IMG/VR virus record: IMGVR_UViG_3300028025_002789
Coordinates: 33,729 to 97,728 of that record
DNA from: a virus
Strand: one strand, 5' to 3'
DNA: 64,000 nucleotides
Part shown: positions 1 through 64,000 of the stretch, piece after piece
How the letters are laid out: each line of letters begins with the position of its first letter
How positions within the stretch are numbered: position 1 is the first letter of the stretch
Translations under genes and position numbers: made by a program
The notes under the pieces: model-generated
The model's database searches: none
Seen by the model: only the letters and a program-made list of their open reading frames with translations
What the model was told of the DNA's origin: nothing

Positions 1-1438
1 CTCTACCTTAGATATACCATTAGTTGGAGACTCATCATCAGATGTAGGATTGTTCTATAGCAATAAGAATATTACATTTAAATTAAATTCTCAAGAAATT
101 ACATGGACGATTCCATATACAAAGAAAGCGCTTCATATAGTAGCTACATATACCCCTACAAATGCATATCTTTACATTGACGGTAAGATGGAGGTCCAGA
201 AAGATCTTACTAATTTTGCATTTAATAACTCTAGCCTAAATCTATCTTCTGGCCCAGTAAATAACTCTAATGACTACATGCTAATAAATTCAGTTGCTAT
301 CTACAGATACTCACTAAGTCCTCAATCAATTAAAAGCCATTATGATAATGGAAAGACAATTGATTCAAATCAGGTAGTATATCCAGATGGGGGAGAGCTA
401 TTTAACATATACGATAATGCATTGTCGACAAAGTACTCATACTCTTATCCAGCTAATAGACAATGGGAAGACTTTTTGACTGATGATTTATACTATGACA
501 ATATAAATGATGCGATAAGAATTTCTTCAGGAACTGGTATTGCAAAAACCGTTATACTTAATGATTTTATAACTATCCCAAGCGGTGCAGAAATGGATGA
601 CTCCAGAATAGAATGGAGCGGAAATAATGGAATTACAGTCCAGACAAGTATTGACGGGATAACCTATCAGTCTTGTGTAAATGGTCAAGCAATTCCTCAA
701 TATTCTCTAGCATCATTTAATGCCTCTAGAAATCTATATATAAGAATTACAATGACAACATCAAATGATAGCCTATACCTTCCTAAACTATATAGCCTAT
801 CAATGAGCTTTTATAATAATCAAGTATTCTATGCAAATAACTCAGCCTCATATATCTCTCCTCTTCAGGGAGATGTAGGATTAAGCAATAGTAGATATGA
901 GCTATTATCAAGGGATGCAAGAAATGGAATAGCCCTAGAAACAGGATCAGCATTTTCAATTAATACTAGTACCTTAACTAAATCATTAGAGTTCTTCTAT
1001 ACTCCATCTACAATAAATAACGGCGGGCTAGTAAAATCAACTTCTGGATCTGGATATTCAGCATCTAACTTCTCTTGGTCATCAGGAACAATATCCAAAA
1101 CCAATATAGCCAAGATATATGTCAATGGAGTAGATAAGAGCACCCAGACAGATATCCATAATATTTTTGCCAAGGATCAGATGTATTATGTGGTTATCAC
1201 ATTTACTAATCCTATATCTGGGCAGATTGATATAAACTACTCTACCGCTGGCGCAATTTCGGCACTTTACCAGAATATAGCCATATATGATTATGCCCTA
1301 ACCTTAAGTCAGGTAGTAGAACATTTTAACCTATACCTAGGAAATGCAACCGTATCCCTATCTAATTCGTTAATGACCATGACAGAAAACTCTTTTAATT
1401 ACTATAATTACGACTGGACCGTAGTACAAAATATATAA
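1..1438 (+). CDS. LamG-like (concanavalin-fold) repeat structural protein, 5' end outside window
   Basis: The frame is open from the first bases, so the true start lies upstream. At least 478 residues are visible. A block beginning near PLVGDSSSDVG recurs about 270 residues later as PLQGDVGLSNS, which suggests tandem domains. Each ends with a stretch such as KIYVNGVDKS followed by NIAIYDYALT and a helix, the usual look of a LamG or concanavalin-like beta-sandwich. Such domains bind sugars or build fibres in phage virions. The gene sits just before the portal block, so a minor structural or receptor-binding role is inferred. I cannot see its N terminus. Confidence 0.6.
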   Translation, partial: STLDIPLVGDSSSDVGLFYSNKNITFKLNSQEITWTIPYTKKALHIVATYTPTNAYLYIDGKMEVQKDLTNFAFNNSSLNLSSGPVNNSNDYMLINSVAIYRYSLSPQSIKSHYDNGKTIDSNQVVYPDGGELFNIYDNALSTKYSYSYPANRQWEDFLTDDLYYDNINDAIRISSGTGIAKTVILNDFITIPSGAEMDDSRIEWSGNNGITVQTSIDGITYQSCVNGQAIPQYSLASFNASRNLYIRITMTTSNDSLYLPKLYSLSMSFYNNQVFYANNSASYISPLQGDVGLSNSRYELLSRDARNGIALETGSAFSINTSTLTKSLEFFYTPSTINNGGLVKSTSGSGYSASNFSWSSGTISKTNIAKIYVNGVDKSTQTDIHNIFAKDQMYYVVITFTNPISGQIDINYSTAGAISALYQNIAIYDYALTLSQVVEHFNLYLGNATVSLSNSLMTMTENSFNYYNYDWTVVQNI

Positions 1439-1463
1439 TTTTGTCACAACCCCTGACAATATC

Positions 1464-1492
1464 TGGACTTTAACCCAAAAGAATGGTAAAAT
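1464..1492 (+). promoter_or_regulatory. Promoter, leaderless type, upstream of the portal operon
   Basis: TGGACT (1464-1469), 17 bp, then TAAAAT (1487-1492) preceded by TGG. The ATG at 1501 lies 8 nt after the -10 box, so the transcript would begin at or next to the start codon. No Shine-Dalgarno sequence is present. Confidence 0.6.
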
Positions 1493-1500
1493 TGTGATCT

Positions 1501-1848
1501 ATGGATATTAATAAGATCAATACTCAGGTATTAGAAGAAGAAACTAGATTAGGCATATATGTTTGGGAAATGCCTGACGGAAAGTGGATAGGCGATGACG
1601 AAGGAAATTTTCTCTCAATCACATCAACAAAAGGAAACAAATCTAGAGTTAATGCACTGGCTGATGAAGTTAGGTCATACGGTATTCTTGAAGGCAGGCC
1701 TTTATTTCTTTCTGGACGCAGGAAGATCGACGACGAAGAATACCAGTATCAACAACAAAGATTAAAGTGGGGCCTTGTCCCAGATCCTATGGATGTAGGA
1801 AACTATAAAGACGAGATGAAAGCTTTGAAAAACGGAGGAGCAAAATAA
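1501..1848 (+). CDS. Conserved small protein preceding the portal gene
   Basis: 115 residues, acidic and soluble, with no recognised catalytic motif. It contains GIYVWEMPDGKWIGDDEGN near the N terminus and a charged C-terminal helix. Its stop overlaps the portal ATG (TAATG), so the two are probably translationally coupled. A role in head assembly or DNA packaging is possible from position only. The start is set by the leaderless-type promoter directly upstream. Confidence 0.6.
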   Translation: MDINKINTQVLEEETRLGIYVWEMPDGKWIGDDEGNFLSITSTKGNKSRVNALADEVRSYGILEGRPLFLSGRRKIDDEEYQYQQQRLKWGLVPDPMDVGNYKDEMKALKNGGAK

Positions 1849-3431
1849 TGGAATATGTAGAAGACAACGATACATTTAGCAATGAGGTATCTATATCAAA
1901 TTCATCTGATTTATTTAGCTTTAGCCAACCAGTAGTAATTGAAACCGATCCATTTAAAATAGAAGGCGAAGATTTAAAAAAAGTAATTGGACTAAGTCCA
2001 GCATTTCGTAGAAAAGTATCTAGAGATCTACAGAAAAGCTTTACTGGAATTGAAGGAACTGGAACACAGCAGAACCTATTGCAGCAAGCAGTAACTGGCT
2101 ATGCAATGTTTGACCTTGTTCAACCAGTATACAATTTAGAATATCTTTCAAAGATATATGAAATTTCTCCATACAACTATGCAGCAATTAATGCTAAGGT
2201 TGCAAACATAGTCGGACTTGGATACTCATTTGTTGAAAGCAAAAAAGCGATGGAAGCACTAGACAATATTGAAGATGCTACACAGCTAACTCGTGCTAGA
2301 CGAAAGATGGATAGAGTCAGACAGCAGTTAGATATTTGGCTAGAGGATGTAAATCAGGAAGAAACATTTGTTGAAACTCTAGTAAAAGTATATACAGATT
2401 TAGAAGCAACAGGAAATGGCTTCATTGAAATAGGCAGAACAACTAGCGGGAACATAGGATATATTGGACATATTCCAGCAAAGACTATGCGTGTTCGTAG
2501 ACTTCGTGACGGATTTATACAGCTACTTTACGGCAAGGCAGTATTCTTTAGAAACTTTGGCGACATGGAAACAGAGAATCCAATTGCTGGTCAAGAAGAT
2601 AGACCAAATGAAATTATTCATTTGAAGAAATATACCCCTATGAATAATTACTATGGAATTCCAGATATTGTTGCATCACAAAATGCAATGGCTGGAAACG
2701 AGTTTGCTGGTAAATACAACCTAGACTACTTTGAAAACAAGGCAGTACCACGTTATATTATTACAGTAAAGGGAGCAAAGCTTTCACCAGAATCAGAAAG
2801 AAAGCTTCTTGAGTTTTTCCAGGTAGGCCTTAAGGGCAAGAACCATAGATCACTTTATGTTCCACTTCCAGCAGATTCATCTGACTCGAAGGTAGAATTT
2901 AAGATGGATCCAGTAGAGGCTAATATTCAGGACTCATCATTTAATAATTATAGAAAAGCTAACCGTGATGAAATTCTTTTATCTCATCGTGTTCCAATTA
3001 ATAAAATTGGAGTCCCAGAAGGAGTCAGCCTTGCCTCAGCGAGAGATGCCGATAAAATGTTTAAAGAGCAGGTATGTCGTCCAGCACAGGATATTCTAGA
3101 AAAGAAATTAAATAGAATTATTGCAGAAAAAACAGACATACTTATTTTGAAGTTTAATGAGCTAACCCTTACAGACGAAGACACTCAATCTAAAATTGAT
3201 GAGAGATATTTGCGTATGCAGGTTATTACCCCAAATGAGGTAAGAATCCGAAAGGGAATGATTCCAATTGACGGTGGGGATGAAGTAATTCAATTAAAGC
3301 CTCAACAGGCAGCGGAACAAACAGCCCAAGCAATGAATAGTAGAGCCCGAACTCAAGAAAGAGATTCTAACTCACCTGATATTTCAGGGGAGGCCAGAAA
3401 CCCAAAAGGTGAGGGTAGGGTCACAGCTTAA
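1848..3431 (+). CDS. Phage portal protein
   Basis: 527 residues, a normal portal length. It shows the HK97/PBSX-type portal pattern: an N-terminal region with YNYAAINAKVANIVGLGY, a middle TGNGFIEIGR block, then a FGDMETENP and EIIHLKKYTP segment, and a C-terminal helical part rich in charged residues. The protein should form the dodecameric ring at the capsid vertex through which DNA is packaged. It overlaps the preceding gene by one base and is followed by a small hairpin and the protease gene, the usual portal-protease-capsid order. The last 50 residues are polar and probably disordered. Confidence 0.85.
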   Translation: MEYVEDNDTFSNEVSISNSSDLFSFSQPVVIETDPFKIEGEDLKKVIGLSPAFRRKVSRDLQKSFTGIEGTGTQQNLLQQAVTGYAMFDLVQPVYNLEYLSKIYEISPYNYAAINAKVANIVGLGYSFVESKKAMEALDNIEDATQLTRARRKMDRVRQQLDIWLEDVNQEETFVETLVKVYTDLEATGNGFIEIGRTTSGNIGYIGHIPAKTMRVRRLRDGFIQLLYGKAVFFRNFGDMETENPIAGQEDRPNEIIHLKKYTPMNNYYGIPDIVASQNAMAGNEFAGKYNLDYFENKAVPRYIITVKGAKLSPESERKLLEFFQVGLKGKNHRSLYVPLPADSSDSKVEFKMDPVEANIQDSSFNNYRKANRDEILLSHRVPINKIGVPEGVSLASARDADKMFKEQVCRPAQDILEKKLNRIIAEKTDILILKFNELTLTDEDTQSKIDERYLRMQVITPNEVRIRKGMIPIDGGDEVIQLKPQQAAEQTAQAMNSRARTQERDSNSPDISGEARNPKGEGRVTA

Positions 3432-3436
3432 TTATT

Positions 3437-3460
3437 AGGCAACTAGTTATTTGCCTTTTT
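3437..3460 (+). terminator. Small intrinsic terminator after the portal gene
   Basis: AGGCAA (3437-3442) pairs with TTGCCT (3451-3456) across an 8-nt loop, followed by a T run to 3460. The stem is short, so termination is likely partial. Its 3' arm is also the -35 box of the next promoter. Confidence 0.5.
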
Positions 3461-3479
3461 ACATTTTAAAAGATAAAAT
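3451..3479 (+). promoter_or_regulatory. Promoter nested in the terminator; drives protease
   Basis: TTGCCT (3451-3456), exactly 17 bp, TAAAAT (3474-3479). The ATG at 3487 is 7 nt downstream, which predicts a leaderless mRNA. The -35 box is the 3' arm of the terminator hairpin. Confidence 0.6.
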
Positions 3480-3486
3480 TAAGCAT

Positions 3487-4797
3487 ATGAATATTGAAAA
3501 ATCTTTATGGTCTTCTCATGGCGATAACATCAGCTTATCTGTCCCATTCACTAAAGTCAATCGTGAAAAAAGAACTGTTTCTGGATTCGCAACTTTAGAT
3601 AACATTGATCAAACAAATGATCTAGTAACTGCAGAAGCAAGCCTGAAAGCTTTTGAAAATTTCCGTGGCAATATCCGTGAAATGCATGGATCAAATGCTG
3701 TAGGCAAAATGCTTTCATTTAGACCAGAAACATTTTATGACCCAGCAACAAAAGAATTTTATAGCGGAGTATATGTAGATGCATATGTTTCTAAAGGCGC
3801 ACAAGATACATGGGAAAAAGTTTTAGATGGAACTCTACAGGGATTTTCAATTGGCGGGAAAATCACAGAGTCAGATAACGAAGTAAATAAGTCAACAGGT
3901 AAGACTGTAAGATTTATTAAAGGCTACGACCTACTTGAGCTTTCAATTGTAGACTCGCCAGCAAATGAATTGTGTAATATTTTATCAATTCAGAAAGCAA
4001 ACGGTTCTTTAATTTTTAAAGGTATTGCGGCAGAAGTTACTACAGAAAACATTTTTTATTGCGAAGAAAGCAAATCAGTATTCATCTCACAAGATGCATC
4101 ATATGATTCCCCTGTTACTGGTAAACCAGCAGCACTAATTGGGTGGGTAGAGTCAAACGATGTTAATAAATCAAAAGAGATAGATAAAATTCTTGATTCA
4201 TTTTTGAAGTCAAGATTACCGTTGCCTGAAAGACAAACAATTGCAAAACAGGCAAACGTAGAAGGAGGTAGTGAAGTGTCAGAAAACACAGAAACAGTAG
4301 TAGTTGAAGAAACTGCTCCAGTAGAAACACCAGTTGTTGCTGAGGAAGCACCAGCTGTTGAAGTAGCTGCAGAAGATGCAGTTGCAGACGCTTCTGCCGA
4401 AACTCTAGAAAAAGCAGCCGACGTATCAGAAGTTGAGGTTGATGAACCTGATTTTGCAAAGATGCTTGGTGATTTAAAGGGCTTTTTCTCAGAGACTCTA
4501 AATAAAGCTTCTGAGGCAAATGCAGCACAGGTTTCAACTATTAAAGAAACAGTAGAAACTTTTAGCAAGAGCGTCGATAGCAGAATTTCAGAATTGGCAG
4601 AACAACATGCCGTACTAAGCAAGGCTGTTGAAGATATCAAGGGCACAATTGATGGCGTAGAAAAGCGTGTCGATGCAGTTGAATCAGAGACTGCAATTAA
4701 GAAGTCCTCTGACCTTGGCGGGTCACAGGAAGTAACAATCAAAAAATCTAAATGGAACGGTTCTTTCCTCGGTTCCGTGAACGAATTATTTAACTAA
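3487..4797 (+). CDS. Capsid maturation protease (XkdF-like) fused to a scaffold domain
   Basis: 436 residues. The first 170 match the phage XkdF-like/prohead serine protease family: VPFTKVNREKRTVSGFAT strand, a His in REMHGSNAVGK and a Ser in LLELSIVDSPAN are the likely catalytic pair. Residues about 255-320 are a Val/Glu/Ala-rich acidic linker, and the rest is a heptad-like coiled coil, as expected for an internal scaffold. It should cut scaffold and capsid arms during head maturation. The ATG at 3487 is chosen because a TTG 36 nt earlier lies inside a terminator hairpin and -35 box. The C-terminal tail KKSKWNGSF recurs in the protein at 49051-49857. Confidence 0.8.
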   Translation: MNIEKSLWSSHGDNISLSVPFTKVNREKRTVSGFATLDNIDQTNDLVTAEASLKAFENFRGNIREMHGSNAVGKMLSFRPETFYDPATKEFYSGVYVDAYVSKGAQDTWEKVLDGTLQGFSIGGKITESDNEVNKSTGKTVRFIKGYDLLELSIVDSPANELCNILSIQKANGSLIFKGIAAEVTTENIFYCEESKSVFISQDASYDSPVTGKPAALIGWVESNDVNKSKEIDKILDSFLKSRLPLPERQTIAKQANVEGGSEVSENTETVVVEETAPVETPVVAEEAPAVEVAAEDAVADASAETLEKAADVSEVEVDEPDFAKMLGDLKGFFSETLNKASEANAAQVSTIKETVETFSKSVDSRISELAEQHAVLSKAVEDIKGTIDGVEKRVDAVESETAIKKSSDLGGSQEVTIKKSKWNGSFLGSVNELFN

Positions 4798-4818
4798 AAA
4801 GGGTAGGTGAAACAAACA

Positions 4819-5871
4819 ATGAGCAATGAATTATTAGAAAAGACAATTGCAGCAGGTACAACTGCTACAGGTACATTCGCATCCACTACAGGTGGGTCAG
4901 GAGTACACCGTGGATCAGAAAATGGCAACGGTGGTCTATTAAATGCAGAACAATCAGCTCGCTTTTTAGACTATATGTTCGACGCAACCGTAATTGGTAA
5001 AGTCGCCCGTACAGTCCGCATGAGAGCAGACACTACAGAAATTGATCGTATGTCAGTTGGAGAGAAGCTTATGAAGCTTGCAACTGAAGGAGACGACACA
5101 GCAGCAAACAGCGCTGTTACTTTCTCAAAGATCTCTTTGACAACAAAGAAACTTCGCTTGGATTGGGAGCTTTCAACAGAGTCTCTAGAAGACAACATTG
5201 AAGGTGCTGATCTAGAAGATCACATTGCCCGCTTGATGGCAACACAGGCAGGTAATGACATTGAAGATGTAATCCTTAACGGAAATACATCTCTAACTTC
5301 AGATGCACTATACAAGTCATTTGACGGTATTGTTAAGAAGGCAAAGGCTAGCGGTCACGTTGTTGACGCAGGTGGAGCTGCAGTAAGTCGTGCTGTATTT
5401 AACAGCGCTCTTAAGGCTCTTCCACGTAAGTACAAGCAACGCCGTTCAGATCTTCGCTTCCTAGCAGGATCAAACTTGATTCAAGATTTCCTATATGCTA
5501 ACAGCATTGGAACAAACAACACAATTCCACAAGATATTGCTTCAAGCATTATCCGTGGACAAGAGGTACAACCATTAGGTGGACCTGCAGGATATGTGGC
5601 ACCATTCGCATTCGGTATTCCGATTGTTGAAGTTCCACTTCTTCCAGAAGCACAAGATGGCGATTACACAGGAGAGACTGGCAACCACGGAGACATCCAC
5701 TTGACATTCCCAAATAACGTAGTTATTGGTATCAAGCGTGACGTAACTGTTTACCGCTTCTTCTGGCCACGTAAGGACTCAATTGAGTACACAATGTATA
5801 CTCGTGTTGGTGTTCAAATCGAGCAGGCAGATGCCTGGGTCGTTGTGAAGAACGTAAAAGTAGCTTCATAA
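4819..5871 (+). CDS. Major capsid protein, HK97-like
   Basis: 350 residues with the layout of HK97-fold capsid proteins: an N-terminal arm, an alpha-rich middle (IEGADLEDHIARLMATQAGN) and C-terminal P-domain strands (IKRDVTVYRFFWPRKDS). It follows the protease and precedes a strong terminator. Codon use is visibly richer in G and C at third positions than its neighbours, like the tail tube gene, which fits very high expression. ATG 4819 follows the ribosome site GGTAGGTG by about 9 nt; a GTG at 4807 lies inside that site and is less likely. Confidence 0.85.
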   Translation: MSNELLEKTIAAGTTATGTFASTTGGSGVHRGSENGNGGLLNAEQSARFLDYMFDATVIGKVARTVRMRADTTEIDRMSVGEKLMKLATEGDDTAANSAVTFSKISLTTKKLRLDWELSTESLEDNIEGADLEDHIARLMATQAGNDIEDVILNGNTSLTSDALYKSFDGIVKKAKASGHVVDAGGAAVSRAVFNSALKALPRKYKQRRSDLRFLAGSNLIQDFLYANSIGTNNTIPQDIASSIIRGQEVQPLGGPAGYVAPFAFGIPIVEVPLLPEAQDGDYTGETGNHGDIHLTFPNNVVIGIKRDVTVYRFFWPRKDSIEYTMYTRVGVQIEQADAWVVVKNVKVAS

Positions 5872-5890
5872 TAGGATTAATTCCGCAAGA

Positions 5891-5919
5891 AAGGCCCCCA
5901 ATTAATTTTGGGGGCTTTT
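5891..5919 (+). terminator. Strong intrinsic terminator after the capsid gene
   Basis: GCCCCCAA (5894-5901) pairs perfectly with TTGGGGGC (5908-5915) across a 6-nt loop, followed by TTTT. Confidence 0.9.
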
Positions 5920-5935
5920 CATTTTAATTTAGTAA

Positions 5936-5944
5936 TGCTATAAT
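5936..5944 (+). promoter_or_regulatory. Extended -10 promoter upstream of the connector genes
   Basis: TGCTATAAT with no good -35 box at 17 bp. It is followed by the ribosome site AAGGAG before the ATG at 5972, so this transcript has a normal leader. Confidence 0.55.
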
Positions 5945-5971
5945 TAAATAACCTAGATTAAGGAGATTACT

Positions 5972-6373
5972 ATGTCATTCGAGACATTAAAGATATCTGA
6001 ACTTAGAAAGATCGCTGAAGATTTCGGCGTAGACACAGAAACATTAAAGAATAAAAATGATATTGTTGCATCCCTAGCAGACGAAGGCGTTACTTGGGCG
6101 GTATATCAAAAAACCATTAAAGACGTAGAGGATGCCAAGGAAGATATTTCTCACGAAATTCTACCTAAATTTGATCCAAAAGCGGAGCAGCCAGAAAATA
6201 CTGTTTTAGTTAGAATGACAAGAGCTAACTTTAGGTATGATATTATGGGATTCACCTTTACTAAAGATCACCCATTTGTGGCAATGGATAAAGAAAAGGC
6301 ACAAGAAATTTTTGACAAGGAGGAGGGTTTTAGATTAGCTAATCCAAAGGAAGTTCAAGAGTTCTATAGCTAA
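5972..6373 (+). CDS. Small protein with SAP/HeH-like N-terminal fold
   Basis: 133 residues. Residues 5-40 (LKISELRKIAEDFGV onward) look like the helix-extended-helix fold of SAP or Rho N-terminal domains, which often bind nucleic acid. The C-terminal half contains MTRANFRYDIMGFTFTK and a charged helix. Proteins of this kind often follow the capsid gene in phages and may be head-associated. The ribosome site AAGGAG lies 8 nt before the ATG. Function is unproven. Confidence 0.55.
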   Translation: MSFETLKISELRKIAEDFGVDTETLKNKNDIVASLADEGVTWAVYQKTIKDVEDAKEDISHEILPKFDPKAEQPENTVLVRMTRANFRYDIMGFTFTKDHPFVAMDKEKAQEIFDKEEGFRLANPKEVQEFYS

Positions 6374-6385
6374 TAAAACCCATGT

Positions 6386-7363
6386 ATGGCAGAGGTATAC
6401 AAAAATTCTAACGCACCAATAAGTACAAAGATATTTTTTGGTGGAGAAATTGTTGACGCAGACTCAACAGTTTTAGTTCAGCTATACGATATTACTAGTC
6501 CTTCTGCATCTACAAATCCATATAACCCAGGCACCCCAGTAGGAATATACCAGGCAACAAAAGTTGAAACGGATACTGGATCATATAAATTAAACTTACC
6601 ATTTACATTAACGACTGTAGATAGAAAATTTAGGGTTCACTGGATTTATCAGTATCAAGGTCAAGAATTAATGCATTACACATTTGCCGATGTAGTAACC
6701 CCATACTGCAATATAATTGAGGCCATAGAGGATTTAAACATAGGATCAGATCAGTCTGACCCAAACTATAAGACATATCATGAAATTGCCATGGCTGAAA
6801 AGTATGCTAGAAAAATAATTGATGACTATACTGGACAGAACTTTACTCTGTATACAGACACAGAAACAGTATATGGATCTGGCTCAGACATTCTACCAAC
6901 TTCATATAAACTTCATACTTTAGAAAAGCTATACGCTAATGATATTTTATTAATAGACAACATTAATCAAATAAACAATATTGGCTATAACTTACAGGTA
7001 TCAGAATCTGGTTTTGGTATAAGATTAAATAGAAATAATATAGTTGACAACACAGTATACGTTGCAAATGGAATGGTTCCGCCATCTCTATACGGAGAAG
7101 GATTTTTTAATAAAAATACAACATATATTTTGCAAGGAAAATTTGGATGGAATAGAGTTCCAGACGAAGTAGAGCAAGCATGTATACAGCTCATCGGACA
7201 TTTCTTTGATAAAGATAGACACTGGAAAGATCAGTATGTAAAATCAATACAGACATTCGACTGGAAGATTGATTATAATTCAGACATTCATTCTGGCACA
7301 GGCTGCGCCTACGCAGACAAGCTTCTATCCCCATATGTTTTAAATCAAATGGTTGTGATCTAA
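6386..7363 (+). CDS. Head-tail adaptor-like protein with an N-terminal beta domain
   Basis: 325 residues. The N-terminal 105 residues are beta-rich, similar in pattern to phage baseplate upper (BppU-like) or Ig-like modules. The rest contains YHEIAMAEKYARKIIDDYTG and VEQACIQLIGHFFDKDRHWK, typical of gp6-like connector adaptors that sit under the portal. The fusion of the two parts is somewhat unusual. It is the first of four connector genes with touching or overlapping ends between the capsid and tail tube genes, matching the standard adaptor position. Confidence 0.6.
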   Translation: MAEVYKNSNAPISTKIFFGGEIVDADSTVLVQLYDITSPSASTNPYNPGTPVGIYQATKVETDTGSYKLNLPFTLTTVDRKFRVHWIYQYQGQELMHYTFADVVTPYCNIIEAIEDLNIGSDQSDPNYKTYHEIAMAEKYARKIIDDYTGQNFTLYTDTETVYGSGSDILPTSYKLHTLEKLYANDILLIDNINQINNIGYNLQVSESGFGIRLNRNNIVDNTVYVANGMVPPSLYGEGFFNKNTTYILQGKFGWNRVPDEVEQACIQLIGHFFDKDRHWKDQYVKSIQTFDWKIDYNSDIHSGTGCAYADKLLSPYVLNQMVVI

Positions 7364-7792
7364 ATGTTTTCAGTCATAGACTCAGTTCTGTCTATGAAAA
7401 TGGATGTGTATAGACAGTCTGATGCACAGAATCCAGATACTGGGGCAATCATAAAAGAGTGGAATTATTACAAGACACTAGATTGTCATGCAAAAGGCGT
7501 CATTAGCAATTCAGCTACTACCCGCTCAAGCGATAAGCAAGTATTTGATAATAGATATTTAAACGATCAGGTGATTCAAATTAGAACATCTGAGAGACTT
7601 ATTCTCAGAGAAAAAATTACTAACGTTAGAGATAAAGACGGTAATATAATCTGGGCAGAGATTAACTTTCCCACAGAAACACCAACAGTATTTGAAGTAA
7701 TAGGAACAACCCCGATAACAGATCCATTTGGAAGAGTAATTGGATACAACTCATCTATGAAGAGATCGGAGAACCAGCAAATTGGAATCTAG
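7364..7792 (+). CDS. Head-tail joining (stopper-like) protein
   Basis: 142 residues, mostly beta-strand, beginning with MKMDVYRQSD and containing ITNVRDKDGNIIWAEI. The length and order (after adaptor, before tail completion and terminator genes) match head-closure/stopper proteins of siphoviruses. It begins directly after the previous stop and overlaps the next gene by 11 nt. Assignment rests on position and secondary-structure pattern. Confidence 0.5.
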   Translation: MFSVIDSVLSMKMDVYRQSDAQNPDTGAIIKEWNYYKTLDCHAKGVISNSATTRSSDKQVFDNRYLNDQVIQIRTSERLILREKITNVRDKDGNIIWAEINFPTETPTVFEVIGTTPITDPFGRVIGYNSSMKRSENQQIGI

Positions 7793-8570
7793 TAAATTAC
7801 TGGTACAGGCAGCAAGCAGCCTTGAAAGATTAATGGTTGGAAACTCAAGAGATGCCTCAATTAAGGATAGCAATGTAGCGCAAATATCTGCAGCAATATA
7901 CTATCAGGCTAATGTCATTGCTAAATTGACAGAAAGCAAGCAATTTAAAGACAAATTTAAATCTGTGATATTCGCACAAATTCTAAAAGACTTTGGAAAT
8001 TATGTAGACGCACAGGCTAGAGTAAAACCTAATTCCCTACATCATATGTATGAGTGGAAAAAGGCAGGAGATGAAAAGGCAAGACTATTTAATCTAAGAA
8101 TGATAGATGGAGAAGGAGTCTCATTTAAAATATCTTATGAGTATAAATTATCTAAATCATTTGTTCCAGCCCCAGAAGGAAGAAGAAGACACGTATTCTC
8201 AAATAAAGCTTCCGTGATGGAGGCTGGAATGCCTCTAATAATTGCTCCACGCCATTCTGAGAGGCTTGTATTCGATTCTAATGGTCAGACTATCTTTATG
8301 CCCAAAGGGGCCTCAGTGACCGTTAAAAGGCCTGGAGGAAGCGGTGTAAAAAATCAGTTTACTTTAAAGTATAGTATATTTTTTAGAAGTCAATTAGTTA
8401 ATCAATCTATTAAGGCTTCAGGATTCCAGAGACTATTTAACTCATCATTGACAAAAGCAATGAATCTTCCAGCATCAATTAAAAAGGTTCAATATTCATT
8501 CTCACCAAATACTATTAGATCTATGGCGGACTCAGCAGTAACACAATCATTTGGAGGTGCAATGGTATGA
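7782..8570 (+). CDS. Neck/tail completion protein, probable
   Basis: 262 residues. Starts at TTG 7782 inside the previous gene and overlaps the next by 4 nt. It has a helical N terminus, a PNSLHHMYEWKKAGDE segment common in phage tail-completion proteins, and a beta-rich C-terminal half (NQFTLKYSIFFRSQLVNQ). It occupies the HK97 gp10-like neck slot. I do not recognise a close family. Confidence 0.5.
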   Translation: MESSKLLVQAASSLERLMVGNSRDASIKDSNVAQISAAIYYQANVIAKLTESKQFKDKFKSVIFAQILKDFGNYVDAQARVKPNSLHHMYEWKKAGDEKARLFNLRMIDGEGVSFKISYEYKLSKSFVPAPEGRRRHVFSNKASVMEAGMPLIIAPRHSERLVFDSNGQTIFMPKGASVTVKRPGGSGVKNQFTLKYSIFFRSQLVNQSIKASGFQRLFNSSLTKAMNLPASIKKVQYSFSPNTIRSMADSAVTQSFGGAMV

Positions 8571-9079
8571 CACCTGATTATAAATTAGACGCTATGTTTG
8601 AGCTAAGAAAATTTTTATGGAGTAAGCTTGTTCTGACTGGAATATTCGATAATGATGAATACTACAGCGACAACCTTGCCGAAACAATAATTCCAATTAT
8701 TCCAGTTCAGCAGGCTCCAGAAATGAATCAATTTTTGAGCGGGAAAAAGCATATAGTCTACGATAAGATAGGTACCTCTTATGAGGAAAACTGGATGGTA
8801 TGCTGTGAGCAAATCCTATTTACAATATACTCCACAGACTTTTCGGAAATTAATGAAATTAGAAACTTTATGATGGATCAGTTTAGAAGAATGGATGAGT
8901 CTGCTAGGGATATAAATAGGTACTCTGGATTATCTGATAAATTTAAATTTCATAGCATATTTATAGCAGATATATCTCCAACTGAGCCATCTCAAGAATT
9001 ACAGGGATTCCTCTCTGCAGACGTCATTTTAGAAGTAAAGTATTCAAGAATGGTCGACTCAGTAGGTAGATTTTTATAA
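8567..9079 (+). CDS. Tail terminator-like protein
   Basis: 170 residues with an alpha/beta pattern (LDAMFELRKFLWSKL, then the long strand MVCCEQILFTIYST) seen in tail terminators that cap the tube. Position between the neck gene and the tail tube gene supports this. It ends just before a promoter and the tube gene. Confidence 0.55.
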   Translation: MTPDYKLDAMFELRKFLWSKLVLTGIFDNDEYYSDNLAETIIPIIPVQQAPEMNQFLSGKKHIVYDKIGTSYEENWMVCCEQILFTIYSTDFSEINEIRNFMMDQFRRMDESARDINRYSGLSDKFKFHSIFIADISPTEPSQELQGFLSADVILEVKYSRMVDSVGRFL

Positions 9080-9080
9080 T

Positions 9081-9109
9081 TTGCCTTATAGCCTATTATG
9101 GCCTAAAAT
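9081..9109 (+). promoter_or_regulatory. Promoter of the major tail protein gene
   Basis: TTGCCT (9081-9086), 17 bp, TAAAAT (9104-9109). It gives a leader of about 60 nt with a strong ribosome site, unlike the leaderless promoters. Confidence 0.6.
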
Positions 9110-9175
9110 TGGACTAGAGGAAAGAGCCTAGCCAGCGAAACAAATTTTTAGAAACCACAGGAGGTGGAAATAAAT

Positions 9176-9901
9176 ATGGCAATTCAAAATACAGGTAATG
9201 CCCGCAATATTCTTGTAGGAGCATCACCACTATTCTTGACAGTTGAAGATTCAACTGTTTCAGGGTATGTTGAAGACATGGAAGCAGGATCACTCAGCGC
9301 TTTTGTTGCAAACAAAAACAGATCTGTACCAGCTTTCGTTCCGTCACAATCATACACTACTACATTAAATAACGTCGAGACAGTATCAGCAGCAACCGAC
9401 ACACCAGCAGGTACAAAGGGTGCAGCATACCGTAACGTAGGTTATACAAATAACGGTCTTCAAATTACTTACAATCCAACATACGATTCAGTAACAGTAG
9501 ATCAGTTGCTAGATACAGCAAAGCTTTTCAAGTCTGCGATGGAAGTTATGATCGCAACAGAAATGTCAGAAGGAACACTAGAAAACGTTCTAGTTGTATT
9601 CGGACAGAAAGCTGCAACATTAAATTCAGGAACTCTAGGATTAGAGGCAGGAGCACTTGGCTCAGCCCCTACAGAGCGTCAATTAATTGCAGTTGGACAA
9701 GCTCCAACTACAGCAGTTAACGCAAACACAGAGCGTGTATACTATGCACGTCGTGTTCTATCTGTTCAGCAATCACAGTTCTCTCTATCACGCAGCACAC
9801 CAACAACATTCCCAGTAACCTTCCGTCTTTTGCCATCAGGTAGCTCAAGCTACGTTGGCTCAGAGTACGGTAAGATTATTGACCGTGTAATCACTGCATA
9901 A
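9176..9901 (+). CDS. Major tail (tube) protein
   Basis: 241 residues, Ala/Thr/Ser/Val-rich and beta-strand dominated. The gene lies between the tail terminator and tail chaperone genes, with its own promoter and terminator and a near-perfect ribosome site AGGAGGTGG (9159-9167) 8 nt before the ATG. Codon use resembles the capsid gene, as expected for an abundant virion protein. A GTG at 9164 overlaps the ribosome site and was rejected as start. Confidence 0.8.
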   Translation: MAIQNTGNARNILVGASPLFLTVEDSTVSGYVEDMEAGSLSAFVANKNRSVPAFVPSQSYTTTLNNVETVSAATDTPAGTKGAAYRNVGYTNNGLQITYNPTYDSVTVDQLLDTAKLFKSAMEVMIATEMSEGTLENVLVVFGQKAATLNSGTLGLEAGALGSAPTERQLIAVGQAPTTAVNANTERVYYARRVLSVQQSQFSLSRSTPTTFPVTFRLLPSGSSSYVGSEYGKIIDRVITA

Positions 9902-9923
9902 TAATTTAATTAAATTATTAACG

Positions 9924-9949
9924 GAAGCCCTCAGAAATGAGGGCTTTCT
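9924..9949 (+). terminator. Intrinsic terminator after the tail tube gene
   Basis: GAAGCCCTC (9924-9932) pairs with GAGGGCTTT (9939-9947) across a 6-nt loop, followed by a short pyrimidine run. Confidence 0.85.
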
Positions 9950-9951
9950 GC

Positions 9952-9980
9952 TTGTATTATTAAATCAAGTTTAGTATAAT
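9952..9980 (+). promoter_or_regulatory. Promoter of the tail chaperone/tape measure operon
   Basis: TTGTAT (9952-9957), 17 bp, TATAAT (9975-9980). It lies directly behind the preceding terminator. An ATG at 9979 overlaps the -10 box and therefore cannot be the start of the chaperone gene. Confidence 0.75.
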
Positions 9981-10008
9981 GATTAGGACTATCCAAGGAG
10001 GATATAAA

Positions 10009-10347
10009 TTGGCTACAACCGTATACGACGTAGAAGAAATCACCTTACAGAATGGTGACAAGGTCCGACTTAAGCCCTTAACAATTAAGGCGCTAAGAAA
10101 ATTTATGGCGGCTATCGCAAAGACAGCAACATCTCAAACAGAGGATGAAACACTAACAATTCTTATTGATGCATGTGCCGTTGCTATAGAACTACAACTA
10201 CCAGAGTTAGCAAACAACAGAGAGGCATTAGAGTCAGCATTAGATATGCCAACTATTAATCGCATCCTTGAAGTTTGCGGAGGAATTAAACTAGACGACC
10301 CAAACCTGGGAGCGGCAGCAGTTCTTCCTGGTCAGAACTCGATCTAG
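10009..10347 (+). CDS. Tail assembly chaperone, short (zero-frame) form
   Basis: 112 residues from TTG 10009, which has the ribosome site AAGGAGG 7 nt upstream. Middle motif RLKPLTIKALRKFMAAIAK is typical of siphovirus tail chaperones (lambda gpG type). It should bind the tape measure protein and bring tube subunits to it. The gene lies between the tube and tape measure genes. Near its end is the heptamer CCCAAAC (10299-10305) placed as C-CCA-AAC in this frame, a canonical -1 slippery site; most ribosomes would stop at 10347 and some shift into the downstream frame. Confidence 0.85.
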   Translation: MATTVYDVEEITLQNGDKVRLKPLTIKALRKFMAAIAKTATSQTEDETLTILIDACAVAIELQLPELANNREALESALDMPTINRILEVCGGIKLDDPNLGAAAVLPGQNSI

Positions 10348-10667
10348 CCGCTCTTGAAGGAGAAGTTTTTCTTTTAGGTAATTGGAAAAATTACGAAGAA
10401 CTAGAAGAAAATATTTCTATGCCAGAGCTTATACAGACTTTTAAATCTATGCAAAAAACTGAAGAAGAGAAAAGAAAATTTCTAGCATCTCTTCAGGGCA
10501 TAAATTTAAATGAAGAAAAAGAAGAAGAAGGTTCTACCTTTGAAGATGTACGAAAGAGAGCACTTGGAATAGATACATCATCTGATGATGTTGTTTCTTT
10601 ACAAGGCCCTTATGCAGCAGAAGCTGGTTTCGGAATCGGAGCAGGGTTAGGATACTCTAGGGAGTAA
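10305..10667 (+). CDS. Tail assembly chaperone, -1 frameshift extension (gpGT-like)
   Basis: Reading in the -1 frame after CCCAAAC gives an unbroken 120-residue extension. The -1 frame has a stop at 10287-10289, so the shift must occur between 10290 and 10347; the slippery heptamer at 10299 lies inside this limit. The extension holds ELDLAALEGEVFLLGNW and a charged helical part, as expected of the T domain that contacts the tape measure protein. There is no good start for independent translation (the first ATG is 10419, mid-helix). The gene ends 9 nt before the tape measure ATG. Confidence 0.85.
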   Translation, partial: PGSGSSSSWSELDLAALEGEVFLLGNWKNYEELEENISMPELIQTFKSMQKTEEEKRKFLASLQGINLNEEKEEEGSTFEDVRKRALGIDTSSDDVVSLQGPYAAEAGFGIGAGLGYSRE

Positions 10668-10676
10668 TATAGTTAA

Positions 10677-13600
10677 ATGGCCGACGAACAAATAGTCACC
10701 AATATAGTCGCAACCTCCGACTTTTCAAATCTTATTACAGATCTCAATAAGGTTTCTTCGGCATTAACAAAATTACAGGATAAGCTTCAGGCAACAAATA
10801 AAACATTAGCCGCACAAGTTGCGGTGATGAATAGATCATTCGCAGATACCATAAGAAGTACTGGTCAATTCTCTACACACTTTGTTAGCTTAACATCTGA
10901 TGTAGATAAGTTTGGACAGCAATTAGATAGAGGCCAAATGAAACTTGGCCAGTTCTTCAGGGTATATGCTCAGCATGCTAAATCAAATGGCGGATTAATA
11001 AGAGACTTAGCAAAACAACAAGTTCAACTACAAAACTCAGTTCTACAGCCACTAGGCAAAAATGCTGAAGGGTTAATGCAATACAATGTTCATATTCCAA
11101 GAGGAATTGATGTAATAAAGAACAAGACAGCAATTGCAAGACAAGAACTTCAGATCATGAATAAGGTTGTTCAAGAGGGCGCAGGACAATTAATTAACTG
11201 GGGTAAAAATACACAGTGGGCAGGACGTCAGTTAACAGTAGGTCTTACTGTTCCGATGGCGGCATTTGGTAAAGCATCAGCTGATGCATTCAGAACTGCT
11301 GACGAACAATTAGTTAGATTAACAAAGGTTTATGGTGGTATATCTCAAACATCTAGTTCAGAATTATTGAAAGTAAGAAAAGATGTAATAGAGACAGCTA
11401 GACAAATTTCAAAATCAATGGGTGCAAGTTTTAATGAAACAATTGGATTAGCAGCAGATATTGCAGCAACTGGTAAAACAGGAAACGAATTACTAAAGTC
11501 GGTTCAGGAAACAACACGTTTAGCAGTACTTGGTGAAGTAGATAGACAAGAAGCTATGAAGGCTACCCTGGCAATTCAAACAGCTTTTAAATCAAATACT
11601 GAAGAGCTAACAGAATCAATTAACTTTTTAAACGCAGTTGAAAACCAGACATCAACAACTCTAAACGATTTAGTAGAAGCAATTCCAAAAGCTGGACCAA
11701 TTGTTAAAGGTCTAGGCGGAGATGTAAAAGACCTTGCCTTATACCTTACAGCAATGCGTGAAGGTGGAATTAATGCATCTGAAGGAGCAAACGCATTAAA
11801 GTCAGGTTTAGCATCTCTTATTAATCCAACTAAAGTAGCAACAGGCATGTTTGCTGATTTTGGCATAGATTTAAAAAATATAGTACAAAAAAATGCTGGA
11901 GATACAACTGCTACTATTTTAGAATTGCAGTCAGCATTAGAAACATTAAATCCTTTACAGAAACAACAGGCTTTAGAGCAGCTATTTGGTAAGTTCCAGT
12001 TTGCACGTATGAACGCATTGTTTGAGAATCTTGGAAAACAAGGAAGTCAGACACTACAAGTACTAGACTTGATGAAGGCAAGCAGTCAAGATTTATCTAA
12101 TTTAGCAGGACGAGAATTAGCACAAGTAACAGAGTCTGCTTCTGGTAGATACCGCAGAGCCCTAGAAGGATTAAAAGCTGATCTTGCAGCCGTAGGAGAT
12201 CAATTCTTGAATATTAATACAAGTCTTATTAACTTTGTAGATGGAATATTGAAGTTTATTCAGAAACTTCCAGACCCAATAAAGAAAATACTTGGATTCC
12301 TGGGAATGTTTACTGCAGCGGCAGGACCTTTAATTATGTTAACTGGTGTTCTTGGAAACTTCTTTGGATACATAATCAAGGGTGTATCTCATATGAGAGC
12401 ATTATTTAAAGGCGGAGAAGGATGGAAACTTTTAACACCAGAAATTTTAGCAGCTAATAAAGCTGGTAATTTAGTAGAACAAACATTTTATAGCGATGCA
12501 AAAGCCGCAGCAGTATTAAAACAATCTATTGCTGGTCTAACAGCAGAGTTTGCAGTATTACAGCAAAAGGCTACGTCTGCTGCAGTATCAATTAATCCAG
12601 GAATTTCAACTATGGCTGGCAATGTTATTGTTGCAGGAGGCCCAAGAGTAGTAGATCCTAGACATCCATTAGTTGGAAAGCCTGACACAAGAGCAGCAGC
12701 ACATCATAATCCAAGAGGAATGATGACTCAGGCACAAAGAGATGCTCAAACAATTCACTCAGTAACACCAGGATCAATTGATGTAAACCAAAGAATTGGT
12801 ACAACTCCTCAAATGTTTATGTCTGGAGACCTTCCAAAAATTGAAGGACTTACAGCAGTAAAGGGAGTATCAACTGGAATAGTTGCAGGAGAAGCAGCTA
12901 AGTGGCATGCTCTTATGGGATCACTTTCGATGTTGAGCAAAAAAGAAGTTGCAACATTAAAGAAAGAAATTGCAAGAACTGGAACTTTTAGCACAGACAT
13001 AAGCCAGTCATTTGGACAACTTCTTCCAGTAATGACAGATATAACAAATAATGCTGCAAGAAGATCTGCTCAAATAGTTGCACAACTTCAAGCTGGAAAA
13101 ATTACTTTAGATGCAGCCCGTTCAAAAATTATTGCATTAAATGCTGAAATAGAAGCAATGATGGCACAGGCAACAACACAAGTTGCAACTGGTCTAGGAC
13201 GAACAGCATCATTAACTCAGACACCTTTAACTGGACAACCTATTGTAAGTCCTACAGGAAAATCAAATATTAAAGAAATTTTTAGATCTGGGAGAAAAGG
13301 CAAAGCGGTAATTGATACTATTGCCAGATCTCTTGGAATTAGAACTTATGGAGCTGGATACTCAACAGAAACAACTATACCTAAAAAGATGGCTACTGGT
13401 GGAATTGTTCCAGGAGTTGGTAATACAGATACATATTCTACAACTCTTCCAGAAGGTGCATTTGTTGTAAATAAACAAGCAACTGCACAAAATATGGATA
13501 TCATCGCCCCAATGCTTGGAATGAATATGGGCGGACAAGTTCCAGTAATGCTTACTCCTGGAGAAGCAGTAATTGATCCTAAAACAGCTAGCGCTAATTT

Positions 13601-16600
13601 AGATACACTTTATGGCATTAATGGTCCAGGAGCACAAGGACCTGGATATAGGCTAGGTGGATACGTACCATCTGCAATAGCAAACTCAATTCTTAGCGCA
13701 TTTAAAATTTCATCAAGATCTACAAAGTCAGCAAAACTTCTTGGTAACTGGGGAATGCTTTTACCAAAAGGCATTAACAGCGGACTTGCTGGCAACAAGA
13801 GCGTAAGAGGCGCAGAGTTAATAAAATACACACAAGATCCTTCTAGACAAACATCCGTTGGAGAATTTTTAGCTCACGTAGGAGTTCCTGCAAAAGAAAT
13901 TAAAAGAATTCAGTCTAACATAGCTAAAAAAATTACAGAATCAATAGACCCAAGAGATTCTTATAACGATGCAATGTTAGGCCAAGTATCATTTTCTGTT
14001 ATAGATAAAGAAATCAGATCTCTTGAAAGTAGGCTCCCAGGAATATCTTTAGCATATCAAAAAGATAGAATGACTCCTGGAAGAAGAGATACACGCAAAA
14101 CTCCTAGAGCTGGAGAGACACAAGCAGAAGCAGATAAACGTGGCGGCGGAAGCCCTACAGGACTAAGAGCGCCAGGTGGAAGAAAGAGCGGATATAAAAC
14201 TGGAAAAGACGGAGAAGCCTTTGCTCATTTTACAGATGCAGACTTTGAAGAAAACTTAGCTTTAATTGGACAGTCAATGGGGCACATGGTTGGAGGTTAT
14301 AATCCAGCAGTCCGTGGCATACATCCAAATAGTTATTCTATTAATTCACATGGCAGAATGACAAATCTTGGGATGCCTTTACGAAAGTTAGAACGTGGAT
14401 GGTCAAATCCAAGATATGTGGCGCCTGATCCAAATTCAATAGCATTAACTAATAAATGGAGAAGAGGATATAACTCTGGCGGAATGGTTTCAATGCCAAG
14501 ATCAATTCCAGTTCCACAACAAAATGGTAAGTATAATATGGGCGGAAAAGTTCAAGGATACAATGCTGGCGGAATGATTGCATCCACACTACTCGGACTA
14601 CTTGCATCACAAGGAGGCTCAGCGCTTGGATCTAAGTTTGGCGGAGAAACTGGTTCAATGATTGGTGGAATGTTAGGATTCTCAATTCCAGGAATGTTAA
14701 TGGCTGGTAGAGGACCTAGAATGGCAAAGGGTTCAGAAGAAGCACAAGGATTCTATGGAAACAAATTAGACAAATCAATTATAGGTAATACTAAGTTTGG
14801 CGCATCTTTAGCAAATACTGCAGCACAAGGATCTAAGGTATCTAGAGTCCTTATGGGAATGGCTGGTATATTAACAAAGACAAACTTAATTTTAGCTGGA
14901 GTCACAACAGCAGCAGTACTTGGATATAAAGCTTGGCAAAATCATAAAGAAGCACTTAGACTAAATCAATTAAGTTATGGCTTAACAGCAGAGGCAGCTC
15001 AAAAGGCTGGATTAAAGTTTGTTGATTATAATGCTAAGATCAAAGATTCTATTAATAATGTAAAGATGGTTACAGAAAGAAACAAGCTTATGTACGAAAG
15101 CATGAAGAGTGCTGGATTACCTATTCAAATGACTATTGAGCAATATAAGAAGTTAAGAAAAGAAGTTAAGTCTACAATGTCAGATTATGTAAAGATGATT
15201 GACAGAGCTAAAGACGGAGACCTTGCTTCTATGGCAGAAAGATTAAAGACACAATTTATTGCTGCTGGAATGTCTGCAGATGAAGCAGCAAAGAAGATTT
15301 ATATAGCCTTTACATTATCTAATAAGGCTGCATCAGCAGCTGTATCAACAGTTGGAAATGCTAACTTTAATAAAATAATTGATGCTCAAACAGCAGCAGT
15401 TCAAGCAATGGAATCATTTAATAAGGCAGCATCATTTGAGGACGCAAAGACACAGGCAACCGCATTAAACACAGCTTTGCAGGCAGTAGATGGAAGCCTA
15501 GAAAATATTGTATCTGAAAGTCAAAAGAAAGCTGATGCGGATAAAACTGGAAAGACTGAAGTTATCAGTAGATATGAAGCTGAAAAACAAATGCTTAATG
15601 GAATTACTTCAAATATTAAGGGACAGAAAAAACTTACTCAAGGATTAATTGATGAGCTAGCAAAACAAAACCCACTTATAAGAGACTTTGCTACTACACA
15701 AGACACAGTACTAAGCCTTTGGCAGAAGATGAGATTAGCAGCACAAGGGTATACTGGTGATTTAACAATGGGTGCTCAACAAACTAAAGCACTGTATACA
15801 GTCTATAATAAAGTTGCATCAGCTGTAGAAGCTAAAAATAAAGTAGGTGCATTAAAATCACAGTATGCTAATTTAAATACATTACAGACACAGCTAGAAA
15901 AAGCTCAGAATGCAGCAAAGGGACAATCTGTACAACAACAGATTGATTCAAAGAAAGCAATTGAAGCTATCGATGATAGAATTAAAAAGATTAAAGAAGA
16001 GGCAGACGCTAGACGTAAGGCTCTTTCTCAACAACAACAAGATGAAGATTCTTTAACTCAAATAAAGAAAAAGCAGTTAGAGTATCAGCAAGCACTAGCT
16101 TCTGGAGATATGGCTGCTGCAGCACAGGCTCAATTAGATATACAGTCATTAAATAGACAGCAACAGGTAACTCAGGCAACAAGAGCAATTGATGATAAAG
16201 AATCTTCAGATATAGCCAAGTTAGAAAAACAAAGAGACGCTCTATCCAAGAAAGAAGAGAATCTTGCCAACAAGGCTGCATTAGCAGCGGAGTCAATGGG
16301 ATCATTAACAGAAAAGATTAGAAAGCAACAAGAAGCAATTGATACATTTAATTCTGCAGTGACTAACTTACAAGTAGCAATCATTGAAAAGAAAAAAGAT
16401 ATAAGCGGAGAGTCTGCGGCTGTTGTAAAGGCTGGAGAGGCAGCGGGAGTTAAAACAACTGGATCAGATAAAGTTGGTGTTTATGATGGTAGCAGGTTAA
16501 CATATAGAGATAAAACTCCACAAGAACGTGCAAAAGATTTTATGCCAAAAGATTTAAATAAGACCTTGAATACGGATACAGTTTACGTAAATGCAAAAAA

Positions 16601-17132
16601 CCTTATTGATAACGCTGGTACATTTAATAAACCAAAAGATTTTGGTAGAGTTCCTGGGCTAGATCCTAGAGATATTTATAAAACAGCATGGGGCAGAATA
16701 GGCCCAAATAGCGCACAGCAAAAGGTTGAAGAGTATGCTAGACAACAAGGAGTTAAGCCTGGGCAGCAGTTTACACTTGGAGCTGGAAACAAAAAAGATA
16801 ATACATACAAAGATTATCAATTTAGAGTAAGAGAAGACGGAACCGTCGTCCTTGTTAAAAAATTTGCAGCTGGTGGAATGGTCACAAATAGACCACTTGC
16901 AATGCCTAAGTTTAATAAAATGGGAATGGGCGGACCAGTAGTTAATTCAGTTCCTAGATATAATTCTGGAGGATATGTATCTTCATCTAAGTCTTCTTCA
17001 TCTTCAGTTATTATTAAAAATTTAAATGTCGAATTTCCAACTACCCCACCTAATGCTAAAGAATTCTATGCACAAATAAAAGAAATAGCAAGACTAGAGG
17101 GAACTAAGGTTTCAGATGGGAAAAGAGCATAA
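10677..17132 (+). CDS. Tape measure protein
   Basis: 2,151 residues, the largest gene here. Coiled coil at the N terminus; a tape-measure core at about 200-520; hydrophobic stretches near 535-565, 1300-1335 and 1390-1415 that may insert in the host membrane; long helices with poly-Gln/Lys at about 1740-1890. At least nine short Gly-Gly motifs of the form xGG[IMKQY]V (for example MATGGIVPG, YNSGGMVS, AAGGMVTN) are scattered from about 900 to the C terminus, a common feature of actinophage tape measures. At 0.15 nm per residue the length predicts a tail near 320 nm. It sets tail length and may help DNA entry. Confidence 0.9.
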   Translation: MADEQIVTNIVATSDFSNLITDLNKVSSALTKLQDKLQATNKTLAAQVAVMNRSFADTIRSTGQFSTHFVSLTSDVDKFGQQLDRGQMKLGQFFRVYAQHAKSNGGLIRDLAKQQVQLQNSVLQPLGKNAEGLMQYNVHIPRGIDVIKNKTAIARQELQIMNKVVQEGAGQLINWGKNTQWAGRQLTVGLTVPMAAFGKASADAFRTADEQLVRLTKVYGGISQTSSSELLKVRKDVIETARQISKSMGASFNETIGLAADIAATGKTGNELLKSVQETTRLAVLGEVDRQEAMKATLAIQTAFKSNTEELTESINFLNAVENQTSTTLNDLVEAIPKAGPIVKGLGGDVKDLALYLTAMREGGINASEGANALKSGLASLINPTKVATGMFADFGIDLKNIVQKNAGDTTATILELQSALETLNPLQKQQALEQLFGKFQFARMNALFENLGKQGSQTLQVLDLMKASSQDLSNLAGRELAQVTESASGRYRRALEGLKADLAAVGDQFLNINTSLINFVDGILKFIQKLPDPIKKILGFLGMFTAAAGPLIMLTGVLGNFFGYIIKGVSHMRALFKGGEGWKLLTPEILAANKAGNLVEQTFYSDAKAAAVLKQSIAGLTAEFAVLQQKATSAAVSINPGISTMAGNVIVAGGPRVVDPRHPLVGKPDTRAAAHHNPRGMMTQAQRDAQTIHSVTPGSIDVNQRIGTTPQMFMSGDLPKIEGLTAVKGVSTGIVAGEAAKWHALMGSLSMLSKKEVATLKKEIARTGTFSTDISQSFGQLLPVMTDITNNAARRSAQIVAQLQAGKITLDAARSKIIALNAEIEAMMAQATTQVATGLGRTASLTQTPLTGQPIVSPTGKSNIKEIFRSGRKGKAVIDTIARSLGIRTYGAGYSTETTIPKKMATGGIVPGVGNTDTYSTTLPEGAFVVNKQATAQNMDIIAPMLGMNMGGQVPVMLTPGEAVIDPKTASANLDTLYGINGPGAQGPGYRLGGYVPSAIANSILSAFKISSRSTKSAKLLGNWGMLLPKGINSGLAGNKSVRGAELIKYTQDPSRQTSVGEFLAHVGVPAKEIKRIQSNIAKKITESIDPRDSYNDAMLGQVSFSVIDKEIRSLESRLPGISLAYQKDRMTPGRRDTRKTPRAGETQAEADKRGGGSPTGLRAPGGRKSGYKTGKDGEAFAHFTDADFEENLALIGQSMGHMVGGYNPAVRGIHPNSYSINSHGRMTNLGMPLRKLERGWSNPRYVAPDPNSIALTNKWRRGYNSGGMVSMPRSIPVPQQNGKYNMGGKVQGYNAGGMIASTLLGLLASQGGSALGSKFGGETGSMIGGMLGFSIPGMLMAGRGPRMAKGSEEAQGFYGNKLDKSIIGNTKFGASLANTAAQGSKVSRVLMGMAGILTKTNLILAGVTTAAVLGYKAWQNHKEALRLNQLSYGLTAEAAQKAGLKFVDYNAKIKDSINNVKMVTERNKLMYESMKSAGLPIQMTIEQYKKLRKEVKSTMSDYVKMIDRAKDGDLASMAERLKTQFIAAGMSADEAAKKIYIAFTLSNKAASAAVSTVGNANFNKIIDAQTAAVQAMESFNKAASFEDAKTQATALNTALQAVDGSLENIVSESQKKADADKTGKTEVISRYEAEKQMLNGITSNIKGQKKLTQGLIDELAKQNPLIRDFATTQDTVLSLWQKMRLAAQGYTGDLTMGAQQTKALYTVYNKVASAVEAKNKVGALKSQYANLNTLQTQLEKAQNAAKGQSVQQQIDSKKAIEAIDDRIKKIKEEADARRKALSQQQQDEDSLTQIKKKQLEYQQALASGDMAAAAQAQLDIQSLNRQQQVTQATRAIDDKESSDIAKLEKQRDALSKKEENLANKAALAAESMGSLTEKIRKQQEAIDTFNSAVTNLQVAIIEKKKDISGESAAVVKAGEAAGVKTTGSDKVGVYDGSRLTYRDKTPQERAKDFMPKDLNKTLNTDTVYVNAKNLIDNAGTFNKPKDFGRVPGLDPRDIYKTAWGRIGPNSAQQKVEEYARQQGVKPGQQFTLGAGNKKDNTYKDYQFRVREDGTVVLVKKFAAGGMVTNRPLAMPKFNKMGMGGPVVNSVPRYNSGGYVSSSKSSSSSVIIKNLNVEFPTTPPNAKEFYAQIKEIARLEGTKVSDGKRA

Positions 17133-17590
17133 TGTCAACTATATATCTTCCAGTAGGATCGGTTTTATATTTTAATTCAACAATTAAAGTATCAGAGCAT
17201 AATCGTCAACCAGTCTCAATTGGTAAGACAAGAATTGAACAAACTAAGAGAATGTCTAATGGGCTTATGCGTAAGTTCTTTATTGCCGATAAGGAAACAA
17301 TTAGCGTTTCTTGGAACATGCTACCTTCATTTACAACTATGACAGTTGACGGAGGATATGGGGCAGTAGACTTAAAATCATTTTATGATGGATCTGCTAC
17401 AAAAGCAGCGGGAGCATTATCAGGAAGATCCTCATTTGATGTAACCATTGCATATGGCAATACAACAAAAACAATGGAAATGATGTTTACAAGTTGCTCA
17501 TTTGAAATAGTTAAGCGAAATGTAAAGGAACAAACAACAGACCTTCCCCAAGAGTTTTGGAACGTATCTCTTTCTATGGAAGAGGTATAA
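17132..17590 (+). CDS. Minor tail protein after the tape measure
   Basis: 152 residues, beta-rich, beginning MSTIYLPVGSVLYFNSTIKV. It overlaps the tape measure stop by one base and the next gene by one base (TAATG). Position corresponds to the distal tail or adaptor slot, but the sequence is shorter than a Dit protein, with no motif I recognise. Confidence 0.5.
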   Translation: MSTIYLPVGSVLYFNSTIKVSEHNRQPVSIGKTRIEQTKRMSNGLMRKFFIADKETISVSWNMLPSFTTMTVDGGYGAVDLKSFYDGSATKAAGALSGRSSFDVTIAYGNTTKTMEMMFTSCSFEIVKRNVKEQTTDLPQEFWNVSLSMEEV

Positions 17591-20500
17591 TGATAGATTC
17601 AGGTAAAACAGCTTTACAGAATATATTCAAGCAACAAAAAACAATTCAAGTAGAAGCTGGTTGCGAAATTGAATATAACATGAATTCTTTAATTGATGGA
17701 ATAACTATTTCTTCTGCCACTCCAGACTCCTCATATACATCACAAATATCTGGATGGCCAACAGGAAAAGCAAACCCATACAAAAAGCTTTTTCCAATAG
17801 ATTCAATAATTAAACCATTTAGACCACTAGATTCAGGAATCAAGTACTTTGTATTTTTGTCAAACGATACGACATCAAATACATTTTCTCCATATAGATC
17901 TTTACAATATCCATCTTCTCAGCCGAGAATATACTATCCAGGCGTAACCACTCAGTATAAATATTGGCTAGGGGCTAAAGACACAAATGTAAATTTAACA
18001 TTAACATATAAGCAAACATCTAGCTCATCTATTGGCAACAAGCATGCATTGGCAAATAAAATAGTTATTAGGTTTGAAAAGTATCACGCTCTTCCATTAT
18101 CGTATACTGTCACCGTAACAAGGTCTGATGGGTCAATACAGACTCTAGGCCCAATCGCTCCACCATCAAGTGGAAATATTGAATTAAACTATACTGGATC
18201 AGCCTGGACTCAGCATGCATTAACAGAGCCAGTTTCTTATGCTACTCCAATTTCAATTAAATCTATTAATCTAGTTGCAACATCTCCAGGCGGTGGAGAA
18301 GTAATTGGAGTCATAGAACTATCTGCAAGATGGGTAAAGGACATATCCTCAGACGTAGTATCATTTGATATACAGAAAGAGTCATCATCTTCTTCAGAAG
18401 ACATATTGCCAGTAGGATCAGTTACTGCTAATAGCATAACAGCAAACATAGTTAAATATAATCAATCTACATTGCAGACAGTCTCATATAACAGAGAGTC
18501 AACATCGATTGATCCATCATTAATATACTTAGTTAAAAATGCAGAAATAAGACCATTCTTTAAAGTTTATCATTCTGGTGGAACTACAGTTGCAGGCTCA
18601 TATGATAAGGTTAAACAAGGAACATTCTATATAAATGATTTCAATATTGATGCCTATGGAGACACATCCATAAATGCTCTAGATGGATCAAAGTATTTAA
18701 TGGAAACATTATGCCCAGATATTGTTTGTGAATTTTATCCAGTAACAGCAATTTTAAGAAGATTATTAGATTCAGTAGGGTTTTCAAACTATAACTTTAA
18801 TTTACATGCTACATCAGAAACATCAATTCCTCAGATTAATTATTGGTGGACAGACGATACTACAACAGTATGGCAAGCAATTCAAGATCTATGTAGAGAT
18901 ATTCAGATGAACTCCTTCTTTGATGAAAACAATGTTCTTCAGTTTTATAGCAGAGACTACATATACGATAAAGCAAGGTCTTCTGTATGGGATTTTTACA
19001 ATGAAGCAGAGGGTTCTTCTTTACCAAACATAATTGATTTTACTCAAAAAGAAATAGTTGCAGCAAACTATGTAAAAGTTTTATGGCAATCAGCTTTAAC
19101 ATCTAACTACACTGGAACATCAAGCGAGCTTTGGACAGCACCAACAACATTTTTAAGTGCTGGTGGATTACAGCAGTCTATAACAGACTCACAAATGGAA
19201 CTTGTGATAGATACTAAAACAATAGATATATATTCAAAACAACAGGCATTCTATAACTTTTCAGGTTTTGTTTTGATAGACTCTGAGATTATTGAATATG
19301 AAGCAATTGGTTATGACGTAACTTTGCAAAATGGAACAAAAGAACATCAATGGATTTATTCAGAATCTGATGTAAATAAATACAGGTCGTTATCAAAACC
19401 TGGATACGAGGACGTCAATAATCCAGCAAACACATCTTACTTTAAGCCAAGCGGAAGATACAAGGTTAAAAAGAGAGGTGCACTTGGAACAGTAGCAGCT
19501 GCACATTCATCTGGAAATTCAAATCTAGGAAATTGGACTGGAAGAGAAGTAACTTGGGATAACAAGGCAACAACAACATATGGAACTTCAACAACCCCTA
19601 GCAGTTTAGATTTTTATTATAACGTTAAGCCAAAACAAATATCTTTAACTAGCGTTGAGTTAGACTTTGTTGAGCCTACTACTAATCCTACTTCATATAT
19701 AGTAGAAGTTCAAAGATTAAATGATGATGGGTCAAACGATGGAGCAGCAATAACTCTTCCAGCATTTACTGGAAATCCCCCATTATTAATTGAAAATCTT
19801 TTTCCAGGATCAAAGTATAAATTTAAAGTTACACCAAAAAACGGAGCTGTATCTGGAAATAGTATAATTAGTGCAGTTTTTACACTTAGCGCTGTATCGT
19901 ATAATGGAAACTTCTCTTCTAACCCAGTATTAGCAACAGCATTAACACCAGGAAAATCTTACCTGACATTAACTAATTCAACAACAGCTAAAGATAAATA
20001 TGTTATGGCATATAGAGACTTCAATGGAATTAATTTAACTTCTTTTACACCAAACACATCTTATCCGCCATACTCATATACCCCAAATACATATAGCGAA
20101 GCATACTACGCATTTGGCACTAGCATATTTTTAGATTCAGATATAAAATCACAAGCATCGTCAGCTGGCATGGGATTCTTCGTTGATGATTTAGGGAAAA
20201 CTGGATACTTTATTGTTGTTGAAACTACAAAATCTGCAACCGCAAAAGAAACTAAATCAGTTAGAATATTAAAAGCTGACGGGTCTGGAGTTAGAATATT
20301 AGCAGACTCACAAAGAACAGCCACGTCAACATTTGAAGGAGTATATGGCGGTAAACAGTACAACTTAGATGTCAGAGTTAAGGTTCTTGGAAACGATCTA
20401 AGCATTATTGCATACGTAAATGGATTTAAAATAGAGGCAAAAGATTCTAATGGGATGCTAAACGCCAAGGAGACCAATAAGATTTTAGATCAAACAAAAA

Positions 20501-21252
20501 CAGTATCAGTTATTTGTGGAAATGGTACAGTCGCATTTGATTATGTTTATGCAACAGATATGAGTAAAACAAAGTATGAACAATCACTAGTTGACCCAAA
20601 CATGTACCTAGCACAATTTTCAAATGATCTACTAGACATGTCATTTGGAGATATTGTATATGACGCCAAGAACTCAGAAAATACATTAAAGAGTCAAACA
20701 GTGGATGATTTTGGAACAGTAGTGAGAGAAATTTATTATGTTAAAACTAAGTTAAATACAAGACCAGCATTTCCTGTATTATGGTCTACTGGAGGAAACA
20801 AGGCAGTAAATATTATTGGACAGACAGTATCTAACTTTAATGCAGAGGCGTATGTATTAAATAATACTTCTACAACTGTTCCATTAAGTAACGGTGCCGA
20901 AGCTGGATTCTTTATATATGGAAACAGTATTGGTCAGTCTGGAACCTTAGAATATTCAACTGACGACAGTTCAGAATACGCAAATAAAGAACCAGTAATT
21001 TTTGAGTCTAGGTGGCTACAAAATGAATATGATGTCAAGCAATTGGCAAACTTTATAAAAAATAAAGCTATTAATAAGGGCAAACTTATAGACATGGAAG
21101 TATTTGGAAACCCATTACTTTCAGTAGGAGACATAGTTAAAGTTAAATATACCTATCAGGGACTACTTGGAACTGAATCCCTGATCATCACAGATATTAA
21201 CCAATCTTTTCAGGAAGGAATAAATACATCCATTACATGTCGAACTTTGTAG
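17590..21252 (+). CDS. Large tail tip protein (Tal/baseplate hub-like) with a fibronectin III domain
   Basis: 1,220 residues from the ATG at 17590 that overlaps the previous stop. The N-terminal half is mixed alpha/beta with WWTDDTTTVWQAIQDLCRDI, a feature of tail-hub proteins. Around 690-770 there is a fibronectin III-like module ending in LFPGSKYKFKVTPKNG. A concanavalin-like block follows (GMGFFVDDLGKTGYFIV, VRVKVLGNDLSIIAYVNGFK). The C terminus SVGDIVKVKYTYQG is typical for tail-associated hub proteins. It probably forms the tail tip that meets the cell surface. Confidence 0.65.
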   Translation: MIDSGKTALQNIFKQQKTIQVEAGCEIEYNMNSLIDGITISSATPDSSYTSQISGWPTGKANPYKKLFPIDSIIKPFRPLDSGIKYFVFLSNDTTSNTFSPYRSLQYPSSQPRIYYPGVTTQYKYWLGAKDTNVNLTLTYKQTSSSSIGNKHALANKIVIRFEKYHALPLSYTVTVTRSDGSIQTLGPIAPPSSGNIELNYTGSAWTQHALTEPVSYATPISIKSINLVATSPGGGEVIGVIELSARWVKDISSDVVSFDIQKESSSSSEDILPVGSVTANSITANIVKYNQSTLQTVSYNRESTSIDPSLIYLVKNAEIRPFFKVYHSGGTTVAGSYDKVKQGTFYINDFNIDAYGDTSINALDGSKYLMETLCPDIVCEFYPVTAILRRLLDSVGFSNYNFNLHATSETSIPQINYWWTDDTTTVWQAIQDLCRDIQMNSFFDENNVLQFYSRDYIYDKARSSVWDFYNEAEGSSLPNIIDFTQKEIVAANYVKVLWQSALTSNYTGTSSELWTAPTTFLSAGGLQQSITDSQMELVIDTKTIDIYSKQQAFYNFSGFVLIDSEIIEYEAIGYDVTLQNGTKEHQWIYSESDVNKYRSLSKPGYEDVNNPANTSYFKPSGRYKVKKRGALGTVAAAHSSGNSNLGNWTGREVTWDNKATTTYGTSTTPSSLDFYYNVKPKQISLTSVELDFVEPTTNPTSYIVEVQRLNDDGSNDGAAITLPAFTGNPPLLIENLFPGSKYKFKVTPKNGAVSGNSIISAVFTLSAVSYNGNFSSNPVLATALTPGKSYLTLTNSTTAKDKYVMAYRDFNGINLTSFTPNTSYPPYSYTPNTYSEAYYAFGTSIFLDSDIKSQASSAGMGFFVDDLGKTGYFIVVETTKSATAKETKSVRILKADGSGVRILADSQRTATSTFEGVYGGKQYNLDVRVKVLGNDLSIIAYVNGFKIEAKDSNGMLNAKETNKILDQTKTVSVICGNGTVAFDYVYATDMSKTKYEQSLVDPNMYLAQFSNDLLDMSFGDIVYDAKNSENTLKSQTVDDFGTVVREIYYVKTKLNTRPAFPVLWSTGGNKAVNIIGQTVSNFNAEAYVLNNTSTTVPLSNGAEAGFFIYGNSIGQSGTLEYSTDDSSEYANKEPVIFESRWLQNEYDVKQLANFIKNKAINKGKLIDMEVFGNPLLSVGDIVKVKYTYQGLLGTESLIITDINQSFQEGINTSITCRTL

Positions 21253-21261
21253 TTGACCAAA

Positions 21262-21270
21262 TGGTATAAT
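21262..21270 (+). promoter_or_regulatory. Extended -10 promoter, leaderless type
   Basis: TGGTATAAT with the ATG (21277) 6 nt after it. No ribosome site is visible. A TTG at 21253 lies upstream of the -10 box and so would not be transcribed from this promoter. Confidence 0.6.
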
Positions 21271-21276
21271 ATTAAA

Positions 21277-22083
21277 ATGAAAGCAGACCAATCAAAAAAT
21301 AGAATCCCGTCCAAAAAGATTACTCCAGGGACTCCTATTATTCTGCAAAAAGATAGTCCAGATTTAATATTTTTAAATCCTAAAAACGTTATTATTAAAG
21401 ATGGTAGCGGATTTGTTTATGATAAATTTTCAGGTGGAATTAATTTAGGAACACTTGGAGACGAAACACAAGGCGGCGACGAAAGCGTAGACTCAGATAA
21501 CCCGCTTCCATTTGTAGACACCGTTGATATGACAGATATAGAAAGCATCACATTTGAAGAATATATTGATCCTACAACAAAAATAACTAAATATAATGCT
21601 ATAATTAAAATTAGAAACGGTAGCGTAAATGCAAGTAGTGTTGTAGGTGTAGATGCAAGAATTTATGATTCATCTTCATCATCATATACGGCCTCTACTG
21701 CAATCTCTGCTAATAGCAATAGCCCTACATTTATTACTCCAACACCGACAGTACCATCAGTAATTTTTGATAGAACTGGATCAACTGGAGTATCTTGGGG
21801 ATGGAATGACTCAAGCGGATTTGGATCTTATGACTCAATATCCTATGAGTGGATTATAACAACTTTACAAACTGGAGGAACGGTTATTAGTTCAGGAACA
21901 AAAGCCTATCCTTCTTCATCATATTACGGTATAGGTGATAGCGGAAAAACTAGACAATATAGAATTAGCTCTTCACAAGGAGATACGCCAGCTTCTGCAT
22001 CTGCAAGATGGCTTAAAGTTAGGACAGTGGTAACTGGAACAAATGGTAAAAAATACTATTCCAATTACTCCACTGCAATTTGA
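21277..22083 (+). CDS. Minor tail protein
   Basis: 268 residues. The N-terminal part (RIPSKKITPGTPIILQ) is basic, then an acidic Asp/Glu stretch, then beta-rich sequence with Ser-rich loops and a C-terminal module ending KKYYSNYSTAI, which resembles Ig-like or fibronectin strands. Placed between the tail hub and other tip proteins. The start is chosen because it lies exactly where a leaderless mRNA would begin. Confidence 0.5.
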   Translation: MKADQSKNRIPSKKITPGTPIILQKDSPDLIFLNPKNVIIKDGSGFVYDKFSGGINLGTLGDETQGGDESVDSDNPLPFVDTVDMTDIESITFEEYIDPTTKITKYNAIIKIRNGSVNASSVVGVDARIYDSSSSSYTASTAISANSNSPTFITPTPTVPSVIFDRTGSTGVSWGWNDSSGFGSYDSISYEWIITTLQTGGTVISSGTKAYPSSSYYGIGDSGKTRQYRISSSQGDTPASASARWLKVRTVVTGTNGKKYYSNYSTAI

Positions 22084-22094
22084 TAGGGGACAAA

Positions 22095-23237
22095 ATGATA
22101 AAAGGTGAATATGTAATATATGAAAACGGAAAAGAAATATTCCGATCCCCTAATATTATAACAAAGTTTGGCAAAAGATACTTCACACGCCAGCTTGCTG
22201 GAATGATTCAAAATAATTCTAAAGATATGGCAATCGGAATTAGTGAATCGAAGTCTATATCTACTGTTTCTGGAAACGGTACATCTATAACATTTACTAC
22301 AACTTCTGCACATGGACTATCTGTGGGTAATAAGGTTAGCATTGTGAACGTAAATCCAATAGCCTACAATTTATCTGATGTTATAATTGATACAGTTCCA
22401 ACATCCACTACTTTTACTGTACTGGGAACAACATCTTCAACATATGTATCTGGCGGGAATGTATGCTCAGACGTAGACACTAGACTAGGATTTGAAATAT
22501 ACAGAACTCCAGTATCTCTTGGAAGCACAGACATACAGGTTCAAAATGATACTGCTACATATTCAATTATTTATAAAGCTACAATACCACAAGATGTGTC
22601 TGGAGTTATATCAGAAATTGGATTATATCCATCACTAAGAACATCTTCAAATAGCTACGACAGCAAGTTTGTAGCAGATTTTGATAAGTACTTTGACTGG
22701 GTAGATTTAAATAATTATAGTCCAGCAACATCTCCAATTGGAGCAAAGGTAGGAGGAAATGTATTAACAATGACATCTAATGCTTCTTCCTCTAATGAGT
22801 ATAAGACTAACATATCTTTAGATCTAGAAGGATATAGCAATCAAGATTCTTTAACAATTGCATACTATAAAGAAGATACAAATCTTAATAAGATTACTTT
22901 AAAGTTTTATAGCTCTGATTCAGATTATTATTATGTGGATATTACTCCACAATCTGGAACTGGACATAAAATATCTTCCGATATTAATTTAAGCACACTA
23001 TTTGGAAACATAGTAGGGTCACCATCTAAATCAGAGATTATTAAAATTGGAGTGGTAATTGTTCCAAATGCTTCTACATCTACATCTGTAGGAATAGACT
23101 CATTAAGAATTAATGATGAGGATACCTTTGACCCTTTATTTGGATTACTAAGTAGAACAATTCTTTCTTCCCCATATTTAACTAAAATGGCTGGAAGACA
23201 AATAGACATAGAGTATAGATTAGACTTGGACTTTTAA
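22095..23237 (+). CDS. Minor tail/baseplate protein
   Basis: 380 residues with N-terminal IYENGKEIFRSPNIITKFGK and ARRAY-like spacing RYFTRQLAGMIQNNSKDMAIGI, a pattern common to actinophage tail-tip proteins. The middle has an ubiquitin-like turn (GLSVGNKVSIVNVNP), and residues 195-350 look like a carbohydrate-binding jelly roll. The ATG at 22095 follows the ribosome-like AGGGGAC; the upstream TTG at 22080 overlaps the previous gene. It abuts the fibre gene. Confidence 0.55.
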   Translation: MIKGEYVIYENGKEIFRSPNIITKFGKRYFTRQLAGMIQNNSKDMAIGISESKSISTVSGNGTSITFTTTSAHGLSVGNKVSIVNVNPIAYNLSDVIIDTVPTSTTFTVLGTTSSTYVSGGNVCSDVDTRLGFEIYRTPVSLGSTDIQVQNDTATYSIIYKATIPQDVSGVISEIGLYPSLRTSSNSYDSKFVADFDKYFDWVDLNNYSPATSPIGAKVGGNVLTMTSNASSSNEYKTNISLDLEGYSNQDSLTIAYYKEDTNLNKITLKFYSSDSDYYYVDITPQSGTGHKISSDINLSTLFGNIVGSPSKSEIIKIGVVIVPNASTSTSVGIDSLRINDEDTFDPLFGLLSRTILSSPYLTKMAGRQIDIEYRLDLDF

Positions 23238-25643
23238 ATGGCATATGAAGACCTATTAAAAGATACCTCTAGGGTTGATTCAAGCAATAGTAATTACTTT
23301 TTAGTTACTATTACAGATATAGATGTAAACCAGTCATACCCAATTCAATTTAGATGGAAATATAATGATGGAACATTTTCTCCATGGTCTGCGGTTAGAG
23401 TAATAACAACTCCTGGAGAATCGGATCCAAATACTCCTAAATTTGTTTCTACAAATGTAGATGTGTCTACTCCTGGATTTTTAAAAATTACATGGGATGG
23501 AACTTCTGATGATGCTACACCAACACCACTTACAGATATAGATAGAGTAGATGTTTATATAAATGGTTTGCCATTTGATGGAACAAAGCCAGCAGCATCA
23601 TTTAAAACAGCTGGCACACAAGTAATAGCAGCTCCAGGTGGAACATATCAAATAGTTTTATACGCTGTTTCAAAACTAGGTAAACTTTCACCAGTTAGCG
23701 CAGCAGTTACTAAAACAGTTTCAGACATAAGCAACCCAGTAGTTGATCCAGAAGATCCAGAAGCGCCAACCGTAACCGCAGGACTTGCATCTGTTATCGT
23801 TGAATGGAGTGGTAAAAAAACTGGTGGTTTAGATTTTCCCACAGGAAGCTTTGCTGGAGCAAAAGTATTTATAGGAACCTCAGCAGGATTTACTCCAAGT
23901 GACAACAACTGGGTACACACATTAAATTTTGCAAATGGTTCAAACAAAGTATCAATTGGCGTAGGAACAATTATTGATAAAACTGCTGGAACCCTTCTAC
24001 AATACAATACTCCATACTATGTAAAAATAGATACGATTAACGCAAGTGGCACATCAAATAATAATCCCATTGCAGCCTCTGGTAATCCAATTACTGTAAA
24101 TAAAGTTGCCGCAAGCGAAATTAAAACAGGAACACTTGCAGCAGATGCATCAATTACGGCTGGAATAGATGGTGGATCTAGGGTTGTTTTATCTGGTGGA
24201 GCCAACCCACTTGTAATATATGGAACTAATGGAACTACAGAATTATTAAAATTTACTGGTGGAGCAACTGGAACATTAACCGTAAATGGAGGCGGAACAT
24301 TTACAGGAGATTTATCAGCTGGATCAGGATCCTCTATATTTAAATCAGATACAAGCGGAATATATCTTGGAAATGCAGTATATGCTTCTGCGCCGTTTAG
24401 TGTTTCTAGAAATGGTGTATTAAAAGCAGAGTCTGGAACTATTGGAGGATGGGTTCTTGGAAGCACATATTTACAAAATGCTTCAGTATCCCCAACAATC
24501 AAAATTGACACTACTGGAATTATAGTAGGATCTACATCTAATCCATATATTGATATCACATCTTCTGGTATTACTCATAGAAATGCAAATGGAACCGCAA
24601 GCGGCAAATTTACTTTAACCACTGGGCCGTCAGCGCAATTAACAATTGATGGCACATTTACAATTAGTGGGTCCTCAACCATTGATGGAACAGCAGCATC
24701 TACAGTTGTATCTAATGCTTCAACTGGGTCAACAGCAATTCAATCTGGAAATGGAGTTACAAAAAATTCTAGTAATCAAATAACTAGAATTAGTACTAAT
24801 GGTGGAATTGTAGTTTCAAGTTCTACAGCTTCAAGCGGAGCAAGAGTAGAATTAACAAATACTGGATTTTATTCTTATAACGGAAGCGGTCAGGAAACTG
24901 TTAGTATAAATGCATCAGATGGATCCGCCTCATTTGCTGGAACAGTAAATGCTAATTCTGGATACTTAGGAAACTCATCTTCTGGATGGAATATTACATC
25001 TACATCGATAAATAATAACGCTAGTACATCAGCAGGAGTTACAGCAATTTTTGCAACCCCATCTGCTGGATATAGCATACTTGTTCCTGGAAAAATAGTT
25101 TCTGACGGCGGATTCCAGTCAGATCTTGGAATTCAATTAGTAAGAGGCGGAAGCACAACTTCAAACTCATTCTGGAAGTCTCTTGGAAACATGTCACCAT
25201 TTTTTGACAACGGATATACAGTTGGCTCATCTAGCTGGAAATGGTCTGCAATATGGGCATACACTGGAACAATTCAGACTTCTGATCAAAGGCTTAAAAA
25301 AGATATTATAGAGTCTAGTCTGGGCCTAGAATTCATTAATGCTCTAAATCCAGTTTCTTATAAATGGATAATTGGAGGACGAAAGCCAATATATGACGAA
25401 GAAACAAAATCTTTTACAAGCACAGAAGATGTACCAGGAACAAGAACACATTATGGATTTTTGGCACAAGAAGTAAAACAAGCTTTAGATACGGTGGCAC
25501 CTGGAAAAGATTTCTCTGGCTGGGTTCTAACAGATAAAGATGATCCAGAGTCTGAGCAAGCACTAAGATATGAAGAATTTATATCCCCAATGGTAAAGGC
25601 CATACAAGAGTTATCAGCAAGGCTTGACGCCCTAGAAGCATAA
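23238..25643 (+). CDS. Tail fibre with fibronectin-like domains and C-terminal S74 chaperone
   Basis: 801 residues. The N terminus has beta modules (about 20-290) of fibronectin type. From about 290 to 690 it is a Gly/Ser/Thr-rich fibre stalk with repeated short beta turns. The C terminus holds TSDQRLKKDI, LEFINALNPVSYKW and HYGFLAQEVK, the signature of the Peptidase S74 intramolecular chaperone, which cleaves itself off after the fibre trimerises; the Ser of TSDQRLKKDI is the expected cleavage site. It is the likely receptor-binding fibre. The last residues form a coiled coil. Confidence 0.8.
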   Translation: MAYEDLLKDTSRVDSSNSNYFLVTITDIDVNQSYPIQFRWKYNDGTFSPWSAVRVITTPGESDPNTPKFVSTNVDVSTPGFLKITWDGTSDDATPTPLTDIDRVDVYINGLPFDGTKPAASFKTAGTQVIAAPGGTYQIVLYAVSKLGKLSPVSAAVTKTVSDISNPVVDPEDPEAPTVTAGLASVIVEWSGKKTGGLDFPTGSFAGAKVFIGTSAGFTPSDNNWVHTLNFANGSNKVSIGVGTIIDKTAGTLLQYNTPYYVKIDTINASGTSNNNPIAASGNPITVNKVAASEIKTGTLAADASITAGIDGGSRVVLSGGANPLVIYGTNGTTELLKFTGGATGTLTVNGGGTFTGDLSAGSGSSIFKSDTSGIYLGNAVYASAPFSVSRNGVLKAESGTIGGWVLGSTYLQNASVSPTIKIDTTGIIVGSTSNPYIDITSSGITHRNANGTASGKFTLTTGPSAQLTIDGTFTISGSSTIDGTAASTVVSNASTGSTAIQSGNGVTKNSSNQITRISTNGGIVVSSSTASSGARVELTNTGFYSYNGSGQETVSINASDGSASFAGTVNANSGYLGNSSSGWNITSTSINNNASTSAGVTAIFATPSAGYSILVPGKIVSDGGFQSDLGIQLVRGGSTTSNSFWKSLGNMSPFFDNGYTVGSSSWKWSAIWAYTGTIQTSDQRLKKDIIESSLGLEFINALNPVSYKWIIGGRKPIYDEETKSFTSTEDVPGTRTHYGFLAQEVKQALDTVAPGKDFSGWVLTDKDDPESEQALRYEEFISPMVKAIQELSARLDALEA

Positions 25644-25675
25644 TGCTATTATAGGTATCTACAGATAGGATAGTT

Positions 25676-25831
25676 ATGTCAAATAAGGCAGAATTAGTAA
25701 TTACCGCTCTACAACAGCGTATAGGAGAAATTGTATCTAATTATGAAACTCAGATTGCAGTTTTACGTGCAGAGATTACTCAACTTATGGAAGCAAATGA
25801 TTCGAAAGAAACAGACACAGACTCTAACTAA
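25676..25831 (+). CDS. Short coiled-coil protein following the fibre gene
   Basis: 51 residues, almost entirely one amphipathic helix (VITALQQRIGEIVSNYETQ), with an acidic C terminus. The ribosome-like AGGATAG lies 5 nt before the ATG. It overlaps the next gene by 35 nt in another frame. Small helical proteins of this type occur after tail fibre genes and may be chaperones; this is inference. Confidence 0.6.
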   Translation: MSNKAELVITALQQRIGEIVSNYETQIAVLRAEITQLMEANDSKETDTDSN

Positions 25832-26186
25832 TCCAGTAATACTTCCATCAGGTCTAGCAGTAAAAACAGACAGTGGAGTATATTGGGTTAAAGACGGTAA
25901 AAGGTTTAAACTTATATCTGACCGTGCCGCAAAGTCATGGAATTTCCCTACAGTAAATGCTACAGATCAAGCAGTTTCCTCTATGAAAATTGTTGGAAAA
26001 CTAGGATTCAGAGACGGAACCTTGATAAAGAACATAGCAGATGGTAAAATATATTTAGTATCACAGAATAAACGTAGGCATATAGTAACCCCAGATTCGT
26101 TTGCTAAATATGGCCTTAATAGATCTAGCACGATAGAAGTTAGTGAATCTGAAACAAATATGCACGACTTAGGAGAAAACTTATAA
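25797..26186 (+). CDS. Tail-tip protein with a surface-protein-like repeat
   Basis: 129 residues. Contains two related segments of the kind GLAVKTDSGVYWVKDGKRF and GTLIKNIADGKIYLVSQN ending KRRHIVTPDSF, a repeat found in actinobacterial secreted and phage tail proteins. The ATG at 25797 lies within the preceding small gene, an overlap of 35 nt. It ends at the next start codon. Function unknown, structural by context. Confidence 0.6.
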   Translation: MIRKKQTQTLTNPVILPSGLAVKTDSGVYWVKDGKRFKLISDRAAKSWNFPTVNATDQAVSSMKIVGKLGFRDGTLIKNIADGKIYLVSQNKRRHIVTPDSFAKYGLNRSSTIEVSESETNMHDLGENL

Positions 26187-26581
26187 TGGCATCTTTAATA
26201 CCAGTAACTTTCAATGAAGGTGAGCCATTAGACGTTACTAAGTTAAATAATCTTAGGCTTAATATTACAGAAACATATGCTACGGCAGCGGCTCTTCAGA
26301 ACGCTACTCTTGACGGCAAATCAATTCCAGTAATTGACTCTGGAACAGTACAGGTAAAAACTAAAGTTGGAAAATCAGATCCAGTAAATTTACCAATTAA
26401 TCCAAACTTTTCTGGAACACCAATGTTTATTGTATCAATTGGTGGAGGGTCTACTTCTGGAGCACAGATCACCCTAGCTATTCAAAATGCAGCATCAGCC
26501 CCACAAGTATATGCAATTTCAAATAAAGCTGATTTAAATATAGTAGTTAATTATATAGCAATAGAAAAAAAGAGTATTTAG
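26186..26581 (+). CDS. Minor tail protein
   Basis: 131 residues beginning MASLIPVTFNEGEPLDVTKLNNL, a motif common at the N terminus of phage tail-tip and fibre-attachment proteins. The second half is a small beta-sandwich. It is the last gene of the structural block and is followed by a promoter and terminator. Confidence 0.55.
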   Translation: MASLIPVTFNEGEPLDVTKLNNLRLNITETYATAAALQNATLDGKSIPVIDSGTVQVKTKVGKSDPVNLPINPNFSGTPMFIVSIGGGSTSGAQITLAIQNAASAPQVYAISNKADLNIVVNYIAIEKKSI

Positions 26582-26584
26582 TAC

Positions 26585-26612
26585 TTGACACCTCAAATCA
26601 ATATGTTACAAT
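26585..26612 (+). promoter_or_regulatory. Promoter with overlapping operator-like palindrome
   Basis: TTGACA (26585-26590), 16 bp, TACAAT (26607-26612) with extended TGT. The perfect inverted repeat GTTACA-ATTAC-TGTAAC (26605-26621) covers the -10 box and the start site. A terminator begins only about 10 nt downstream. Confidence 0.6.
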
Positions 26613-26624
26613 TACTGTAACATT

Positions 26625-26648
26625 AAAGTCACGGCCTCGTGACTTTTT
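26625..26648 (+). terminator. Intrinsic terminator at the tail/replication boundary
   Basis: AAGTCACG (26626-26633) pairs with CGTGACTT (26638-26645) with a GCCT loop and a T run. It lies downstream of the promoter at 26585, so it could act as an attenuator as well as ending the tail operon. Confidence 0.8.
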
Positions 26649-26665
26649 CCACATTAAGGTATAAA

Positions 26666-27466
26666 ATGAGTAACGATTTAAAATGGATGCTATCTTCAGA
26701 TCAGCAGTTTCCATATCAAGATGATAAGATGATTGCCCTGTGGTTTAAAGTCATGAAATGGTTTAAGCCAGACGTAGTTGACTACCTTGGAGATACAGAT
26801 GATCAGGCATGCTATAGCAAATACACGGAAGGTAAGTCAGCAGAGTTTTTAAACTATCATAAGAGTGATAGTAAAGATTTAATTGTTCCAATGATGCGCC
26901 ATGAAGCAAAGGGTGCAAGGGATTTTTATGCTAAGACAAGAGAGATGTTGCCAGATGCACAATTATTTTCAGCATTAGGTAATCACGATATTAGAATATT
27001 TAATTATGTAGACGCAAAGCTTCCAGAATATATTTCTGAGGTAACACCAGAGTCCATGTGGAGCTTAGATTCATTAGGATATGAATATATTTATTACAAT
27101 GAATTACCAAAGAGACGTTTTGGAGACATTCACGTACATCACGGACTTTCAATTGCAGCAGGTGGAGCAGTAAGAAAAGACATGGAAGATCTACAAATAT
27201 CTTTAATACGTGGGCACTCACATAGAATTGCTTCACATATGGTAACCTATGAGCTTAGAAATAATGGAGAAGGCGAAACACTTCGTGGCTACGAAATTGG
27301 TCACATGTGTGACGAAAAGAGTGACGGAATGAAATATAGCCAACACCATGATTGGCAAAAGGGATTTGCAGTTGCTCACATTGTAAATGATTACCCACAT
27401 ATTCAAATGATTCACATTGCCCCAGATTACTCATGCGTTGTGGATGGAAAAGTATTCACGCTATGA
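26666..27466 (+). CDS. Calcineurin-like metallophosphoesterase
   Basis: 266 residues. The family's metal-binding motifs are in order: SSDQQFP (the usual D-x-H is D-x-Q here), YLGDTDD, SALGNHD, VHHG and RGHSHR. It should hydrolyse phosphoester bonds in nucleotides or nucleic acids using two metal ions. It opens the replication block and ends overlapping the next gene. The replaced first His is notable but other motifs are intact. ATG 26666 is preferred because the GTG at 26639 lies inside a terminator stem. Confidence 0.75.
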   Translation: MSNDLKWMLSSDQQFPYQDDKMIALWFKVMKWFKPDVVDYLGDTDDQACYSKYTEGKSAEFLNYHKSDSKDLIVPMMRHEAKGARDFYAKTREMLPDAQLFSALGNHDIRIFNYVDAKLPEYISEVTPESMWSLDSLGYEYIYYNELPKRRFGDIHVHHGLSIAAGGAVRKDMEDLQISLIRGHSHRIASHMVTYELRNNGEGETLRGYEIGHMCDEKSDGMKYSQHHDWQKGFAVAHIVNDYPHIQMIHIAPDYSCVVDGKVFTL

Positions 27467-27651
27467 TGAAATGTCAGAGATGTAAGGGCAGAGTATTTAT
27501 TGATAGAGTGTTTTCACAAAAATTACATATAGAACTTTTCTGCATATTGTGTGGAAAACGATGGATGATCAACAAAGAATTGAATGCATTTGCCAAATGG
27601 TTAGATCAAAACGACAGAGAACACGCAAAAAATTACTCTATTTCTTCTTAA
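27463..27651 (+). CDS. Small zinc-ribbon protein
   Basis: 62 residues with two CxxC knuckles, CQRC and CILC, spaced as in a zinc ribbon, then a basic helix. ATG codons at 27463 and 27466 both overlap the previous stop. Probably binds nucleic acid or protein. Confidence 0.55.
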   Translation: MMKCQRCKGRVFIDRVFSQKLHIELFCILCGKRWMINKELNAFAKWLDQNDREHAKNYSISS

Positions 27652-28079
27652 ACGGGAAGATACATAAAGTAATTAGAACATCAAAAGCTAGGGATGAGCT
27701 AGTTGCTTGGTGCTACCCAGATAAAAAAAGAGTTATGTATGCCTATTCTCAGGTAAAAAAGAATATGGGTAATGCTTACTCTATTAAAAATGTATGCGAA
27801 ATCTTAAATAGGCACAGAGTTACGGTAGAAGAATATATTCTTCAGGGCAAAATTAAAGAGCCTCAGAGAGTTTATCCTATTAGTAACCCAGACTCAACAT
27901 GGTATAAGTTTATGTTTAGCGAGTCCGATATATACGATTTGCACCAATTTATACTAGATGCTGGCTATACAAAAGATTTTCCATCTAAGGCAGAATTGAC
28001 TGCTCTTCTCAAACACAACTTAATATTGTATACTAAGACAGACGAGGGTAGCTTCGTACCAGTATGGAAGGCGGAATAA
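27561..28079 (+). CDS. Putative helix-turn-helix DNA-binding protein
   Basis: About 172 residues. The segment AYSIKNVCEILNRHRVTVEEYI looks like the helix-turn-helix of MerR/excisionase proteins, and FSESDIYDLHQFIL follows as in such domains. The start is unsure: ATG 27561 or 27597 both overlap the zinc-ribbon gene, in a different frame. Ends in TAATG overlap with the next gene. Could regulate replication genes or act at the origin. Confidence 0.55.
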   Translation: MDDQQRIECICQMVRSKRQRTRKKLLYFFLNGKIHKVIRTSKARDELVAWCYPDKKRVMYAYSQVKKNMGNAYSIKNVCEILNRHRVTVEEYILQGKIKEPQRVYPISNPDSTWYKFMFSESDIYDLHQFILDAGYTKDFPSKAELTALLKHNLILYTKTDEGSFVPVWKAE

Positions 28080-28285
28080 TGGCAGAGACTAGAGTAAAGG
28101 TAGATCTTTCTTTTACTAGAAATCTTGGTAACTACGAGAGTATCAAGATAGGTATTGGTATTGAGGATGATATTAGGCATGGAGAAAATGTTGATACTGC
28201 AACAGAAAGAGTTTATAAGTTTGTAGAAGAAAAGCTTATTCAAAAAACTCGTGAGGTAGAGGAAGAATTAAAGCATGGCAAATAA
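28079..28285 (+). CDS. Small conserved protein, unknown function
   Basis: 68 residues: strand, loop, long helix (VYKFVEEKLIQKTREVEEEL). Begins MAETRVKVDLSFTRNL. It overlaps neighbours at both ends and lies just upstream of the helicase gene, so a replication role is likely but unproven. Confidence 0.55.
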   Translation: MAETRVKVDLSFTRNLGNYESIKIGIGIEDDIRHGENVDTATERVYKFVEEKLIQKTREVEEELKHGK

Positions 28286-28592
28286 TAGAGAGCCTTATAT
28301 TTTGCTAACAATGTATCAAAATCTATATAGCGAAAAATATGGTAAGGCTGCTACTATAAATAAGTTTAGAGAGAAGTGGGGAATGCAAGACGTTATAGAG
28401 AGTGTTGGCTTTGATCGTGCAAAACAACTTATTGAGTATTATTTCACAACATCAAAGATAAACCACACACTGCAATTCTTCTTCTATAACTTTGACAAGC
28501 TAGACATAATGCAAAAAGAAATTGAAAAGGATAAAGCAAACCGTAAACTATTACGGCAGGCTACTAAAAGATTAGTGGAGGGCGGAGAATAA
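28275..28592 (+). CDS. Small helical protein upstream of helicase, possible helicase partner
   Basis: 105 residues, all helical, with a basic C terminus. Begins MANNREPYILLTMYQNLY. The gene overlaps the previous one by 11 nt and the DnaB stop/start by one base. Its position matches helicase loaders of other phages, but it has no P-loop. Treat as hypothetical. Confidence 0.5.
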   Translation: MANNREPYILLTMYQNLYSEKYGKAATINKFREKWGMQDVIESVGFDRAKQLIEYYFTTSKINHTLQFFFYNFDKLDIMQKEIEKDKANRKLLRQATKRLVEGGE

Positions 28593-29830
28593 TGAATACA
28601 GAAGCAACTTTAATATCTGCGGTATGCAAAAATAAAGACATTAGCACTCTGCTAGCAGACAATGTTGATGAACTGTTTACCTCTCATAGAGATATATGGG
28701 AAGGCCTAAAATCGTATTACTATAAGTTTAAAGCTGTGCCAGAAGTTGGAGTTCTTCAGGAGAAGTTTAAAGACTTTGAGCCAGACAATAATGTAAAAGC
28801 AGAAACTGGATACTATTTAGATACACTAAAGAATGAATACCTTTCTGCAAGACTAAAGAGTGTTATTCTTAGAAGTGGTTCTGCATTAAAAGAAGAGGCA
28901 GCATCCAGAGTACTTGCTGAAATGCAAAGTCAGTTAGCAGGCCTATCAAAGTTTACAAACAATGTTCGTGACTTAGACGTAACAGATTTAGAATCAGCAG
29001 AAAGACATTTTCAATCAGTAAAAGATCGTTCTGCAGTAATGGGTGGAAGTCCAGGAATATCAACTGGATTCCAAGCTATTGATACAGCATATCCAACTGG
29101 TATGGCTCCAGGACATTTAATTGTTGCAATTGGTTGGCCAGGAAAAGGTAAGACATGGTTCACATCGTATCTTGCATGTAAGGCATGGGAGCAAGGATTT
29201 AAGCCAATGATCATATCCCTTGAAATGTCTCCAGAAAATATGCGTGATCGTATTTATACAATGTTGGGATCTGGCCTATTCAAGGCTAGTGATTTATCAA
29301 AAGGTGATATTAATATAGATGATTTCAGGACGTGGGGTAAAAAGAAGTTTGAAGGAAAGAATAGCTTTGTCCTTGTATCTAATGAAGGCACGGCTGAAGT
29401 TACTCCTGCTACGGTACAAGGTAAGATCGATCAGCACAAACCAGATCTCGTTATCTTGGATTATCATCAGCTCTTTAATGATAATAAGCGCAGTAATTCT
29501 GAAGTAGAGCGTAACCGTAATATTTCTCGTGAGTTTAAGTTGCTTGCTGTATCTAATAATATTCCAATTATAGATATTACTGCTGCAACTGCTGACGACA
29601 TTTCAGATCAAGAGAATCCGCCTATGATGTCACAGGTTGCTTGGTCAAAAGCAATTGAGTATGATGCTGATATGGCTATGGCTATTCATAGATATCCAGG
29701 AACAAATTTAATTGAAGTTGTTTCAAGAAAGAATAGACACGGGCACGAGTTTGATTTCCACCTAGACTGGGATATCAATAGAGGTATTATTAAAGAGTTA
29801 TATGACTACGTACCACCACAAACAAATTAA
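28592..29830 (+). CDS. dnaB: Replicative DNA helicase, DnaB family
   Basis: 412 residues. A shortened N-terminal helical domain precedes the RecA-like core: Walker A GWPGKGKT (181-188), Walker B LVILDYHQ (Asp 290), and C-terminal SWSKAIEYDADM-like region VAWSKAIEYDADMAMAIH and a basic VSRKNRHG loop. It should unwind DNA at the fork as a hexamer. It precedes the primase, an arrangement typical of phage replication modules. Confidence 0.85.
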   Translation: MNTEATLISAVCKNKDISTLLADNVDELFTSHRDIWEGLKSYYYKFKAVPEVGVLQEKFKDFEPDNNVKAETGYYLDTLKNEYLSARLKSVILRSGSALKEEAASRVLAEMQSQLAGLSKFTNNVRDLDVTDLESAERHFQSVKDRSAVMGGSPGISTGFQAIDTAYPTGMAPGHLIVAIGWPGKGKTWFTSYLACKAWEQGFKPMIISLEMSPENMRDRIYTMLGSGLFKASDLSKGDINIDDFRTWGKKKFEGKNSFVLVSNEGTAEVTPATVQGKIDQHKPDLVILDYHQLFNDNKRSNSEVERNRNISREFKLLAVSNNIPIIDITAATADDISDQENPPMMSQVAWSKAIEYDADMAMAIHRYPGTNLIEVVSRKNRHGHEFDFHLDWDINRGIIKELYDYVPPQTN

Positions 29831-30113
29831 AAGATTTCAGGTGTCTGTACAATTTCGTGACGATTCTGACATAATTAGAATGAGGCATCAGTACGAAAGC
29901 TTATTGTTAGATAAAATGCGTGGAGATGGATATGCAAGAATACTTGACATAGACACTGCATTTTCGATAGAATTTACTGGAGAGACATGGAAGTTCTTAA
30001 TGACTCTTCAGGGAATATACGTAGGAAGGAAAAAGGCATGGCAATCAGAGGGAATTACGCAAGGAAAGTTGATTCCACGCAGTACTCGCCAAACCACATT
30101 AAGTCAATTCTAA
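29802..30113 (+). CDS. Small protein between helicase and primase
   Basis: 103 residues. It overlaps helicase by 29 nt and primase by 76 nt in a separate frame, starting at ATG 29802. N-terminal half is alpha/beta (VSVQFRDDSDIIRMRHQY); the C terminus is basic. No known motif. The heavy overlap lowers confidence. Confidence 0.45.
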   Translation: MTTYHHKQIKRFQVSVQFRDDSDIIRMRHQYESLLLDKMRGDGYARILDIDTAFSIEFTGETWKFLMTLQGIYVGRKKAWQSEGITQGKLIPRSTRQTTLSQF

Positions 30114-31036
30114 AAGGACTTGGACTTGATATAACTGGTGAGACGTCAAATGATTTCCTATGCTACTGCCCATTTCATTCTAATAGACACACTTCAAGCT
30201 TTAGCGTAAGCAGAGAGTATGGTGCTTTTATATGTTTTAATCCAGCATGCGGAGAAGCTGGAACTCTTATAGAGTTAGTTAAAAAGATTTTACAAAAAAA
30301 TGATTTCCAAGCAATGAGATTTATTTCATCTAAAGAGGCAGAGATCCTAGATAACTTTGAAGAGACCATGTCTGATATGTTTGAGGATAAGCCAGACTTT
30401 CAAGAATTTAATAAGGAAACCATTTATAAGTTGCTTGAAGAACGAAAGAGCAACAAAGAGGCAAGCGACTATTTTATTTCTCGTGGTATTAATTTAGAGT
30501 CTATGGACTACTTTGACCTAGGTTATTCTAAAAATATGAAGATGGTTACCGTCCCAGTTCATAGTCCAGATGGAACATGCATTGGAATTGTTGGAAGGTC
30601 TATTGAGGGTAAGTCCTTTAAGAACAGTACCAATCTTCCAAAAAGTAAAACAATGTTTAATATACATCGTGCCAAAAGAGTCGGAGACAATGTTATAGTA
30701 GTAGAATCTAGTTTCGATGCAATTCGTGTACATCAAGCGGGATTCCCCAATGTTGTTGCTACCCTTGGAGGATTTTTATCGGTAGAGCAGCAAGGACTAC
30801 TAAATAGACACTTTAATAAAATAACTATTCTCACAGACAACGATGTTGCTGGTAGAGAACTTGGCTACAGCATAGCCAATAAATTAAAAATGAAAGACAT
30901 CTTGTGGGGATCGTATGAATATGGTAAGATATATCCTCATGGTGCAAAAGATGCTGGTGATATGACTGATGAGGAAATTAAAGCCTGCATAAAAAATTCT
31001 GTATCCAATATAGAATACAGATCTTGGAACTCGTGA
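30038..31036 (+). CDS. DNA primase (CHC2 zinc finger plus Toprim)
   Basis: 332 residues. N-terminal zinc finger C44-x2-H47-x18-C66-x4-C71 (CYCPFH and ICFNPAC). Toprim domain with VVESSFDAI and the acidic ILTDNDVAG motif. It should make RNA primers for the phage replisome with the DnaB helicase. It is shorter than bacterial DnaG (no C-terminal helicase-binding domain seen). The ATG at 30038 has AGGAAGG upstream; an earlier ATG at 29987 is not supported. Confidence 0.8.
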   Translation: MAIRGNYARKVDSTQYSPNHIKSILKGLGLDITGETSNDFLCYCPFHSNRHTSSFSVSREYGAFICFNPACGEAGTLIELVKKILQKNDFQAMRFISSKEAEILDNFEETMSDMFEDKPDFQEFNKETIYKLLEERKSNKEASDYFISRGINLESMDYFDLGYSKNMKMVTVPVHSPDGTCIGIVGRSIEGKSFKNSTNLPKSKTMFNIHRAKRVGDNVIVVESSFDAIRVHQAGFPNVVATLGGFLSVEQQGLLNRHFNKITILTDNDVAGRELGYSIANKLKMKDILWGSYEYGKIYPHGAKDAGDMTDEEIKACIKNSVSNIEYRSWNS

Positions 31037-31042
31037 TATAAT
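31034..31042 (+). promoter_or_regulatory. Extended -10 promoter upstream of the SSB/DnaE genes
   Basis: TGATATAAT at the end of the primase gene. The 50-nt leader has a GATGG/CCATC inverted repeat (31053-31069) and ribosome site AAAGGAG before ATG 31089. Confidence 0.55.
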
Positions 31043-31088
31043 AAAAAATACAGATGGATATATACCATCAAATACAAAGGAGATATAA

Positions 31089-31760
31089 ATGAGTATAGTA
31101 AAGGGTCTAAAAGACCTAAACAAGGCACTAGATAAGCCTACATATAGTGGCGGAGATGAAAGTAAGGCTCGCTGGCTTAAGATCGAAGACGGCGAAAGCG
31201 TTAAAATTCGATTCCTTCAGGAACTAGATCCAGATTCACCAAACTATAATGATAAACTTGGATGTGGCTTTATAGCACTTGAGCACACAAATCCAAAGGA
31301 TTACCGTCGCAAAGCTTTAGACACAATGGAAACAGAAGGTCGTGACTGGGCAAACGAACAACATCGTAAAGACCCAAAGGCTGGCTGGAAAGCAAGAACA
31401 AGACTATACATTAATGTATTAGTAGACGATGGTAAAACAGAACCGTACGTTGCAATTCTTTCTCAAGGAACCAGTGGAAAGACTATTACACCTACCCTTA
31501 TTGAATACGCTGGGGAAATGGGAAGCATTACTAATTTAATGTGGCGAGTAAAGCGCAACGGAACAAAAACAGACACAAGCTATACAATTATTCCATTAGC
31601 CAAAGATGAATCACAATTTGATTTCTCTGCTATTGAATTGTATGATCTTGAAAAAACTGCAGTTCGTCACGTACCGTATGGGGAGCAAGAAGCTTTTTAT
31701 ATGGGAGACGGAACAAACTCAGATGAGTCTTCTGCTACATCTAGCAGCGTAGACTGGTAA
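31089..31760 (+). CDS. Putative single-stranded DNA-binding protein
   Basis: 223 residues. The region ESVKIRFLQELD near residue 35 and the beta-rich core resemble gp32-like or T7-like phage SSBs, and the tail is acidic, Ser-rich and ends in an aromatic residue (SSVDW), as needed for partner binding. It lies between primase and DNA polymerase. The leader has a strong ribosome site AAAGGAG. The assignment is by context plus pattern, not by a full motif match. Confidence 0.5.
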   Translation: MSIVKGLKDLNKALDKPTYSGGDESKARWLKIEDGESVKIRFLQELDPDSPNYNDKLGCGFIALEHTNPKDYRRKALDTMETEGRDWANEQHRKDPKAGWKARTRLYINVLVDDGKTEPYVAILSQGTSGKTITPTLIEYAGEMGSITNLMWRVKRNGTKTDTSYTIIPLAKDESQFDFSAIELYDLEKTAVRHVPYGEQEAFYMGDGTNSDESSATSSSVDW

Positions 31761-31785
31761 GACAAAAGTAAAGGCGGAGAGTTAA

Positions 31786-34700
31786 GTGTCATTCACACAT
31801 TTGCATGTTCATTCATACTATTCATTGATGGATGGCCTTAACTCCCCTGCCGAACTTGTAAAGGCAGCAAAGGATGCTGGTCAAACAGCATTGGCAATTA
31901 CAGATCATGGAACATTGTCATCACACCGTGAAATGCAGATTGCCTGTAAAGATCAAGGCATTAAGCCAATACTTGGAGTAGAAGCGTACATATCTCCCAC
32001 AGATAGATTTGATCGCTCCTCTAAAACAGATAAGTCAATTCAGGCATACAATCACATTATTCTACTAGCAAAAAATAAAAATGGCTTAGAAAATATTAAT
32101 ACCCTTCAAGAGCTTGCCTGGAACGAGGGTTTCTATCATAAGCCACGTATTGATAGAGAGATTTTATTTCAGTACAAAGAAGGTATAATTGTTTTATCTG
32201 GATGCCTCAATGGATTAATAAGTAAGGCTATAGATAAAAAAGAATTCAGCGAAGCCAAAATGATGCTTAGCGCTTTTAAAAAAGAATTCGGTGGAGACTT
32301 TTACGTAGAGGTCCAGTCTCATAACCCAGAAGAAATTAATAACAAACTGCTAGAACTTGCCGATGAGCTTAAAATTAAAGCGGTGGCAACTGGAGATGCA
32401 CATTTTGCTAAAGAAGAAGATCGTGTATTAGAAGAGGCAATGCTCATCCTATCAACATCTCCTAAGTCAGATAAAGAAGCAGACTTTGATATGTCTAGGA
32501 ATATGAATAATATGCTAGATAGATTTAACTATCTATATCCTGATAGGAAAATATCATTTCAGAACTATAATTTATTCATTCAGTCTCGTGATGAATTACA
32601 GGCAGACTTTAATAAATCTAATATAGTTAGAACAGATATATATGATAATACTATGGAGATAGCAGATAAAGTCTCAGAATATGACTTCTACCAGGGTCTA
32701 GATCTTCTCCCAGTACCTAAGACAAATGCGGACGATAAGCTGTCTCAAATGGCCTTTAAAGGCCTAGAAAGGCTAAACCTATCAGAAGACACGGTCTATG
32801 TAGATAGGCTAAATGAAGAGTTATCTGTTATTAAAGATAAAGCCTTTGCATCATATTTCTTAGTTGTAGCAGACATGATTAACTGGGCCAAAGAGAATAA
32901 TATTATGGTTGGTCCTGGTCGTGGGTCTGCCGCTGGTTCGTTAGTTTGTTATTCGCTAGGAATCACAGACGTTGATCCAATTGAATATGACCTTCTGTTT
33001 TTTAGATTTATTAATCCAGAGCGTAATGACTTTCCAGATATTGATACAGACTTTGAAGACAGACGTCGTAAAGAAGTTAAGGACTATCTAAAGAAAAAAT
33101 TTAAACACGTTGCATCTATTTCTACCTATACCTATTTTAAAGATAAAGGTGTTATCCGAGATGCTGCTCGTGTATTTATGGTTCCACTTCAAGATGTTAA
33201 CCGTGCATTAAAATCCGTAGACACGTTTGAAGATTATATTGATTCACCTAATACAAAAGAATTTAGAATGAAATATCCAGAAGTCACATGGCTTGCTGAA
33301 AGACTAAGAGGAAAAATTAGAAGCGTTGGAGTTCATGCTGCAGGAGTTGTTGTAGCAAAAGATGACATAAGAAAGTTTGCTCCAATAGAGTCTAGAGAAG
33401 ATGCACAGGACAAGGTATCTGGAAGAATTCCAGTCGTTGCATACGATATGGATACGGTTGCAGATGTGGGTCTTATTAAACTAGATGCACTGGGACTTAA
33501 GACCCTTTCTGTAATTTCAGACACACTAAAATCAATTAAAGATCGTACTGGTAAAGAGATCAATCTTTCAGAACTTACTTTAGATGATAAAGAAGTATAT
33601 AAAGTTTTAAGCGAAGGATATACAAAAGGAGTATTTCAAGCTGAAGCAACACCGTATACTAATCTATTGATGAAGATGGGCGTAGACAAGTTTGAAGATT
33701 TAGCAGCGTCCAATGCTTTGGTTAGACCAGGTGCAATGAATACTGTTGGTGCCTCTTATATTAATCGTAAGCACGGCAAGGAAGCAGTTGAGTATACTCA
33801 TTCTATAATGCAACCATTTACTGAAAACACATATGGTGTTATTATATATCAGGAACAGGTTATGCAGGCTTGCGTACACCTAGGAGGAATGTCTTGGTCA
33901 GAGGCTGATAAGGTCCGCAAGATTATTGGAAAGAAGAAAGATGCAAAAGAATTCGACCAGTTCAAGGATCAGTTTGTTAACGGGGCTTCAAAACACATTT
34001 CTAAGAAAAAGGCCGAAGCTCTTTGGCACAATTTTGAAGCTCATGCTGGTTACTCTTTTAATCGCTCCCATGCTGTTGCTTATTCTATGCTCAGCTATTA
34101 TACAGCTTGGCTTAAAAAGTATTACCCGCTTGAGTTTATGTTTTCAATCCTTAAAAACGAAAATGACAAAGACGCAAGAACCGAATATTTAATTGAAGCA
34201 AAGAGGCTCGGACTCAAAGTATTATTGCCTCACATTAATGAGTCACAAATGTATTTTTCATTACAAGGTGATGCAATTAGATTTGGCCTTGCAGAAGTTA
34301 AGTTCATATCAGACAGTATTGCAAATAAAATTATGGAGAAGAGACCTTATGAAAACTACAAAGACTTTATTGAAAAAGCTTCGAAGAAAGGTAGTGGTAT
34401 TAATAGTAGGGCTGTATCTGCTCTTAATGCTATTGGCGGTGCTGCTTTCGATGACAATGAACGCAGTGGTAAGGAAAAAGAAAATTACTACGAATTCTTA
34501 GGAATACCTACCTTTAATTTAGATCTACCACCTAGAATTAAATCACAGGCTAGACCGATATCAGAGTTTGATGACCTAGGATCATTTGTTATGTTTGGAA
34601 TGGTTAAGTCTATTAAAAGAGGAACTGGTTGGGCAAGAGTTGAATTAGTTGATGAGACTGGATCAATCGGCTTGTTCCATAATGAGCAAACGCAAATAGA

Positions 34701-35052
34701 AACAAATCAGATGTACTTTATCCTTGTAGGAGACAATAGAATTGCCAGATATATCAAGGTAAGCGATATAGATCCAACAGGATCAGACCTCTTTGTAGAC
34801 TACCTATATAGAAAAGAATATGATATAAATGAAGATGAATTTATGGTTCTTAACTTTACCCCATATAAAACAAAGGCTGGTAAAACAATGGCCCATATTG
34901 TTATGACCAATAAGAATAAAGAGTTAACTAGAGTAATTGTTTTCTCTACAATGTATCACAAAGCTTTAGCAAAAATGCGTGAAGGAATGAAATGTAATGT
35001 CGTTCTATCTAAACTAGATGATGGAACTCTAATGGTTAAGGAAGTTAAATGA
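31786..35052 (+). CDS. dnaE: DNA polymerase III alpha subunit (DnaE-type)
   Basis: 1,088 residues. PHP domain at the N terminus with FTHLHVHSYYSLMDG, ITDHG and GVEAYIS, all expected metal residues present, so proofreading by PHP is possible. Catalytic aspartates in FPDIDTDF near residue 419. VGPGRGSAAGSLVCY and NRSHAVAYSMLSYY fit the nucleotide-binding and palm/finger motifs. The C-terminal OB-like fold (FVMFGMVKSIKRGTGW) is present, but the far C-terminal tau-binding part is short. Starts at GTG 31786 with GGAGAG upstream. Bacterial-type DnaE genes are less common in phages than family A or B polymerases. Confidence 0.9.
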   Translation: MSFTHLHVHSYYSLMDGLNSPAELVKAAKDAGQTALAITDHGTLSSHREMQIACKDQGIKPILGVEAYISPTDRFDRSSKTDKSIQAYNHIILLAKNKNGLENINTLQELAWNEGFYHKPRIDREILFQYKEGIIVLSGCLNGLISKAIDKKEFSEAKMMLSAFKKEFGGDFYVEVQSHNPEEINNKLLELADELKIKAVATGDAHFAKEEDRVLEEAMLILSTSPKSDKEADFDMSRNMNNMLDRFNYLYPDRKISFQNYNLFIQSRDELQADFNKSNIVRTDIYDNTMEIADKVSEYDFYQGLDLLPVPKTNADDKLSQMAFKGLERLNLSEDTVYVDRLNEELSVIKDKAFASYFLVVADMINWAKENNIMVGPGRGSAAGSLVCYSLGITDVDPIEYDLLFFRFINPERNDFPDIDTDFEDRRRKEVKDYLKKKFKHVASISTYTYFKDKGVIRDAARVFMVPLQDVNRALKSVDTFEDYIDSPNTKEFRMKYPEVTWLAERLRGKIRSVGVHAAGVVVAKDDIRKFAPIESREDAQDKVSGRIPVVAYDMDTVADVGLIKLDALGLKTLSVISDTLKSIKDRTGKEINLSELTLDDKEVYKVLSEGYTKGVFQAEATPYTNLLMKMGVDKFEDLAASNALVRPGAMNTVGASYINRKHGKEAVEYTHSIMQPFTENTYGVIIYQEQVMQACVHLGGMSWSEADKVRKIIGKKKDAKEFDQFKDQFVNGASKHISKKKAEALWHNFEAHAGYSFNRSHAVAYSMLSYYTAWLKKYYPLEFMFSILKNENDKDARTEYLIEAKRLGLKVLLPHINESQMYFSLQGDAIRFGLAEVKFISDSIANKIMEKRPYENYKDFIEKASKKGSGINSRAVSALNAIGGAAFDDNERSGKEKENYYEFLGIPTFNLDLPPRIKSQARPISEFDDLGSFVMFGMVKSIKRGTGWARVELVDETGSIGLFHNEQTQIETNQMYFILVGDNRIARYIKVSDIDPTGSDLFVDYLYRKEYDINEDEFMVLNFTPYKTKAGKTMAHIVMTNKNKELTRVIVFSTMYHKALAKMREGMKCNVVLSKLDDGTLMVKEVK

Positions 35053-35252
35053 CAGACGATATTGAAGGCTTGGTTACATCAATTAGTATAAACCAGGTTT
35101 TGGTTGCAATATTAGAAGAACACGGAAAACTAACTGTTCCAACTTTAAAATTTTTAGAGTCCAGTGCAGCAGAAAAAGAATTGGTAATTGATTATGATGA
35201 GACAATCCCATCATTTACATTTAGCTTAAGGGAAAAAGATGGAAACGAGTAA
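35049..35252 (+). CDS. Small acidic protein, unknown function
   Basis: 67 residues; overlaps the DnaE stop by four bases and the next gene by 14. N-terminal helix with ISINQVLVAILEEHGKLTV. Possibly a replisome accessory; no motif seen. Confidence 0.5.
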   Translation: MTDDIEGLVTSISINQVLVAILEEHGKLTVPTLKFLESSAAEKELVIDYDETIPSFTFSLREKDGNE

Positions 35253-35586
35253 AGTTTTATATGATTATGGCCTAGACGCATTAGCGGCATTGCTGCATGA
35301 AACAGCAAAAGAAAAAGGGTTTTGGGATGGAGACTATAGCCACGATAAAGTTGGGAATAAGCTGGCACTAGTTCATTCAGAAGTTACAGAGGTATTAGAG
35401 TCAATTAGAAAAAATAAAGGATCTGAGCATATAGTAGAAGAAATGGCTGACGTTATAATCAGACTTTTGGATGTATACGCTGCAATGAGAAATGAAGAGC
35501 AAGTAATGCACAGCCTAGATGAAGTATTAGAAAGTAAAATTAATATAAATAAAGAGAGACCTAGACTTCACGGGAACTTATTTTAA
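35239..35586 (+). CDS. mazG: MazG-like NTP pyrophosphohydrolase
   Basis: 115 residues. Helical protein with EVTEVLESI and, about 20 residues later, EEMADVIIRLLD, the ExxE...ExxD metal site of the MazG/dUTPase-like all-alpha family. It would hydrolyse nucleoside triphosphates, altering the dNTP pool or (p)ppGpp level. Found in many phages next to replication genes. Confidence 0.7.
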   Translation: METSKVLYDYGLDALAALLHETAKEKGFWDGDYSHDKVGNKLALVHSEVTEVLESIRKNKGSEHIVEEMADVIIRLLDVYAAMRNEEQVMHSLDEVLESKININKERPRLHGNLF

Positions 35587-35595
35587 TGCTATACT
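35587..35595 (+). promoter_or_regulatory. Extended -10 promoter of the recA operon
   Basis: TGCTATACT with a 25-nt spacer to the RecA ATG (35621), which has GAAGAAAGAG upstream as a weak ribosome site. Confidence 0.5.
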
Positions 35596-35620
35596 GTAAA
35601 CATAGAAGAAAGAGTAATTA

Positions 35621-36625
35621 ATGACACTAATAATGGATGACATACTAGCAAAGCTAGATCCGAAAACAAGAGCAAGAGTTCAATCAGCACAACATATAAA
35701 AATTGATAAACAAGAAACCCCAAGCATAGGTTTGAATACAGCGCTTAAGGGTGGACTTCCATATGGAAGACAGGTTCTTGTGTGGGGAAATAAGTCTGCT
35801 GGTAAGTCATCTTTTTGTTTACAGATGATTGCGTTGGCTCAAAAAGAAGGAAAGACATGTGCCTGGATTGATGCTGAAGCATCTTACGATCCAGCATGGG
35901 CCCAACAATTAGGCGTAGATTCAGAAAAATTAATTTACTCTACAGCTAAAACAGTAAATGATATGGTTGATGTTGGAACAAAACTTATGGACGCTGGAGT
36001 TGACTTGATTGTAGTTGATTCTATTTCTGCTTTACTTCCAGCAATCTATTTTGAAAAAGATGGAAATGAAATGAAGGATTTGCAAGACACTAAGCAAATC
36101 GGCGCTGAAGCAAAGGATATGACCCACGCAGTCAAAATGTTAAACTATGCAAACAAAAACACACTACTTGTTCTCATCTCACAACAACGAAATCAGTTTG
36201 GATCTATGCATGCTTCGCATATCCCCACAGGTGGAATGGCAGTCAAGTTCTTTAGCACCACTGTCATTAAACTTTGGTCTTCTGAAGCTGAGGCTAATGC
36301 TATTAAAGCTGGTATTAAAGTTGGCGACAAGATTATCGAACAAAGAGTCGGAAGACCAGTTAATTGGATTATTGATTACAGCAAAGTCTCACCCCCAAAT
36401 TTATCGGGACAGTATGACTTTTACTACCAAGGGGATTCTCTCGGTGTAGATAGAGTAGGAGAAACTTTAGATGTTGCAGAAATGTTCGGAGTCGTGGAAA
36501 AAGGTGGTGCTTGGTACACGGTCAATGGCGAAAGACTACAAGGTAGAGCAAAAGCAGTGCAGTACCTTCGTGATAATCCAAAAGTTGTAGAAAAACTAAT
36601 TGAGGAAATTAATGCCAAATCTTGA
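35621..36625 (+). CDS. recA: RecA-like recombinase
   Basis: 334 residues. Walker A GNKSAGKS (56-63), Walker B LIVVDS (Asp 133), and the L1/L2 regions with SQQRNQFG. Length and order are those of bacterial RecA minus its C-terminal domain. It should pair single strands with homologous duplex during phage recombination-dependent replication. It lies with nuclease and resolvase genes downstream. Confidence 0.85.
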   Translation: MTLIMDDILAKLDPKTRARVQSAQHIKIDKQETPSIGLNTALKGGLPYGRQVLVWGNKSAGKSSFCLQMIALAQKEGKTCAWIDAEASYDPAWAQQLGVDSEKLIYSTAKTVNDMVDVGTKLMDAGVDLIVVDSISALLPAIYFEKDGNEMKDLQDTKQIGAEAKDMTHAVKMLNYANKNTLLVLISQQRNQFGSMHASHIPTGGMAVKFFSTTVIKLWSSEAEANAIKAGIKVGDKIIEQRVGRPVNWIIDYSKVSPPNLSGQYDFYYQGDSLGVDRVGETLDVAEMFGVVEKGGAWYTVNGERLQGRAKAVQYLRDNPKVVEKLIEEINAKS

Positions 36626-36803
36626 TGAATTTTTAAATGAAGATAAAGAAGAGATAAAGCACTACGACCTTGAAGATCTTCCTGGTGTTAGAGCCTGCTC
36701 AAAGTGTGATGAAGATGTTAGCGGTGCAAAGTGGGACCCTATAGATTTAGTTATGTCATGGAGATGCTCCAAAGGACATGAAACAATTTTTAAGGTTCAG
36801 TAA
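36612..36803 (+). CDS. Small zinc-ribbon-like protein
   Basis: 63 residues from ATG 36612, overlapping the RecA stop region. Contains ACSKCDEDV and a later CSKGH, a probable three- or four-ligand zinc site. Unknown role next to recA. Confidence 0.5.
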   Translation: MPNLDEFLNEDKEEIKHYDLEDLPGVRACSKCDEDVSGAKWDPIDLVMSWRCSKGHETIFKVQ

Positions 36804-37108
36804 TGTCAGAAAGATCTGAAGTAAAAAGAGATGGCGCAAAAGCTCAAAAAAATTCAGGGCGTGGTGACTATCAAAAGGGTGATGCAAAATGGAAACAGTT
36901 TGTAGTAGATTATAAGGAAGCATCTTCATCGTTTACATTAAACAAACCAGTATGGTCTAAAATCTGTACTGATACATTTAAAGTAAATAGAGATATGTAT
37001 CCAGCATTAAAGATTATTATTGGTACGGATTCCAAGGTTAGACTTGGTATCATTGAGTGGGCAGTACTAGAAGAACTGATCCAGTTTTGGGAGGACAACA
37101 ATGATTAG
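36803..37108 (+). CDS. Putative small nuclease or resolvase-like protein
   Basis: 101 residues. Basic N terminus with KRDGAKAQKNSGRGDY, then KGDAKWKQFVVDYKEA, which has the spacing of a PD-(D/E)xK core (Asp, then D-Y-K). This resembles small phage Holliday junction resolvases, but I cannot confirm it by eye. Overlaps the next gene by 8 nt. Confidence 0.45.
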   Translation: MSERSEVKRDGAKAQKNSGRGDYQKGDAKWKQFVVDYKEASSSFTLNKPVWSKICTDTFKVNRDMYPALKIIIGTDSKVRLGIIEWAVLEELIQFWEDNND

Positions 37109-37259
37109 AGAAGTTCTAATGACTACGGTTACTGGAATGGGAGTAGGAGCAGTATTTGCCTTATTTAAACTTCCAGTACCAGCACCACCAGTATTTGCTG
37201 GACTAATGGGAATATTTGGTTTATGGCTAGGTTATGGATTAGTTGGGAGATATTTATAA
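37101..37259 (+). CDS. XapX domain membrane protein
   Basis: 52 residues, too short for many gene callers. Two hydrophobic helices around FKLPVPAPPVFAGLMGIFGL, the exact pattern of XapX proteins (LFxxPVPAPP, Gly-rich second helix). Bacterial XapX proteins are uncharacterised small membrane proteins. It overlaps both neighbours (TAATG at its end). A phage copy is unusual. Confidence 0.7.
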   Translation: MIREVLMTTVTGMGVGAVFALFKLPVPAPPVFAGLMGIFGLWLGYGLVGRYL

Positions 37260-37369
37260 TGTTACAGTTTTTCTGGGGAGTGCTAATAGGGTTTTCAATA
37301 GGATATCCAATGGGGCTATGGGCAATATGGTATACAAAGAAAGAGGTTCAAAAACATGTCAACCGATAA
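37259..37369 (+). CDS. Short single-pass membrane protein
   Basis: 36 residues: one transmembrane helix (FFWGVLIGFSIGYPMGLWAI) followed by a basic tail. Its ATG overlaps the XapX stop and its end overlaps the next start by 14 nt. Such tight packing supports translation; function unknown. Confidence 0.5.
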   Translation: MLQFFWGVLIGFSIGYPMGLWAIWYTKKEVQKHVNR

Positions 37370-37703
37370 AGTTGAATCTAAAAATACATTAGAGTTAATT
37401 AATTCAATTACAGAATTCAATGACCTACATGAGTTTATGCAGGACGAACATCTTGATAAAGCTCTTGCGGTAGTAGTTAAATTATTAATGAACCCAGATG
37501 TTCCTTCAGCAAAAGCCCCTCTTCTTATTATAGAGCTACAGGCAATGTCTACAAAGTTTGCAATGATGGCCTCTGTCTATTCAACCATTATGAAAGATAA
37601 AGCTGGATCAGTAAATAACAATAAAAAGAATATTTATTATTCAGCAAAAGAGTCCATAGACAAACTTGTAGATGCACTTAAGTATGTCGTAAGGTATAAC
37701 TAA
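37356..37703 (+). CDS. Conserved helical protein, unknown function
   Basis: 115 residues, helical, with HEFMQDEHLDKALAVVVKLL and a Lys/Asn-rich loop. Occurs within the recombination block; similar small proteins are seen near phage recombination genes, but no function is known to me. Confidence 0.5.
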   Translation: MSTDKVESKNTLELINSITEFNDLHEFMQDEHLDKALAVVVKLLMNPDVPSAKAPLLIIELQAMSTKFAMMASVYSTIMKDKAGSVNNNKKNIYYSAKESIDKLVDALKYVVRYN

Positions 37704-37918
37704 TGATAGAAACATATGACATGACATGCTTTGAATGTGGAGATGACCGTGAGTCTACTACATTTTATATGTATTATGAAATCGGTAGAGAGTATGAGCC
37801 TGGATGTTCTGGAAATGAAGATGTAAGTCTTTCTAATTTAAAGGATACAGATGATCTAGATATAAATTCTATATGCGAAGACTGTAAAAATGATTATATG
37901 GAGATCCTAAATGGCTAG
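37703..37918 (+). CDS. Small cysteine-containing protein
   Basis: 71 residues with CFECGDD and, near the C terminus, CEDCKND; a likely zinc ribbon interrupted by an acidic middle. It overlaps the nuclease gene by 8 nt. Confidence 0.5.
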   Translation: MIETYDMTCFECGDDRESTTFYMYYEIGREYEPGCSGNEDVSLSNLKDTDDLDINSICEDCKNDYMEILNG

Positions 37919-38696
37919 AGAGATAGTAAAGAATCTTAAGTTTAAAAAGCATACTGGCAAGCACTTCGACCCAGAACTTTTTGCAACCTTACTAGATGAG
38001 TCATACCGCAATACAAAACGTGCTGATGGAGAAATGACTAAAAAATCATTCAGTCCAAGCAGTCTTGGATACGGACATGGAACATGTCCTAGATATTGGT
38101 ATATGGCTTTTTCTGGAGCAATGTTTATTGATGATAATGATGCAGTAGCAGTTGCTAATATGGCACAGGGAACTCAAGCCCATGAAAGACTTCAAAAATT
38201 AATAGCTACTATGCCAGAATTTAGAAGTGAAGAAGAAGAGATTGTGAATGATTATCCACCTATTAGAGGCTTTATAGATTTAATTATGGAATATGATAAC
38301 GAAACTGTGATCGGTGAAATTAAAACAGCCAAGCAGGAAGTCTGGGATGCAAGACAATCTGAAATGAAACCTACTGCTAACCATTTACTTCAACTGCTTA
38401 CATATATGAAACTTAAAAAAGCTAAAGAGGGATTCTTCCTTTATGAAAATAAAAATACTCAAGAGCTAATAGTAATTCCAGTATCTATGAATGAAAAGAA
38501 TACTGAGATTATTGAAGAAGCATTTTTATGGATGGCAGAAGTATGGGATAACTTTAAAGATGGTGACCTCCCAATGAAACCAGTAGGTGCTACTAAATCA
38601 AAGATGCCATGTACATACTGTCCTATTAAAAAGGAATGTTACTCTGGTCTTGTTGGTACAGTACAAATAGAGTCGTATAAGGTTCCCAAACTATGA
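37911..38696 (+). CDS. Cas4/RecB-like exonuclease with Fe-S cluster
   Basis: 261 residues. N-terminal Cys in TCPRYWYM, the PD-(D/E)xK core as RGFIDLIMEY followed by IGEIKTAK, and C-terminal CTYCPIKKEC give the four-cysteine iron-sulphur pattern of Cas4 and AddB-like nucleases. It would cut single-stranded DNA from ends in recombination or replication. Near recA and resolvase genes, as in other actinophages; no CRISPR is nearby. Confidence 0.75.
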   Translation: MAREIVKNLKFKKHTGKHFDPELFATLLDESYRNTKRADGEMTKKSFSPSSLGYGHGTCPRYWYMAFSGAMFIDDNDAVAVANMAQGTQAHERLQKLIATMPEFRSEEEEIVNDYPPIRGFIDLIMEYDNETVIGEIKTAKQEVWDARQSEMKPTANHLLQLLTYMKLKKAKEGFFLYENKNTQELIVIPVSMNEKNTEIIEEAFLWMAEVWDNFKDGDLPMKPVGATKSKMPCTYCPIKKECYSGLVGTVQIESYKVPKL

Positions 38697-38971
38697 TTTG
38701 TGGCAATAAAGAATGCGCTAAGGACTTCGAGGCTAAGACCCATAATCAAAAATACTGTTCAGACGAGTGTTGCAGAATTGCAACCAATAGAAGAATTATG
38801 GAAAAGTATTATGAAAAGAAGGCTATTAGAAGTGGTGCACACAGGAATTGTAAAAAATGTAATATTAAATTAAGCAGATATAATCAGAAGGATGTCTGCG
38901 CTACATGTGAAAAGAATATAGGCGCTGCTAATAAAAAATCGTTATGGAACATTTTAAATGAAATTGGGTGA
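38693..38971 (+). CDS. Zinc-finger protein
   Basis: 92 residues with two Cys sets: CGNKECAKDF...YCSDECC and later CKKCNIK...CATCEK. A basic linker lies between. It probably binds DNA or RNA and overlaps the resolvase gene by 14 nt. Confidence 0.55.
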   Translation: MICGNKECAKDFEAKTHNQKYCSDECCRIATNRRIMEKYYEKKAIRSGAHRNCKKCNIKLSRYNQKDVCATCEKNIGAANKKSLWNILNEIG

Positions 38972-39524
38972 GCTTATTAAAATAAAAGCTAATAGAGTTT
39001 TAGGCATAGACGCCTCAACAAACTCAGTGGCTTTTTGCTTGATGGAAAATGATCAACCTTTAAAGTGGGGCAAGATAGAGTTCGAAGGATCAGATATATA
39101 CGATAAGATATTAGACGCCAAAAATAAAGTTCATGGAATGCTGGAAGAGTTAAAATCTGACTACATAGTTGTAGAAGGAGCTGTTTTTGTTAAGTCTCCA
39201 GATGCAGTAATTAAACTGTCTTACGTATATGGTGTTGTTATTGCAGAGTTAATGTCCACTGGAGCAAAGGTAGTTACAATATCTCCTACTTCTTGGCAGG
39301 CGTATATTGGAAACAAGAATCCAACAAAAGATGAAAAAGAAGGAATCAGGGCAAAAAATCCAGGATATGCTGACTCATGGTATAAGAACCAATTACGTAA
39401 TATGAGAAAACAAAGAACTGTAGAATACTTTAATCAAAAATATAATCTTACATTAACAGACTTTGATGTTGCTGATGCATTTGGCATAGCACATTATTCA
39501 AATCGGATACTTACAGAGCGATGA
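38958..39524 (+). CDS. RuvC-like Holliday junction resolvase
   Basis: 188 residues with the RNase H fold acids: Asp in LGIDAST (18), Glu in IVVEGAVF (73) and the C-terminal DFDVADAFGIA. It would cut branched DNA after recombination and before packaging. Neighbours include RecA and the Cas4-like nuclease. Confidence 0.75.
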   Translation: MKLGELIKIKANRVLGIDASTNSVAFCLMENDQPLKWGKIEFEGSDIYDKILDAKNKVHGMLEELKSDYIVVEGAVFVKSPDAVIKLSYVYGVVIAELMSTGAKVVTISPTSWQAYIGNKNPTKDEKEGIRAKNPGYADSWYKNQLRNMRKQRTVEYFNQKYNLTLTDFDVADAFGIAHYSNRILTER

Positions 39525-39667
39525 AACTATATCAAAGCAAGGACTGGCTTCATAGAAGATATGTTGTTCAAAAGAAAACAGTAACAGAGATAGCTAAAGA
39601 ATGTAATGTTTCTGCAATGACTATACAGAGATATTTAGAGCAGTTTGGACTAATTAAAAAACGATGA
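39521..39667 (+). CDS. Small helix-turn-helix protein
   Basis: 48 residues, nested by ATGA overlap with genes on both sides. KTVTEIAKECNVSAMTIQRY is a clear helix-turn-helix, like those found beside HNH endonucleases or in small phage repressors. Too short to hold more than the DNA-binding unit. Confidence 0.65.
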   Translation: MKLYQSKDWLHRRYVVQKKTVTEIAKECNVSAMTIQRYLEQFGLIKKR

Positions 39668-40413
39668 ATATTGAACCTAAAAATTTAACCTCTGTTACTT
39701 TTTCAAAAGTACTAGATTCTTTTTATGTATACACTGGAGACACAACTGATAGATATGTTCAAAAAAGCTGTATAGATCAGGGAGTCTGGGATAAAGAGTT
39801 AACTGAGTGGATGATTAAAAATATACAACCAGGATGGACATGCTTAGATATTGGGGCTAATGTATTTTACTTTACAGAAGTGATGGCAAGACTGGTCGGA
39901 AGCAATGGAAGCGTACTGTCATTTGAGCCAATAAAAAGACTATGCAAGTCTTATGAGTACGCTAGAACTTTAAATGAATATGACAATGCTGGAAAGATAG
40001 AGGTAATGCCGTTTGCCTTATCAGATAAGGAAGACAATTTAATATTAAATATTTGGGAAGAAAATATTGGCGGATCTGGAATAGTCCATGAGCATCAGAT
40101 AGGTAATCACGGTCAATATGGTAATTACTATACAGAAGAAATACAGGCAAAAAGATTAGACTCTGTGTATTCTGGTAAAGTTGATTTTATGAAAATAGAT
40201 GTAGAGGGCCACGAAAGATTTGTATTTGAGGGGTTCTCTCAAATGGCAAAGGATTGCCCATTAATTGTTGTTGAACTAGGCAGTGGACAGCCAGACGAGT
40301 TTTTGGTAGAATTAAATGATAAATATGATATGACATTTTTAAATGGGGAAGCGGCTTCATTTGAAAGAATAAAACAGCATGATGTAGTAAATGTCTTGCT
40401 TAGGAGACGATAA
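39664..40413 (+). CDS. FkbM-family methyltransferase
   Basis: 249 residues. SAM site LDIGANVFYFT (Gly-x-Gly pattern G-A-N), acidic residue in LSFEP, and the FkbM signature MKIDVEGHE near residue 175-185. FkbM enzymes methylate hydroxyls of sugars or lipids; a role in modifying capsular sugars or virion glycans is inferred. It is an accessory gene between resolvase and terminase blocks, with base use like its neighbours. Confidence 0.75.
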   Translation: MNIEPKNLTSVTFSKVLDSFYVYTGDTTDRYVQKSCIDQGVWDKELTEWMIKNIQPGWTCLDIGANVFYFTEVMARLVGSNGSVLSFEPIKRLCKSYEYARTLNEYDNAGKIEVMPFALSDKEDNLILNIWEENIGGSGIVHEHQIGNHGQYGNYYTEEIQAKRLDSVYSGKVDFMKIDVEGHERFVFEGFSQMAKDCPLIVVELGSGQPDEFLVELNDKYDMTFLNGEAASFERIKQHDVVNVLLRRR

Positions 40414-40748
40414 TGTTAAAGCCAGTATATGAAGATGTTTCACAGTTTAAGTGTAGTGACTTATATTTAAGATCAGTTGGGGCGCCAGCTGGCAATAAAA
40501 TTTGGGCAGCATGCCATGAAATTGCACACATGTTAATTGAAAAGAATATATCATATGGCAATTCAGCCCTAGAGCCAGCAAGAATATTTTCAACGGCGGA
40601 TTCGGCAGAACAATTAAAAGTTAGAATTGATGATAAGCTGAATAGAGTTAAAAACAATCAGGGTTTTGCTGGAGATAATGACATAGATGACCTAATTGGA
40701 TATCTAATGCTATTTAAAATATCTAATCAAAACGCTAAAACTAATTGA
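40413..40748 (+). CDS. DUF1599/Nmad1-like nucleotide modification-associated protein
   Basis: 111 residues. The conserved pattern ISYGNSALEPARIFS, then VRIDDKLNRVKN and DDLIGYLMLF matches DUF1599, named nucleotide-modification associated domain 1. Such proteins occur in many phage genomes beside nucleotide metabolism genes. I know no firm biochemical role. It overlaps the methyltransferase stop. Confidence 0.6.
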   Translation: MLKPVYEDVSQFKCSDLYLRSVGAPAGNKIWAACHEIAHMLIEKNISYGNSALEPARIFSTADSAEQLKVRIDDKLNRVKNNQGFAGDNDIDDLIGYLMLFKISNQNAKTN

Positions 40749-40773
40749 CTTTTCAGTCGACTAGAACTATAAT
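40745..40773 (+). promoter_or_regulatory. Strong leaderless-type promoter for the terminase genes
   Basis: TTGACT (40745-40750), 17 bp, TATAAT (40768-40773), ATG at 40782 (8 nt after). The spacer has the palindrome AGTCGACT (40755-40762). Confidence 0.8.
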
Positions 40774-40781
40774 AGATTAAT

Positions 40782-41315
40782 ATGGAACTAGAACTAGCAG
40801 ATCATTTTGATCGAATGAATAAAGTAGTCTCAGAACTACTAAAGGGAAACAACCCAACCCAAATATCGACAATTACTGGACTACAACGCAAAGACGTAGT
40901 TGAATTGATTGATGAATGGAAACAGGTAGTTCGCAATGATAACACTGCAAGAGAACGTGCTAAGGAAGCCATCAACGGGGCAGACCAACATTATGCAATG
41001 CTTATTAAAGAAGCTTGGAAAACAGTAGAAGATGCTGATCAGGCTGGCCAATTAAATGTTAAGGCAACAGCACTAAAGTTAATTGCAGACATTGAAGGAA
41101 AAAGAATTGGAATGCTTCAAGAAGTAGGACTGTTAGATAATGCAGAAATTGCATCACAGGTAGCAGAGTCTGAAAGAAAACAAGAAGTTTTAGTAAAAAT
41201 TTTAAAAGAAGTAACAGCGCAATGTCCAAAATGTAAGATGGAAGTTGCAAAAAGATTATCTCAGATCACTGGAGTCGTTGAGTCTATCGTAATTGAGGAC
41301 GCTGGTGGATCTTAA
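40782..41315 (+). CDS. Terminase small subunit, probable
   Basis: 177 residues. N-terminal helix-turn-helix (NPTQISTITGLQRKDVVELI) that could bind the packaging site, a coiled helical middle, and C-terminal CPKCKMEVAKR. It is translated into the overlapping terminase large subunit gene and has its own leaderless-type promoter. The match is by position and architecture; small terminases are poorly conserved. Confidence 0.6.
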   Translation: MELELADHFDRMNKVVSELLKGNNPTQISTITGLQRKDVVELIDEWKQVVRNDNTARERAKEAINGADQHYAMLIKEAWKTVEDADQAGQLNVKATALKLIADIEGKRIGMLQEVGLLDNAEIASQVAESERKQEVLVKILKEVTAQCPKCKMEVAKRLSQITGVVESIVIEDAGGS

Positions 41316-43095
41316 TTTTAATGATTTAATTGACATTCTAGATGGTGAAGAGTTTGACGAAAGGCCAGTAGATCTTAGAACTTTTGTAACAAGCCCAGAC
41401 TATTTAGGCCTGCCACCACTATCTGAATTGCAGTATGAATTAATTGAAAAAAGTTCTCAAATATATAAAGAGGCAACTTTAAAGAAACTCTTCGGAGAAG
41501 AAGAGGGTTCGATAAGATTTAAACAAACATGCAATGAAGTAATTGCACAGTTAGGCAAAGGATCTGGAAAAGATTACTGCTCAACTATATCTGTTTCATA
41601 CATTGTTTACCTTTTGTTATGCCTAAAAGATCCAGCAACATACTATGGTAAACCACCTGGAGACAGCATAGATATTCTAAACGTTGCTATAAATGCTCAG
41701 CAGGCAAGCAATGTTTTCTTTAAAGGATTTAAAACAAGAATTGAAAGATCACCATGGTTTATTGGTAAATATGAAGCTAAGGCATCTGAAGTTAAATTTG
41801 ATAAAAGCATAACAGTTCACTCAGGACACTCAGAAAGAGAGTCTTGGGAAGGATATAACGTTATCGTTGTAGTTCTAGATGAAATATCTGGATTCGCAAT
41901 TGAAAATACAACTGGCCATGATCAAGCTAAAACTGGAGAAGCTATTTATGATATGTACCGTGCATCTGTTGCATCTCGTTTCCCAGATTTTGGTAAAGTA
42001 ATATTGCTATCATTTCCTAGATTTAAAAACGACTATATACAAACACATTATGAGTCAGTAATTGCAGAAAAAGAAACTGTTATTAGAAGCATATTAATGA
42101 AGATGGATGAAGACCTTCCAGACAATACAGAGGGTAATGAAATTACTGTGGAATGGGAAGAGGATCATATTAAGTCTTATCTCTATCCTAAAACATATGC
42201 AATTAAGAGACCAACCTGGGACATAAACCCAACTAAAAAAATAGAAGATTTTAAGGTAGACTTTTATAGAAACTCGTTAGATGCTCTTGGAAGATTTGCA
42301 TGTATGCCACCAGAAGCTGTTGATGCATTCTTTAAGTCTAGAGAAAAAATAGAAAAAGCTTTTTATAAAATGAATATTGCTGTGGATCAGTTTGGAAGAT
42401 TAGAAGAATGGTTTCAGCCAGAAAAAGACAAAGAGTATTTCATACACGTCGACCTTGCACAAAAGCATGACCATTGTGCTGTTGCATTGGCACACGTAAA
42501 CCATTGGGTAAATGTAAAAGTAACAAGTGACTACTCTCAGCCAGCGCCAATAGTTGAAGTGGACGCAGTAAGATTTTGGACTCCAACTGCTGATAAGTCT
42601 GTAGACTTTACAGAAGTTAAGGATTATATTCTTTCATTAAAAACTCGTGGATTCAATATTAAGGTTTGTACATTCGATAGATGGAATTCTCATGACATGA
42701 TGCAGCAGCTAAAACAATATGGAATCAATACTGAGTTGCTTTCTGTTGCTAAAAGACATTACGATGATATGGCAATGATAGTTGCAGAAGAAAGAGTTTC
42801 TGGCCCAGCAATTAAATTATTGATTGATGAACTATTACAATTAAGAATTATGAGAGATAAGGTAGACCACCCAAGAAAGGGATCTAAAGACCTTGCAGAT
42901 GCGGTATGCGGAGCAATATTTAACTCTATTAGTAGAACTAAACAAGAAAATGACAAAGAAATTAAAATTCATACCTACGAATCAATGAGCTACGACAATG
43001 ATTCTGATGATGAAGAGACGGTATTGAATATGATAAGGGCACCTAAAATGCCTTCGGAATTGAAAGACGCAATGGATAGGATGATGATAATATGA
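41305..43095 (+). CDS. terL: Terminase large subunit
   Basis: About 596 residues. Walker A LGKGSGKD (near 84), Walker B VVVLDE (near 192), and the RNase H-type nuclease acids in FIHVDLAQ (near 382), CTFDRWNSHD and SKDLADAVCG. It is the motor and nuclease that packages DNA through the portal. GTG 41305 follows GAGG by 6 nt; a TTG at 41293 is also in frame. It lies about 21 kb from the window's right end and far from the portal gene at 1.8 kb. Confidence 0.85.
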   Translation: MDLNFNDLIDILDGEEFDERPVDLRTFVTSPDYLGLPPLSELQYELIEKSSQIYKEATLKKLFGEEEGSIRFKQTCNEVIAQLGKGSGKDYCSTISVSYIVYLLLCLKDPATYYGKPPGDSIDILNVAINAQQASNVFFKGFKTRIERSPWFIGKYEAKASEVKFDKSITVHSGHSERESWEGYNVIVVVLDEISGFAIENTTGHDQAKTGEAIYDMYRASVASRFPDFGKVILLSFPRFKNDYIQTHYESVIAEKETVIRSILMKMDEDLPDNTEGNEITVEWEEDHIKSYLYPKTYAIKRPTWDINPTKKIEDFKVDFYRNSLDALGRFACMPPEAVDAFFKSREKIEKAFYKMNIAVDQFGRLEEWFQPEKDKEYFIHVDLAQKHDHCAVALAHVNHWVNVKVTSDYSQPAPIVEVDAVRFWTPTADKSVDFTEVKDYILSLKTRGFNIKVCTFDRWNSHDMMQQLKQYGINTELLSVAKRHYDDMAMIVAEERVSGPAIKLLIDELLQLRIMRDKVDHPRKGSKDLADAVCGAIFNSISRTKQENDKEIKIHTYESMSYDNDSDDEETVLNMIRAPKMPSELKDAMDRMMII

Positions 43096-43343
43096 GCGAG
43101 TATCAAGATAGAGCAAAAGAGTGTAAGTGTTGCGGTAAACATGTGCCATTGCCAACAGTTCTAAAAGAATATAATGGAATAGTAATGTGCCCCACGACAT
43201 TTGCAAATGTTGTAGAGTATAAAAGAATATGGAAAAATTTAGGTGTAAGGCCTCAAGGTAATGTGCGTAAACATTTTTCAGAGTATGTTCAGCAAATTGT
43301 AGAACAAACTATAGATAAAAATGAAGATGGCAGTCTTCAATAA
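43092..43343 (+). CDS. Small zinc-binding protein
   Basis: 83 residues with CKCCGKHVPLP and a later MCPTTF, a probable zinc site, and a basic C-terminal helix. It overlaps the terminase stop by 4 nt. Function unknown. Confidence 0.5.
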   Translation: MSEYQDRAKECKCCGKHVPLPTVLKEYNGIVMCPTTFANVVEYKRIWKNLGVRPQGNVRKHFSEYVQQIVEQTIDKNEDGSLQ

Positions 43344-43379
43344 TACTGCTGCATAACATAATTATAGGAAGAGGTCCAC

Positions 43380-43691
43380 ATGGACGAGGACGACGAAAAG
43401 CTACAACATTACTTAGAGATAGGTGCAATAGAGCTGGAAGGCGTAGATGAAAATGGAGAAGTTATTTATTCTATTTCGGAAAAAGCAAAAGAAATAGCTC
43501 CAGAGCTATGGGAATCTCACAGGCAATGGGTAGACAAAGCCTTGGTTGATTTATATGAATCTGGACTTATATCTGTAGACTACAATGAAGATCTAGAAGC
43601 AACAATAAATCTTAGCCCAGAGGGATATGATAGGGCCAGGGACTTAGGCCTTATTGAATTAGACATAGATAAAGATATACCAAACAATTAA
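43380..43691 (+). CDS. Acidic protein with winged-helix-like pattern
   Basis: 103 residues, highly acidic. WVDKALVDLYESGLISV and the following strand pair resemble a winged helix, but basic residues for DNA contact are few. GGAAGAGG lies upstream of ATG 43380. Similar genes follow terminases in actinophages; role unknown. Confidence 0.5.
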   Translation: MDEDDEKLQHYLEIGAIELEGVDENGEVIYSISEKAKEIAPELWESHRQWVDKALVDLYESGLISVDYNEDLEATINLSPEGYDRARDLGLIELDIDKDIPNN

Positions 43692-43718
43692 AATATATTT
43701 TTAATATTTTTTACAATA

Positions 43719-43727
43719 TGATATAAT
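43719..43727 (+). promoter_or_regulatory. Extended -10 promoter with structured leader before hsp20
   Basis: TGATATAAT. The leader contains the palindrome CCCCATGGGG inside AGGA...TCCT, and a second stem TTATTC (43763-43768)/GAATAA (43780-43785) that brackets the ribosome site AAGGGG. Confidence 0.5.
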
Positions 43728-43786
43728 TATATTAGGATGCCCCATGGGGGTCCTAAATTAACTTATTCGCTTGAAAGGGGAATAAA

Positions 43787-44212
43787 ATGGTACAAACATA
43801 TACATGGGATCTTTTTAAAGATCCATTTTTTATTGGCTTTAATCGTGAACTAGATAGACTTACAAGAGTTCACAGCCACGCATCAAACTCAACATACCCA
43901 CCATACAATGTAATCAAAACAGACAACGAGGATACATTTTTAATCGAAGTTGCTGTGGCGGGCTTTGCCAAGGAAGACCTTGGAATCACAATAAAGGATC
44001 AGACTCTTACCGTAAAGGGTGAGATTCAAGATATTTCTGATGAAACAAAGTTCGTGCATAAGGGTATTGCAGCTCGTAAATTCACAAGAGAGTTTGCTCT
44101 CGGAGAATATATTGAGGTTACTGGTGCTGAGGTATTAAATGGCATGCTTACAATTAAATTAGAGCGTGTTATTCCTGAAGAGGAAAAGCCAAAAACCATC
44201 AAGATCAAATAA
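43787..44212 (+). CDS. hsp20: Small heat-shock protein (Hsp20/IbpA-like)
   Basis: 141 residues with an alpha-crystallin core: NVIKTDNEDTFLIEVAVAG, FAKEDLGITIKDQTLTVKGE and FTREFALGEYIEVTGAEVLN, GMLTIKLER motif and a C-terminal IKIK (I-x-I type). It should hold unfolded proteins during late infection or stress. It sits with its own promoter between terminase and nuclease genes. Phage Hsp20 is known in cyanophages and others. Confidence 0.85.
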   Translation: MVQTYTWDLFKDPFFIGFNRELDRLTRVHSHASNSTYPPYNVIKTDNEDTFLIEVAVAGFAKEDLGITIKDQTLTVKGEIQDISDETKFVHKGIAARKFTREFALGEYIEVTGAEVLNGMLTIKLERVIPEEEKPKTIKIK

Positions 44213-44216
44213 ATAG

Positions 44217-44328
44217 TATAATATAGATCTGCACCCCGTCACTGGGGAGTCGCAGATTTTATGCGGGCCGCTACCCGCAGGATAGACCTGAGTACGTCTC
44301 GAAACTGCTCACAACTAAGGAGATTTAA
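44217..44328 (+). ncRNA. Structured leader RNA upstream of the thermonuclease gene
   Basis: TATAAT (44217-44222) is followed by a visibly GC-rich stretch in an AT-rich genome. Stem 1: ATCTGC (44227-44232)/GCAGAT (44252-44257) enclosing CCCC/GGGG (44234-44237/44244-44247). Stem 2: TGCGGG (44262-44267)/CCCGCA (44274-44279). Stem 3: AGAC/GTCT (44284-44299), which competes with TGAG/CTCA. Ribosome site AAGGAG and ATG follow. It is not a tRNA. It could be a riboswitch-like leader or processed small RNA; class unknown to me. Confidence 0.55.
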
Positions 44329-44736
44329 ATGTTTGAATACTATGTTAAAAAGGTTACAAAAGTTGTGGACGGAGACACAATAGATGTTGACATAGACCTA
44401 GGTTTCGACATTTCATTTAGCTCAAGAGTCAGACTTGCTGGAATAGATACTCCAGAAAGTAGAACAGCTGATAAGATAGAAAAAGCTCTTGGCCTTGAAG
44501 CAAAATCTTATTTAAAGAATGCAATTGATTCTGCAAAATCTGTTGTTATTAAAACAGAAAAAATGGATAGTTCAGAAAAGTATGGAAGAATTTTAGGATG
44601 GGTATTTTTAGACGGATCAAGCGTTTCTATCAATCAAAAAATGATTGATGACGGACATGCTTGGGGATACATGGGGGAAACTAAGGTTAAAGATTTTACA
44701 GCCTTAGCAGAGAAGAGAAAAAAGAGCGGTAAGTAA
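44329..44736 (+). CDS. Thermonuclease (SNase-like)
   Basis: 135 residues with the staphylococcal nuclease fold: KVVDGDTIDVDIDLG, RVRLAGIDTPES (Arg and acidic metal residues) and YGRILGWVFLDG. No signal peptide is seen, so it acts in the cell, probably on host DNA or RNA. It follows a structured leader RNA and a clear ribosome site AAGGAG. Confidence 0.8.
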   Translation: MFEYYVKKVTKVVDGDTIDVDIDLGFDISFSSRVRLAGIDTPESRTADKIEKALGLEAKSYLKNAIDSAKSVVIKTEKMDSSEKYGRILGWVFLDGSSVSINQKMIDDGHAWGYMGETKVKDFTALAEKRKKSGK

Positions 44737-44921
44737 TGCCTATATATGAATACAAGTGTGAATGTTCAATAGAAGATATACTACAGTTTGAAAGAAGTAT
44801 TTCAGACATTGAGCCAGAGTACGGATGCCCTACTTGCGGATCTGTAATGAAAAGACATTATGGCACATTCGGAATACAGTTTAATGGTGCTGGTTTTTAC
44901 AAAACAGATAACCCGAAATAG
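44736..44921 (+). CDS. FmdB-type zinc ribbon protein
   Basis: 61 residues beginning MPIYEYKCEC, with YGCPTCGSVM and ending with FNGAGFYKTDNPK, the standard FmdB regulator pattern. One Cys pair is altered (C-E-C). Overlaps thermonuclease stop by one base. Possibly a transcription regulator. Confidence 0.75.
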   Translation: MPIYEYKCECSIEDILQFERSISDIEPEYGCPTCGSVMKRHYGTFGIQFNGAGFYKTDNPK

Positions 44922-44950
44922 TCAACTAACTTAAATTAATTAAACTCTCA

Positions 44951-44990
44951 TGCTATAATTACTAAGTTACATAAATAATTTATGTAACTT
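44951..44990 (+). promoter_or_regulatory. Promoter with a perfect 12-bp hairpin in the leader of the secreted repeat protein
   Basis: TGCTATAAT (44951-44959), then AAGTTACATAAA (44964-44975) TAA TTTATGTAACTT (44979-44990). The stem would begin right at the predicted RNA 5' end and end one base before AGGAG. This could protect the mRNA end or serve as an operator. Confidence 0.65.
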
Positions 44991-45003
44991 AGGAGAGTCT
45001 TAA

Positions 45004-47475
45004 TTGACTAGAAAAGCTAAACTTTTATTATTCAGCCTGATTGTATTGGGCTGGCTATCATTTTCTGTACCAGATTATGCTAATGCAACTGGAGACGGAA
45101 GTCAGGAACAGGTAGTAGTAAGTCCAGCACAACAGGCGGTAAACTCAGCTCTTGGAACAGCTACTACAGAAGTACAGCAAGCCATAAATGCAACTGAAAA
45201 TTCTGCAACTGAAATAACACAGGCTCAAACAGAATTATCTCAAGCTCAGGCTGCAGTATCAGGATTATCATCAGCAGTATCTACAGCACAAACAAGTGTT
45301 AATAATGTTCAAAGTGCTATTAATAATATTAACGGTGTTGATTTAACAGTAACTCCAGTAGATCAAAGTTCTCAATTAGTACAAGATGCTAAGGCAACTG
45401 TAATTAATGCTCAAACAGCAATTAATAATATTAATACAACTACTGCCCAAACAGAAATTTCTCAAACAACTACAGCAAGATCAGAAGCGGTTACTGCTCA
45501 AGCAACCGCACAAACAGAATTAACTCAAGCAAACATTGCTATTGATGCTGCTCAAACTGCAGTAAATAATTTACAGTCAACTATTGGAACAACCGTCAAC
45601 GTTTTGGCTGGAGTAGACGATGCTGGTGTTCAAATGAATCTTCCATTTGGAATGCAAATGGGTGGAACTGTTTATAATAATGTATTTGTCGGATCAAATG
45701 CAACAATAACATTTGGAAGTAATGAGGGGAATGTATATTGGGATACACCAGGAGCACCTTCTATATCTATTGCTGGCTGGGACTGGACTACTTGGAGCAC
45801 AGGAACTGGAATTACATATTCAACTACTGGAACAAGCCTAGATGTTGCTTGGGACTTAAGACCTTATCCACAACAGGATGCTTCTACACAAATGGTTCAA
45901 ATTAGATTTAATGCTGATGTTAATCCAAATGACGGAGCATGGATGGCAAACGTAACCGCAGTTGGACCAATACCAGGCGGAGCAAGATTTAATTATAGAG
46001 AAACAACAAATGGCGCTATCACACCAATTACAGATACTAATACTGGTACTGGATTTGCTGGACAAATAAGTCAGGGGTCAACATTTACTCCATATGTAAA
46101 TCCAAATACTTCAGCAGTTCAGGCTGCCGTAGATGCAGCAAATGCAACTATTACTCAACTTAATCAAAGTCTTTCTCCAGTTGTTGCTCAAAATGCATTA
46201 AATAATTCTGCAATAAATGCTATCAATACAACATCACTGACCAATACAGTTAACTCTGCAATATCAACAAAGAATGCTTTGCAAACAACATTAAATACAA
46301 GGTCATCTCAGTTAACTACTGCTATTAATAATAATATTCCAACTCCAGCACCAATAATTGGCGAAGCGGAAATTAATGGAACTTCAATATCTATTCCAGT
46401 GAGTATGCCAGAAGGATATTCTGCTGGAACTTGGTACTATCAAGTTGAATTAGTTGGAGTTTCTGCTTCTAATCCATATGTAGTCGGAACAAGTATTGCA
46501 ACTGGATCGTCTGAATTGATTGAGCTAGAAGGATTAACTGAAGGTGCAACATATACAATTAGTATAGCGAATTCAAGTGGTGCAGTTAGTGCGTATACAT
46601 CTACAACAGTATCTATACCTGCATCACAAAGTTCAAACTTAACTGGTGGAGGAATATCAGAGCCACCCGCAGAAGAGCCACCAGCAGAAGAACCACCTGC
46701 AGAAGAACCACCAGCAGAAGAACCACCTGCAGAAGAACCACCAGCAGAAGAACCACCTGCAGAAGAACCACCTGCAGAAGAACCACCTGCAGAAGAACCA
46801 CCTGCTGAAGAACCACCTGCAGAAGAACCACCTGCAGAAGAACCACCTGCTGAAGAACCACCTGCTGAAGAACCACCTGCTGAAGAAATGTCGGTAGAAG
46901 AAATAGTTGAAGTGGTTGAAAATCTTATTGCAGACGGAAACCTAACAGCATCAGATGCAGAAGCTGTACTTGAATCTTTATCTGCAGACGGTGAAATTAC
47001 TTCTGAAGAAGTAAATAATTTATCAGATGCATTAACTGAAGACGGTACATTCACACTAGCAGAAAAAGAATTAGTTGCAGATGCACTAGTAGAGTCATCG
47101 GAAGGCGCTCCAATTGCAGCAGCAGACATTGCTGCTGCGGGACTTGAATATCGTGATCTTCCACCACAAATTCCAGTAGAAGTTAGAGAAGATGCTAACG
47201 GTAATCCAGTAGTTATTACAGCCGAAGTTGCATCAGCATTATTAACATTAGAATCTCCAGCAGCACTTGTTAACGCAATTGCTGGATGCTTTAATCCAGA
47301 AGAAGCAATTGAAGGATTAACAGAAGAACAAAAGTGTGAATTGGGCAAAGCTTTAGCAAATATTGGTGCTGACATGAGCCCAGAAGAAAGACAAGACGCT
47401 AAAGAAATTTTAGTGGCAGCAATTTTAGTTGGCCAAGTAATCCTTGGTAGTTCAATTCTGAGAATAAGGGGGTAA
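45004..47475 (+). CDS. Secreted protein with Glu-Glu-Pro-Pro-Ala repeats and C-terminal hydrophobic segment
   Basis: 823 residues, starting at TTG 45004 with AGGAG 8 nt upstream. Signal peptide at 1-27 (ending PDYANA). Two helical regions rich in Ala/Gln/Thr (about 30-200 and 370-450), a beta-rich lectin/adhesin-like domain about 205-350 (GMQMGGTVYNNVFVGSNA), a fibronectin-like domain about 455-540, then roughly 15 EEPPA repeats (46660-46887), an acidic helical part, and a C-terminal hydrophobic helix. A cell-surface or virion-associated adhesin is inferred. It is next to the lysis genes. Confidence 0.65.
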   Translation: MTRKAKLLLFSLIVLGWLSFSVPDYANATGDGSQEQVVVSPAQQAVNSALGTATTEVQQAINATENSATEITQAQTELSQAQAAVSGLSSAVSTAQTSVNNVQSAINNINGVDLTVTPVDQSSQLVQDAKATVINAQTAINNINTTTAQTEISQTTTARSEAVTAQATAQTELTQANIAIDAAQTAVNNLQSTIGTTVNVLAGVDDAGVQMNLPFGMQMGGTVYNNVFVGSNATITFGSNEGNVYWDTPGAPSISIAGWDWTTWSTGTGITYSTTGTSLDVAWDLRPYPQQDASTQMVQIRFNADVNPNDGAWMANVTAVGPIPGGARFNYRETTNGAITPITDTNTGTGFAGQISQGSTFTPYVNPNTSAVQAAVDAANATITQLNQSLSPVVAQNALNNSAINAINTTSLTNTVNSAISTKNALQTTLNTRSSQLTTAINNNIPTPAPIIGEAEINGTSISIPVSMPEGYSAGTWYYQVELVGVSASNPYVVGTSIATGSSELIELEGLTEGATYTISIANSSGAVSAYTSTTVSIPASQSSNLTGGGISEPPAEEPPAEEPPAEEPPAEEPPAEEPPAEEPPAEEPPAEEPPAEEPPAEEPPAEEPPAEEPPAEEPPAEEPPAEEMSVEEIVEVVENLIADGNLTASDAEAVLESLSADGEITSEEVNNLSDALTEDGTFTLAEKELVADALVESSEGAPIAAADIAAAGLEYRDLPPQIPVEVREDANGNPVVITAEVASALLTLESPAALVNAIAGCFNPEEAIEGLTEEQKCELGKALANIGADMSPEERQDAKEILVAAILVGQVILGSSILRIRG

Positions 47476-47477
47476 AT

Positions 47478-47666
47478 ATGAACTGGTTGAAAAAAAGAGC
47501 TATAGCAATTCTTAGCGAAAACTTTACTTTTCTAGGATTTTTCGTGGCCTGGGTTGTCCTTGAGGGCAGCGCTAAAACAGTGGTCGGATACGTGACATTG
47601 GCCTCAGTAGCCATATGGTTTATGACTATAGGAATAAGAGAAAAGGCTGAAAAAGAAGAAGAGTAG
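47478..47666 (+). CDS. Small membrane protein, possible holin component
   Basis: 62 residues with two hydrophobic helices (FTFLGFFVAWVVLEG and VGYVTLASVAIWFMTIGI) and an acidic tail. It begins 2 nt after the repeat protein stop and lies four genes before the endolysin. Confidence 0.55.
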   Translation: MNWLKKRAIAILSENFTFLGFFVAWVVLEGSAKTVVGYVTLASVAIWFMTIGIREKAEKEEE

Positions 47667-47684
47667 ACTTTAGAGCAATAAATT

Positions 47685-47693
47685 TGCTATAAT
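47685..47693 (+). promoter_or_regulatory. Extended -10 promoter, leaderless type, of the lysis genes
   Basis: TGCTATAAT with the lipoprotein ATG (47700) 6 nt downstream; no ribosome site. TAGACT at 47664 could be a -35 box at 18 bp. Confidence 0.65.
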
Positions 47694-47699
47694 GGTATT

Positions 47700-47924
47700 A
47701 TGAAAAAGCTTACATCTATTGCCTTAGCCGCTCTATTAATGGTATCATTAACAGGATGCGGCTATCAGGGTTTCTACAGATACCCTTGCCAAAATCCAGA
47801 AAACTGGAAGAATGCTGAATGCAATCCTCCTATATGTGAAGCATCTGGAACGTGCACAAAAGATATGATTAAAATAGACACAAAGTCAGATATAAATATA
47901 ACAGAGGGAACAAACAATGGCTAA
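47700..47924 (+). CDS. Phage lipoprotein
   Basis: 74 residues. Signal peptide with lipobox SLTGC (Cys 20), then a Cys-rich short mature part (CQNP, CNPPICE, CTKD). Likely anchored outside the cytoplasmic membrane. Position just before holin/endolysin suggests lysis or superinfection exclusion; unproven. Confidence 0.65.
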   Translation: MKKLTSIALAALLMVSLTGCGYQGFYRYPCQNPENWKNAECNPPICEASGTCTKDMIKIDTKSDINITEGTNNG

Positions 47925-48324
47925 ACAAAGATTAACAGCGTCAGAGATAGATGCAAGATTAAAATTTATTTTAGGAATTACTCTAGGAGCAATACTATTT
48001 CTTACTTCGGTAGGAATCTTGTATGGCCTTTTATTCGTAAGCCAACCAATCGGAACTCAATCAGAAAACGATAAAATGTTTTTCAATGTTCTTGGATCAG
48101 TTGCTACATTCATTACAGGAACATTAGCAGGTCTTTTAATTGGTAACTCAGGTGCTAAAGATATAATGGCAGCACAAATAGCCAACAAAGAAGTAGATGC
48201 TAAAAATACACAGGCAGATAAAAAATTAGAAGCAGAAATTGATGCAACTGCAGCACGTTTAGCAGCTAAGCCAGATGGACAAATGCCAGCAGAACAACCA
48301 GTTGATACAGATTGGGATAAATAA
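47917..48324 (+). CDS. Holin-like membrane protein
   Basis: 135 residues. Two transmembrane helices (FILGITLGAILFLTSVGIL and the helix ending GTLAGLLIG) with a polar loop and a long charged C-terminal coil. It overlaps the lipoprotein gene by 8 nt and directly precedes the endolysin GTG. Topology and position fit a class II holin, but holins are defined by function. Confidence 0.6.
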   Translation: MAKQRLTASEIDARLKFILGITLGAILFLTSVGILYGLLFVSQPIGTQSENDKMFFNVLGSVATFITGTLAGLLIGNSGAKDIMAAQIANKEVDAKNTQADKKLEAEIDATAARLAAKPDGQMPAEQPVDTDWDK

Positions 48325-48326
48325 AA

Positions 48327-48905
48327 GTGGCAGATCAAGGTACCGCAGCACGTTTAATTGAAGTTGCTACAGCAGAAATTGGGACTATTGAAGGTCCAAA
48401 AGATAACGAAACAAAATACGGAGCTTACACAAAAGCTAACTTTCAACCATGGTGTGGAAGTTTTGTAAACTGGTGTGGCAATGAAGCAGGAGTAAAAATT
48501 CCAAATACGGTCTATACTCCAGCTGGTGTAACAGCATTTAAGAAAGCTGGCGCCTGGATTGATGGAGATATTGCAGATCCAGAACCAGGAGATATTGCCT
48601 ATTTTGATTTCCCTTCAGATGGCGTCGATAGGGTGTCTCACGTAGGTATTGTTATTAAAGACAATGAAGATGGAACAGTTTGGTGTATAGAAGGAAATAC
48701 TTCTTCAAAGAAATCAGGAAGCCAAAGAAACGGCGGAGAAGTATGTAAACAACTTCGTGCTTTCAAAAAAAATAAGGCTGGGGTAATGATTTCAATTGTA
48801 GGATTTGGTCGTCCTAAGTTTGGATCTACTGGAAAACCATCAACAACAAAAGCAACATCTTCTAAAAAGAAAACATGCGGAAGTTGCGGTCAAGAAATTA
48901 AGTAA
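48327..48905 (+). CDS. Endolysin with CHAP-type amidase domain
   Basis: 192 residues, GTG start. Catalytic Cys in QPWCGSFVNW (43), His in RVSHVGIVI (105), and acceptor residue in CIEGNT (about 122-124): the CHAP order. It should cut host peptidoglycan at lysis. C-terminal tail is Lys/Thr/Ser-rich with TCGSCGQEIK, a small zinc-knuckle-like end. It has no signal peptide, consistent with a holin upstream. Confidence 0.8.
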   Translation: MADQGTAARLIEVATAEIGTIEGPKDNETKYGAYTKANFQPWCGSFVNWCGNEAGVKIPNTVYTPAGVTAFKKAGAWIDGDIADPEPGDIAYFDFPSDGVDRVSHVGIVIKDNEDGTVWCIEGNTSSKKSGSQRNGGEVCKQLRAFKKNKAGVMISIVGFGRPKFGSTGKPSTTKATSSKKKTCGSCGQEIK

Positions 48906-49049
48906 ATGAATAACTATAGAATTAAAATAGAGGTAGATGCTGAAGTTCAAGCATTTAGCGAAAATGATGCTGTAGATTATGTAAATGATATTTTTGGTAT
49001 AGACGAAGAAATTAAAAACATTAAAGTAGTTAGCGTTAAGGAGAAATAG
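48906..49049 (+). CDS. Small acidic protein
   Basis: 47 residues, alternating strand/helix (YRIKIEVDAEVQAF then helix). It lies between endolysin and the next gene with one base to spare, in frame for translation by a weak ribosome site. Function unknown. Confidence 0.5.
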   Translation: MNNYRIKIEVDAEVQAFSENDAVDYVNDIFGIDEEIKNIKVVSVKEK

Positions 49050-49050
49050 A

Positions 49051-49857
49051 ATGGCAAAAGAAGGATACAAGCCGACATCAGGTATGCAGTCAGCAGCTCG
49101 CCGTGCTATTAAATTAAAAGAGCAAGGTAAAGCCAAAGGTGCAGGAACAGTAGTTGGATGGACTCGTGCAGGACAATTAGCTAGAGGAGAAACTCTTAGC
49201 CTATCAACCGTAAAGCGTATGTATTCATACTTTTCTCGTCATGAAGTAGACAAAAAAGGTAAAGACTGGGATAACTCAGAAAACCCTTCAAACGGAAAGA
49301 TCATGTGGTTAGCATGGGGCGGAGATGCAGGCTTCTCTTGGTCTCGTAAAATAGTAGAGAGAGAGAAAAATATGAAAAAATCAATTATAACAAATGAGTT
49401 AGTAGAAGAAATTAAAGATATTTTAGATGATGTAGTTAATCCAACAGATACAGTGGTTGAAATTCCAGACGATGAAAGCATTACAAAAGCCTTGCGTCCT
49501 GAAATTACAAAAGAACAATTAGGTATGGTTATAGAGCATTTAATGGAAGCAATTGAAGGTATGATCGAAGTTCCAGAAGAGGAAGATTCAGAAGAAGAGA
49601 CAATGGCTCCAGAATCAACAGACTCTACAGAAATTGAAGATGTTTTAAAATCAGAAGATTATCAGTCAGATAACGAAGATGAAGATAAATGGGATAATCT
49701 TACAAAAGCCTGCTGGTCAGGATATAAACAAGAAGGAATGAAAGAAAAGGGTGGAAGAATGGTACCAAATTGCGTACCAGTTGAAAAAGCTCATGAAATG
49801 ACAGAGACAAAAGAAGAAATGAAAAAGTCCATATGGGATGGCACATTTATTAAATAA
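49051..49857 (+). CDS. Capsid-associated protein, possible second scaffold/protease-like
   Basis: 268 residues. N-terminal domain with GMQSAARRAIKLKEQG, VVGWTRAGQLARGE, TVKRMYSYFSRHEVDK and WLAWGGDAGFSWS, a module found in phage head proteins. The middle is acidic and coiled. The last part holds CWSGYKQEGMKEKGGRMVPN and a C-terminal KKSIWDGTF that matches the C-terminal KKSKWNGSF of the protease/scaffold at 3487. This suggests both bind the same partner in the head. It is located 45 kb from the head genes. Confidence 0.6.
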   Translation: MAKEGYKPTSGMQSAARRAIKLKEQGKAKGAGTVVGWTRAGQLARGETLSLSTVKRMYSYFSRHEVDKKGKDWDNSENPSNGKIMWLAWGGDAGFSWSRKIVEREKNMKKSIITNELVEEIKDILDDVVNPTDTVVEIPDDESITKALRPEITKEQLGMVIEHLMEAIEGMIEVPEEEDSEEETMAPESTDSTEIEDVLKSEDYQSDNEDEDKWDNLTKACWSGYKQEGMKEKGGRMVPNCVPVEKAHEMTETKEEMKKSIWDGTFIK

Positions 49858-49861
49858 CCTA

Positions 49862-49891
49862 TTGACAAGGCCGCAGTATTTCGTGTATAAT
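49862..49891 (+). promoter_or_regulatory. Promoter nested in a terminator loop
   Basis: TTGACA (49862-49867), 18 bp, TATAAT (49886-49891). The pair CCGCAG (49871-49876) and CTGCGG (49906-49911) encloses the -10 box. It gives a leader with AAGGATAAA before GTG 49931. Confidence 0.7.
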
Positions 49892-49916
49892 AATACATAG
49901 GGATGCTGCGGTTTTA
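49871..49916 (+). terminator. Large-loop intrinsic terminator
   Basis: CCGCAG/CTGCGG outer stem with inner GTATT (49876-49880)/AATAC (49892-49896), followed by TTTTA. Terminates the head-protein transcript; the promoter above lies in its loop. Confidence 0.55.
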
Positions 49917-49930
49917 CTTTTAAGGATAAA

Positions 49931-50164
49931 GTGTTACATTTAAACCCGCTAGGTGTAGAAGTTTTTATAGATAGAACAAGATCAAACAATATAGACCCAC
50001 ACTGGGATAACTATGATTTAGTTGTCTGGAAAAAAGATAGCTCTGGATTTTCTCATATAAAGGGAATGTTTAGAAAAAACAATTGGGGCATTGCTGAAAA
50101 GTTTTCAGTAACTAAAAACGGTACCTGGGTTCTTCCCAAAAAATATGTCAGATATTTTAAATAG
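49931..50164 (+). CDS. Hypothetical small protein
   Basis: 77 residues, GTG start with AAGGA upstream. Contains VEVFIDRTRSNNIDPHWDNYDLVVWKKD-like alternating acidic and aromatic residues (WDNYDLVVWKK), then a basic C terminus. It overlaps WhiB by 20 nt. Function unknown. Confidence 0.5.
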   Translation: MLHLNPLGVEVFIDRTRSNNIDPHWDNYDLVVWKKDSSGFSHIKGMFRKNNWGIAEKFSVTKNGTWVLPKKYVRYFK

Positions 50165-50456
50165 TCTTGGCGTAGACCACGAAGATTTTGATTGGTGGCA
50201 CCTATCAATATGTAATGGAATGGATACGAATCTATTCTATGAAAAATATGAAATGGATGTCAACATTGCAAAAAATATTGATGAGGCATGCCTGTCATGT
50301 CCAGTAATTAATATTTGTTATCAGTCTGGTGTAGATAATAATGAGTATGGTGTATGGGGTGGAGTATATTTAAACTCAGGATCCATAGATAAAACAAGAA
50401 ATTTACACAAAACTCCTGATGTCTGGAAGAGGTTAAAAAAGAAAAATGTTTATTGA
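50145..50456 (+). CDS. whiB: WhiB-family iron-sulphur transcription factor
   Basis: 103 residues. Four cysteines C23, C49, C52, C58 in the order C-x25-C-x2-C-x5-C and the turn YGVWGG, the defining features of WhiB proteins that bind a 4Fe-4S cluster and the sigma factor. These are limited to actinobacteria and their phages. A phage WhiB could redirect host transcription. It overlaps the gene before it and after it, so it is in a dense accessory operon. Confidence 0.9.
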   Translation: MSDILNSLGVDHEDFDWWHLSICNGMDTNLFYEKYEMDVNIAKNIDEACLSCPVINICYQSGVDNNEYGVWGGVYLNSGSIDKTRNLHKTPDVWKRLKKKNVY

Positions 50457-50775
50457 TAAGAGCCTCGACAAGCAAAAAGAACATTTTAAGTATGGAATTA
50501 ATCAATGGACTGGTGAACCAAATAAACCAGTTTTCTATAATAAAGAAATGGCCCAGAAGGTTAGAGAAATAAAGAGGCCAGTCACAGATTTGATGATGGA
50601 TATTGTACAATACCCAGATTTTTTAGCTATAAGACTATACGAAGATAATTTCGTTATGTATGATGGCATTAAAAAAGAAATGGTTATTGATTACGTATCT
50701 AAGATCAAAAAGCTCATAGAATCCTATGGGGTAAGATGTGAACTGGAAGGACAACCTAGCCGTGGAATACTATGA
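50446..50775 (+). CDS. Hypothetical protein
   Basis: 109 residues, starts inside WhiB and ends inside the next gene. Contains FLAIRLYEDNFVMYDGIKK and a C-terminal helical region. A possible regulatory partner by position only. Confidence 0.5.
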   Translation: MFIDKSLDKQKEHFKYGINQWTGEPNKPVFYNKEMAQKVREIKRPVTDLMMDIVQYPDFLAIRLYEDNFVMYDGIKKEMVIDYVSKIKKLIESYGVRCELEGQPSRGIL

Positions 50776-50956
50776 TACAATTCATATTGTTTATGTAATA
50801 GAAAAAGAAATTTACGGAACAGTTGATACGCTTGGCGCTTTCGCCTCAACTGTTAAATATAAAATAGACGGCATGGAATATGAAGATCTATTAGAAAATG
50901 AGGAATTTATGATAATGGACGAGATCACATTCTTACACGTAGAGGAAGAAAACTAA
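50762..50956 (+). CDS. Hypothetical acidic protein
   Basis: 64 residues, GTG 50762 preceded by GGAAGGAC. Strand-rich with a very acidic C-terminal half (YEDLLENEEFMIMDEITF). No recognised family. Confidence 0.5.
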   Translation: MEYYDTIHIVYVIEKEIYGTVDTLGAFASTVKYKIDGMEYEDLLENEEFMIMDEITFLHVEEEN

Positions 50957-51193
50957 ATGGAAAAAATACTTTGTTACTCATGTAATAAAAGCAAGAATAA
51001 ATTAAATGTTAGAAAATCGGCACTGCTTCCAATTAACTTATTAATGTGCGAATCCTGTATATCTGGAAAGCTAGAGCCAAGATGGGTACTTATACTTTCT
51101 GGTCGACAGAATGGATCAGACTCAGTAAAAGAATTTATAATTAAAAAGAAATACCTAGGTCAAGAAATTACTGCTGCTGAATTATTAGTATAA
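50957..51193 (+). CDS. Zinc-ribbon protein
   Basis: 78 residues with CYSCNKSKN and, about 25 residues later, CESCISG, then basic VLILSGRQNG. Small proteins of this composition are frequent in actinophages and probably bind nucleic acid. Ribosome site GAGGAAG upstream. Confidence 0.55.
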   Translation: MEKILCYSCNKSKNKLNVRKSALLPINLLMCESCISGKLEPRWVLILSGRQNGSDSVKEFIIKKKYLGQEITAAELLV

Positions 51194-51199
51194 CTAAAC

Positions 51200-51208
51200 T
51201 GGTATAAT
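51200..51208 (+). promoter_or_regulatory. Extended -10 promoter, leaderless type
   Basis: TGGTATAAT, with ATG 51217 8 nt after it. Confidence 0.6.
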
Positions 51209-51216
51209 TGGTCTAT

Positions 51217-51537
51217 ATGACTATAGATCCAATATCCCTAATTATACCTATTTGTACTGCTTTACTAGGCGGAGTAGGTGCCTCTTTGCTGTCGGGAAGA
51301 AGAGAATACAAAAAAGAACAAATAAGACAAAAAGAGCGAGAGCAGGATCATTTAAAGATTGAGCTTAAGGATCTTAAACTTGCCTTATATAAACTTGAGC
51401 GTGATCTGACTGAATGGAAAGATAAATATTATGGAGCCATACAAGAATTAATTTCAGTAAAGTCAGAATTAGAAGAGACCTTAATTAAACTAACATTTAT
51501 AGACCATAAAATAGATGATATGAACAGGCTGGACTAA
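51217..51537 (+). CDS. Membrane-anchored coiled-coil protein
   Basis: 106 residues. One hydrophobic helix near the N terminus (LIIPICTALLGGVGASLL) then a long charged coiled coil. A spanin-like or Rz-like role cannot be tested by eye in an actinophage; membrane anchoring is all I can support. Confidence 0.6.
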   Translation: MTIDPISLIIPICTALLGGVGASLLSGRREYKKEQIRQKEREQDHLKIELKDLKLALYKLERDLTEWKDKYYGAIQELISVKSELEETLIKLTFIDHKIDDMNRLD

Positions 51538-51552
51538 GAATATTAAAAATAG

Positions 51553-51558
51553 TATACT
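51553..51558 (+). promoter_or_regulatory. -10 box, leaderless type, of the first proteasome-like gene
   Basis: TATACT with ATG 51565 6 nt downstream. No clear -35. Confidence 0.5.
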
Positions 51559-51564
51559 GGGATT

Positions 51565-52134
51565 ATGACCTGTATTGTTGCTTTAGTCCATGAAAATAAG
51601 GTGTTGCTTGGCGGAGACGCATCAGCATCTGATGAAAAGTCTGGTTTAATTTTCCAAAGAAACGATCCAAAGGTTTTTAAAGTTGGTCAATTTGGGATAG
51701 GATTTGTTGACAGTTTTAGAATGGGACAAATACTACAATATAACTGGACACCACCATTATACAAAGCAACTGCAGGATTTAAAAATTTAGATAAGTTTAT
51801 GCGTACTAAGTTTATTGAATCTATTAAAGAAACATTTCAAGAGCATGGGTACGGAAAGTTTGGGTCAAGCGCACCAGAGGATGGCGATGAAGGCGGAGTA
51901 TTTATAATCACGGTTCAAGGCTCTGGAAGAATATTTGTAATGGATACAGACTTCCATATTGGAGAAGCAGACGTTGCTTTCATGGCAGAAGGAAGTGGAC
52001 AACAGCTAGCTCTTGGATCACTATACTCTACTGGATTAATTAAAACTCCTCGTAAGCGTGTTAGAATGGCTCTAGAGGCAGCAGCTAAATTTAATATGGC
52101 CGTAAGAGGCCCCTTTACAATCATAGAGGTTTAG
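51565..52134 (+). CDS. Proteasome beta-like Ntn hydrolase, copy 1
   Basis: 189 residues beginning M-T-C-I-V. After removal of Met1, Thr2 would be the nucleophile; Asp18 (LLGGD) and Lys36 (DPKVFKV) sit at the spacing of proteasome/HslV catalytic residues Thr1, Asp17 and Lys33. The C-terminal SGQQLALGSL matches the family's Ser-Gly segment. It has no prosegment. It may form its own ring or pair with copy 2 (58109-58642). The host proteasome or pupylation pathway is a possible target. Leaderless-type promoter upstream. Confidence 0.75.
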   Translation: MTCIVALVHENKVLLGGDASASDEKSGLIFQRNDPKVFKVGQFGIGFVDSFRMGQILQYNWTPPLYKATAGFKNLDKFMRTKFIESIKETFQEHGYGKFGSSAPEDGDEGGVFIITVQGSGRIFVMDTDFHIGEADVAFMAEGSGQQLALGSLYSTGLIKTPRKRVRMALEAAAKFNMAVRGPFTIIEV

Positions 52135-52136
52135 AG

Positions 52137-52142
52137 TATAAT
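52137..52142 (+). promoter_or_regulatory. -10 box, leaderless type
   Basis: TATAAT overlapping the end region of the Ntn hydrolase gene, 6 nt before ATG 52149. Confidence 0.55.
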
Positions 52143-52148
52143 TAAATT

Positions 52149-52355
52149 ATGGATATCAATGATTTGAGACCTGAAGATTATACAAAAGCTATGGACTTGC
52201 GTGGTACACCAACACATGTATGTCCATGCGGATGCAATATCTGGAACGTAAAGGTAATCTTTGATAAATTTGAAATAGCACAGTATTTTTTAGATATGGA
52301 ATGTGCAAACTGCGGTAGTCTTGCTACCGCCCCAACACCAGAAGACGGATTCTAA
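52149..52355 (+). CDS. Zinc-ribbon protein
   Basis: 68 residues with VCPCGCNIW and MECANCGSLA, a four-cysteine zinc ribbon. Directly follows a leaderless-type -10 box and overlaps the next gene by one base. Confidence 0.6.
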   Translation: MDINDLRPEDYTKAMDLRGTPTHVCPCGCNIWNVKVIFDKFEIAQYFLDMECANCGSLATAPTPEDGF

Positions 52356-52525
52356 TGAGAAAAAATGAAAGACTCAGACTGCTTGAAATGCAGTTGCTTA
52401 GACTTGAATTTGAAGTCGAATTATTAAACCATATGCTTTCTGCTATTATGGAACAAAATGGACTAGCCCAACCAGAATTAGATGCTGGTAAATGGTATAA
52501 AAGAAGACTAAAGGGCCTAGAATAA
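52355..52525 (+). CDS. Short coiled-coil protein
   Basis: 56 residues, almost all Leu-rich amphipathic helix (LRLLEMQLLRLEFEVELL) followed by a basic tail. Translationally coupled to the zinc-ribbon gene (TAATG). Function unknown. Confidence 0.55.
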   Translation: MRKNERLRLLEMQLLRLEFEVELLNHMLSAIMEQNGLAQPELDAGKWYKRRLKGLE

Positions 52526-52528
52526 CTA

Positions 52529-52557
52529 TTGACACAATCGCTCTAATTTAGTAGAAT
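52529..52557 (+). promoter_or_regulatory. Consensus leaderless promoter of the secreted subtilase
   Basis: TTGACA (52529-52534), 17 bp, TAGAAT (52552-52557); ATG 52565 is 7 nt further. This is the clearest full promoter in the accessory block. Confidence 0.85.
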
Positions 52558-52564
52558 TTAGGGT

Positions 52565-53497
52565 ATGAACAAAAAACTAATAGCGGCTCTAGTAGCCACA
52601 GCAATATCTTTACCAACATTCGCTAATTCTGCGAAAGCTGAGAATCAACCTGCACCTACGATTGCAATCCTAGACACAGCACTTGATTCTTCTCTGTCTT
52701 TATTTAAAGATAGAATTATTCATGAAGCATGTGTAGTTCAATGGAACTCCTGCCCAAACGGACTTAGCGTTATGGAAGGTCCAGGATCGGCATCTATGCC
52801 ATCACAATTCATTTCTAAAAATGGATTTGAGCATGGAACACAAATGGCTTCTTTAGCAGTAAAAACAAACATGACTGTTAAAATTGTATTTGTAAGAGTT
52901 ATTGGGTCAACATCTAATGGAGCGAGACAAAGTGCTGGAGAGCAAACTGTATTCAATGCTTTAGATTGGGTTATTGCCAATAAAGATAAGTTTAATATTC
53001 AAGCAGTATCAATGTCGCAGTCTCATCATAATTTGGGATTAGCTGGAACAGATTACTGCCCAAAGACACCAAACACTGAAGCCAGAATTAAGTCATTGGC
53101 TGCTAGCGGAATTCCAGTATTTTTCCCAGCAGGTAATGGAAGAGACTATCAAAGAATTGATTGGCCAGCATGTATTCCATCTTCAATTGCAATTGGTGCC
53201 ACAATGCCAACAAAAGAAGTTGCAATCTATTCAAACTTTGATTCTAAATTGGTAGATTTCTTTGCAGAAGGAACAACACGAGCATTAAATCCAGGTGGAT
53301 CTATTGTTAACGTTGCTGGAACATCTGCTTCTACTGTTACTGCAGCCACTTCATGGGCTACATTAAAAAGTTTAAAGCCAAATCTTAGTTACTCAGAAAT
53401 TTATGATATTTTATCTAAGACATCATTGCCAACTAAGAATTCAAAGGTTTCTGGCGGAAAACTAATTGATTTATCAAAGGCTATCAATGGCCAATAA
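52565..53497 (+). CDS. Secreted subtilisin-like serine protease (S8)
   Basis: 310 residues. Signal peptide 1-25 (ending SAKA). Catalytic Asp37 (AILDTALD), His90 (FEHGTQMAS), oxyanion Asn191 (FPAGNG), Ser254 (VAGTSAST). Cys residues at 56, 63, 165 and 203 could form disulphides. It would act outside the cell or in the envelope, for example on host surface proteins, rival phage receptors, or in nutrition of the infected host. It has a strong dedicated promoter and no long propeptide. Confidence 0.85.
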   Translation: MNKKLIAALVATAISLPTFANSAKAENQPAPTIAILDTALDSSLSLFKDRIIHEACVVQWNSCPNGLSVMEGPGSASMPSQFISKNGFEHGTQMASLAVKTNMTVKIVFVRVIGSTSNGARQSAGEQTVFNALDWVIANKDKFNIQAVSMSQSHHNLGLAGTDYCPKTPNTEARIKSLAASGIPVFFPAGNGRDYQRIDWPACIPSSIAIGATMPTKEVAIYSNFDSKLVDFFAEGTTRALNPGGSIVNVAGTSASTVTAATSWATLKSLKPNLSYSEIYDILSKTSLPTKNSKVSGGKLIDLSKAINGQ

Positions 53498-53699
53498 TCA
53501 AGTAACCGTACTAGAAGGAATCATTGAAGATATTTCTATTGAATTATATCAAAAGCTTTGGAATGCAATTCCTGCAGAAGAACAGAATGAGGAGTCTTCA
53601 AAGGCTATTGGATTAAATTCAAAAGAAACAACATTGTTCATTATCCAAAGATTTATGGATAAGTTTAATGCAGCAGCAGAAGAGTTAAAAGACAAATAA
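53487..53699 (+). CDS. Hypothetical small protein
   Basis: 70 residues from ATG 53487, overlapping the subtilase end by 11 nt. Helical, acidic, with IQRFMDKFNAAAEELKDK at the end. It ends the operon before a perfect terminator hairpin. Confidence 0.55.
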   Translation: MANNQVTVLEGIIEDISIELYQKLWNAIPAEEQNEESSKAIGLNSKETTLFIIQRFMDKFNAAAEELKDK

Positions 53700-53707
53700 A
53701 TAAAAAG

Positions 53708-53740
53708 GCGGGCTAGTATTGACTAGCCCGCTATTATTTA
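53708..53740 (+). terminator. Perfect 10-bp terminator hairpin carrying the next -35 box
   Basis: GCGGGCTAGT (53708-53717), loop ATTG, ACTAGCCCGC (53722-53731), then a weak T-rich tract. TTGACT (53719-53724) spans the loop and 3' arm. Confidence 0.8.
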
Positions 53741-53747
53741 GTAGAAT
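53719..53747 (+). promoter_or_regulatory. Promoter nested in the terminator hairpin
   Basis: TTGACT (53719-53724), 17 bp, TAGAAT (53742-53747), ATG 53755 7 nt after. Leaderless type. Confidence 0.8.
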
Positions 53748-53754
53748 AGGTATC

Positions 53755-54225
53755 ATGCAAACATTCTTACCAGAGGCGGACTTTGCCGAAACAGCAAAGC
53801 ATTTAGATCGTAAGCGTTTAATGAAACAACGTATAGAAAACCTACAAATATTAAAGTCTCTAGCAGGACTTTACAGTAGCGGGGCATGGTCAAACCATCC
53901 AGCAGTTAAAATGTGGAAAGGTCATGAAGACTGGCTATTCTTATACAATGAAGCTATTCTCAAAGAAGTTTTCTTGAGAGGATACAAAGACAATACATCA
54001 ACAGAGTTTGATCGTGTGTATGAAGATAATTTTCTAGGCATATCCACAGATAAGCCTTGGTGGCTTGGAAAAGAAAAACTTCATTATACACATAAGGGAA
54101 GACTTTTTGAAAAGGATCCAGAGCATTACTGGTTCTACCAAGAGTTTGCGGACTATCGTGAATTAGGGTATACTTGTTGCGAGTCGTGCAGTTACTATTG
54201 GCCAGCACATAAGGTGGCACAATGA
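53755..54225 (+). CDS. Pyrimidine-dimer glycosylase-like (MSMEG_6728 family)
   Basis: 156 residues beginning MQTFLPEADFAETAKHLD, with RKRLMKQRIENLQIL and SNHPAVKMWKGHEDWLFLY, the conserved pattern of the MSMEG_6728 family that resembles T4 endonuclease V-type glycosylases. It should help repair UV-damaged phage DNA, useful in sunlit water. C-terminal Cys residues (TCCESC) are extra. The TTG at 53719 is the -35 box of the promoter and not a start. Confidence 0.65.
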   Translation: MQTFLPEADFAETAKHLDRKRLMKQRIENLQILKSLAGLYSSGAWSNHPAVKMWKGHEDWLFLYNEAILKEVFLRGYKDNTSTEFDRVYEDNFLGISTDKPWWLGKEKLHYTHKGRLFEKDPEHYWFYQEFADYRELGYTCCESCSYYWPAHKVAQ

Positions 54226-54524
54226 TACTAACAGATGACAATCTTCAGGAAGCAATAGATGGCAACAGTCTACTGTTTCTTTATTTTTGGGCCGAATGGT
54301 GTGGACCATGCAAAAGGTTCTCTCCCATAATTTCAGAATTAAAAGAAGAAACTGGTTTACCAATATTTAAAATAGATTCTGATGCTAATCCAAAATCAGC
54401 AGAAAAGTTTAAAGTTACTGGTATACCAACTGTTTTAGTAATTGAAAATGGTGCTGAAGTTGAAAGAGTAATTGGCGCAATGCCAAAGCATAAGCTAATC
54501 GAAAGGCTTAAGCAATGGATGTAG
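54222..54524 (+). CDS. Thioredoxin
   Basis: 100 residues with the WCGPC active site, FKIDSDANP and cis-Pro in TGIPTVLVI. It would donate electrons to disulphide-containing enzymes such as ribonucleotide reductase, or act as a processivity factor in some phages. Overlaps neighbours by 4 and 10 nt. Confidence 0.85.
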   Translation: MILTDDNLQEAIDGNSLLFLYFWAEWCGPCKRFSPIISELKEETGLPIFKIDSDANPKSAEKFKVTGIPTVLVIENGAEVERVIGAMPKHKLIERLKQWM

Positions 54525-54736
54525 ATTTTGATGAGTGGATGTCGTTCGGTATTGAAAAAGGCTGGTGTGGACCACCAGTTTGCAATACACACGATGGACT
54601 ACCTTTATCAGAGACGGAATATGATCTAGAGGATGAATGTATTCATATCATTAGATTGTATGACGATAAAGAAATGAAAGACGCTGTAGAGGAGAATCAT
54701 TCTCCTTCACATTGGCGAGATATATATACAAAATAG
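54515..54736 (+). CDS. Conserved small acidic protein
   Basis: 73 residues with KGWCGPPVCNTHDGLPLSET, a motif I recall from many actinophage proteins near thioredoxin or WhiB; two Cys could be redox-active or bind metal. Function unknown. Confidence 0.55.
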   Translation: MDVDFDEWMSFGIEKGWCGPPVCNTHDGLPLSETEYDLEDECIHIIRLYDDKEMKDAVEENHSPSHWRDIYTK

Positions 54737-54737
54737 G

Positions 54738-54763
54738 TTTCTGTGCTCATTAAGAGACAGAAA
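54738..54763 (+). promoter_or_regulatory. Leader hairpin before the S-layer-like gene
   Basis: TTTCTGT (54738-54744) pairs with ACAGAAA (54757-54763) across a 12-nt loop; the ribosome site AAAGGAG follows. Similar in place to the hairpin before the secreted repeat protein. A clear promoter was not found here. Confidence 0.45.
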
Positions 54764-54782
54764 GAAAAAGGAGAAAAAATAA

Positions 54783-56399
54783 ATGAGTTCATTTAAAAAA
54801 ATTGCTCTAATTATGGCTGCAGCCGTATCGAGCACGTTTTTGGTTGCAATTCCGCAGGCCTCTGCAGCAGTAAGTGGTGGATACGAACTATCCTCTACAC
54901 TAGCTAATGGTGCTCGTGGCGTAACCGTTTTATCTTCTGATGCTGACAAGGCTGAGGCTGGAGTTAATTCAACTATTGCATTAACAACTTCCGATACACT
55001 TGCTTCAACAGCAGATGATAACGTTTCGCTAGAAATTGCTGGACCAGCTATCTTTGGTGCTTATACAGCAGCAGGAAGCAATGCAGCAACACTAGCACTT
55101 ACCAATTTAGGTAAGACATTTACATTTACAGCAGCGACATCTTCTGCAGTAAATCTTCCTTCACCAGTATTGGTTAACGTTACTGGAGCAGGAACAGTTA
55201 CAATTACACAAAAGAAGAAGGTTGGATCAACCGTTTCTGTAATTGATATTAAAACAATTTATGCAGGAACAACTGCAAAGACAGATATCTTATCTGTATC
55301 AGACTCACTAGGTCGTGTTCAAGATACATCTACACAGGGAACACTAGCATCATCAGCAGATGTTGCTGGATCAACAACTGTTGTAAATGATGGAACAGCC
55401 TACGTGAATGTTTTGGCACGAGATGGATGGGCACAGACTATGGCAACTAACGGCGTATTGCAAGCGAATGCAAGCAATGGCGCAATTGTTTCATGGGATG
55501 CATCACCATCAGTCCAGGCATCATTTGCAGCTAAAACAGGTACTGGTGGAGTTCTTTATGTTAAGCAGGGAACTGCTAATGAGAATAAGCCAGTAACAAC
55601 AAATATTACAGTTTCATACAACAACACAGTATTCGTCACAAAGACAGTGACATTTACTGGTCGTGCTGATGCAATTGTAGTTTCTGGTGTAGACATTGCA
55701 CAGTCAAATGGAACACGTACAGGAACATACGACTTTGTAGTTAAGGATGCTGCTGGTAATCAATTAGCTGGAGTTACTCCAAATGCTGATACAACAAAGT
55801 ATACTTCTCAAGTCACAGCCGTTTCTGTAGCAGGATCTTCTTCTGCAACAGCAGTACAAACTGGTGGTTGGACATGTGCTTCAACATCAGGATCTGCAAC
55901 AGTACGTCTACAATTTACACGCTCAGATGCTACAGTAATCTATTCAAATGATTTCATTGCAGCATGTGCTGGAGGAGTAAACAAGTACACAGCCTCACTT
56001 GATAAGTCATCTTACAAGGCAGGAGAAATTGCAACACTAACAATCTCAGCAACAGATATTAATGGTGCTAAGGTTTACGCTGGTGCAACTCTAGGTGCTG
56101 GAGTAGCAATCTCAGGTGGTCAATTGACACCAGTAACTGCACCTTCATCAGGAGACGTATTTGATACTGCTGGTACTAGAGTAATTAAGTTTACAGTTGG
56201 AAATACATCTGGGTCATTTAATATGATCGTAGACCTTCCAGCATACGTATCTACAGACTCTGCAAAGACAGTCTCATACGCCATTGCTGACTCAGGAGCG
56301 GTAACAAATGCTGATATCCTAAAGTCAATCGTAGCGTTAATTGCTTCAATTAATAAGCAGATTCAAGCTTTACAAAAGCTTCTGCTAGCTAGAAAGTAA
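54783..56399 (+). CDS. Secreted S-layer-like protein
   Basis: 538 residues. Signal peptide 1-28 (ending ASAA), then low-charge Ala/Thr/Ser/Val beta-rich domains (about 30-480) and a C-terminal helix with LKSIVALIASINKQIQALQK. One Cys pair (near 361 and 396). The composition, repeated Ig-like strands and C-terminal helix resemble surface proteins of freshwater Nanopelagicales. Codon choice is unlike many neighbours and like the capsid and tail tube genes, so strong expression is likely. Strong ribosome site AAAGGAG. It may remodel the host surface or block superinfection; virion function is also possible. Confidence 0.65.
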   Translation: MSSFKKIALIMAAAVSSTFLVAIPQASAAVSGGYELSSTLANGARGVTVLSSDADKAEAGVNSTIALTTSDTLASTADDNVSLEIAGPAIFGAYTAAGSNAATLALTNLGKTFTFTAATSSAVNLPSPVLVNVTGAGTVTITQKKKVGSTVSVIDIKTIYAGTTAKTDILSVSDSLGRVQDTSTQGTLASSADVAGSTTVVNDGTAYVNVLARDGWAQTMATNGVLQANASNGAIVSWDASPSVQASFAAKTGTGGVLYVKQGTANENKPVTTNITVSYNNTVFVTKTVTFTGRADAIVVSGVDIAQSNGTRTGTYDFVVKDAAGNQLAGVTPNADTTKYTSQVTAVSVAGSSSATAVQTGGWTCASTSGSATVRLQFTRSDATVIYSNDFIAACAGGVNKYTASLDKSSYKAGEIATLTISATDINGAKVYAGATLGAGVAISGGQLTPVTAPSSGDVFDTAGTRVIKFTVGNTSGSFNMIVDLPAYVSTDSAKTVSYAIADSGAVTNADILKSIVALIASINKQIQALQKLLLARK

Positions 56400-56410
56400 T
56401 TTACTTAAAT

Positions 56411-56440
56411 AAGGGGCAGGGGAAACCTTGCCCCTTTATT
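56411..56440 (+). terminator. Intrinsic terminator after the S-layer-like gene
   Basis: AAGGGGCAGG pairs with CCTTGCCCCTT with one bulge, followed by T-rich DNA. The 3' arm supplies the next -35 box. Confidence 0.8.
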
Positions 56441-56456
56441 TATTAAATGATAGAAT
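56428..56456 (+). promoter_or_regulatory. Promoter nested in the terminator arm
   Basis: TTGCCC (56428-56433), 17 bp, TAGAAT (56451-56456), ATG 56463 6 nt downstream. Leaderless type. Confidence 0.75.
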
Positions 56457-56462
56457 AGGTAT

Positions 56463-56633
56463 ATGGTAGTTGAAGATATGGACGGATCCTCAAAAGAAAT
56501 ATTTTATGACAACATGGAAGAACATTTTAGAAGTAAAATATCTTTAGAGGTTTCAGGACTAGAATTACCTAATGAGTGGAAGCCTAACGAAGTTATTAGA
56601 TACATCGTTAGAAAAATAGAGAAGAGAAGTTAA
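56463..56633 (+). CDS. Small hypothetical protein
   Basis: 56 residues, acidic N-terminal half and basic C-terminal half (VIRYIVRKIEKRS). Starts exactly where a leaderless mRNA would begin. It precedes a histone-like gene by no gap. Confidence 0.6.
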   Translation: MVVEDMDGSSKEIFYDNMEEHFRSKISLEVSGLELPNEWKPNEVIRYIVRKIEKRS

Positions 56634-56852
56634 GTGTTTAAAAAGATTAAAGAGGCACTAGGGCTTGTTGAAGAAACACCAACAATTGTTTGGGAACCAA
56701 GAGTAACAGTTGCAAAGAAAGCTGTTAAGAAAACTTCAAAGAAGCCAGTTAAGAAAACAACAAAAAAGAAGCCAGCTAAGAAGTCTACTGCAAAGAAAAC
56801 TGTAAAGAAGACTGCTAAGAAGAGTACAAAAAAGGCTACTAAAAAGCGTTAA
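56634..56852 (+). CDS. Histone H1-like lysine-rich protein
   Basis: 72 residues, GTG start directly after the previous stop. The last 45 residues are a Lys/Ala/Thr/Pro tandem tail (KKTSKKPVKKTTKKK pattern) like eukaryotic H1 and bacterial HupB tails. It could bind phage or host DNA. The N terminus (FKKIKEALGLVEE) is a short helix. Confidence 0.65.
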   Translation: MFKKIKEALGLVEETPTIVWEPRVTVAKKAVKKTSKKPVKKTTKKKPAKKSTAKKTVKKTAKKSTKKATKKR

Positions 56853-56977
56853 TGATTGCAATAGAAGATAAGTGCGAAATGCCTGATTGTAGCAATAAAG
56901 CTGAAAAGCTTACCTCGACAGAAACAAAGTTTATACAAGTTTGTGGAGATTGCTATCAGGATAAGTACAAAGTATAA
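56852..56977 (+). CDS. Tiny zinc-finger protein
   Basis: 41 residues with KCEMPDCSNKA and VCGDCYQD, four cysteines as in a zinc ribbon. Overlaps the histone-like gene (TAATG). Confidence 0.6.
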   Translation: MIAIEDKCEMPDCSNKAEKLTSTETKFIQVCGDCYQDKYKV

Positions 56978-56990
56978 CTAAGGAGATAAA

Positions 56991-57146
56991 ATGTGTATTG
57001 AATGTGGATGTGAATCAGTAGGAAGCGAATCTGGAATCGCTAATATTCCAGGAGGAATTCTTGATACGTCAAGAGATGGAGAAGCAGGTTTAACATTAAA
57101 CATGACAGCAACTCCAGAACAGAGAGAAAGCTTTATTAATGAGTGA
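56991..57146 (+). CDS. Small cysteine-rich protein
   Basis: 51 residues beginning MCIECGCES (a CxxCxC metal-binding motif) with Gly/Ser-rich remainder. AAGGAG ribosome site 6 nt upstream. Overlaps the next gene by 8 nt. Confidence 0.55.
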   Translation: MCIECGCESVGSESGIANIPGGILDTSRDGEAGLTLNMTATPEQRESFINE

Positions 57147-57345
57147 TGACGGAACTGGTATGGTTACTCCGCCTAATAGCGAGCCATCAGGCGCAGTAAC
57201 ATCTCAAGAAGTAGGTAGAAAAAAACCTTCTCAAGGTAAATTTCATTCTGGTCCGAGACCTCCTACAAAAATTGATCGGAACAAGCACGGGATCCGTAGG
57301 GAAACCACGTTTGGTCCTAAAAAAACTAAGCCAAAAAAAGTTTAA
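57139..57345 (+). CDS. Basic disordered protein
   Basis: 68 residues, Pro/Lys/Gly-rich without predicted structure (SGPRPPTKIDRNKHGIRRE). Might bind DNA or RNA. It ends before a strong terminator. Confidence 0.5.
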   Translation: MSDDGTGMVTPPNSEPSGAVTSQEVGRKKPSQGKFHSGPRPPTKIDRNKHGIRRETTFGPKKTKPKKV

Positions 57346-57364
57346 TTAAAATTTAAACGTAGAA

Positions 57365-57389
57365 TCCCCCTTAAAAAAAGGGGGTTTTC
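57365..57389 (+). terminator. Intrinsic terminator
   Basis: CCCCCTT (57366-57372), AAAAA loop, AAGGGGG (57378-57384), then TTTT. The next promoter's -35 begins 4 nt after the T run. Confidence 0.85.
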
Positions 57390-57391
57390 TA

Positions 57392-57420
57392 TTGACGAAA
57401 CTATTAATAAATACTATAAT
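57392..57420 (+). promoter_or_regulatory. Promoter of the glycosyltransferase/GroES/cobalamin operon
   Basis: TTGACG (57392-57397), 17 bp, TATAAT (57415-57420). Leader of about 15-20 nt to TTG 57444. Confidence 0.75.
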
Positions 57421-57443
57421 AGTAATAAGAGACAGGATCTATT

Positions 57444-58112
57444 TTGAAAAAAACTTTAGCTATTGCTTTATGCGATAATGGGCACGTCGACAGTAAATTT
57501 TTAGACGGAATCCTATCAATTATTGTATATATGAATTCAGTTGATTCCAAAGTAGTTTTTGACGGATTAATGCACGTTACTGGGAGCCAAATTGCTCAAC
57601 AAAGACAAACAGCCATAGAATCTTGGTATAAAAATGCTCAATCAGATATGCTTTTATGGCTAGATTCAGATGTTGTAATTAATCAAGAAGTGTTTAAAAA
57701 GCTAATAGATTCTATAGATGAGACAGATAGACCAATAGTTAGCGGTGTTTATTTTATATCTCCAAATCAATATGAAACTATGGCTGACCCATACCCTGCA
57801 ATATTTACAGACGACGGGAATAAAAACACCTCTATTCATCCTCTTCCAGTAAATCAACTAATAAAAATTGATGCAGCTGGATTTGGATTTCTTTTAATGC
57901 ACAGATCTGCGGTTAAAAAATTAATAGAGTCAGAAGACAGCCTATTTGACGTAACCTTTGGTAAAATAAATTTAGGAGAAGATATTTCCTTTTTTAGAAA
58001 AGCAAAAAAGAATGGGATTCCAGTATATGCACACACAGGAGCATTGGCTGGACATATGAAAAGATTTAACCTAGATATAAATTATTATAAGAATCGGTGG
58101 ATTAATAAATGA
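57444..58112 (+). CDS. Glycosyltransferase (GT-A type)
   Basis: 222 residues, TTG start. Contains LLWLDSDVVIN (D-x-D metal/sugar nucleotide site), an N-terminal IALCDNG strand and AAGFGFLLMHR, typical of phage GT-A family enzymes. It could glycosylate virion or phage DNA bases, or modify host surface. Overlaps the second Ntn hydrolase gene by 4 nt. Confidence 0.65.
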   Translation: MKKTLAIALCDNGHVDSKFLDGILSIIVYMNSVDSKVVFDGLMHVTGSQIAQQRQTAIESWYKNAQSDMLLWLDSDVVINQEVFKKLIDSIDETDRPIVSGVYFISPNQYETMADPYPAIFTDDGNKNTSIHPLPVNQLIKIDAAGFGFLLMHRSAVKKLIESEDSLFDVTFGKINLGEDISFFRKAKKNGIPVYAHTGALAGHMKRFNLDINYYKNRWINK

Positions 58113-58642
58113 CAACAATTGTTGGAATTCAAGGTGACGGCTGGACTGTCATGGCTGCAGATAGTCAGATAACAGATGAAAACTCTAAAATAATTAGTCC
58201 ACAGACTCCAAAAATTATTAAGTTTAATGGTATATTGATTGGCTTACGTGGAGATGCGAGGCCTGGAGACATCGTTTCATACAACTGGACCCCACCAAAA
58301 ATTGTTGGTGATCCACAAAAATGGGTTGTTTCTAAAATGATTCCCTCAATGATAAAGGCATTTGATAAATTTGGTTACGACTGGAAAGATAAAGAGTCTG
58401 AATTTAACTTCTTGGTGTCTGTAAAGTCACAACTATTTGATATTGGTTCAGACATGTCTATAAGCAGATCTCAGTATAACATGTATGCCGCTGGAAGCGG
58501 TAAAGACTTAGCTTTAGGATATATGGCGGGACAGCCATGGGATAATATAGAAGAGGCAGAGCAGGTTGCAATAGAGGCAATAGCCACTGCATCTATATTT
58601 GATATACATACAAGTGAGCCGATACAGGTTGAAATTGGATGA
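58109..58642 (+). CDS. Proteasome beta-like Ntn hydrolase, copy 2
   Basis: 177 residues beginning M-T-T-I-V. Thr2 as nucleophile, Asp18 (VMAADS) and Lys35 (PQTPKIIK) match the proteasome Thr1-Asp17-Lys33 triad; AAGSGKDLALGYM matches the Ser-Gly segment near the C terminus. Divergent from copy 1 but same layout and similar BxYNWTPP core. It overlaps the glycosyltransferase gene and precedes the GroES-like gene by two small genes. Could process phage or host proteins as a small ring. Confidence 0.75.
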   Translation: MTTIVGIQGDGWTVMAADSQITDENSKIISPQTPKIIKFNGILIGLRGDARPGDIVSYNWTPPKIVGDPQKWVVSKMIPSMIKAFDKFGYDWKDKESEFNFLVSVKSQLFDIGSDMSISRSQYNMYAAGSGKDLALGYMAGQPWDNIEEAEQVAIEAIATASIFDIHTSEPIQVEIG

Positions 58643-58812
58643 GAAAGCTAATTGATGGATCGGAAGTTGAAGAGTTTCAATTTCCAGTAAAGTTAGAAAT
58701 TAAGACTAAGGCTCCAGCTAAATGGAAACTTATAGATTTGGAAACTGGTCAAGAGTATATTGGATCTAATGTGGTTACCAAATATGGAAAATGGATAAGG
58801 ATGGATAAATAA
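58639..58812 (+). CDS. Small hypothetical protein
   Basis: 57 residues, strand-rich with FQFPVKLEIKTKAPAKWK; overlaps the protease-like gene by 4 nt and the next gene by one base. No motif. Confidence 0.5.
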   Translation: MRKLIDGSEVEEFQFPVKLEIKTKAPAKWKLIDLETGQEYIGSNVVTKYGKWIRMDK

Positions 58813-58952
58813 TGGGAAAGAATGGCCCTAAGCCAAAAGTACCTATGAATACAACTATTATAAGAGATGGTCGTATAGTAAGAATTAGAAAAGATGGAAC
58901 CGTAAAGGCTGACCTTGGCCCTTATGCTCAAAAACCACAGAAGAGTAAATAA
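58812..58952 (+). CDS. Small basic protein
   Basis: 46 residues, basic, with TTIIRDGRIVRIRKDGT. Ends overlapping the GroES-like ATG (TAATG). Function unknown. Confidence 0.5.
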   Translation: MGKNGPKPKVPMNTTIIRDGRIVRIRKDGTVKADLGPYAQKPQKSK

Positions 58953-59263
58953 TGATTAAGCCAATTGGCGCAATGCTTTTAGTTAAAGAAAATGAAGTAA
59001 CAGATAAGAAAACCACAAGCGGATTAGTTATTTCAGCAGCTTTTGCAGATGTTGGCCCCAAGAGTGGCAAAGTAATAGACATTGGCGATGGCGAATATAA
59101 CTATAAAGGTGATCTAATTCCTGTTAATGGAATAGACATTGGTGATACTGTATTCTATCAGGATCATAGCGGAACTGATATAGAAGATGAAGATAACACA
59201 AAGTACCTACTTATAAATGCTAAGAATATATTAGCCATAAAGGTAGAGAATCCTACAGAATAA
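58952..59263 (+). CDS. groES: GroES-like co-chaperonin
   Basis: 103 residues with the Cpn10 layout: KPIGAMLLVKENEV, a mobile loop region TTSGLVI, GKVIDIGDG, the roof loop, IGDTVFYQDHSG and a C-terminal YLLINAKNILAIK. It would form the lid of host GroEL, as T4 Gp31 does, to fold the phage capsid protein. No GroEL gene is in the window. Its own operon context includes a second proteasome-like gene and cobalamin genes. Confidence 0.8.
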   Translation: MIKPIGAMLLVKENEVTDKKTTSGLVISAAFADVGPKSGKVIDIGDGEYNYKGDLIPVNGIDIGDTVFYQDHSGTDIEDEDNTKYLLINAKNILAIKVENPTE

Positions 59264-59271
59264 TATACAAT

Positions 59272-59403
59272 ATGTTTAATAGATTGAAGTGTATGTATAA
59301 AGGTCATAGCCTAAAACAGGCTGGCACATGTCCGTATACAGGATCAACATATGATTTCTGTGAAAGATGTGATTATATGATACCAAGAGAAATGGCAGAG
59401 TAA
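59272..59403 (+). CDS. Small cysteine-rich protein (DUF1660-like)
   Basis: 43 residues with KCMYKGHSL, TCPYTGS and CERCDYM, giving about four zinc ligands, similar to DUF1660-type phage proteins. Overlaps the next start by one base. Confidence 0.5.
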   Translation: MFNRLKCMYKGHSLKQAGTCPYTGSTYDFCERCDYMIPREMAE

Positions 59404-59855
59404 TGAAAAAAATAATAACTATATTAGTTTCTGTTGTCTTAGTAATGAGTATTTTTACAGTCATAAATAAGTCAAACAACGGATGTGCCACTGTTTATGT
59501 AGACTATGGTAAATTAAATAATGGCTTAAAAGAAACAAAATGCATTGATATATATGGCAGTACAGACGCCTTATCGCTTTTGAGCAAAGCTAACTATATA
59601 ATAGAAGGTACCAGAGAGTACGGTCAGGCTGTAGTCTGTAGAGTTAATGGGTTGCCAGACAAGTCTGTTGAAAGTTGTGACGTTATGCCACCAGCAAAGG
59701 CATATTGGGCGGTCATAATAAAGAAAAATCAAACTGTTCCACTTATCCCTAATGAATGGGGATGGGCACAAAAGGGAATTAACGAAACTTATTTATCTCC
59801 AGGAGACAAAATAGGCCTAGTATTTTCCACAGAGGAGGAAGTAAGATGGCCTTAA
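59403..59855 (+). CDS. Secreted/membrane-anchored DUF4430 (transcobalamin-like) protein
   Basis: 150 residues. N-terminal hydrophobic anchor (IITILVSVVLVMSIFTVI). The rest has EGTREYGQAVVCRVNG, KAYWAVIIKKN and YLSPGDKIGLVF, which fits DUF4430, the transcobalamin C-terminal-like fold known in B12-binding and other secreted proteins. Two cysteines may pair. It precedes a cobalamin adenosyltransferase by one small gene, which strengthens the B12 link. The match is a pattern call. Confidence 0.55.
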   Translation: MKKIITILVSVVLVMSIFTVINKSNNGCATVYVDYGKLNNGLKETKCIDIYGSTDALSLLSKANYIIEGTREYGQAVVCRVNGLPDKSVESCDVMPPAKAYWAVIIKKNQTVPLIPNEWGWAQKGINETYLSPGDKIGLVFSTEEEVRWP

Positions 59856-59992
59856 GATTATTAGAAAAAGAAATTAAAACAAAAAATAAAGTTTCTGCTG
59901 ATATTGTTTTCCAATTGGCTTTAACTTTATTTGCTTTATACGTAGCCAATAAAATGAGCATAGATCTATGGCGATCTATTAGGGGTCACTAA
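59846..59992 (+). CDS. Short membrane protein
   Basis: 48 residues with one transmembrane helix (VFQLALTLFALYVANK) and basic ends. Perfect AGGAGG ribosome site inside the preceding gene; ATG overlap with adenosyltransferase at its end. Could be a partner of the neighbouring B12 genes. Confidence 0.6.
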   Translation: MALRLLEKEIKTKNKVSADIVFQLALTLFALYVANKMSIDLWRSIRGH

Positions 59993-60534
59993 TGGTTCAT
60001 CTAACTCGTATTTATACTAAAACAGGCGACGACGGAAGCACAGGAATTGCCAATAATGAAAGAGTCTACAAGATATCTCCATTGATAGAGGCTATAGGTT
60101 CAGTAGATGAGGCTAATTCTGCAATTGGAATGTCTGTTGAATACTATAACGACATCATTGAAAGAATACAGAACGATCTGTTTGATCTAGGGGCAGAGCT
60201 TGCTGGATCTGATAAATTCAAAATAACAGATGATAGAATAGAATATCTGGAAAAGGTAATTGACGATTACAATGAATTTCTAGAGCCACTAAGATCGTTT
60301 GTTCTACCTACTGGTTCTTTGCATAACGCTAGAACGGTAGTTAGAAGGGCAGAAAGAGCTGTCTGGATGGTAATTGCAATTCATAATGAAAATGATGTTC
60401 AGATAAGCAAGAACATCCCAAAGTATTTAAATAGACTGTCTGACCTACTATTTGTTATGGCCAGATACCACAATAAGGATAAAGAAAAGTTGTGGGTTCA
60501 ACGAAGGGAAGAAAATGATAGACAAGATAGTTAG
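59992..60534 (+). CDS. Cobalamin adenosyltransferase, PduO type
   Basis: 180 residues. TRIYTKTGDDGSTG at the N terminus is the ATP-binding loop, IEAIGSVDEANSAIG and RTVVRRAERAVW follow, and YLNRLSDLLFVMARYH ends the family pattern. It should transfer adenosyl from ATP to cob(I)alamin, making coenzyme B12. In phages, adenosyl-B12 could serve class II ribonucleotide reductase or host carbon metabolism. Near full family length. Neighbours: transcobalamin-like secreted protein and a small membrane protein. Confidence 0.85.
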   Translation: MVHLTRIYTKTGDDGSTGIANNERVYKISPLIEAIGSVDEANSAIGMSVEYYNDIIERIQNDLFDLGAELAGSDKFKITDDRIEYLEKVIDDYNEFLEPLRSFVLPTGSLHNARTVVRRAERAVWMVIAIHNENDVQISKNIPKYLNRLSDLLFVMARYHNKDKEKLWVQRREENDRQDS

Positions 60535-60799
60535 TCTTCTATTTAGATGGTCTTCTTTAAGAGAAGCGCTATTTAATGAAGTTCGATTCTATGATGCTTT
60601 AGATGCAGGTATTCAGGATGAAACTCCTGGTGCTAAATTCTGGCAGGATCAAGACGGATGGAGATGGTGGAAGTATAATGAAATTAATAACAGATACATA
60701 TTCAATGATGTCCCATCACGGTCAGCATTTGAAACAATAAATGAATTTGATTCGGAGGAAGAAAATGCTATATCACAAGCATTTATTAGTAAACGCTAA
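60515..60799 (+). CDS. Hypothetical protein rich in tryptophan and acids
   Basis: 94 residues from ATG 60515 (AAGGGAAGAAA upstream), overlapping the adenosyltransferase stop and the SpeD start. Contains FWQDQDGWRWWKYNE. Position between B12 and polyamine genes; unknown function. Confidence 0.5.
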   Translation: MIDKIVSLLFRWSSLREALFNEVRFYDALDAGIQDETPGAKFWQDQDGWRWWKYNEINNRYIFNDVPSRSAFETINEFDSEEENAISQAFISKR

Positions 60800-61145
60800 A
60801 GTAAAGAACCCTATTAATACAGAGGAACAGGGCATAGAGTTCCTCAAAGATTTAGTAAACCAGATTGATATGAAGATCATTAAGGGTCCATTTGCCAGTT
60901 ATGTAGACAAGGACGGAAACAAGGGTCTTACAGCTATTGTAATGATAGAGACAAGCCATATAGCCTTCCATATCTGGGATGAGGTAGACCCAGGGTTAAT
61001 CCAATTCGATCTATATACATGTGGCCAATTAGATCTAGATAAGGTAATGTCGATATTTAAGAATACCTTTGATGTACAGTCATTAGATTATGTTCTATTT
61101 GATAGAGAGCACGGATTCAAGGTTGAGGCAAACGGGAGTCTATAA
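60765..61145 (+). CDS. speD: S-adenosylmethionine decarboxylase (SpeD)
   Basis: 126 residues, ATG 60765 with GGAGGAAG just before it. IETSHIAFHIW, in which Ser64 would become the pyruvoyl group, with His69, and FDLYTCG (Cys86) match the prokaryotic AdoMetDC. It would make decarboxylated SAM for spermidine synthesis, known as an auxiliary gene in cyanophages. Slightly altered core (TSH for ESH). Confidence 0.75.
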   Translation: MLYHKHLLVNAKVKNPINTEEQGIEFLKDLVNQIDMKIIKGPFASYVDKDGNKGLTAIVMIETSHIAFHIWDEVDPGLIQFDLYTCGQLDLDKVMSIFKNTFDVQSLDYVLFDREHGFKVEANGSL

Positions 61146-61297
61146 TGGATAAACCTATATTAGTTGAGACAATTGAGAAGGCTTTTGAAGCATCTAAGAT
61201 CCCAGGGTATAAGCAGAATCCACCAGATTGGTGTGATGATTGTGTTGCTGCTCCAGGTGGAGAGTGTCCAGATTGTGGATGCACACACAATTGTTAA
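61145..61297 (+). CDS. Small cysteine-rich protein
   Basis: 50 residues with WCDDCVAAP and CPDCGCTHNC, up to six zinc ligands. Overlaps the SpeD stop by one base. Unknown function. Confidence 0.55.
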   Translation: MDKPILVETIEKAFEASKIPGYKQNPPDWCDDCVAAPGGECPDCGCTHNC

Positions 61298-61305
61298 GGC
61301 TATAA

Positions 61306-61599
61306 ATGGCATACGCTAGATTCTCAGATTATGATATCTATATCTATCCCCATGTTGGAGGATGGATCGAATGTTCAGCATGCTTCTTGGTTCAACCAGA
61401 GGATGAATACACCCTATTCTCAGCATCTGAAGCTATACATGACGATGAGACTTTATTAGTACATATACTACAGCATAGAATCATAGGGCACAATATCCCA
61501 GATGACCTAGAGCACCAGATCTTGGCAGATCCAAATAGGTACGGTAAGTATAAGGCTAGCAAAGAGCCTAAAGAATACTCTGAAGATGAACTATGGTAA
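61306..61599 (+). CDS. Hypothetical zinc-binding protein
   Basis: 97 residues. N-terminal WIECSACFL, a short helix region and His residues (LQHRIIGHNIPDDLEH), seen in conserved actinophage proteins. May be a zinc-dependent structural or regulatory protein. Confidence 0.55.
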   Translation: MAYARFSDYDIYIYPHVGGWIECSACFLVQPEDEYTLFSASEAIHDDETLLVHILQHRIIGHNIPDDLEHQILADPNRYGKYKASKEPKEYSEDELW

Positions 61600-61660
61600 A
61601 TATATTAGCTAATATAGGTCCCAATTAGTGAAATCGAAAAGTGCGGCGGGAGAGAACCCT

Positions 61661-61852
61661 ATGGATGATACTCATCCCCTATATACCTATAGCTTTATAT
61701 GCATGAAAGACAAGTCAACAATGAATCTAGAGATATCAAGGGAGTTAGACTATATTCCTAAATGTCTCAAATGTAATGGCAATATGATCCTGAGATACTC
61801 CATAAACAATGATGGAGAAATATGGATGAATCAAGCCATACTTCATGACTAA
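61661..61852 (+). CDS. Small zinc-ribbon protein
   Basis: 63 residues from ATG 61661 (GGGAGAGA upstream; an earlier GTG at 61628 is also in frame). Contains FICMKDK and KCLKCNGNM. It is the last large gene of the rightward block. Confidence 0.5.
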   Translation: MDDTHPLYTYSFICMKDKSTMNLEISRELDYIPKCLKCNGNMILRYSINNDGEIWMNQAILHD

Positions 61853-61860
61853 TATTCTAG

Positions 61861-61888
61861 TTGACTAGGATTATATAGATATTATAAA
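61861..61888 (+). promoter_or_regulatory. Weak rightward promoter in the gap
   Basis: TTGACT (61861-61866), 16 bp, TATAAA (61883-61888). Ribosome-like AAGGAC leads to the small gene at 61911. Confidence 0.45.
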
Positions 61889-61910
61889 ACGGGGGGCAAG
61901 GACAAAAGAG

Positions 61911-62036
61911 ATGATTACTACACATAGACCTATAAGCACTATATCCAAGATACTCTGCCTATACTTGCATCTATCAATTTTGATCACAGGCACAGCCATA
62001 TTTACTCATATCATGCAGCTTGATCCACATAGATAA
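61911..62036 (+). CDS. Possible tiny membrane protein
   Basis: 41 residues with one hydrophobic helix (ILCLYLHLSILITGTAIFTH). It has a promoter-like and ribosome-like sequence upstream, but no homology argument. It may not be a real gene. Confidence 0.35.
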   Translation: MITTHRPISTISKILCLYLHLSILITGTAIFTHIMQLDPHR

Positions 62037-62237
62037 TTTGCAACTAACTCCTATATCCCCCCGCATTTAAACACCTCTCTAATAGGCATATAGAGCCTTT
62101 TAAAGCTATTTCTAGAGTATATCTACTAAAACAAATACTACTAATTAGATAGCAAATACTACTATTAAGATAGATAGAGTATATACATGTAATTGGACGA
62201 ATCTCCACAACTCCCCATAATCCTCCACTTTGACCCA

Positions 62238-62266
62238 TATGTAGCATATCGCTACGAATTTGTCAA
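62238..62266 (-). promoter_or_regulatory. Leftward promoter-like site beside motif copy 1
   Basis: On the minus strand, TTGACA (62261-62266), 17 bp, TACATA (62238-62243), just downstream of motif copy 1 in that direction. Confidence 0.4.
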
Positions 62267-62271
62267 TACAT

Positions 62272-62316
62272 TTCAGGGATTTTTTTATATGTCTCGTAAA
62301 TGGCATATTTGGCCCA
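62272..62316. repeat. 45-bp motif, copy 1
   Basis: TTCAGGGATTTTTTTATATG, then TCTCGTAAA, 10 nt, GGCCC in the TGCCCC position. CAGGG is 21 nt before CGTAAA in this and the next two copies. Confidence 0.75.
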
Positions 62317-62327
62317 TATTGTCAAGC

Positions 62328-62372
62328 TTCAGGGGCATATAATATGTCCTCGTAAACGAGTAAATTTGCCCC
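62328..62372. repeat. 45-bp motif, copy 2
   Basis: TTCAGGGGCATATAATATG, then CCTCGTAAA, 10 nt, TGCCCC. Same fixed distances. Confidence 0.75.
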
Positions 62373-62450
62373 CAATTCTGATCAATTCTATATAGATTCT
62401 ATTTAACTCTAATAGGATAATTAGACTTATATATCATATTCTCCTAGATT

Positions 62451-62495
62451 TTCAGGGATTTTTTATAGCTTGTCGTAAAGGGGAAATTTTGCCCC
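62451..62495. repeat. 45-bp motif, copy 3
   Basis: TTCAGGGATTTTTTATAGC, then TGTCGTAAA, 10 nt, TGCCCC. Same fixed distances. Confidence 0.75.
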
Positions 62496-62510
62496 TATGT
62501 GAATACATAC

Positions 62511-62564
62511 AAAAGGGACATATATCACAATCTGGGCAATTAACCCAAATCGGACATATGTCCC
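62511..62564 (-). terminator. Terminator of the leftward operon
   Basis: GGGACATAT (62515-62523) pairs with ATATGTCCC (62556-62564), with an inner GGG/CCC pair; on the minus strand it is followed by TTTTGTA (from 62514 leftward). Confidence 0.65.
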
Positions 62565-62607
62565 ATATTGTTTATACTTGTCTATATACTAGAAGGCAAG
62601 GGAGCTT

Positions 62608-63015
62608 TTATAGCCCGCCGACCATTGCATTGCTGTTAGCGAATGGATCTCTGTATTCTTCGTGTAGCCAGGAATTTCTTGAGGTGGAAGTCTCAGGGTC
62701 AGGTAAATCCCTAATAATCTTCTTAGTCTCCTGTGGTAATTTTAGATTCTCTAACTTGTATTGCTTGGATAACATATTCATATGAGAGTTTAATTCATTA
62801 GAGATGAATAGACCCTCAGATGTGATACCTTGCTCAAAGTCTGCCTTATAGCGTTTGCTATTAAACTTCAGCAGATGAGCAACAATTTCCATAATTCGGT
62901 CAATTGTGAAATGTGGTTGATTAGACAATAGATGTGCCAATATTGCTGGATTAAACCAATGGTCATCTACTGCATTTGCTATTGACTCTGCTAGTTTAGT
63001 TTCAGTTGTTTTCAT
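62608..63015 (-). CDS. Hypothetical leftward protein
   Basis: 135 residues, helical, charged, with HFTIDRIMEIVAHLLKF and RDLPDPETSTSR. AAAGGCGG ribosome site and a clear promoter (63039-63067) upstream. No family recognised. Confidence 0.6.
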   Translation of the reverse strand: MKTTETKLAESIANAVDDHWFNPAILAHLLSNQPHFTIDRIMEIVAHLLKFNSKRYKADFEQGITSEGLFISNELNSHMNMLSKQYKLENLKLPQETKKIIRDLPDPETSTSRNSWLHEEYRDPFANSNAMVGGL

Positions 63016-63038
63016 ATCCGCCTTTCTTAGAACCTTGA

Positions 63039-63067
63039 ATTGTATCAGAAAATGTGGGGAAGGTCAA
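63039..63067 (-). promoter_or_regulatory. Leftward promoter
   Basis: Minus strand TTGACC (63062-63067), 17 bp, TACAAT (63039-63044) with extended TGA. Confidence 0.7.
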
Positions 63068-63097
63068 GACCTTCATCCTAACCCTCCCCAACTCTAT

Positions 63098-63244
63098 TTA
63101 CTTCTTTGGAGCTTTAGCTTCCGCCTCGAACTTTACACCAGACTTCTCAGCTTCTGAGATTGCCTTGATCGCAGCTGATGAGAATCGCCCACGAGCTCCT
63201 ACTGTAATGCCATTTGATTTTAGATATTCACGCTTTGTTGCCAT
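63098..63244 (-). CDS. Lsr2-like DNA-binding small protein
   Basis: 48 residues: REYLKSNGITVGARGRFSSA matches the C-terminal domain of Lsr2, with the RGR minor-groove motif and the following helix. The dimerisation domain is absent, so it may compete with host Lsr2 at AT-rich DNA or protect phage DNA from silencing. Ribosome site AAAGGA. Promoter TTTACA-17-TATAAT on the minus strand at 63274-63302. Confidence 0.65.
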   Translation of the reverse strand: MATKREYLKSNGITVGARGRFSSAAIKAISEAEKSGVKFEAEAKAPKK

Positions 63245-63273
63245 AGTATTAGATCCTTTCAGTGATCTCTTTT

Positions 63274-63302
63274 ATTATATCAGCTACCTACGATTCTGTA
63301 AA
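63274..63302 (-). promoter_or_regulatory. Promoter of the Lsr2-like gene
   Basis: Minus strand TTTACA (63297-63302), 17 bp, TATAAT (63274-63279) with extended TGA. Confidence 0.75.
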
Positions 63303-63311
63303 TAGCCCTGG

Positions 63312-63356
63312 TTCCGCCGATTTTTATTTACTCTCGTAAATTAGTTAGTCTGCCCC
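63312..63356. repeat. 45-bp motif, copy 4
   Basis: TTCCGCCGATTTTTATTTAC, then TCTCGTAAA, 10 nt, TGCCCC. The first block is less conserved. It lies 9 bp beyond the -35 box of the Lsr2-like promoter. Confidence 0.65.
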
Positions 63357-63482
63357 CGTGATCTTTTGAAATTCAAGATCAGTAATTAATTTAGCAATGA
63401 TGTTGTGAGCTTCGATGTTCTCCGTTTCGGAGCCACCCCACAAAAGCTGCTGGGCCTTGTTTAGTCGATCATTAATATACAT
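63345..63482 (-). CDS. Small hypothetical protein
   Basis: 45 residues, helical (YINDRLNKAQQLLWGGSET). ATG 63482, with another in-frame ATG at 63491. The stop overlaps motif copy 4. Coupled to the gene at 63484. Confidence 0.5.
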   Translation of the reverse strand: MYINDRLNKAQQLLWGGSETENIEAHNIIAKLITDLEFQKITGAD

Positions 63483-63483
63483 G

Positions 63484-63879
63484 CTACTCATCCACGACAT
63501 CTGTTTCCTCTTCCTCATCTAGCCAAGCGTCCTCTTCCAGTATGGCGAGGAATTCGTTATCAATCATCCAGTCAAGGACTGCTTCATCAACCTGCTCTGC
63601 TCCGTACTCCAATGTGAAATCGGAAGGCGGGTTATTCCAGAGTTTATCCCAGATAATATCTAAGGTAGTCCCATTTGTAACTATGTAGTCAGACATCTCA
63701 TCAACAAATTCATATGTCTTATATTTGTCTCTAATTAAATCCCATACCCACAGCCATACTAATGACATTCCTATAGGCATATGATTTAACTGGTCGACCA
63801 TTTGGTCCAACTGCATTTTAATCTGTGGACCTATATTCTCGACCTTCTTTAAGTCTAATGATTCTATCTTAGTTGTCAT
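63484..63879 (-). CDS. Acidic hypothetical protein
   Basis: 131 residues, with LVWLWVWDLIRDKYK and a very acidic C terminus (EEDAWLDEEEETDVV). ATG 63879 has AAAGGA upstream; an ATG at 63894 is possible. Overlaps the partial gene on its right. May be a DNA mimic, which is speculation. Confidence 0.5.
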   Translation of the reverse strand: MTTKIESLDLKKVENIGPQIKMQLDQMVDQLNHMPIGMSLVWLWVWDLIRDKYKTYEFVDEMSDYIVTNGTTLDIIWDKLWNNPPSDFTLEYGAEQVDEAVLDWMIDNEFLAILEEDAWLDEEEETDVVDE

Positions 63880-64000
63880 TGCTTTTCCTTTCATTAATAG
63901 CGAATGCTAAATTATACGTTAGAGCATAGACTTCTGTCAATGCGTCCATTTGGCCTTCCCAATATGTTCGCTCCATGCTGTCCATTGCTTCTTCTGTTTC
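63869..64000 (-). CDS. Leftward gene, 5' end outside window
   Basis: The last 43 residues are visible: helical, acidic, with a coiled pattern (SMERTYWEGQMDALTEVY), ending in NERKSNDN. It overlaps the next gene by 11 nt. Confidence 0.5.
   Translation of the reverse strand, partial: ETEEAMDSMERTYWEGQMDALTEVYALTYNLAFAINERKSNDN

Follow-up and report, generated by a model that had tools for sequence, protein, structure and literature searches.

Three overlapping genes in a phage genome probably form a B12-salvage cassette, in which capture of corrinoid and its adenosylation would feed the phage's own ribonucleotide reductase (RNR), NrdJ. The genes lie in a window of 64,000 nucleotides that spans 33729-97728 of a virus record 97.7 kb long. 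As the first-pass annotation had described, they form an overlapping string at 59403-60534, and ORF calls recovered all three on the + strand, with overlaps of 10 bases between CapB and the TM gene and of 1 base between the TM gene and PduO (Table 1). In pairs with a measurable dS, dN/dS was 0.02-0.09 for PduO and 0.09-0.38 for CapB, and because these values are low, both are real genes under purifying selection. The Cys-rich ORF in front of CapB was the upstream neighbour in this phage's subgroup only, and is no constant part of the cassette.

Table 1. Features of the cassette and its upstream neighbour, in window coordinates
Feature	Position	Strand	Basis
Cys-rich (zinc-ribbon-like) ORF, 43 aa, overlapping the CapB start	59272..59403	+	ORF calls
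CapB, 150 aa, secreted/membrane-anchored putative corrinoid-capture protein	59403..59855	+	ORF, family, fold, context
Single-TM peptide, 48 aa, C-terminal WRxxxGH	59846..59992	+	ORF, conserved adjacency, hhalign
PduO-type ATP:cob(I)alamin adenosyltransferase, 180 aa, loop-deleted phage clade	59992..60534	+	HMMs, fold, motifs

Several other genes of this phage deserve mention. A GroES (Cpn10) gene (58952-59263) lies just upstream of the cassette, and a gene for SpeD (S-adenosylmethionine decarboxylase, PF02675; 60765-61145), which could bear on polyamine supply, lies just 3' of it; SpeD was also found near the cassette in L022 and L056. The same genome encodes two HslV/proteasome-beta-like proteins, one at 58109-58642 (PF00227 / phrog_1040) and one at 51565-52134 (a weak 20S-beta match). 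We further noted an 823-aa protein that looks secreted, is rich in Ala/Gln in its N-terminal half, and carries a long PAEEP repeat (45004-47475), a secreted subtilisin-like (S8) protease-like ORF whose HGT and GTSAS motifs were recognized by eye in the translation (52565-53497), and, amid tail-region genes, a flavin-dependent halogenase/monooxygenase-like protein with weak QhpG and CmlS matches (L066:7203-8777; G000:C1 about 26703-28277).

By its sequence, the product of the third gene is a genuine PduO-type cobalamin adenosyltransferase. The first-pass assignment to this family was borne out by TIGR00636, which scored 158.5 bits against a cut-off of 108.45, and by PF01923 (E=3e-49; 168 bits, cut-off 24). 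The closest solved relative in a sequence search was the M. tuberculosis PduO (E=2e-36), which the predicted model also matched in Foldseek (E=1.8e-10), and the monomer fold of the model agrees with 6wh5; no PHROG family covers the protein. A chance match or mis-annotation was ruled out by the Pfam and TIGR00636 scores, the solved relative, Foldseek, and dN/dS. Loss of the ATP or corrinoid site residues had been named beforehand as grounds for giving up this reading, and the residues are in place: the equivalents of F103, R114, R118, and E121 are invariant in 15 aligned phage PduOs, R-x3-RRAER is kept, and the ATP-side motif TKTGDDG is likewise invariant. Mapped by motif, the equivalents of human F170, R186, R190, and E193 are invariant; F170, R190, and E193 have catalytic-site roles in the human PduO-type enzyme (PMC8633584). 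Matches to PduO in deposited phage records came mostly from short unannotated Listeria, Enterococcus, and Salmonella records, together with two 254-kb Acinetobacter records, which look like host chromosome.

CapB carries an N-terminal hydrophobic segment and is predicted to be extracytoplasmic. Its relatives comprise 48 viral members, among which C28, C47, C79, and C92 are invariant, and cellular ones. Searches against Pfam and PHROG gave no convincing match, and no relative, annotated or unannotated, was found among 50,697 deposited phage records. The first-pass annotation had called this 150-aa protein DUF4430-like and transcobalamin-like. Direct sequence proof of such membership failed: the PF14478 (Pfam DUF4430) profile matched 0 of 24 CapB members, hhalign of CapB to two PF14478 members reached a probability of only 7.6, and a PDB sequence search returned no match, transcobalamin included. 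At the level of fold, the suggestion fared better, albeit with modest scores. The AF2 model (pLDDT 73) may have a beta-grasp fold with a beta-hairpin insert after the helix; its top Foldseek matches in the PDB were the small secreted protein 3u7z and the beta domain of transcobalamin (prob 0.87-1.0, E at least 5e-3). Transcobalamins made up 13 of the 19 top matches (prob 0.87-0.99), none of them with E <0.001, and TM-scores on the query were a modest 0.38-0.44. CapB thus probably acts as a corrinoid binder of the transcobalamin-like kind.

For a transcobalamin-like beta-grasp clade, binding of B12 and further soluble ligands in bacteria has been put forward before (PMC1796856). CapB shares with these transcobalamin-like SLBB/bacterial DUF4430 proteins a B12 gene context and a predicted extracytoplasmic location, and probably also the predicted fold. 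It differs from them in showing no significant sequence match to PF14478 or transcobalamin, lacks an alpha/alpha toroid, and stands alone as a domain that has four invariant Cys and is partnered by a TM peptide. A weaker likeness was found to the actinobacterial SCO2322 family (NF040672), which matched 11 of 24 aligned CapB members weakly (best E=7.7e-8) but not the window CapB itself; the score for L074 was 21 bits, against a curated cut-off of 85.

The TM gene adjoins CapB in all 56 viral contigs where both could be seen, and its product has one TM segment. The closest cellular CapB genes, with 34-38% identity over the best segment, belong to Ca. Nanopelagicaceae (acI; L067-L071), and behind CapB of acI comes a TM peptide of 53-56 aa, the end of which reads AWRxW and then three or four more residues (6/6 loci inspected). 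Profiles of the phage and acI-host peptides aligned in hhalign with a probability of 84.6 (E=6.9e-6), by which the phage peptide is homologous to the small peptide 3' of CapB in acI hosts. These CapB and TM relationships make acI actinobacteria the likely host. A sample of 61 genomes of the order Nanopelagicales contained CapB in 4. L072, labelled as a Bifidobacterium breve MAG contig, also has acI-type CapB, TM, and GcvT genes, and is probably a mis-binned Nanopelagicaceae contig.

In acI, an AdoCbl/cobalamin riboswitch directly precedes CapB in all eight loci with upstream sequence (38-63 bits, all above the gathering score). No cobalamin riboswitch was detected at the Rfam gathering score in this phage genome, nor any in ten related phage loci. 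The phage gene set is apparently related to the B12-regulated CapB-TM pair of the hosts. A host with no use for cobalamin, which would have spoken against the proposal, is not what we found: the likely host clade has AdoCbl riboswitches, its own PduO (5/5 acI genomes tested), and class II NrdJ, the one acI RNR classified being of the dimeric class II type (NF005122, 1572 bits). Another 37 cellular CapB loci come from Microbacteriaceae, Arthrobacter, and related groups. Nearby genes include an ECF T-A-A (CbiQ-ABC-ABC) gene in 36 of them, an S-component-like gene in 35, and metH in 25, and a cobalamin riboswitch stands upstream of the region in five. These neighbours are strong contextual evidence for a role of the CapB family in corrinoid uptake. 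The versions in phages and in acI differ from such actinobacterial ECF transporter/cobalamin-riboswitch operons, in which cellular CapB is housed and metH is often close by, since no ECF genes adjoin them, and the phage version is also free of the riboswitch; with a profile built from other actinobacteria, no S component was found in acI genomes.

When 2.9 million viral contigs were searched, relatives were found in 57 distinct contigs. The gene order was CapB-TM-PduO in 40, PduO-CapB-TM in six, NrdJ-CapB-TM-PduO in four, and NrdJ-CapB-TM in six; one contig ends inside CapB. Linkage is kept in 56 of 57, the end of the remaining contig cutting CapB, and PduO stands beside CapB-TM in 50. NrdJ lies directly upstream of CapB in ten contigs (L013, L014, L020, L021, L024-L028, and L030), and one more NrdJ 3' end was seen in this place at the contig edge of L016. 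The settings of the cassette vary, from GroES/HslV/SpeD in this phage to RecA- and SSB-like genes in L036 (recognized by eye) and a place behind SpeD in L022.

The first-pass annotation had also proposed looking for a B12-dependent ribonucleotide reductase elsewhere in the phage, and one is present in the same genome, outside the window (644 aa; G000:C1:13153-15087). TIGR02505 matched it with E=4e-91 and 306 bits, somewhat under the curated cut-off of 340 and far ahead of all other RNR classes, and PF21995, the B12-dependent RNR insertion domain, scored 27.6 bits (cut-off 27). On these profile matches, the phage NrdJ is an AdoCbl-dependent ribonucleoside-triphosphate reductase of the class II monomeric family. 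A close relative, a 37.8-kb contig, has both the cassette and NrdJ. CapB lies within 6 kb in only one of the 80 closest NrdJ loci, and one of 12 large NrdJ records has CapB and PduO. The cassette is an optional add-on to NrdJ, because most NrdJ phages do without it.

A different reading is that the cassette supports the B12 metabolism of the host in general (host NrdJ and MetH) during infection rather than phage NrdJ specifically, the benefit being general host maintenance. The RNR of the host is a class II NrdJ as well, 46 of the 57 phage cassettes do not stand beside NrdJ, and no NrdJ was seen in two large CapB records. However, NrdJ directly upstream and in the same gene string in the ten contigs listed above speaks against this, and NrdJ is encoded in 7 of the 9 CapB records of at least 70 kb, the other two being perhaps partial. 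We therefore regard service to the host at large as unlikely.

The phage PduO departs from its cellular relatives in one respect. Between FVLPTGS and LHNAR, beside the active site, five residues are missing in 14 of 15 aligned phage PduOs, and the spacing from the Phe to the Arg is 11 residues in these 14, against 16 in every full cellular sequence aligned. A sequencing error was ruled out as the cause, the deletion being common to 14 of 15 diverse phage PduOs. Since the FxLP...HxAR loop spacing is no formal criterion of the PduO family, we treated the deletion as a within-family variant, and the phage PduOs form a clade with this loop deletion. In sequence, predicted fold, and catalytic motif, they are like other TIGR00636 enzymes, such as Rv1314c of M. 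tuberculosis and human MMAB, from which they differ by the deletion and by being encoded beside CapB and NrdJ.

The deletion, flanked by the Phe under the corrin and by the Arg helix, could impair catalysis. Hence a second alternative is that the loop-deleted PduO mainly holds or escorts AdoCbl, or acts as a sink for corrinoid, with the host enzyme performing adenosylation and the phage protein delivering the product to NrdJ. PduO-type enzymes are known to double as AdoCbl chaperones in human (PMC8633584) and M. tuberculosis (PMC12713380), and the host already encodes a PduO. Against such a role stand the invariant F103, R114, R118, and E121 equivalents and TKTGDDG. Moreover, in two contigs (L020:1977-2549 and L021:2461-3033) the same slot of the cassette is filled by a full-length, host-like PduO that falls outside the main clade of phage enzymes. 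By sequence it appears that the PduO function was acquired independently there at the same position, and since a host-like enzyme holds the slot, function has been kept and not sequence alone. We consider a mere escort quite improbable.

B12 receptors double as phage receptors in other systems (BtuB), and CapB is predicted to be extracytoplasmic, so CapB-TM might instead block or mask a surface B12 importer, as superinfection exclusion at the receptor or by starving competitors, with the proximity of PduO and NrdJ incidental; this is very improbable, as 56 of 57 contigs link CapB-TM to the B12 genes NrdJ and/or PduO, and the AdoCbl riboswitch before the host homologue is what is expected of uptake genes.

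Under the preferred reading, a cassette for B12 salvage, CapB would be exported, remain at the outside of the host membrane, and bind scarce corrinoid there, and the WRxxxGH membrane peptide would anchor it or link it to an importer of the host. Within the cell, phage PduO together with ATP would convert reduced cobalamin to AdoCbl, which would charge the phage NrdJ and in this way yield dNTPs for phage DNA. The host CapB-TM pair would be controlled by the AdoCbl riboswitch and the phage pair would be feedback-free. Because the latter is without the riboswitch, phage capture would continue in infection even when host AdoCbl is high, and we infer that the cassette benefits the phage during infection. 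A bolder version is possible, and we offer it tentatively: a deregulated, riboswitch-free host CapB-WRxxxGH pair and a streamlined PduO, its loop deletion tuning it to make AdoCbl quickly or to pass it straight to NrdJ, would make up a complete phage route from capture to cofactor to dNTP, and CapB-TM would be a previously undescribed actinobacterial corrinoid-capture system.

Virioplankton and Cobavirus phages that carry class II RTPR (NrdJ) are known (PMC10547690, PMC6775973). Our phage is like them in encoding an AdoCbl-dependent RNR, and hence in its dependence on B12; unlike in those phages, concrete uptake-like and adenosylation genes are here linked to the RNR. Neither a phage capture-plus-adenosylation cassette nor a phage PduO with CapB was reported in the literature searched, which covered a minority of subscription journals.

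Many aquatic phages carry B12-dependent RNRs, and that viruses with such enzymes may enhance B12 uptake has been raised as a speculation, not shown (PMC10547690). The linked capture and adenosylation cassette makes this idea testable in phages of bacteria that rank among the most abundant in fresh water. It further gives CapB, an actinobacterial protein family so far uncharacterised, and its partner peptide a probable B12 role, and it suggests that viruses alter the traffic of vitamin B12 in lakes.
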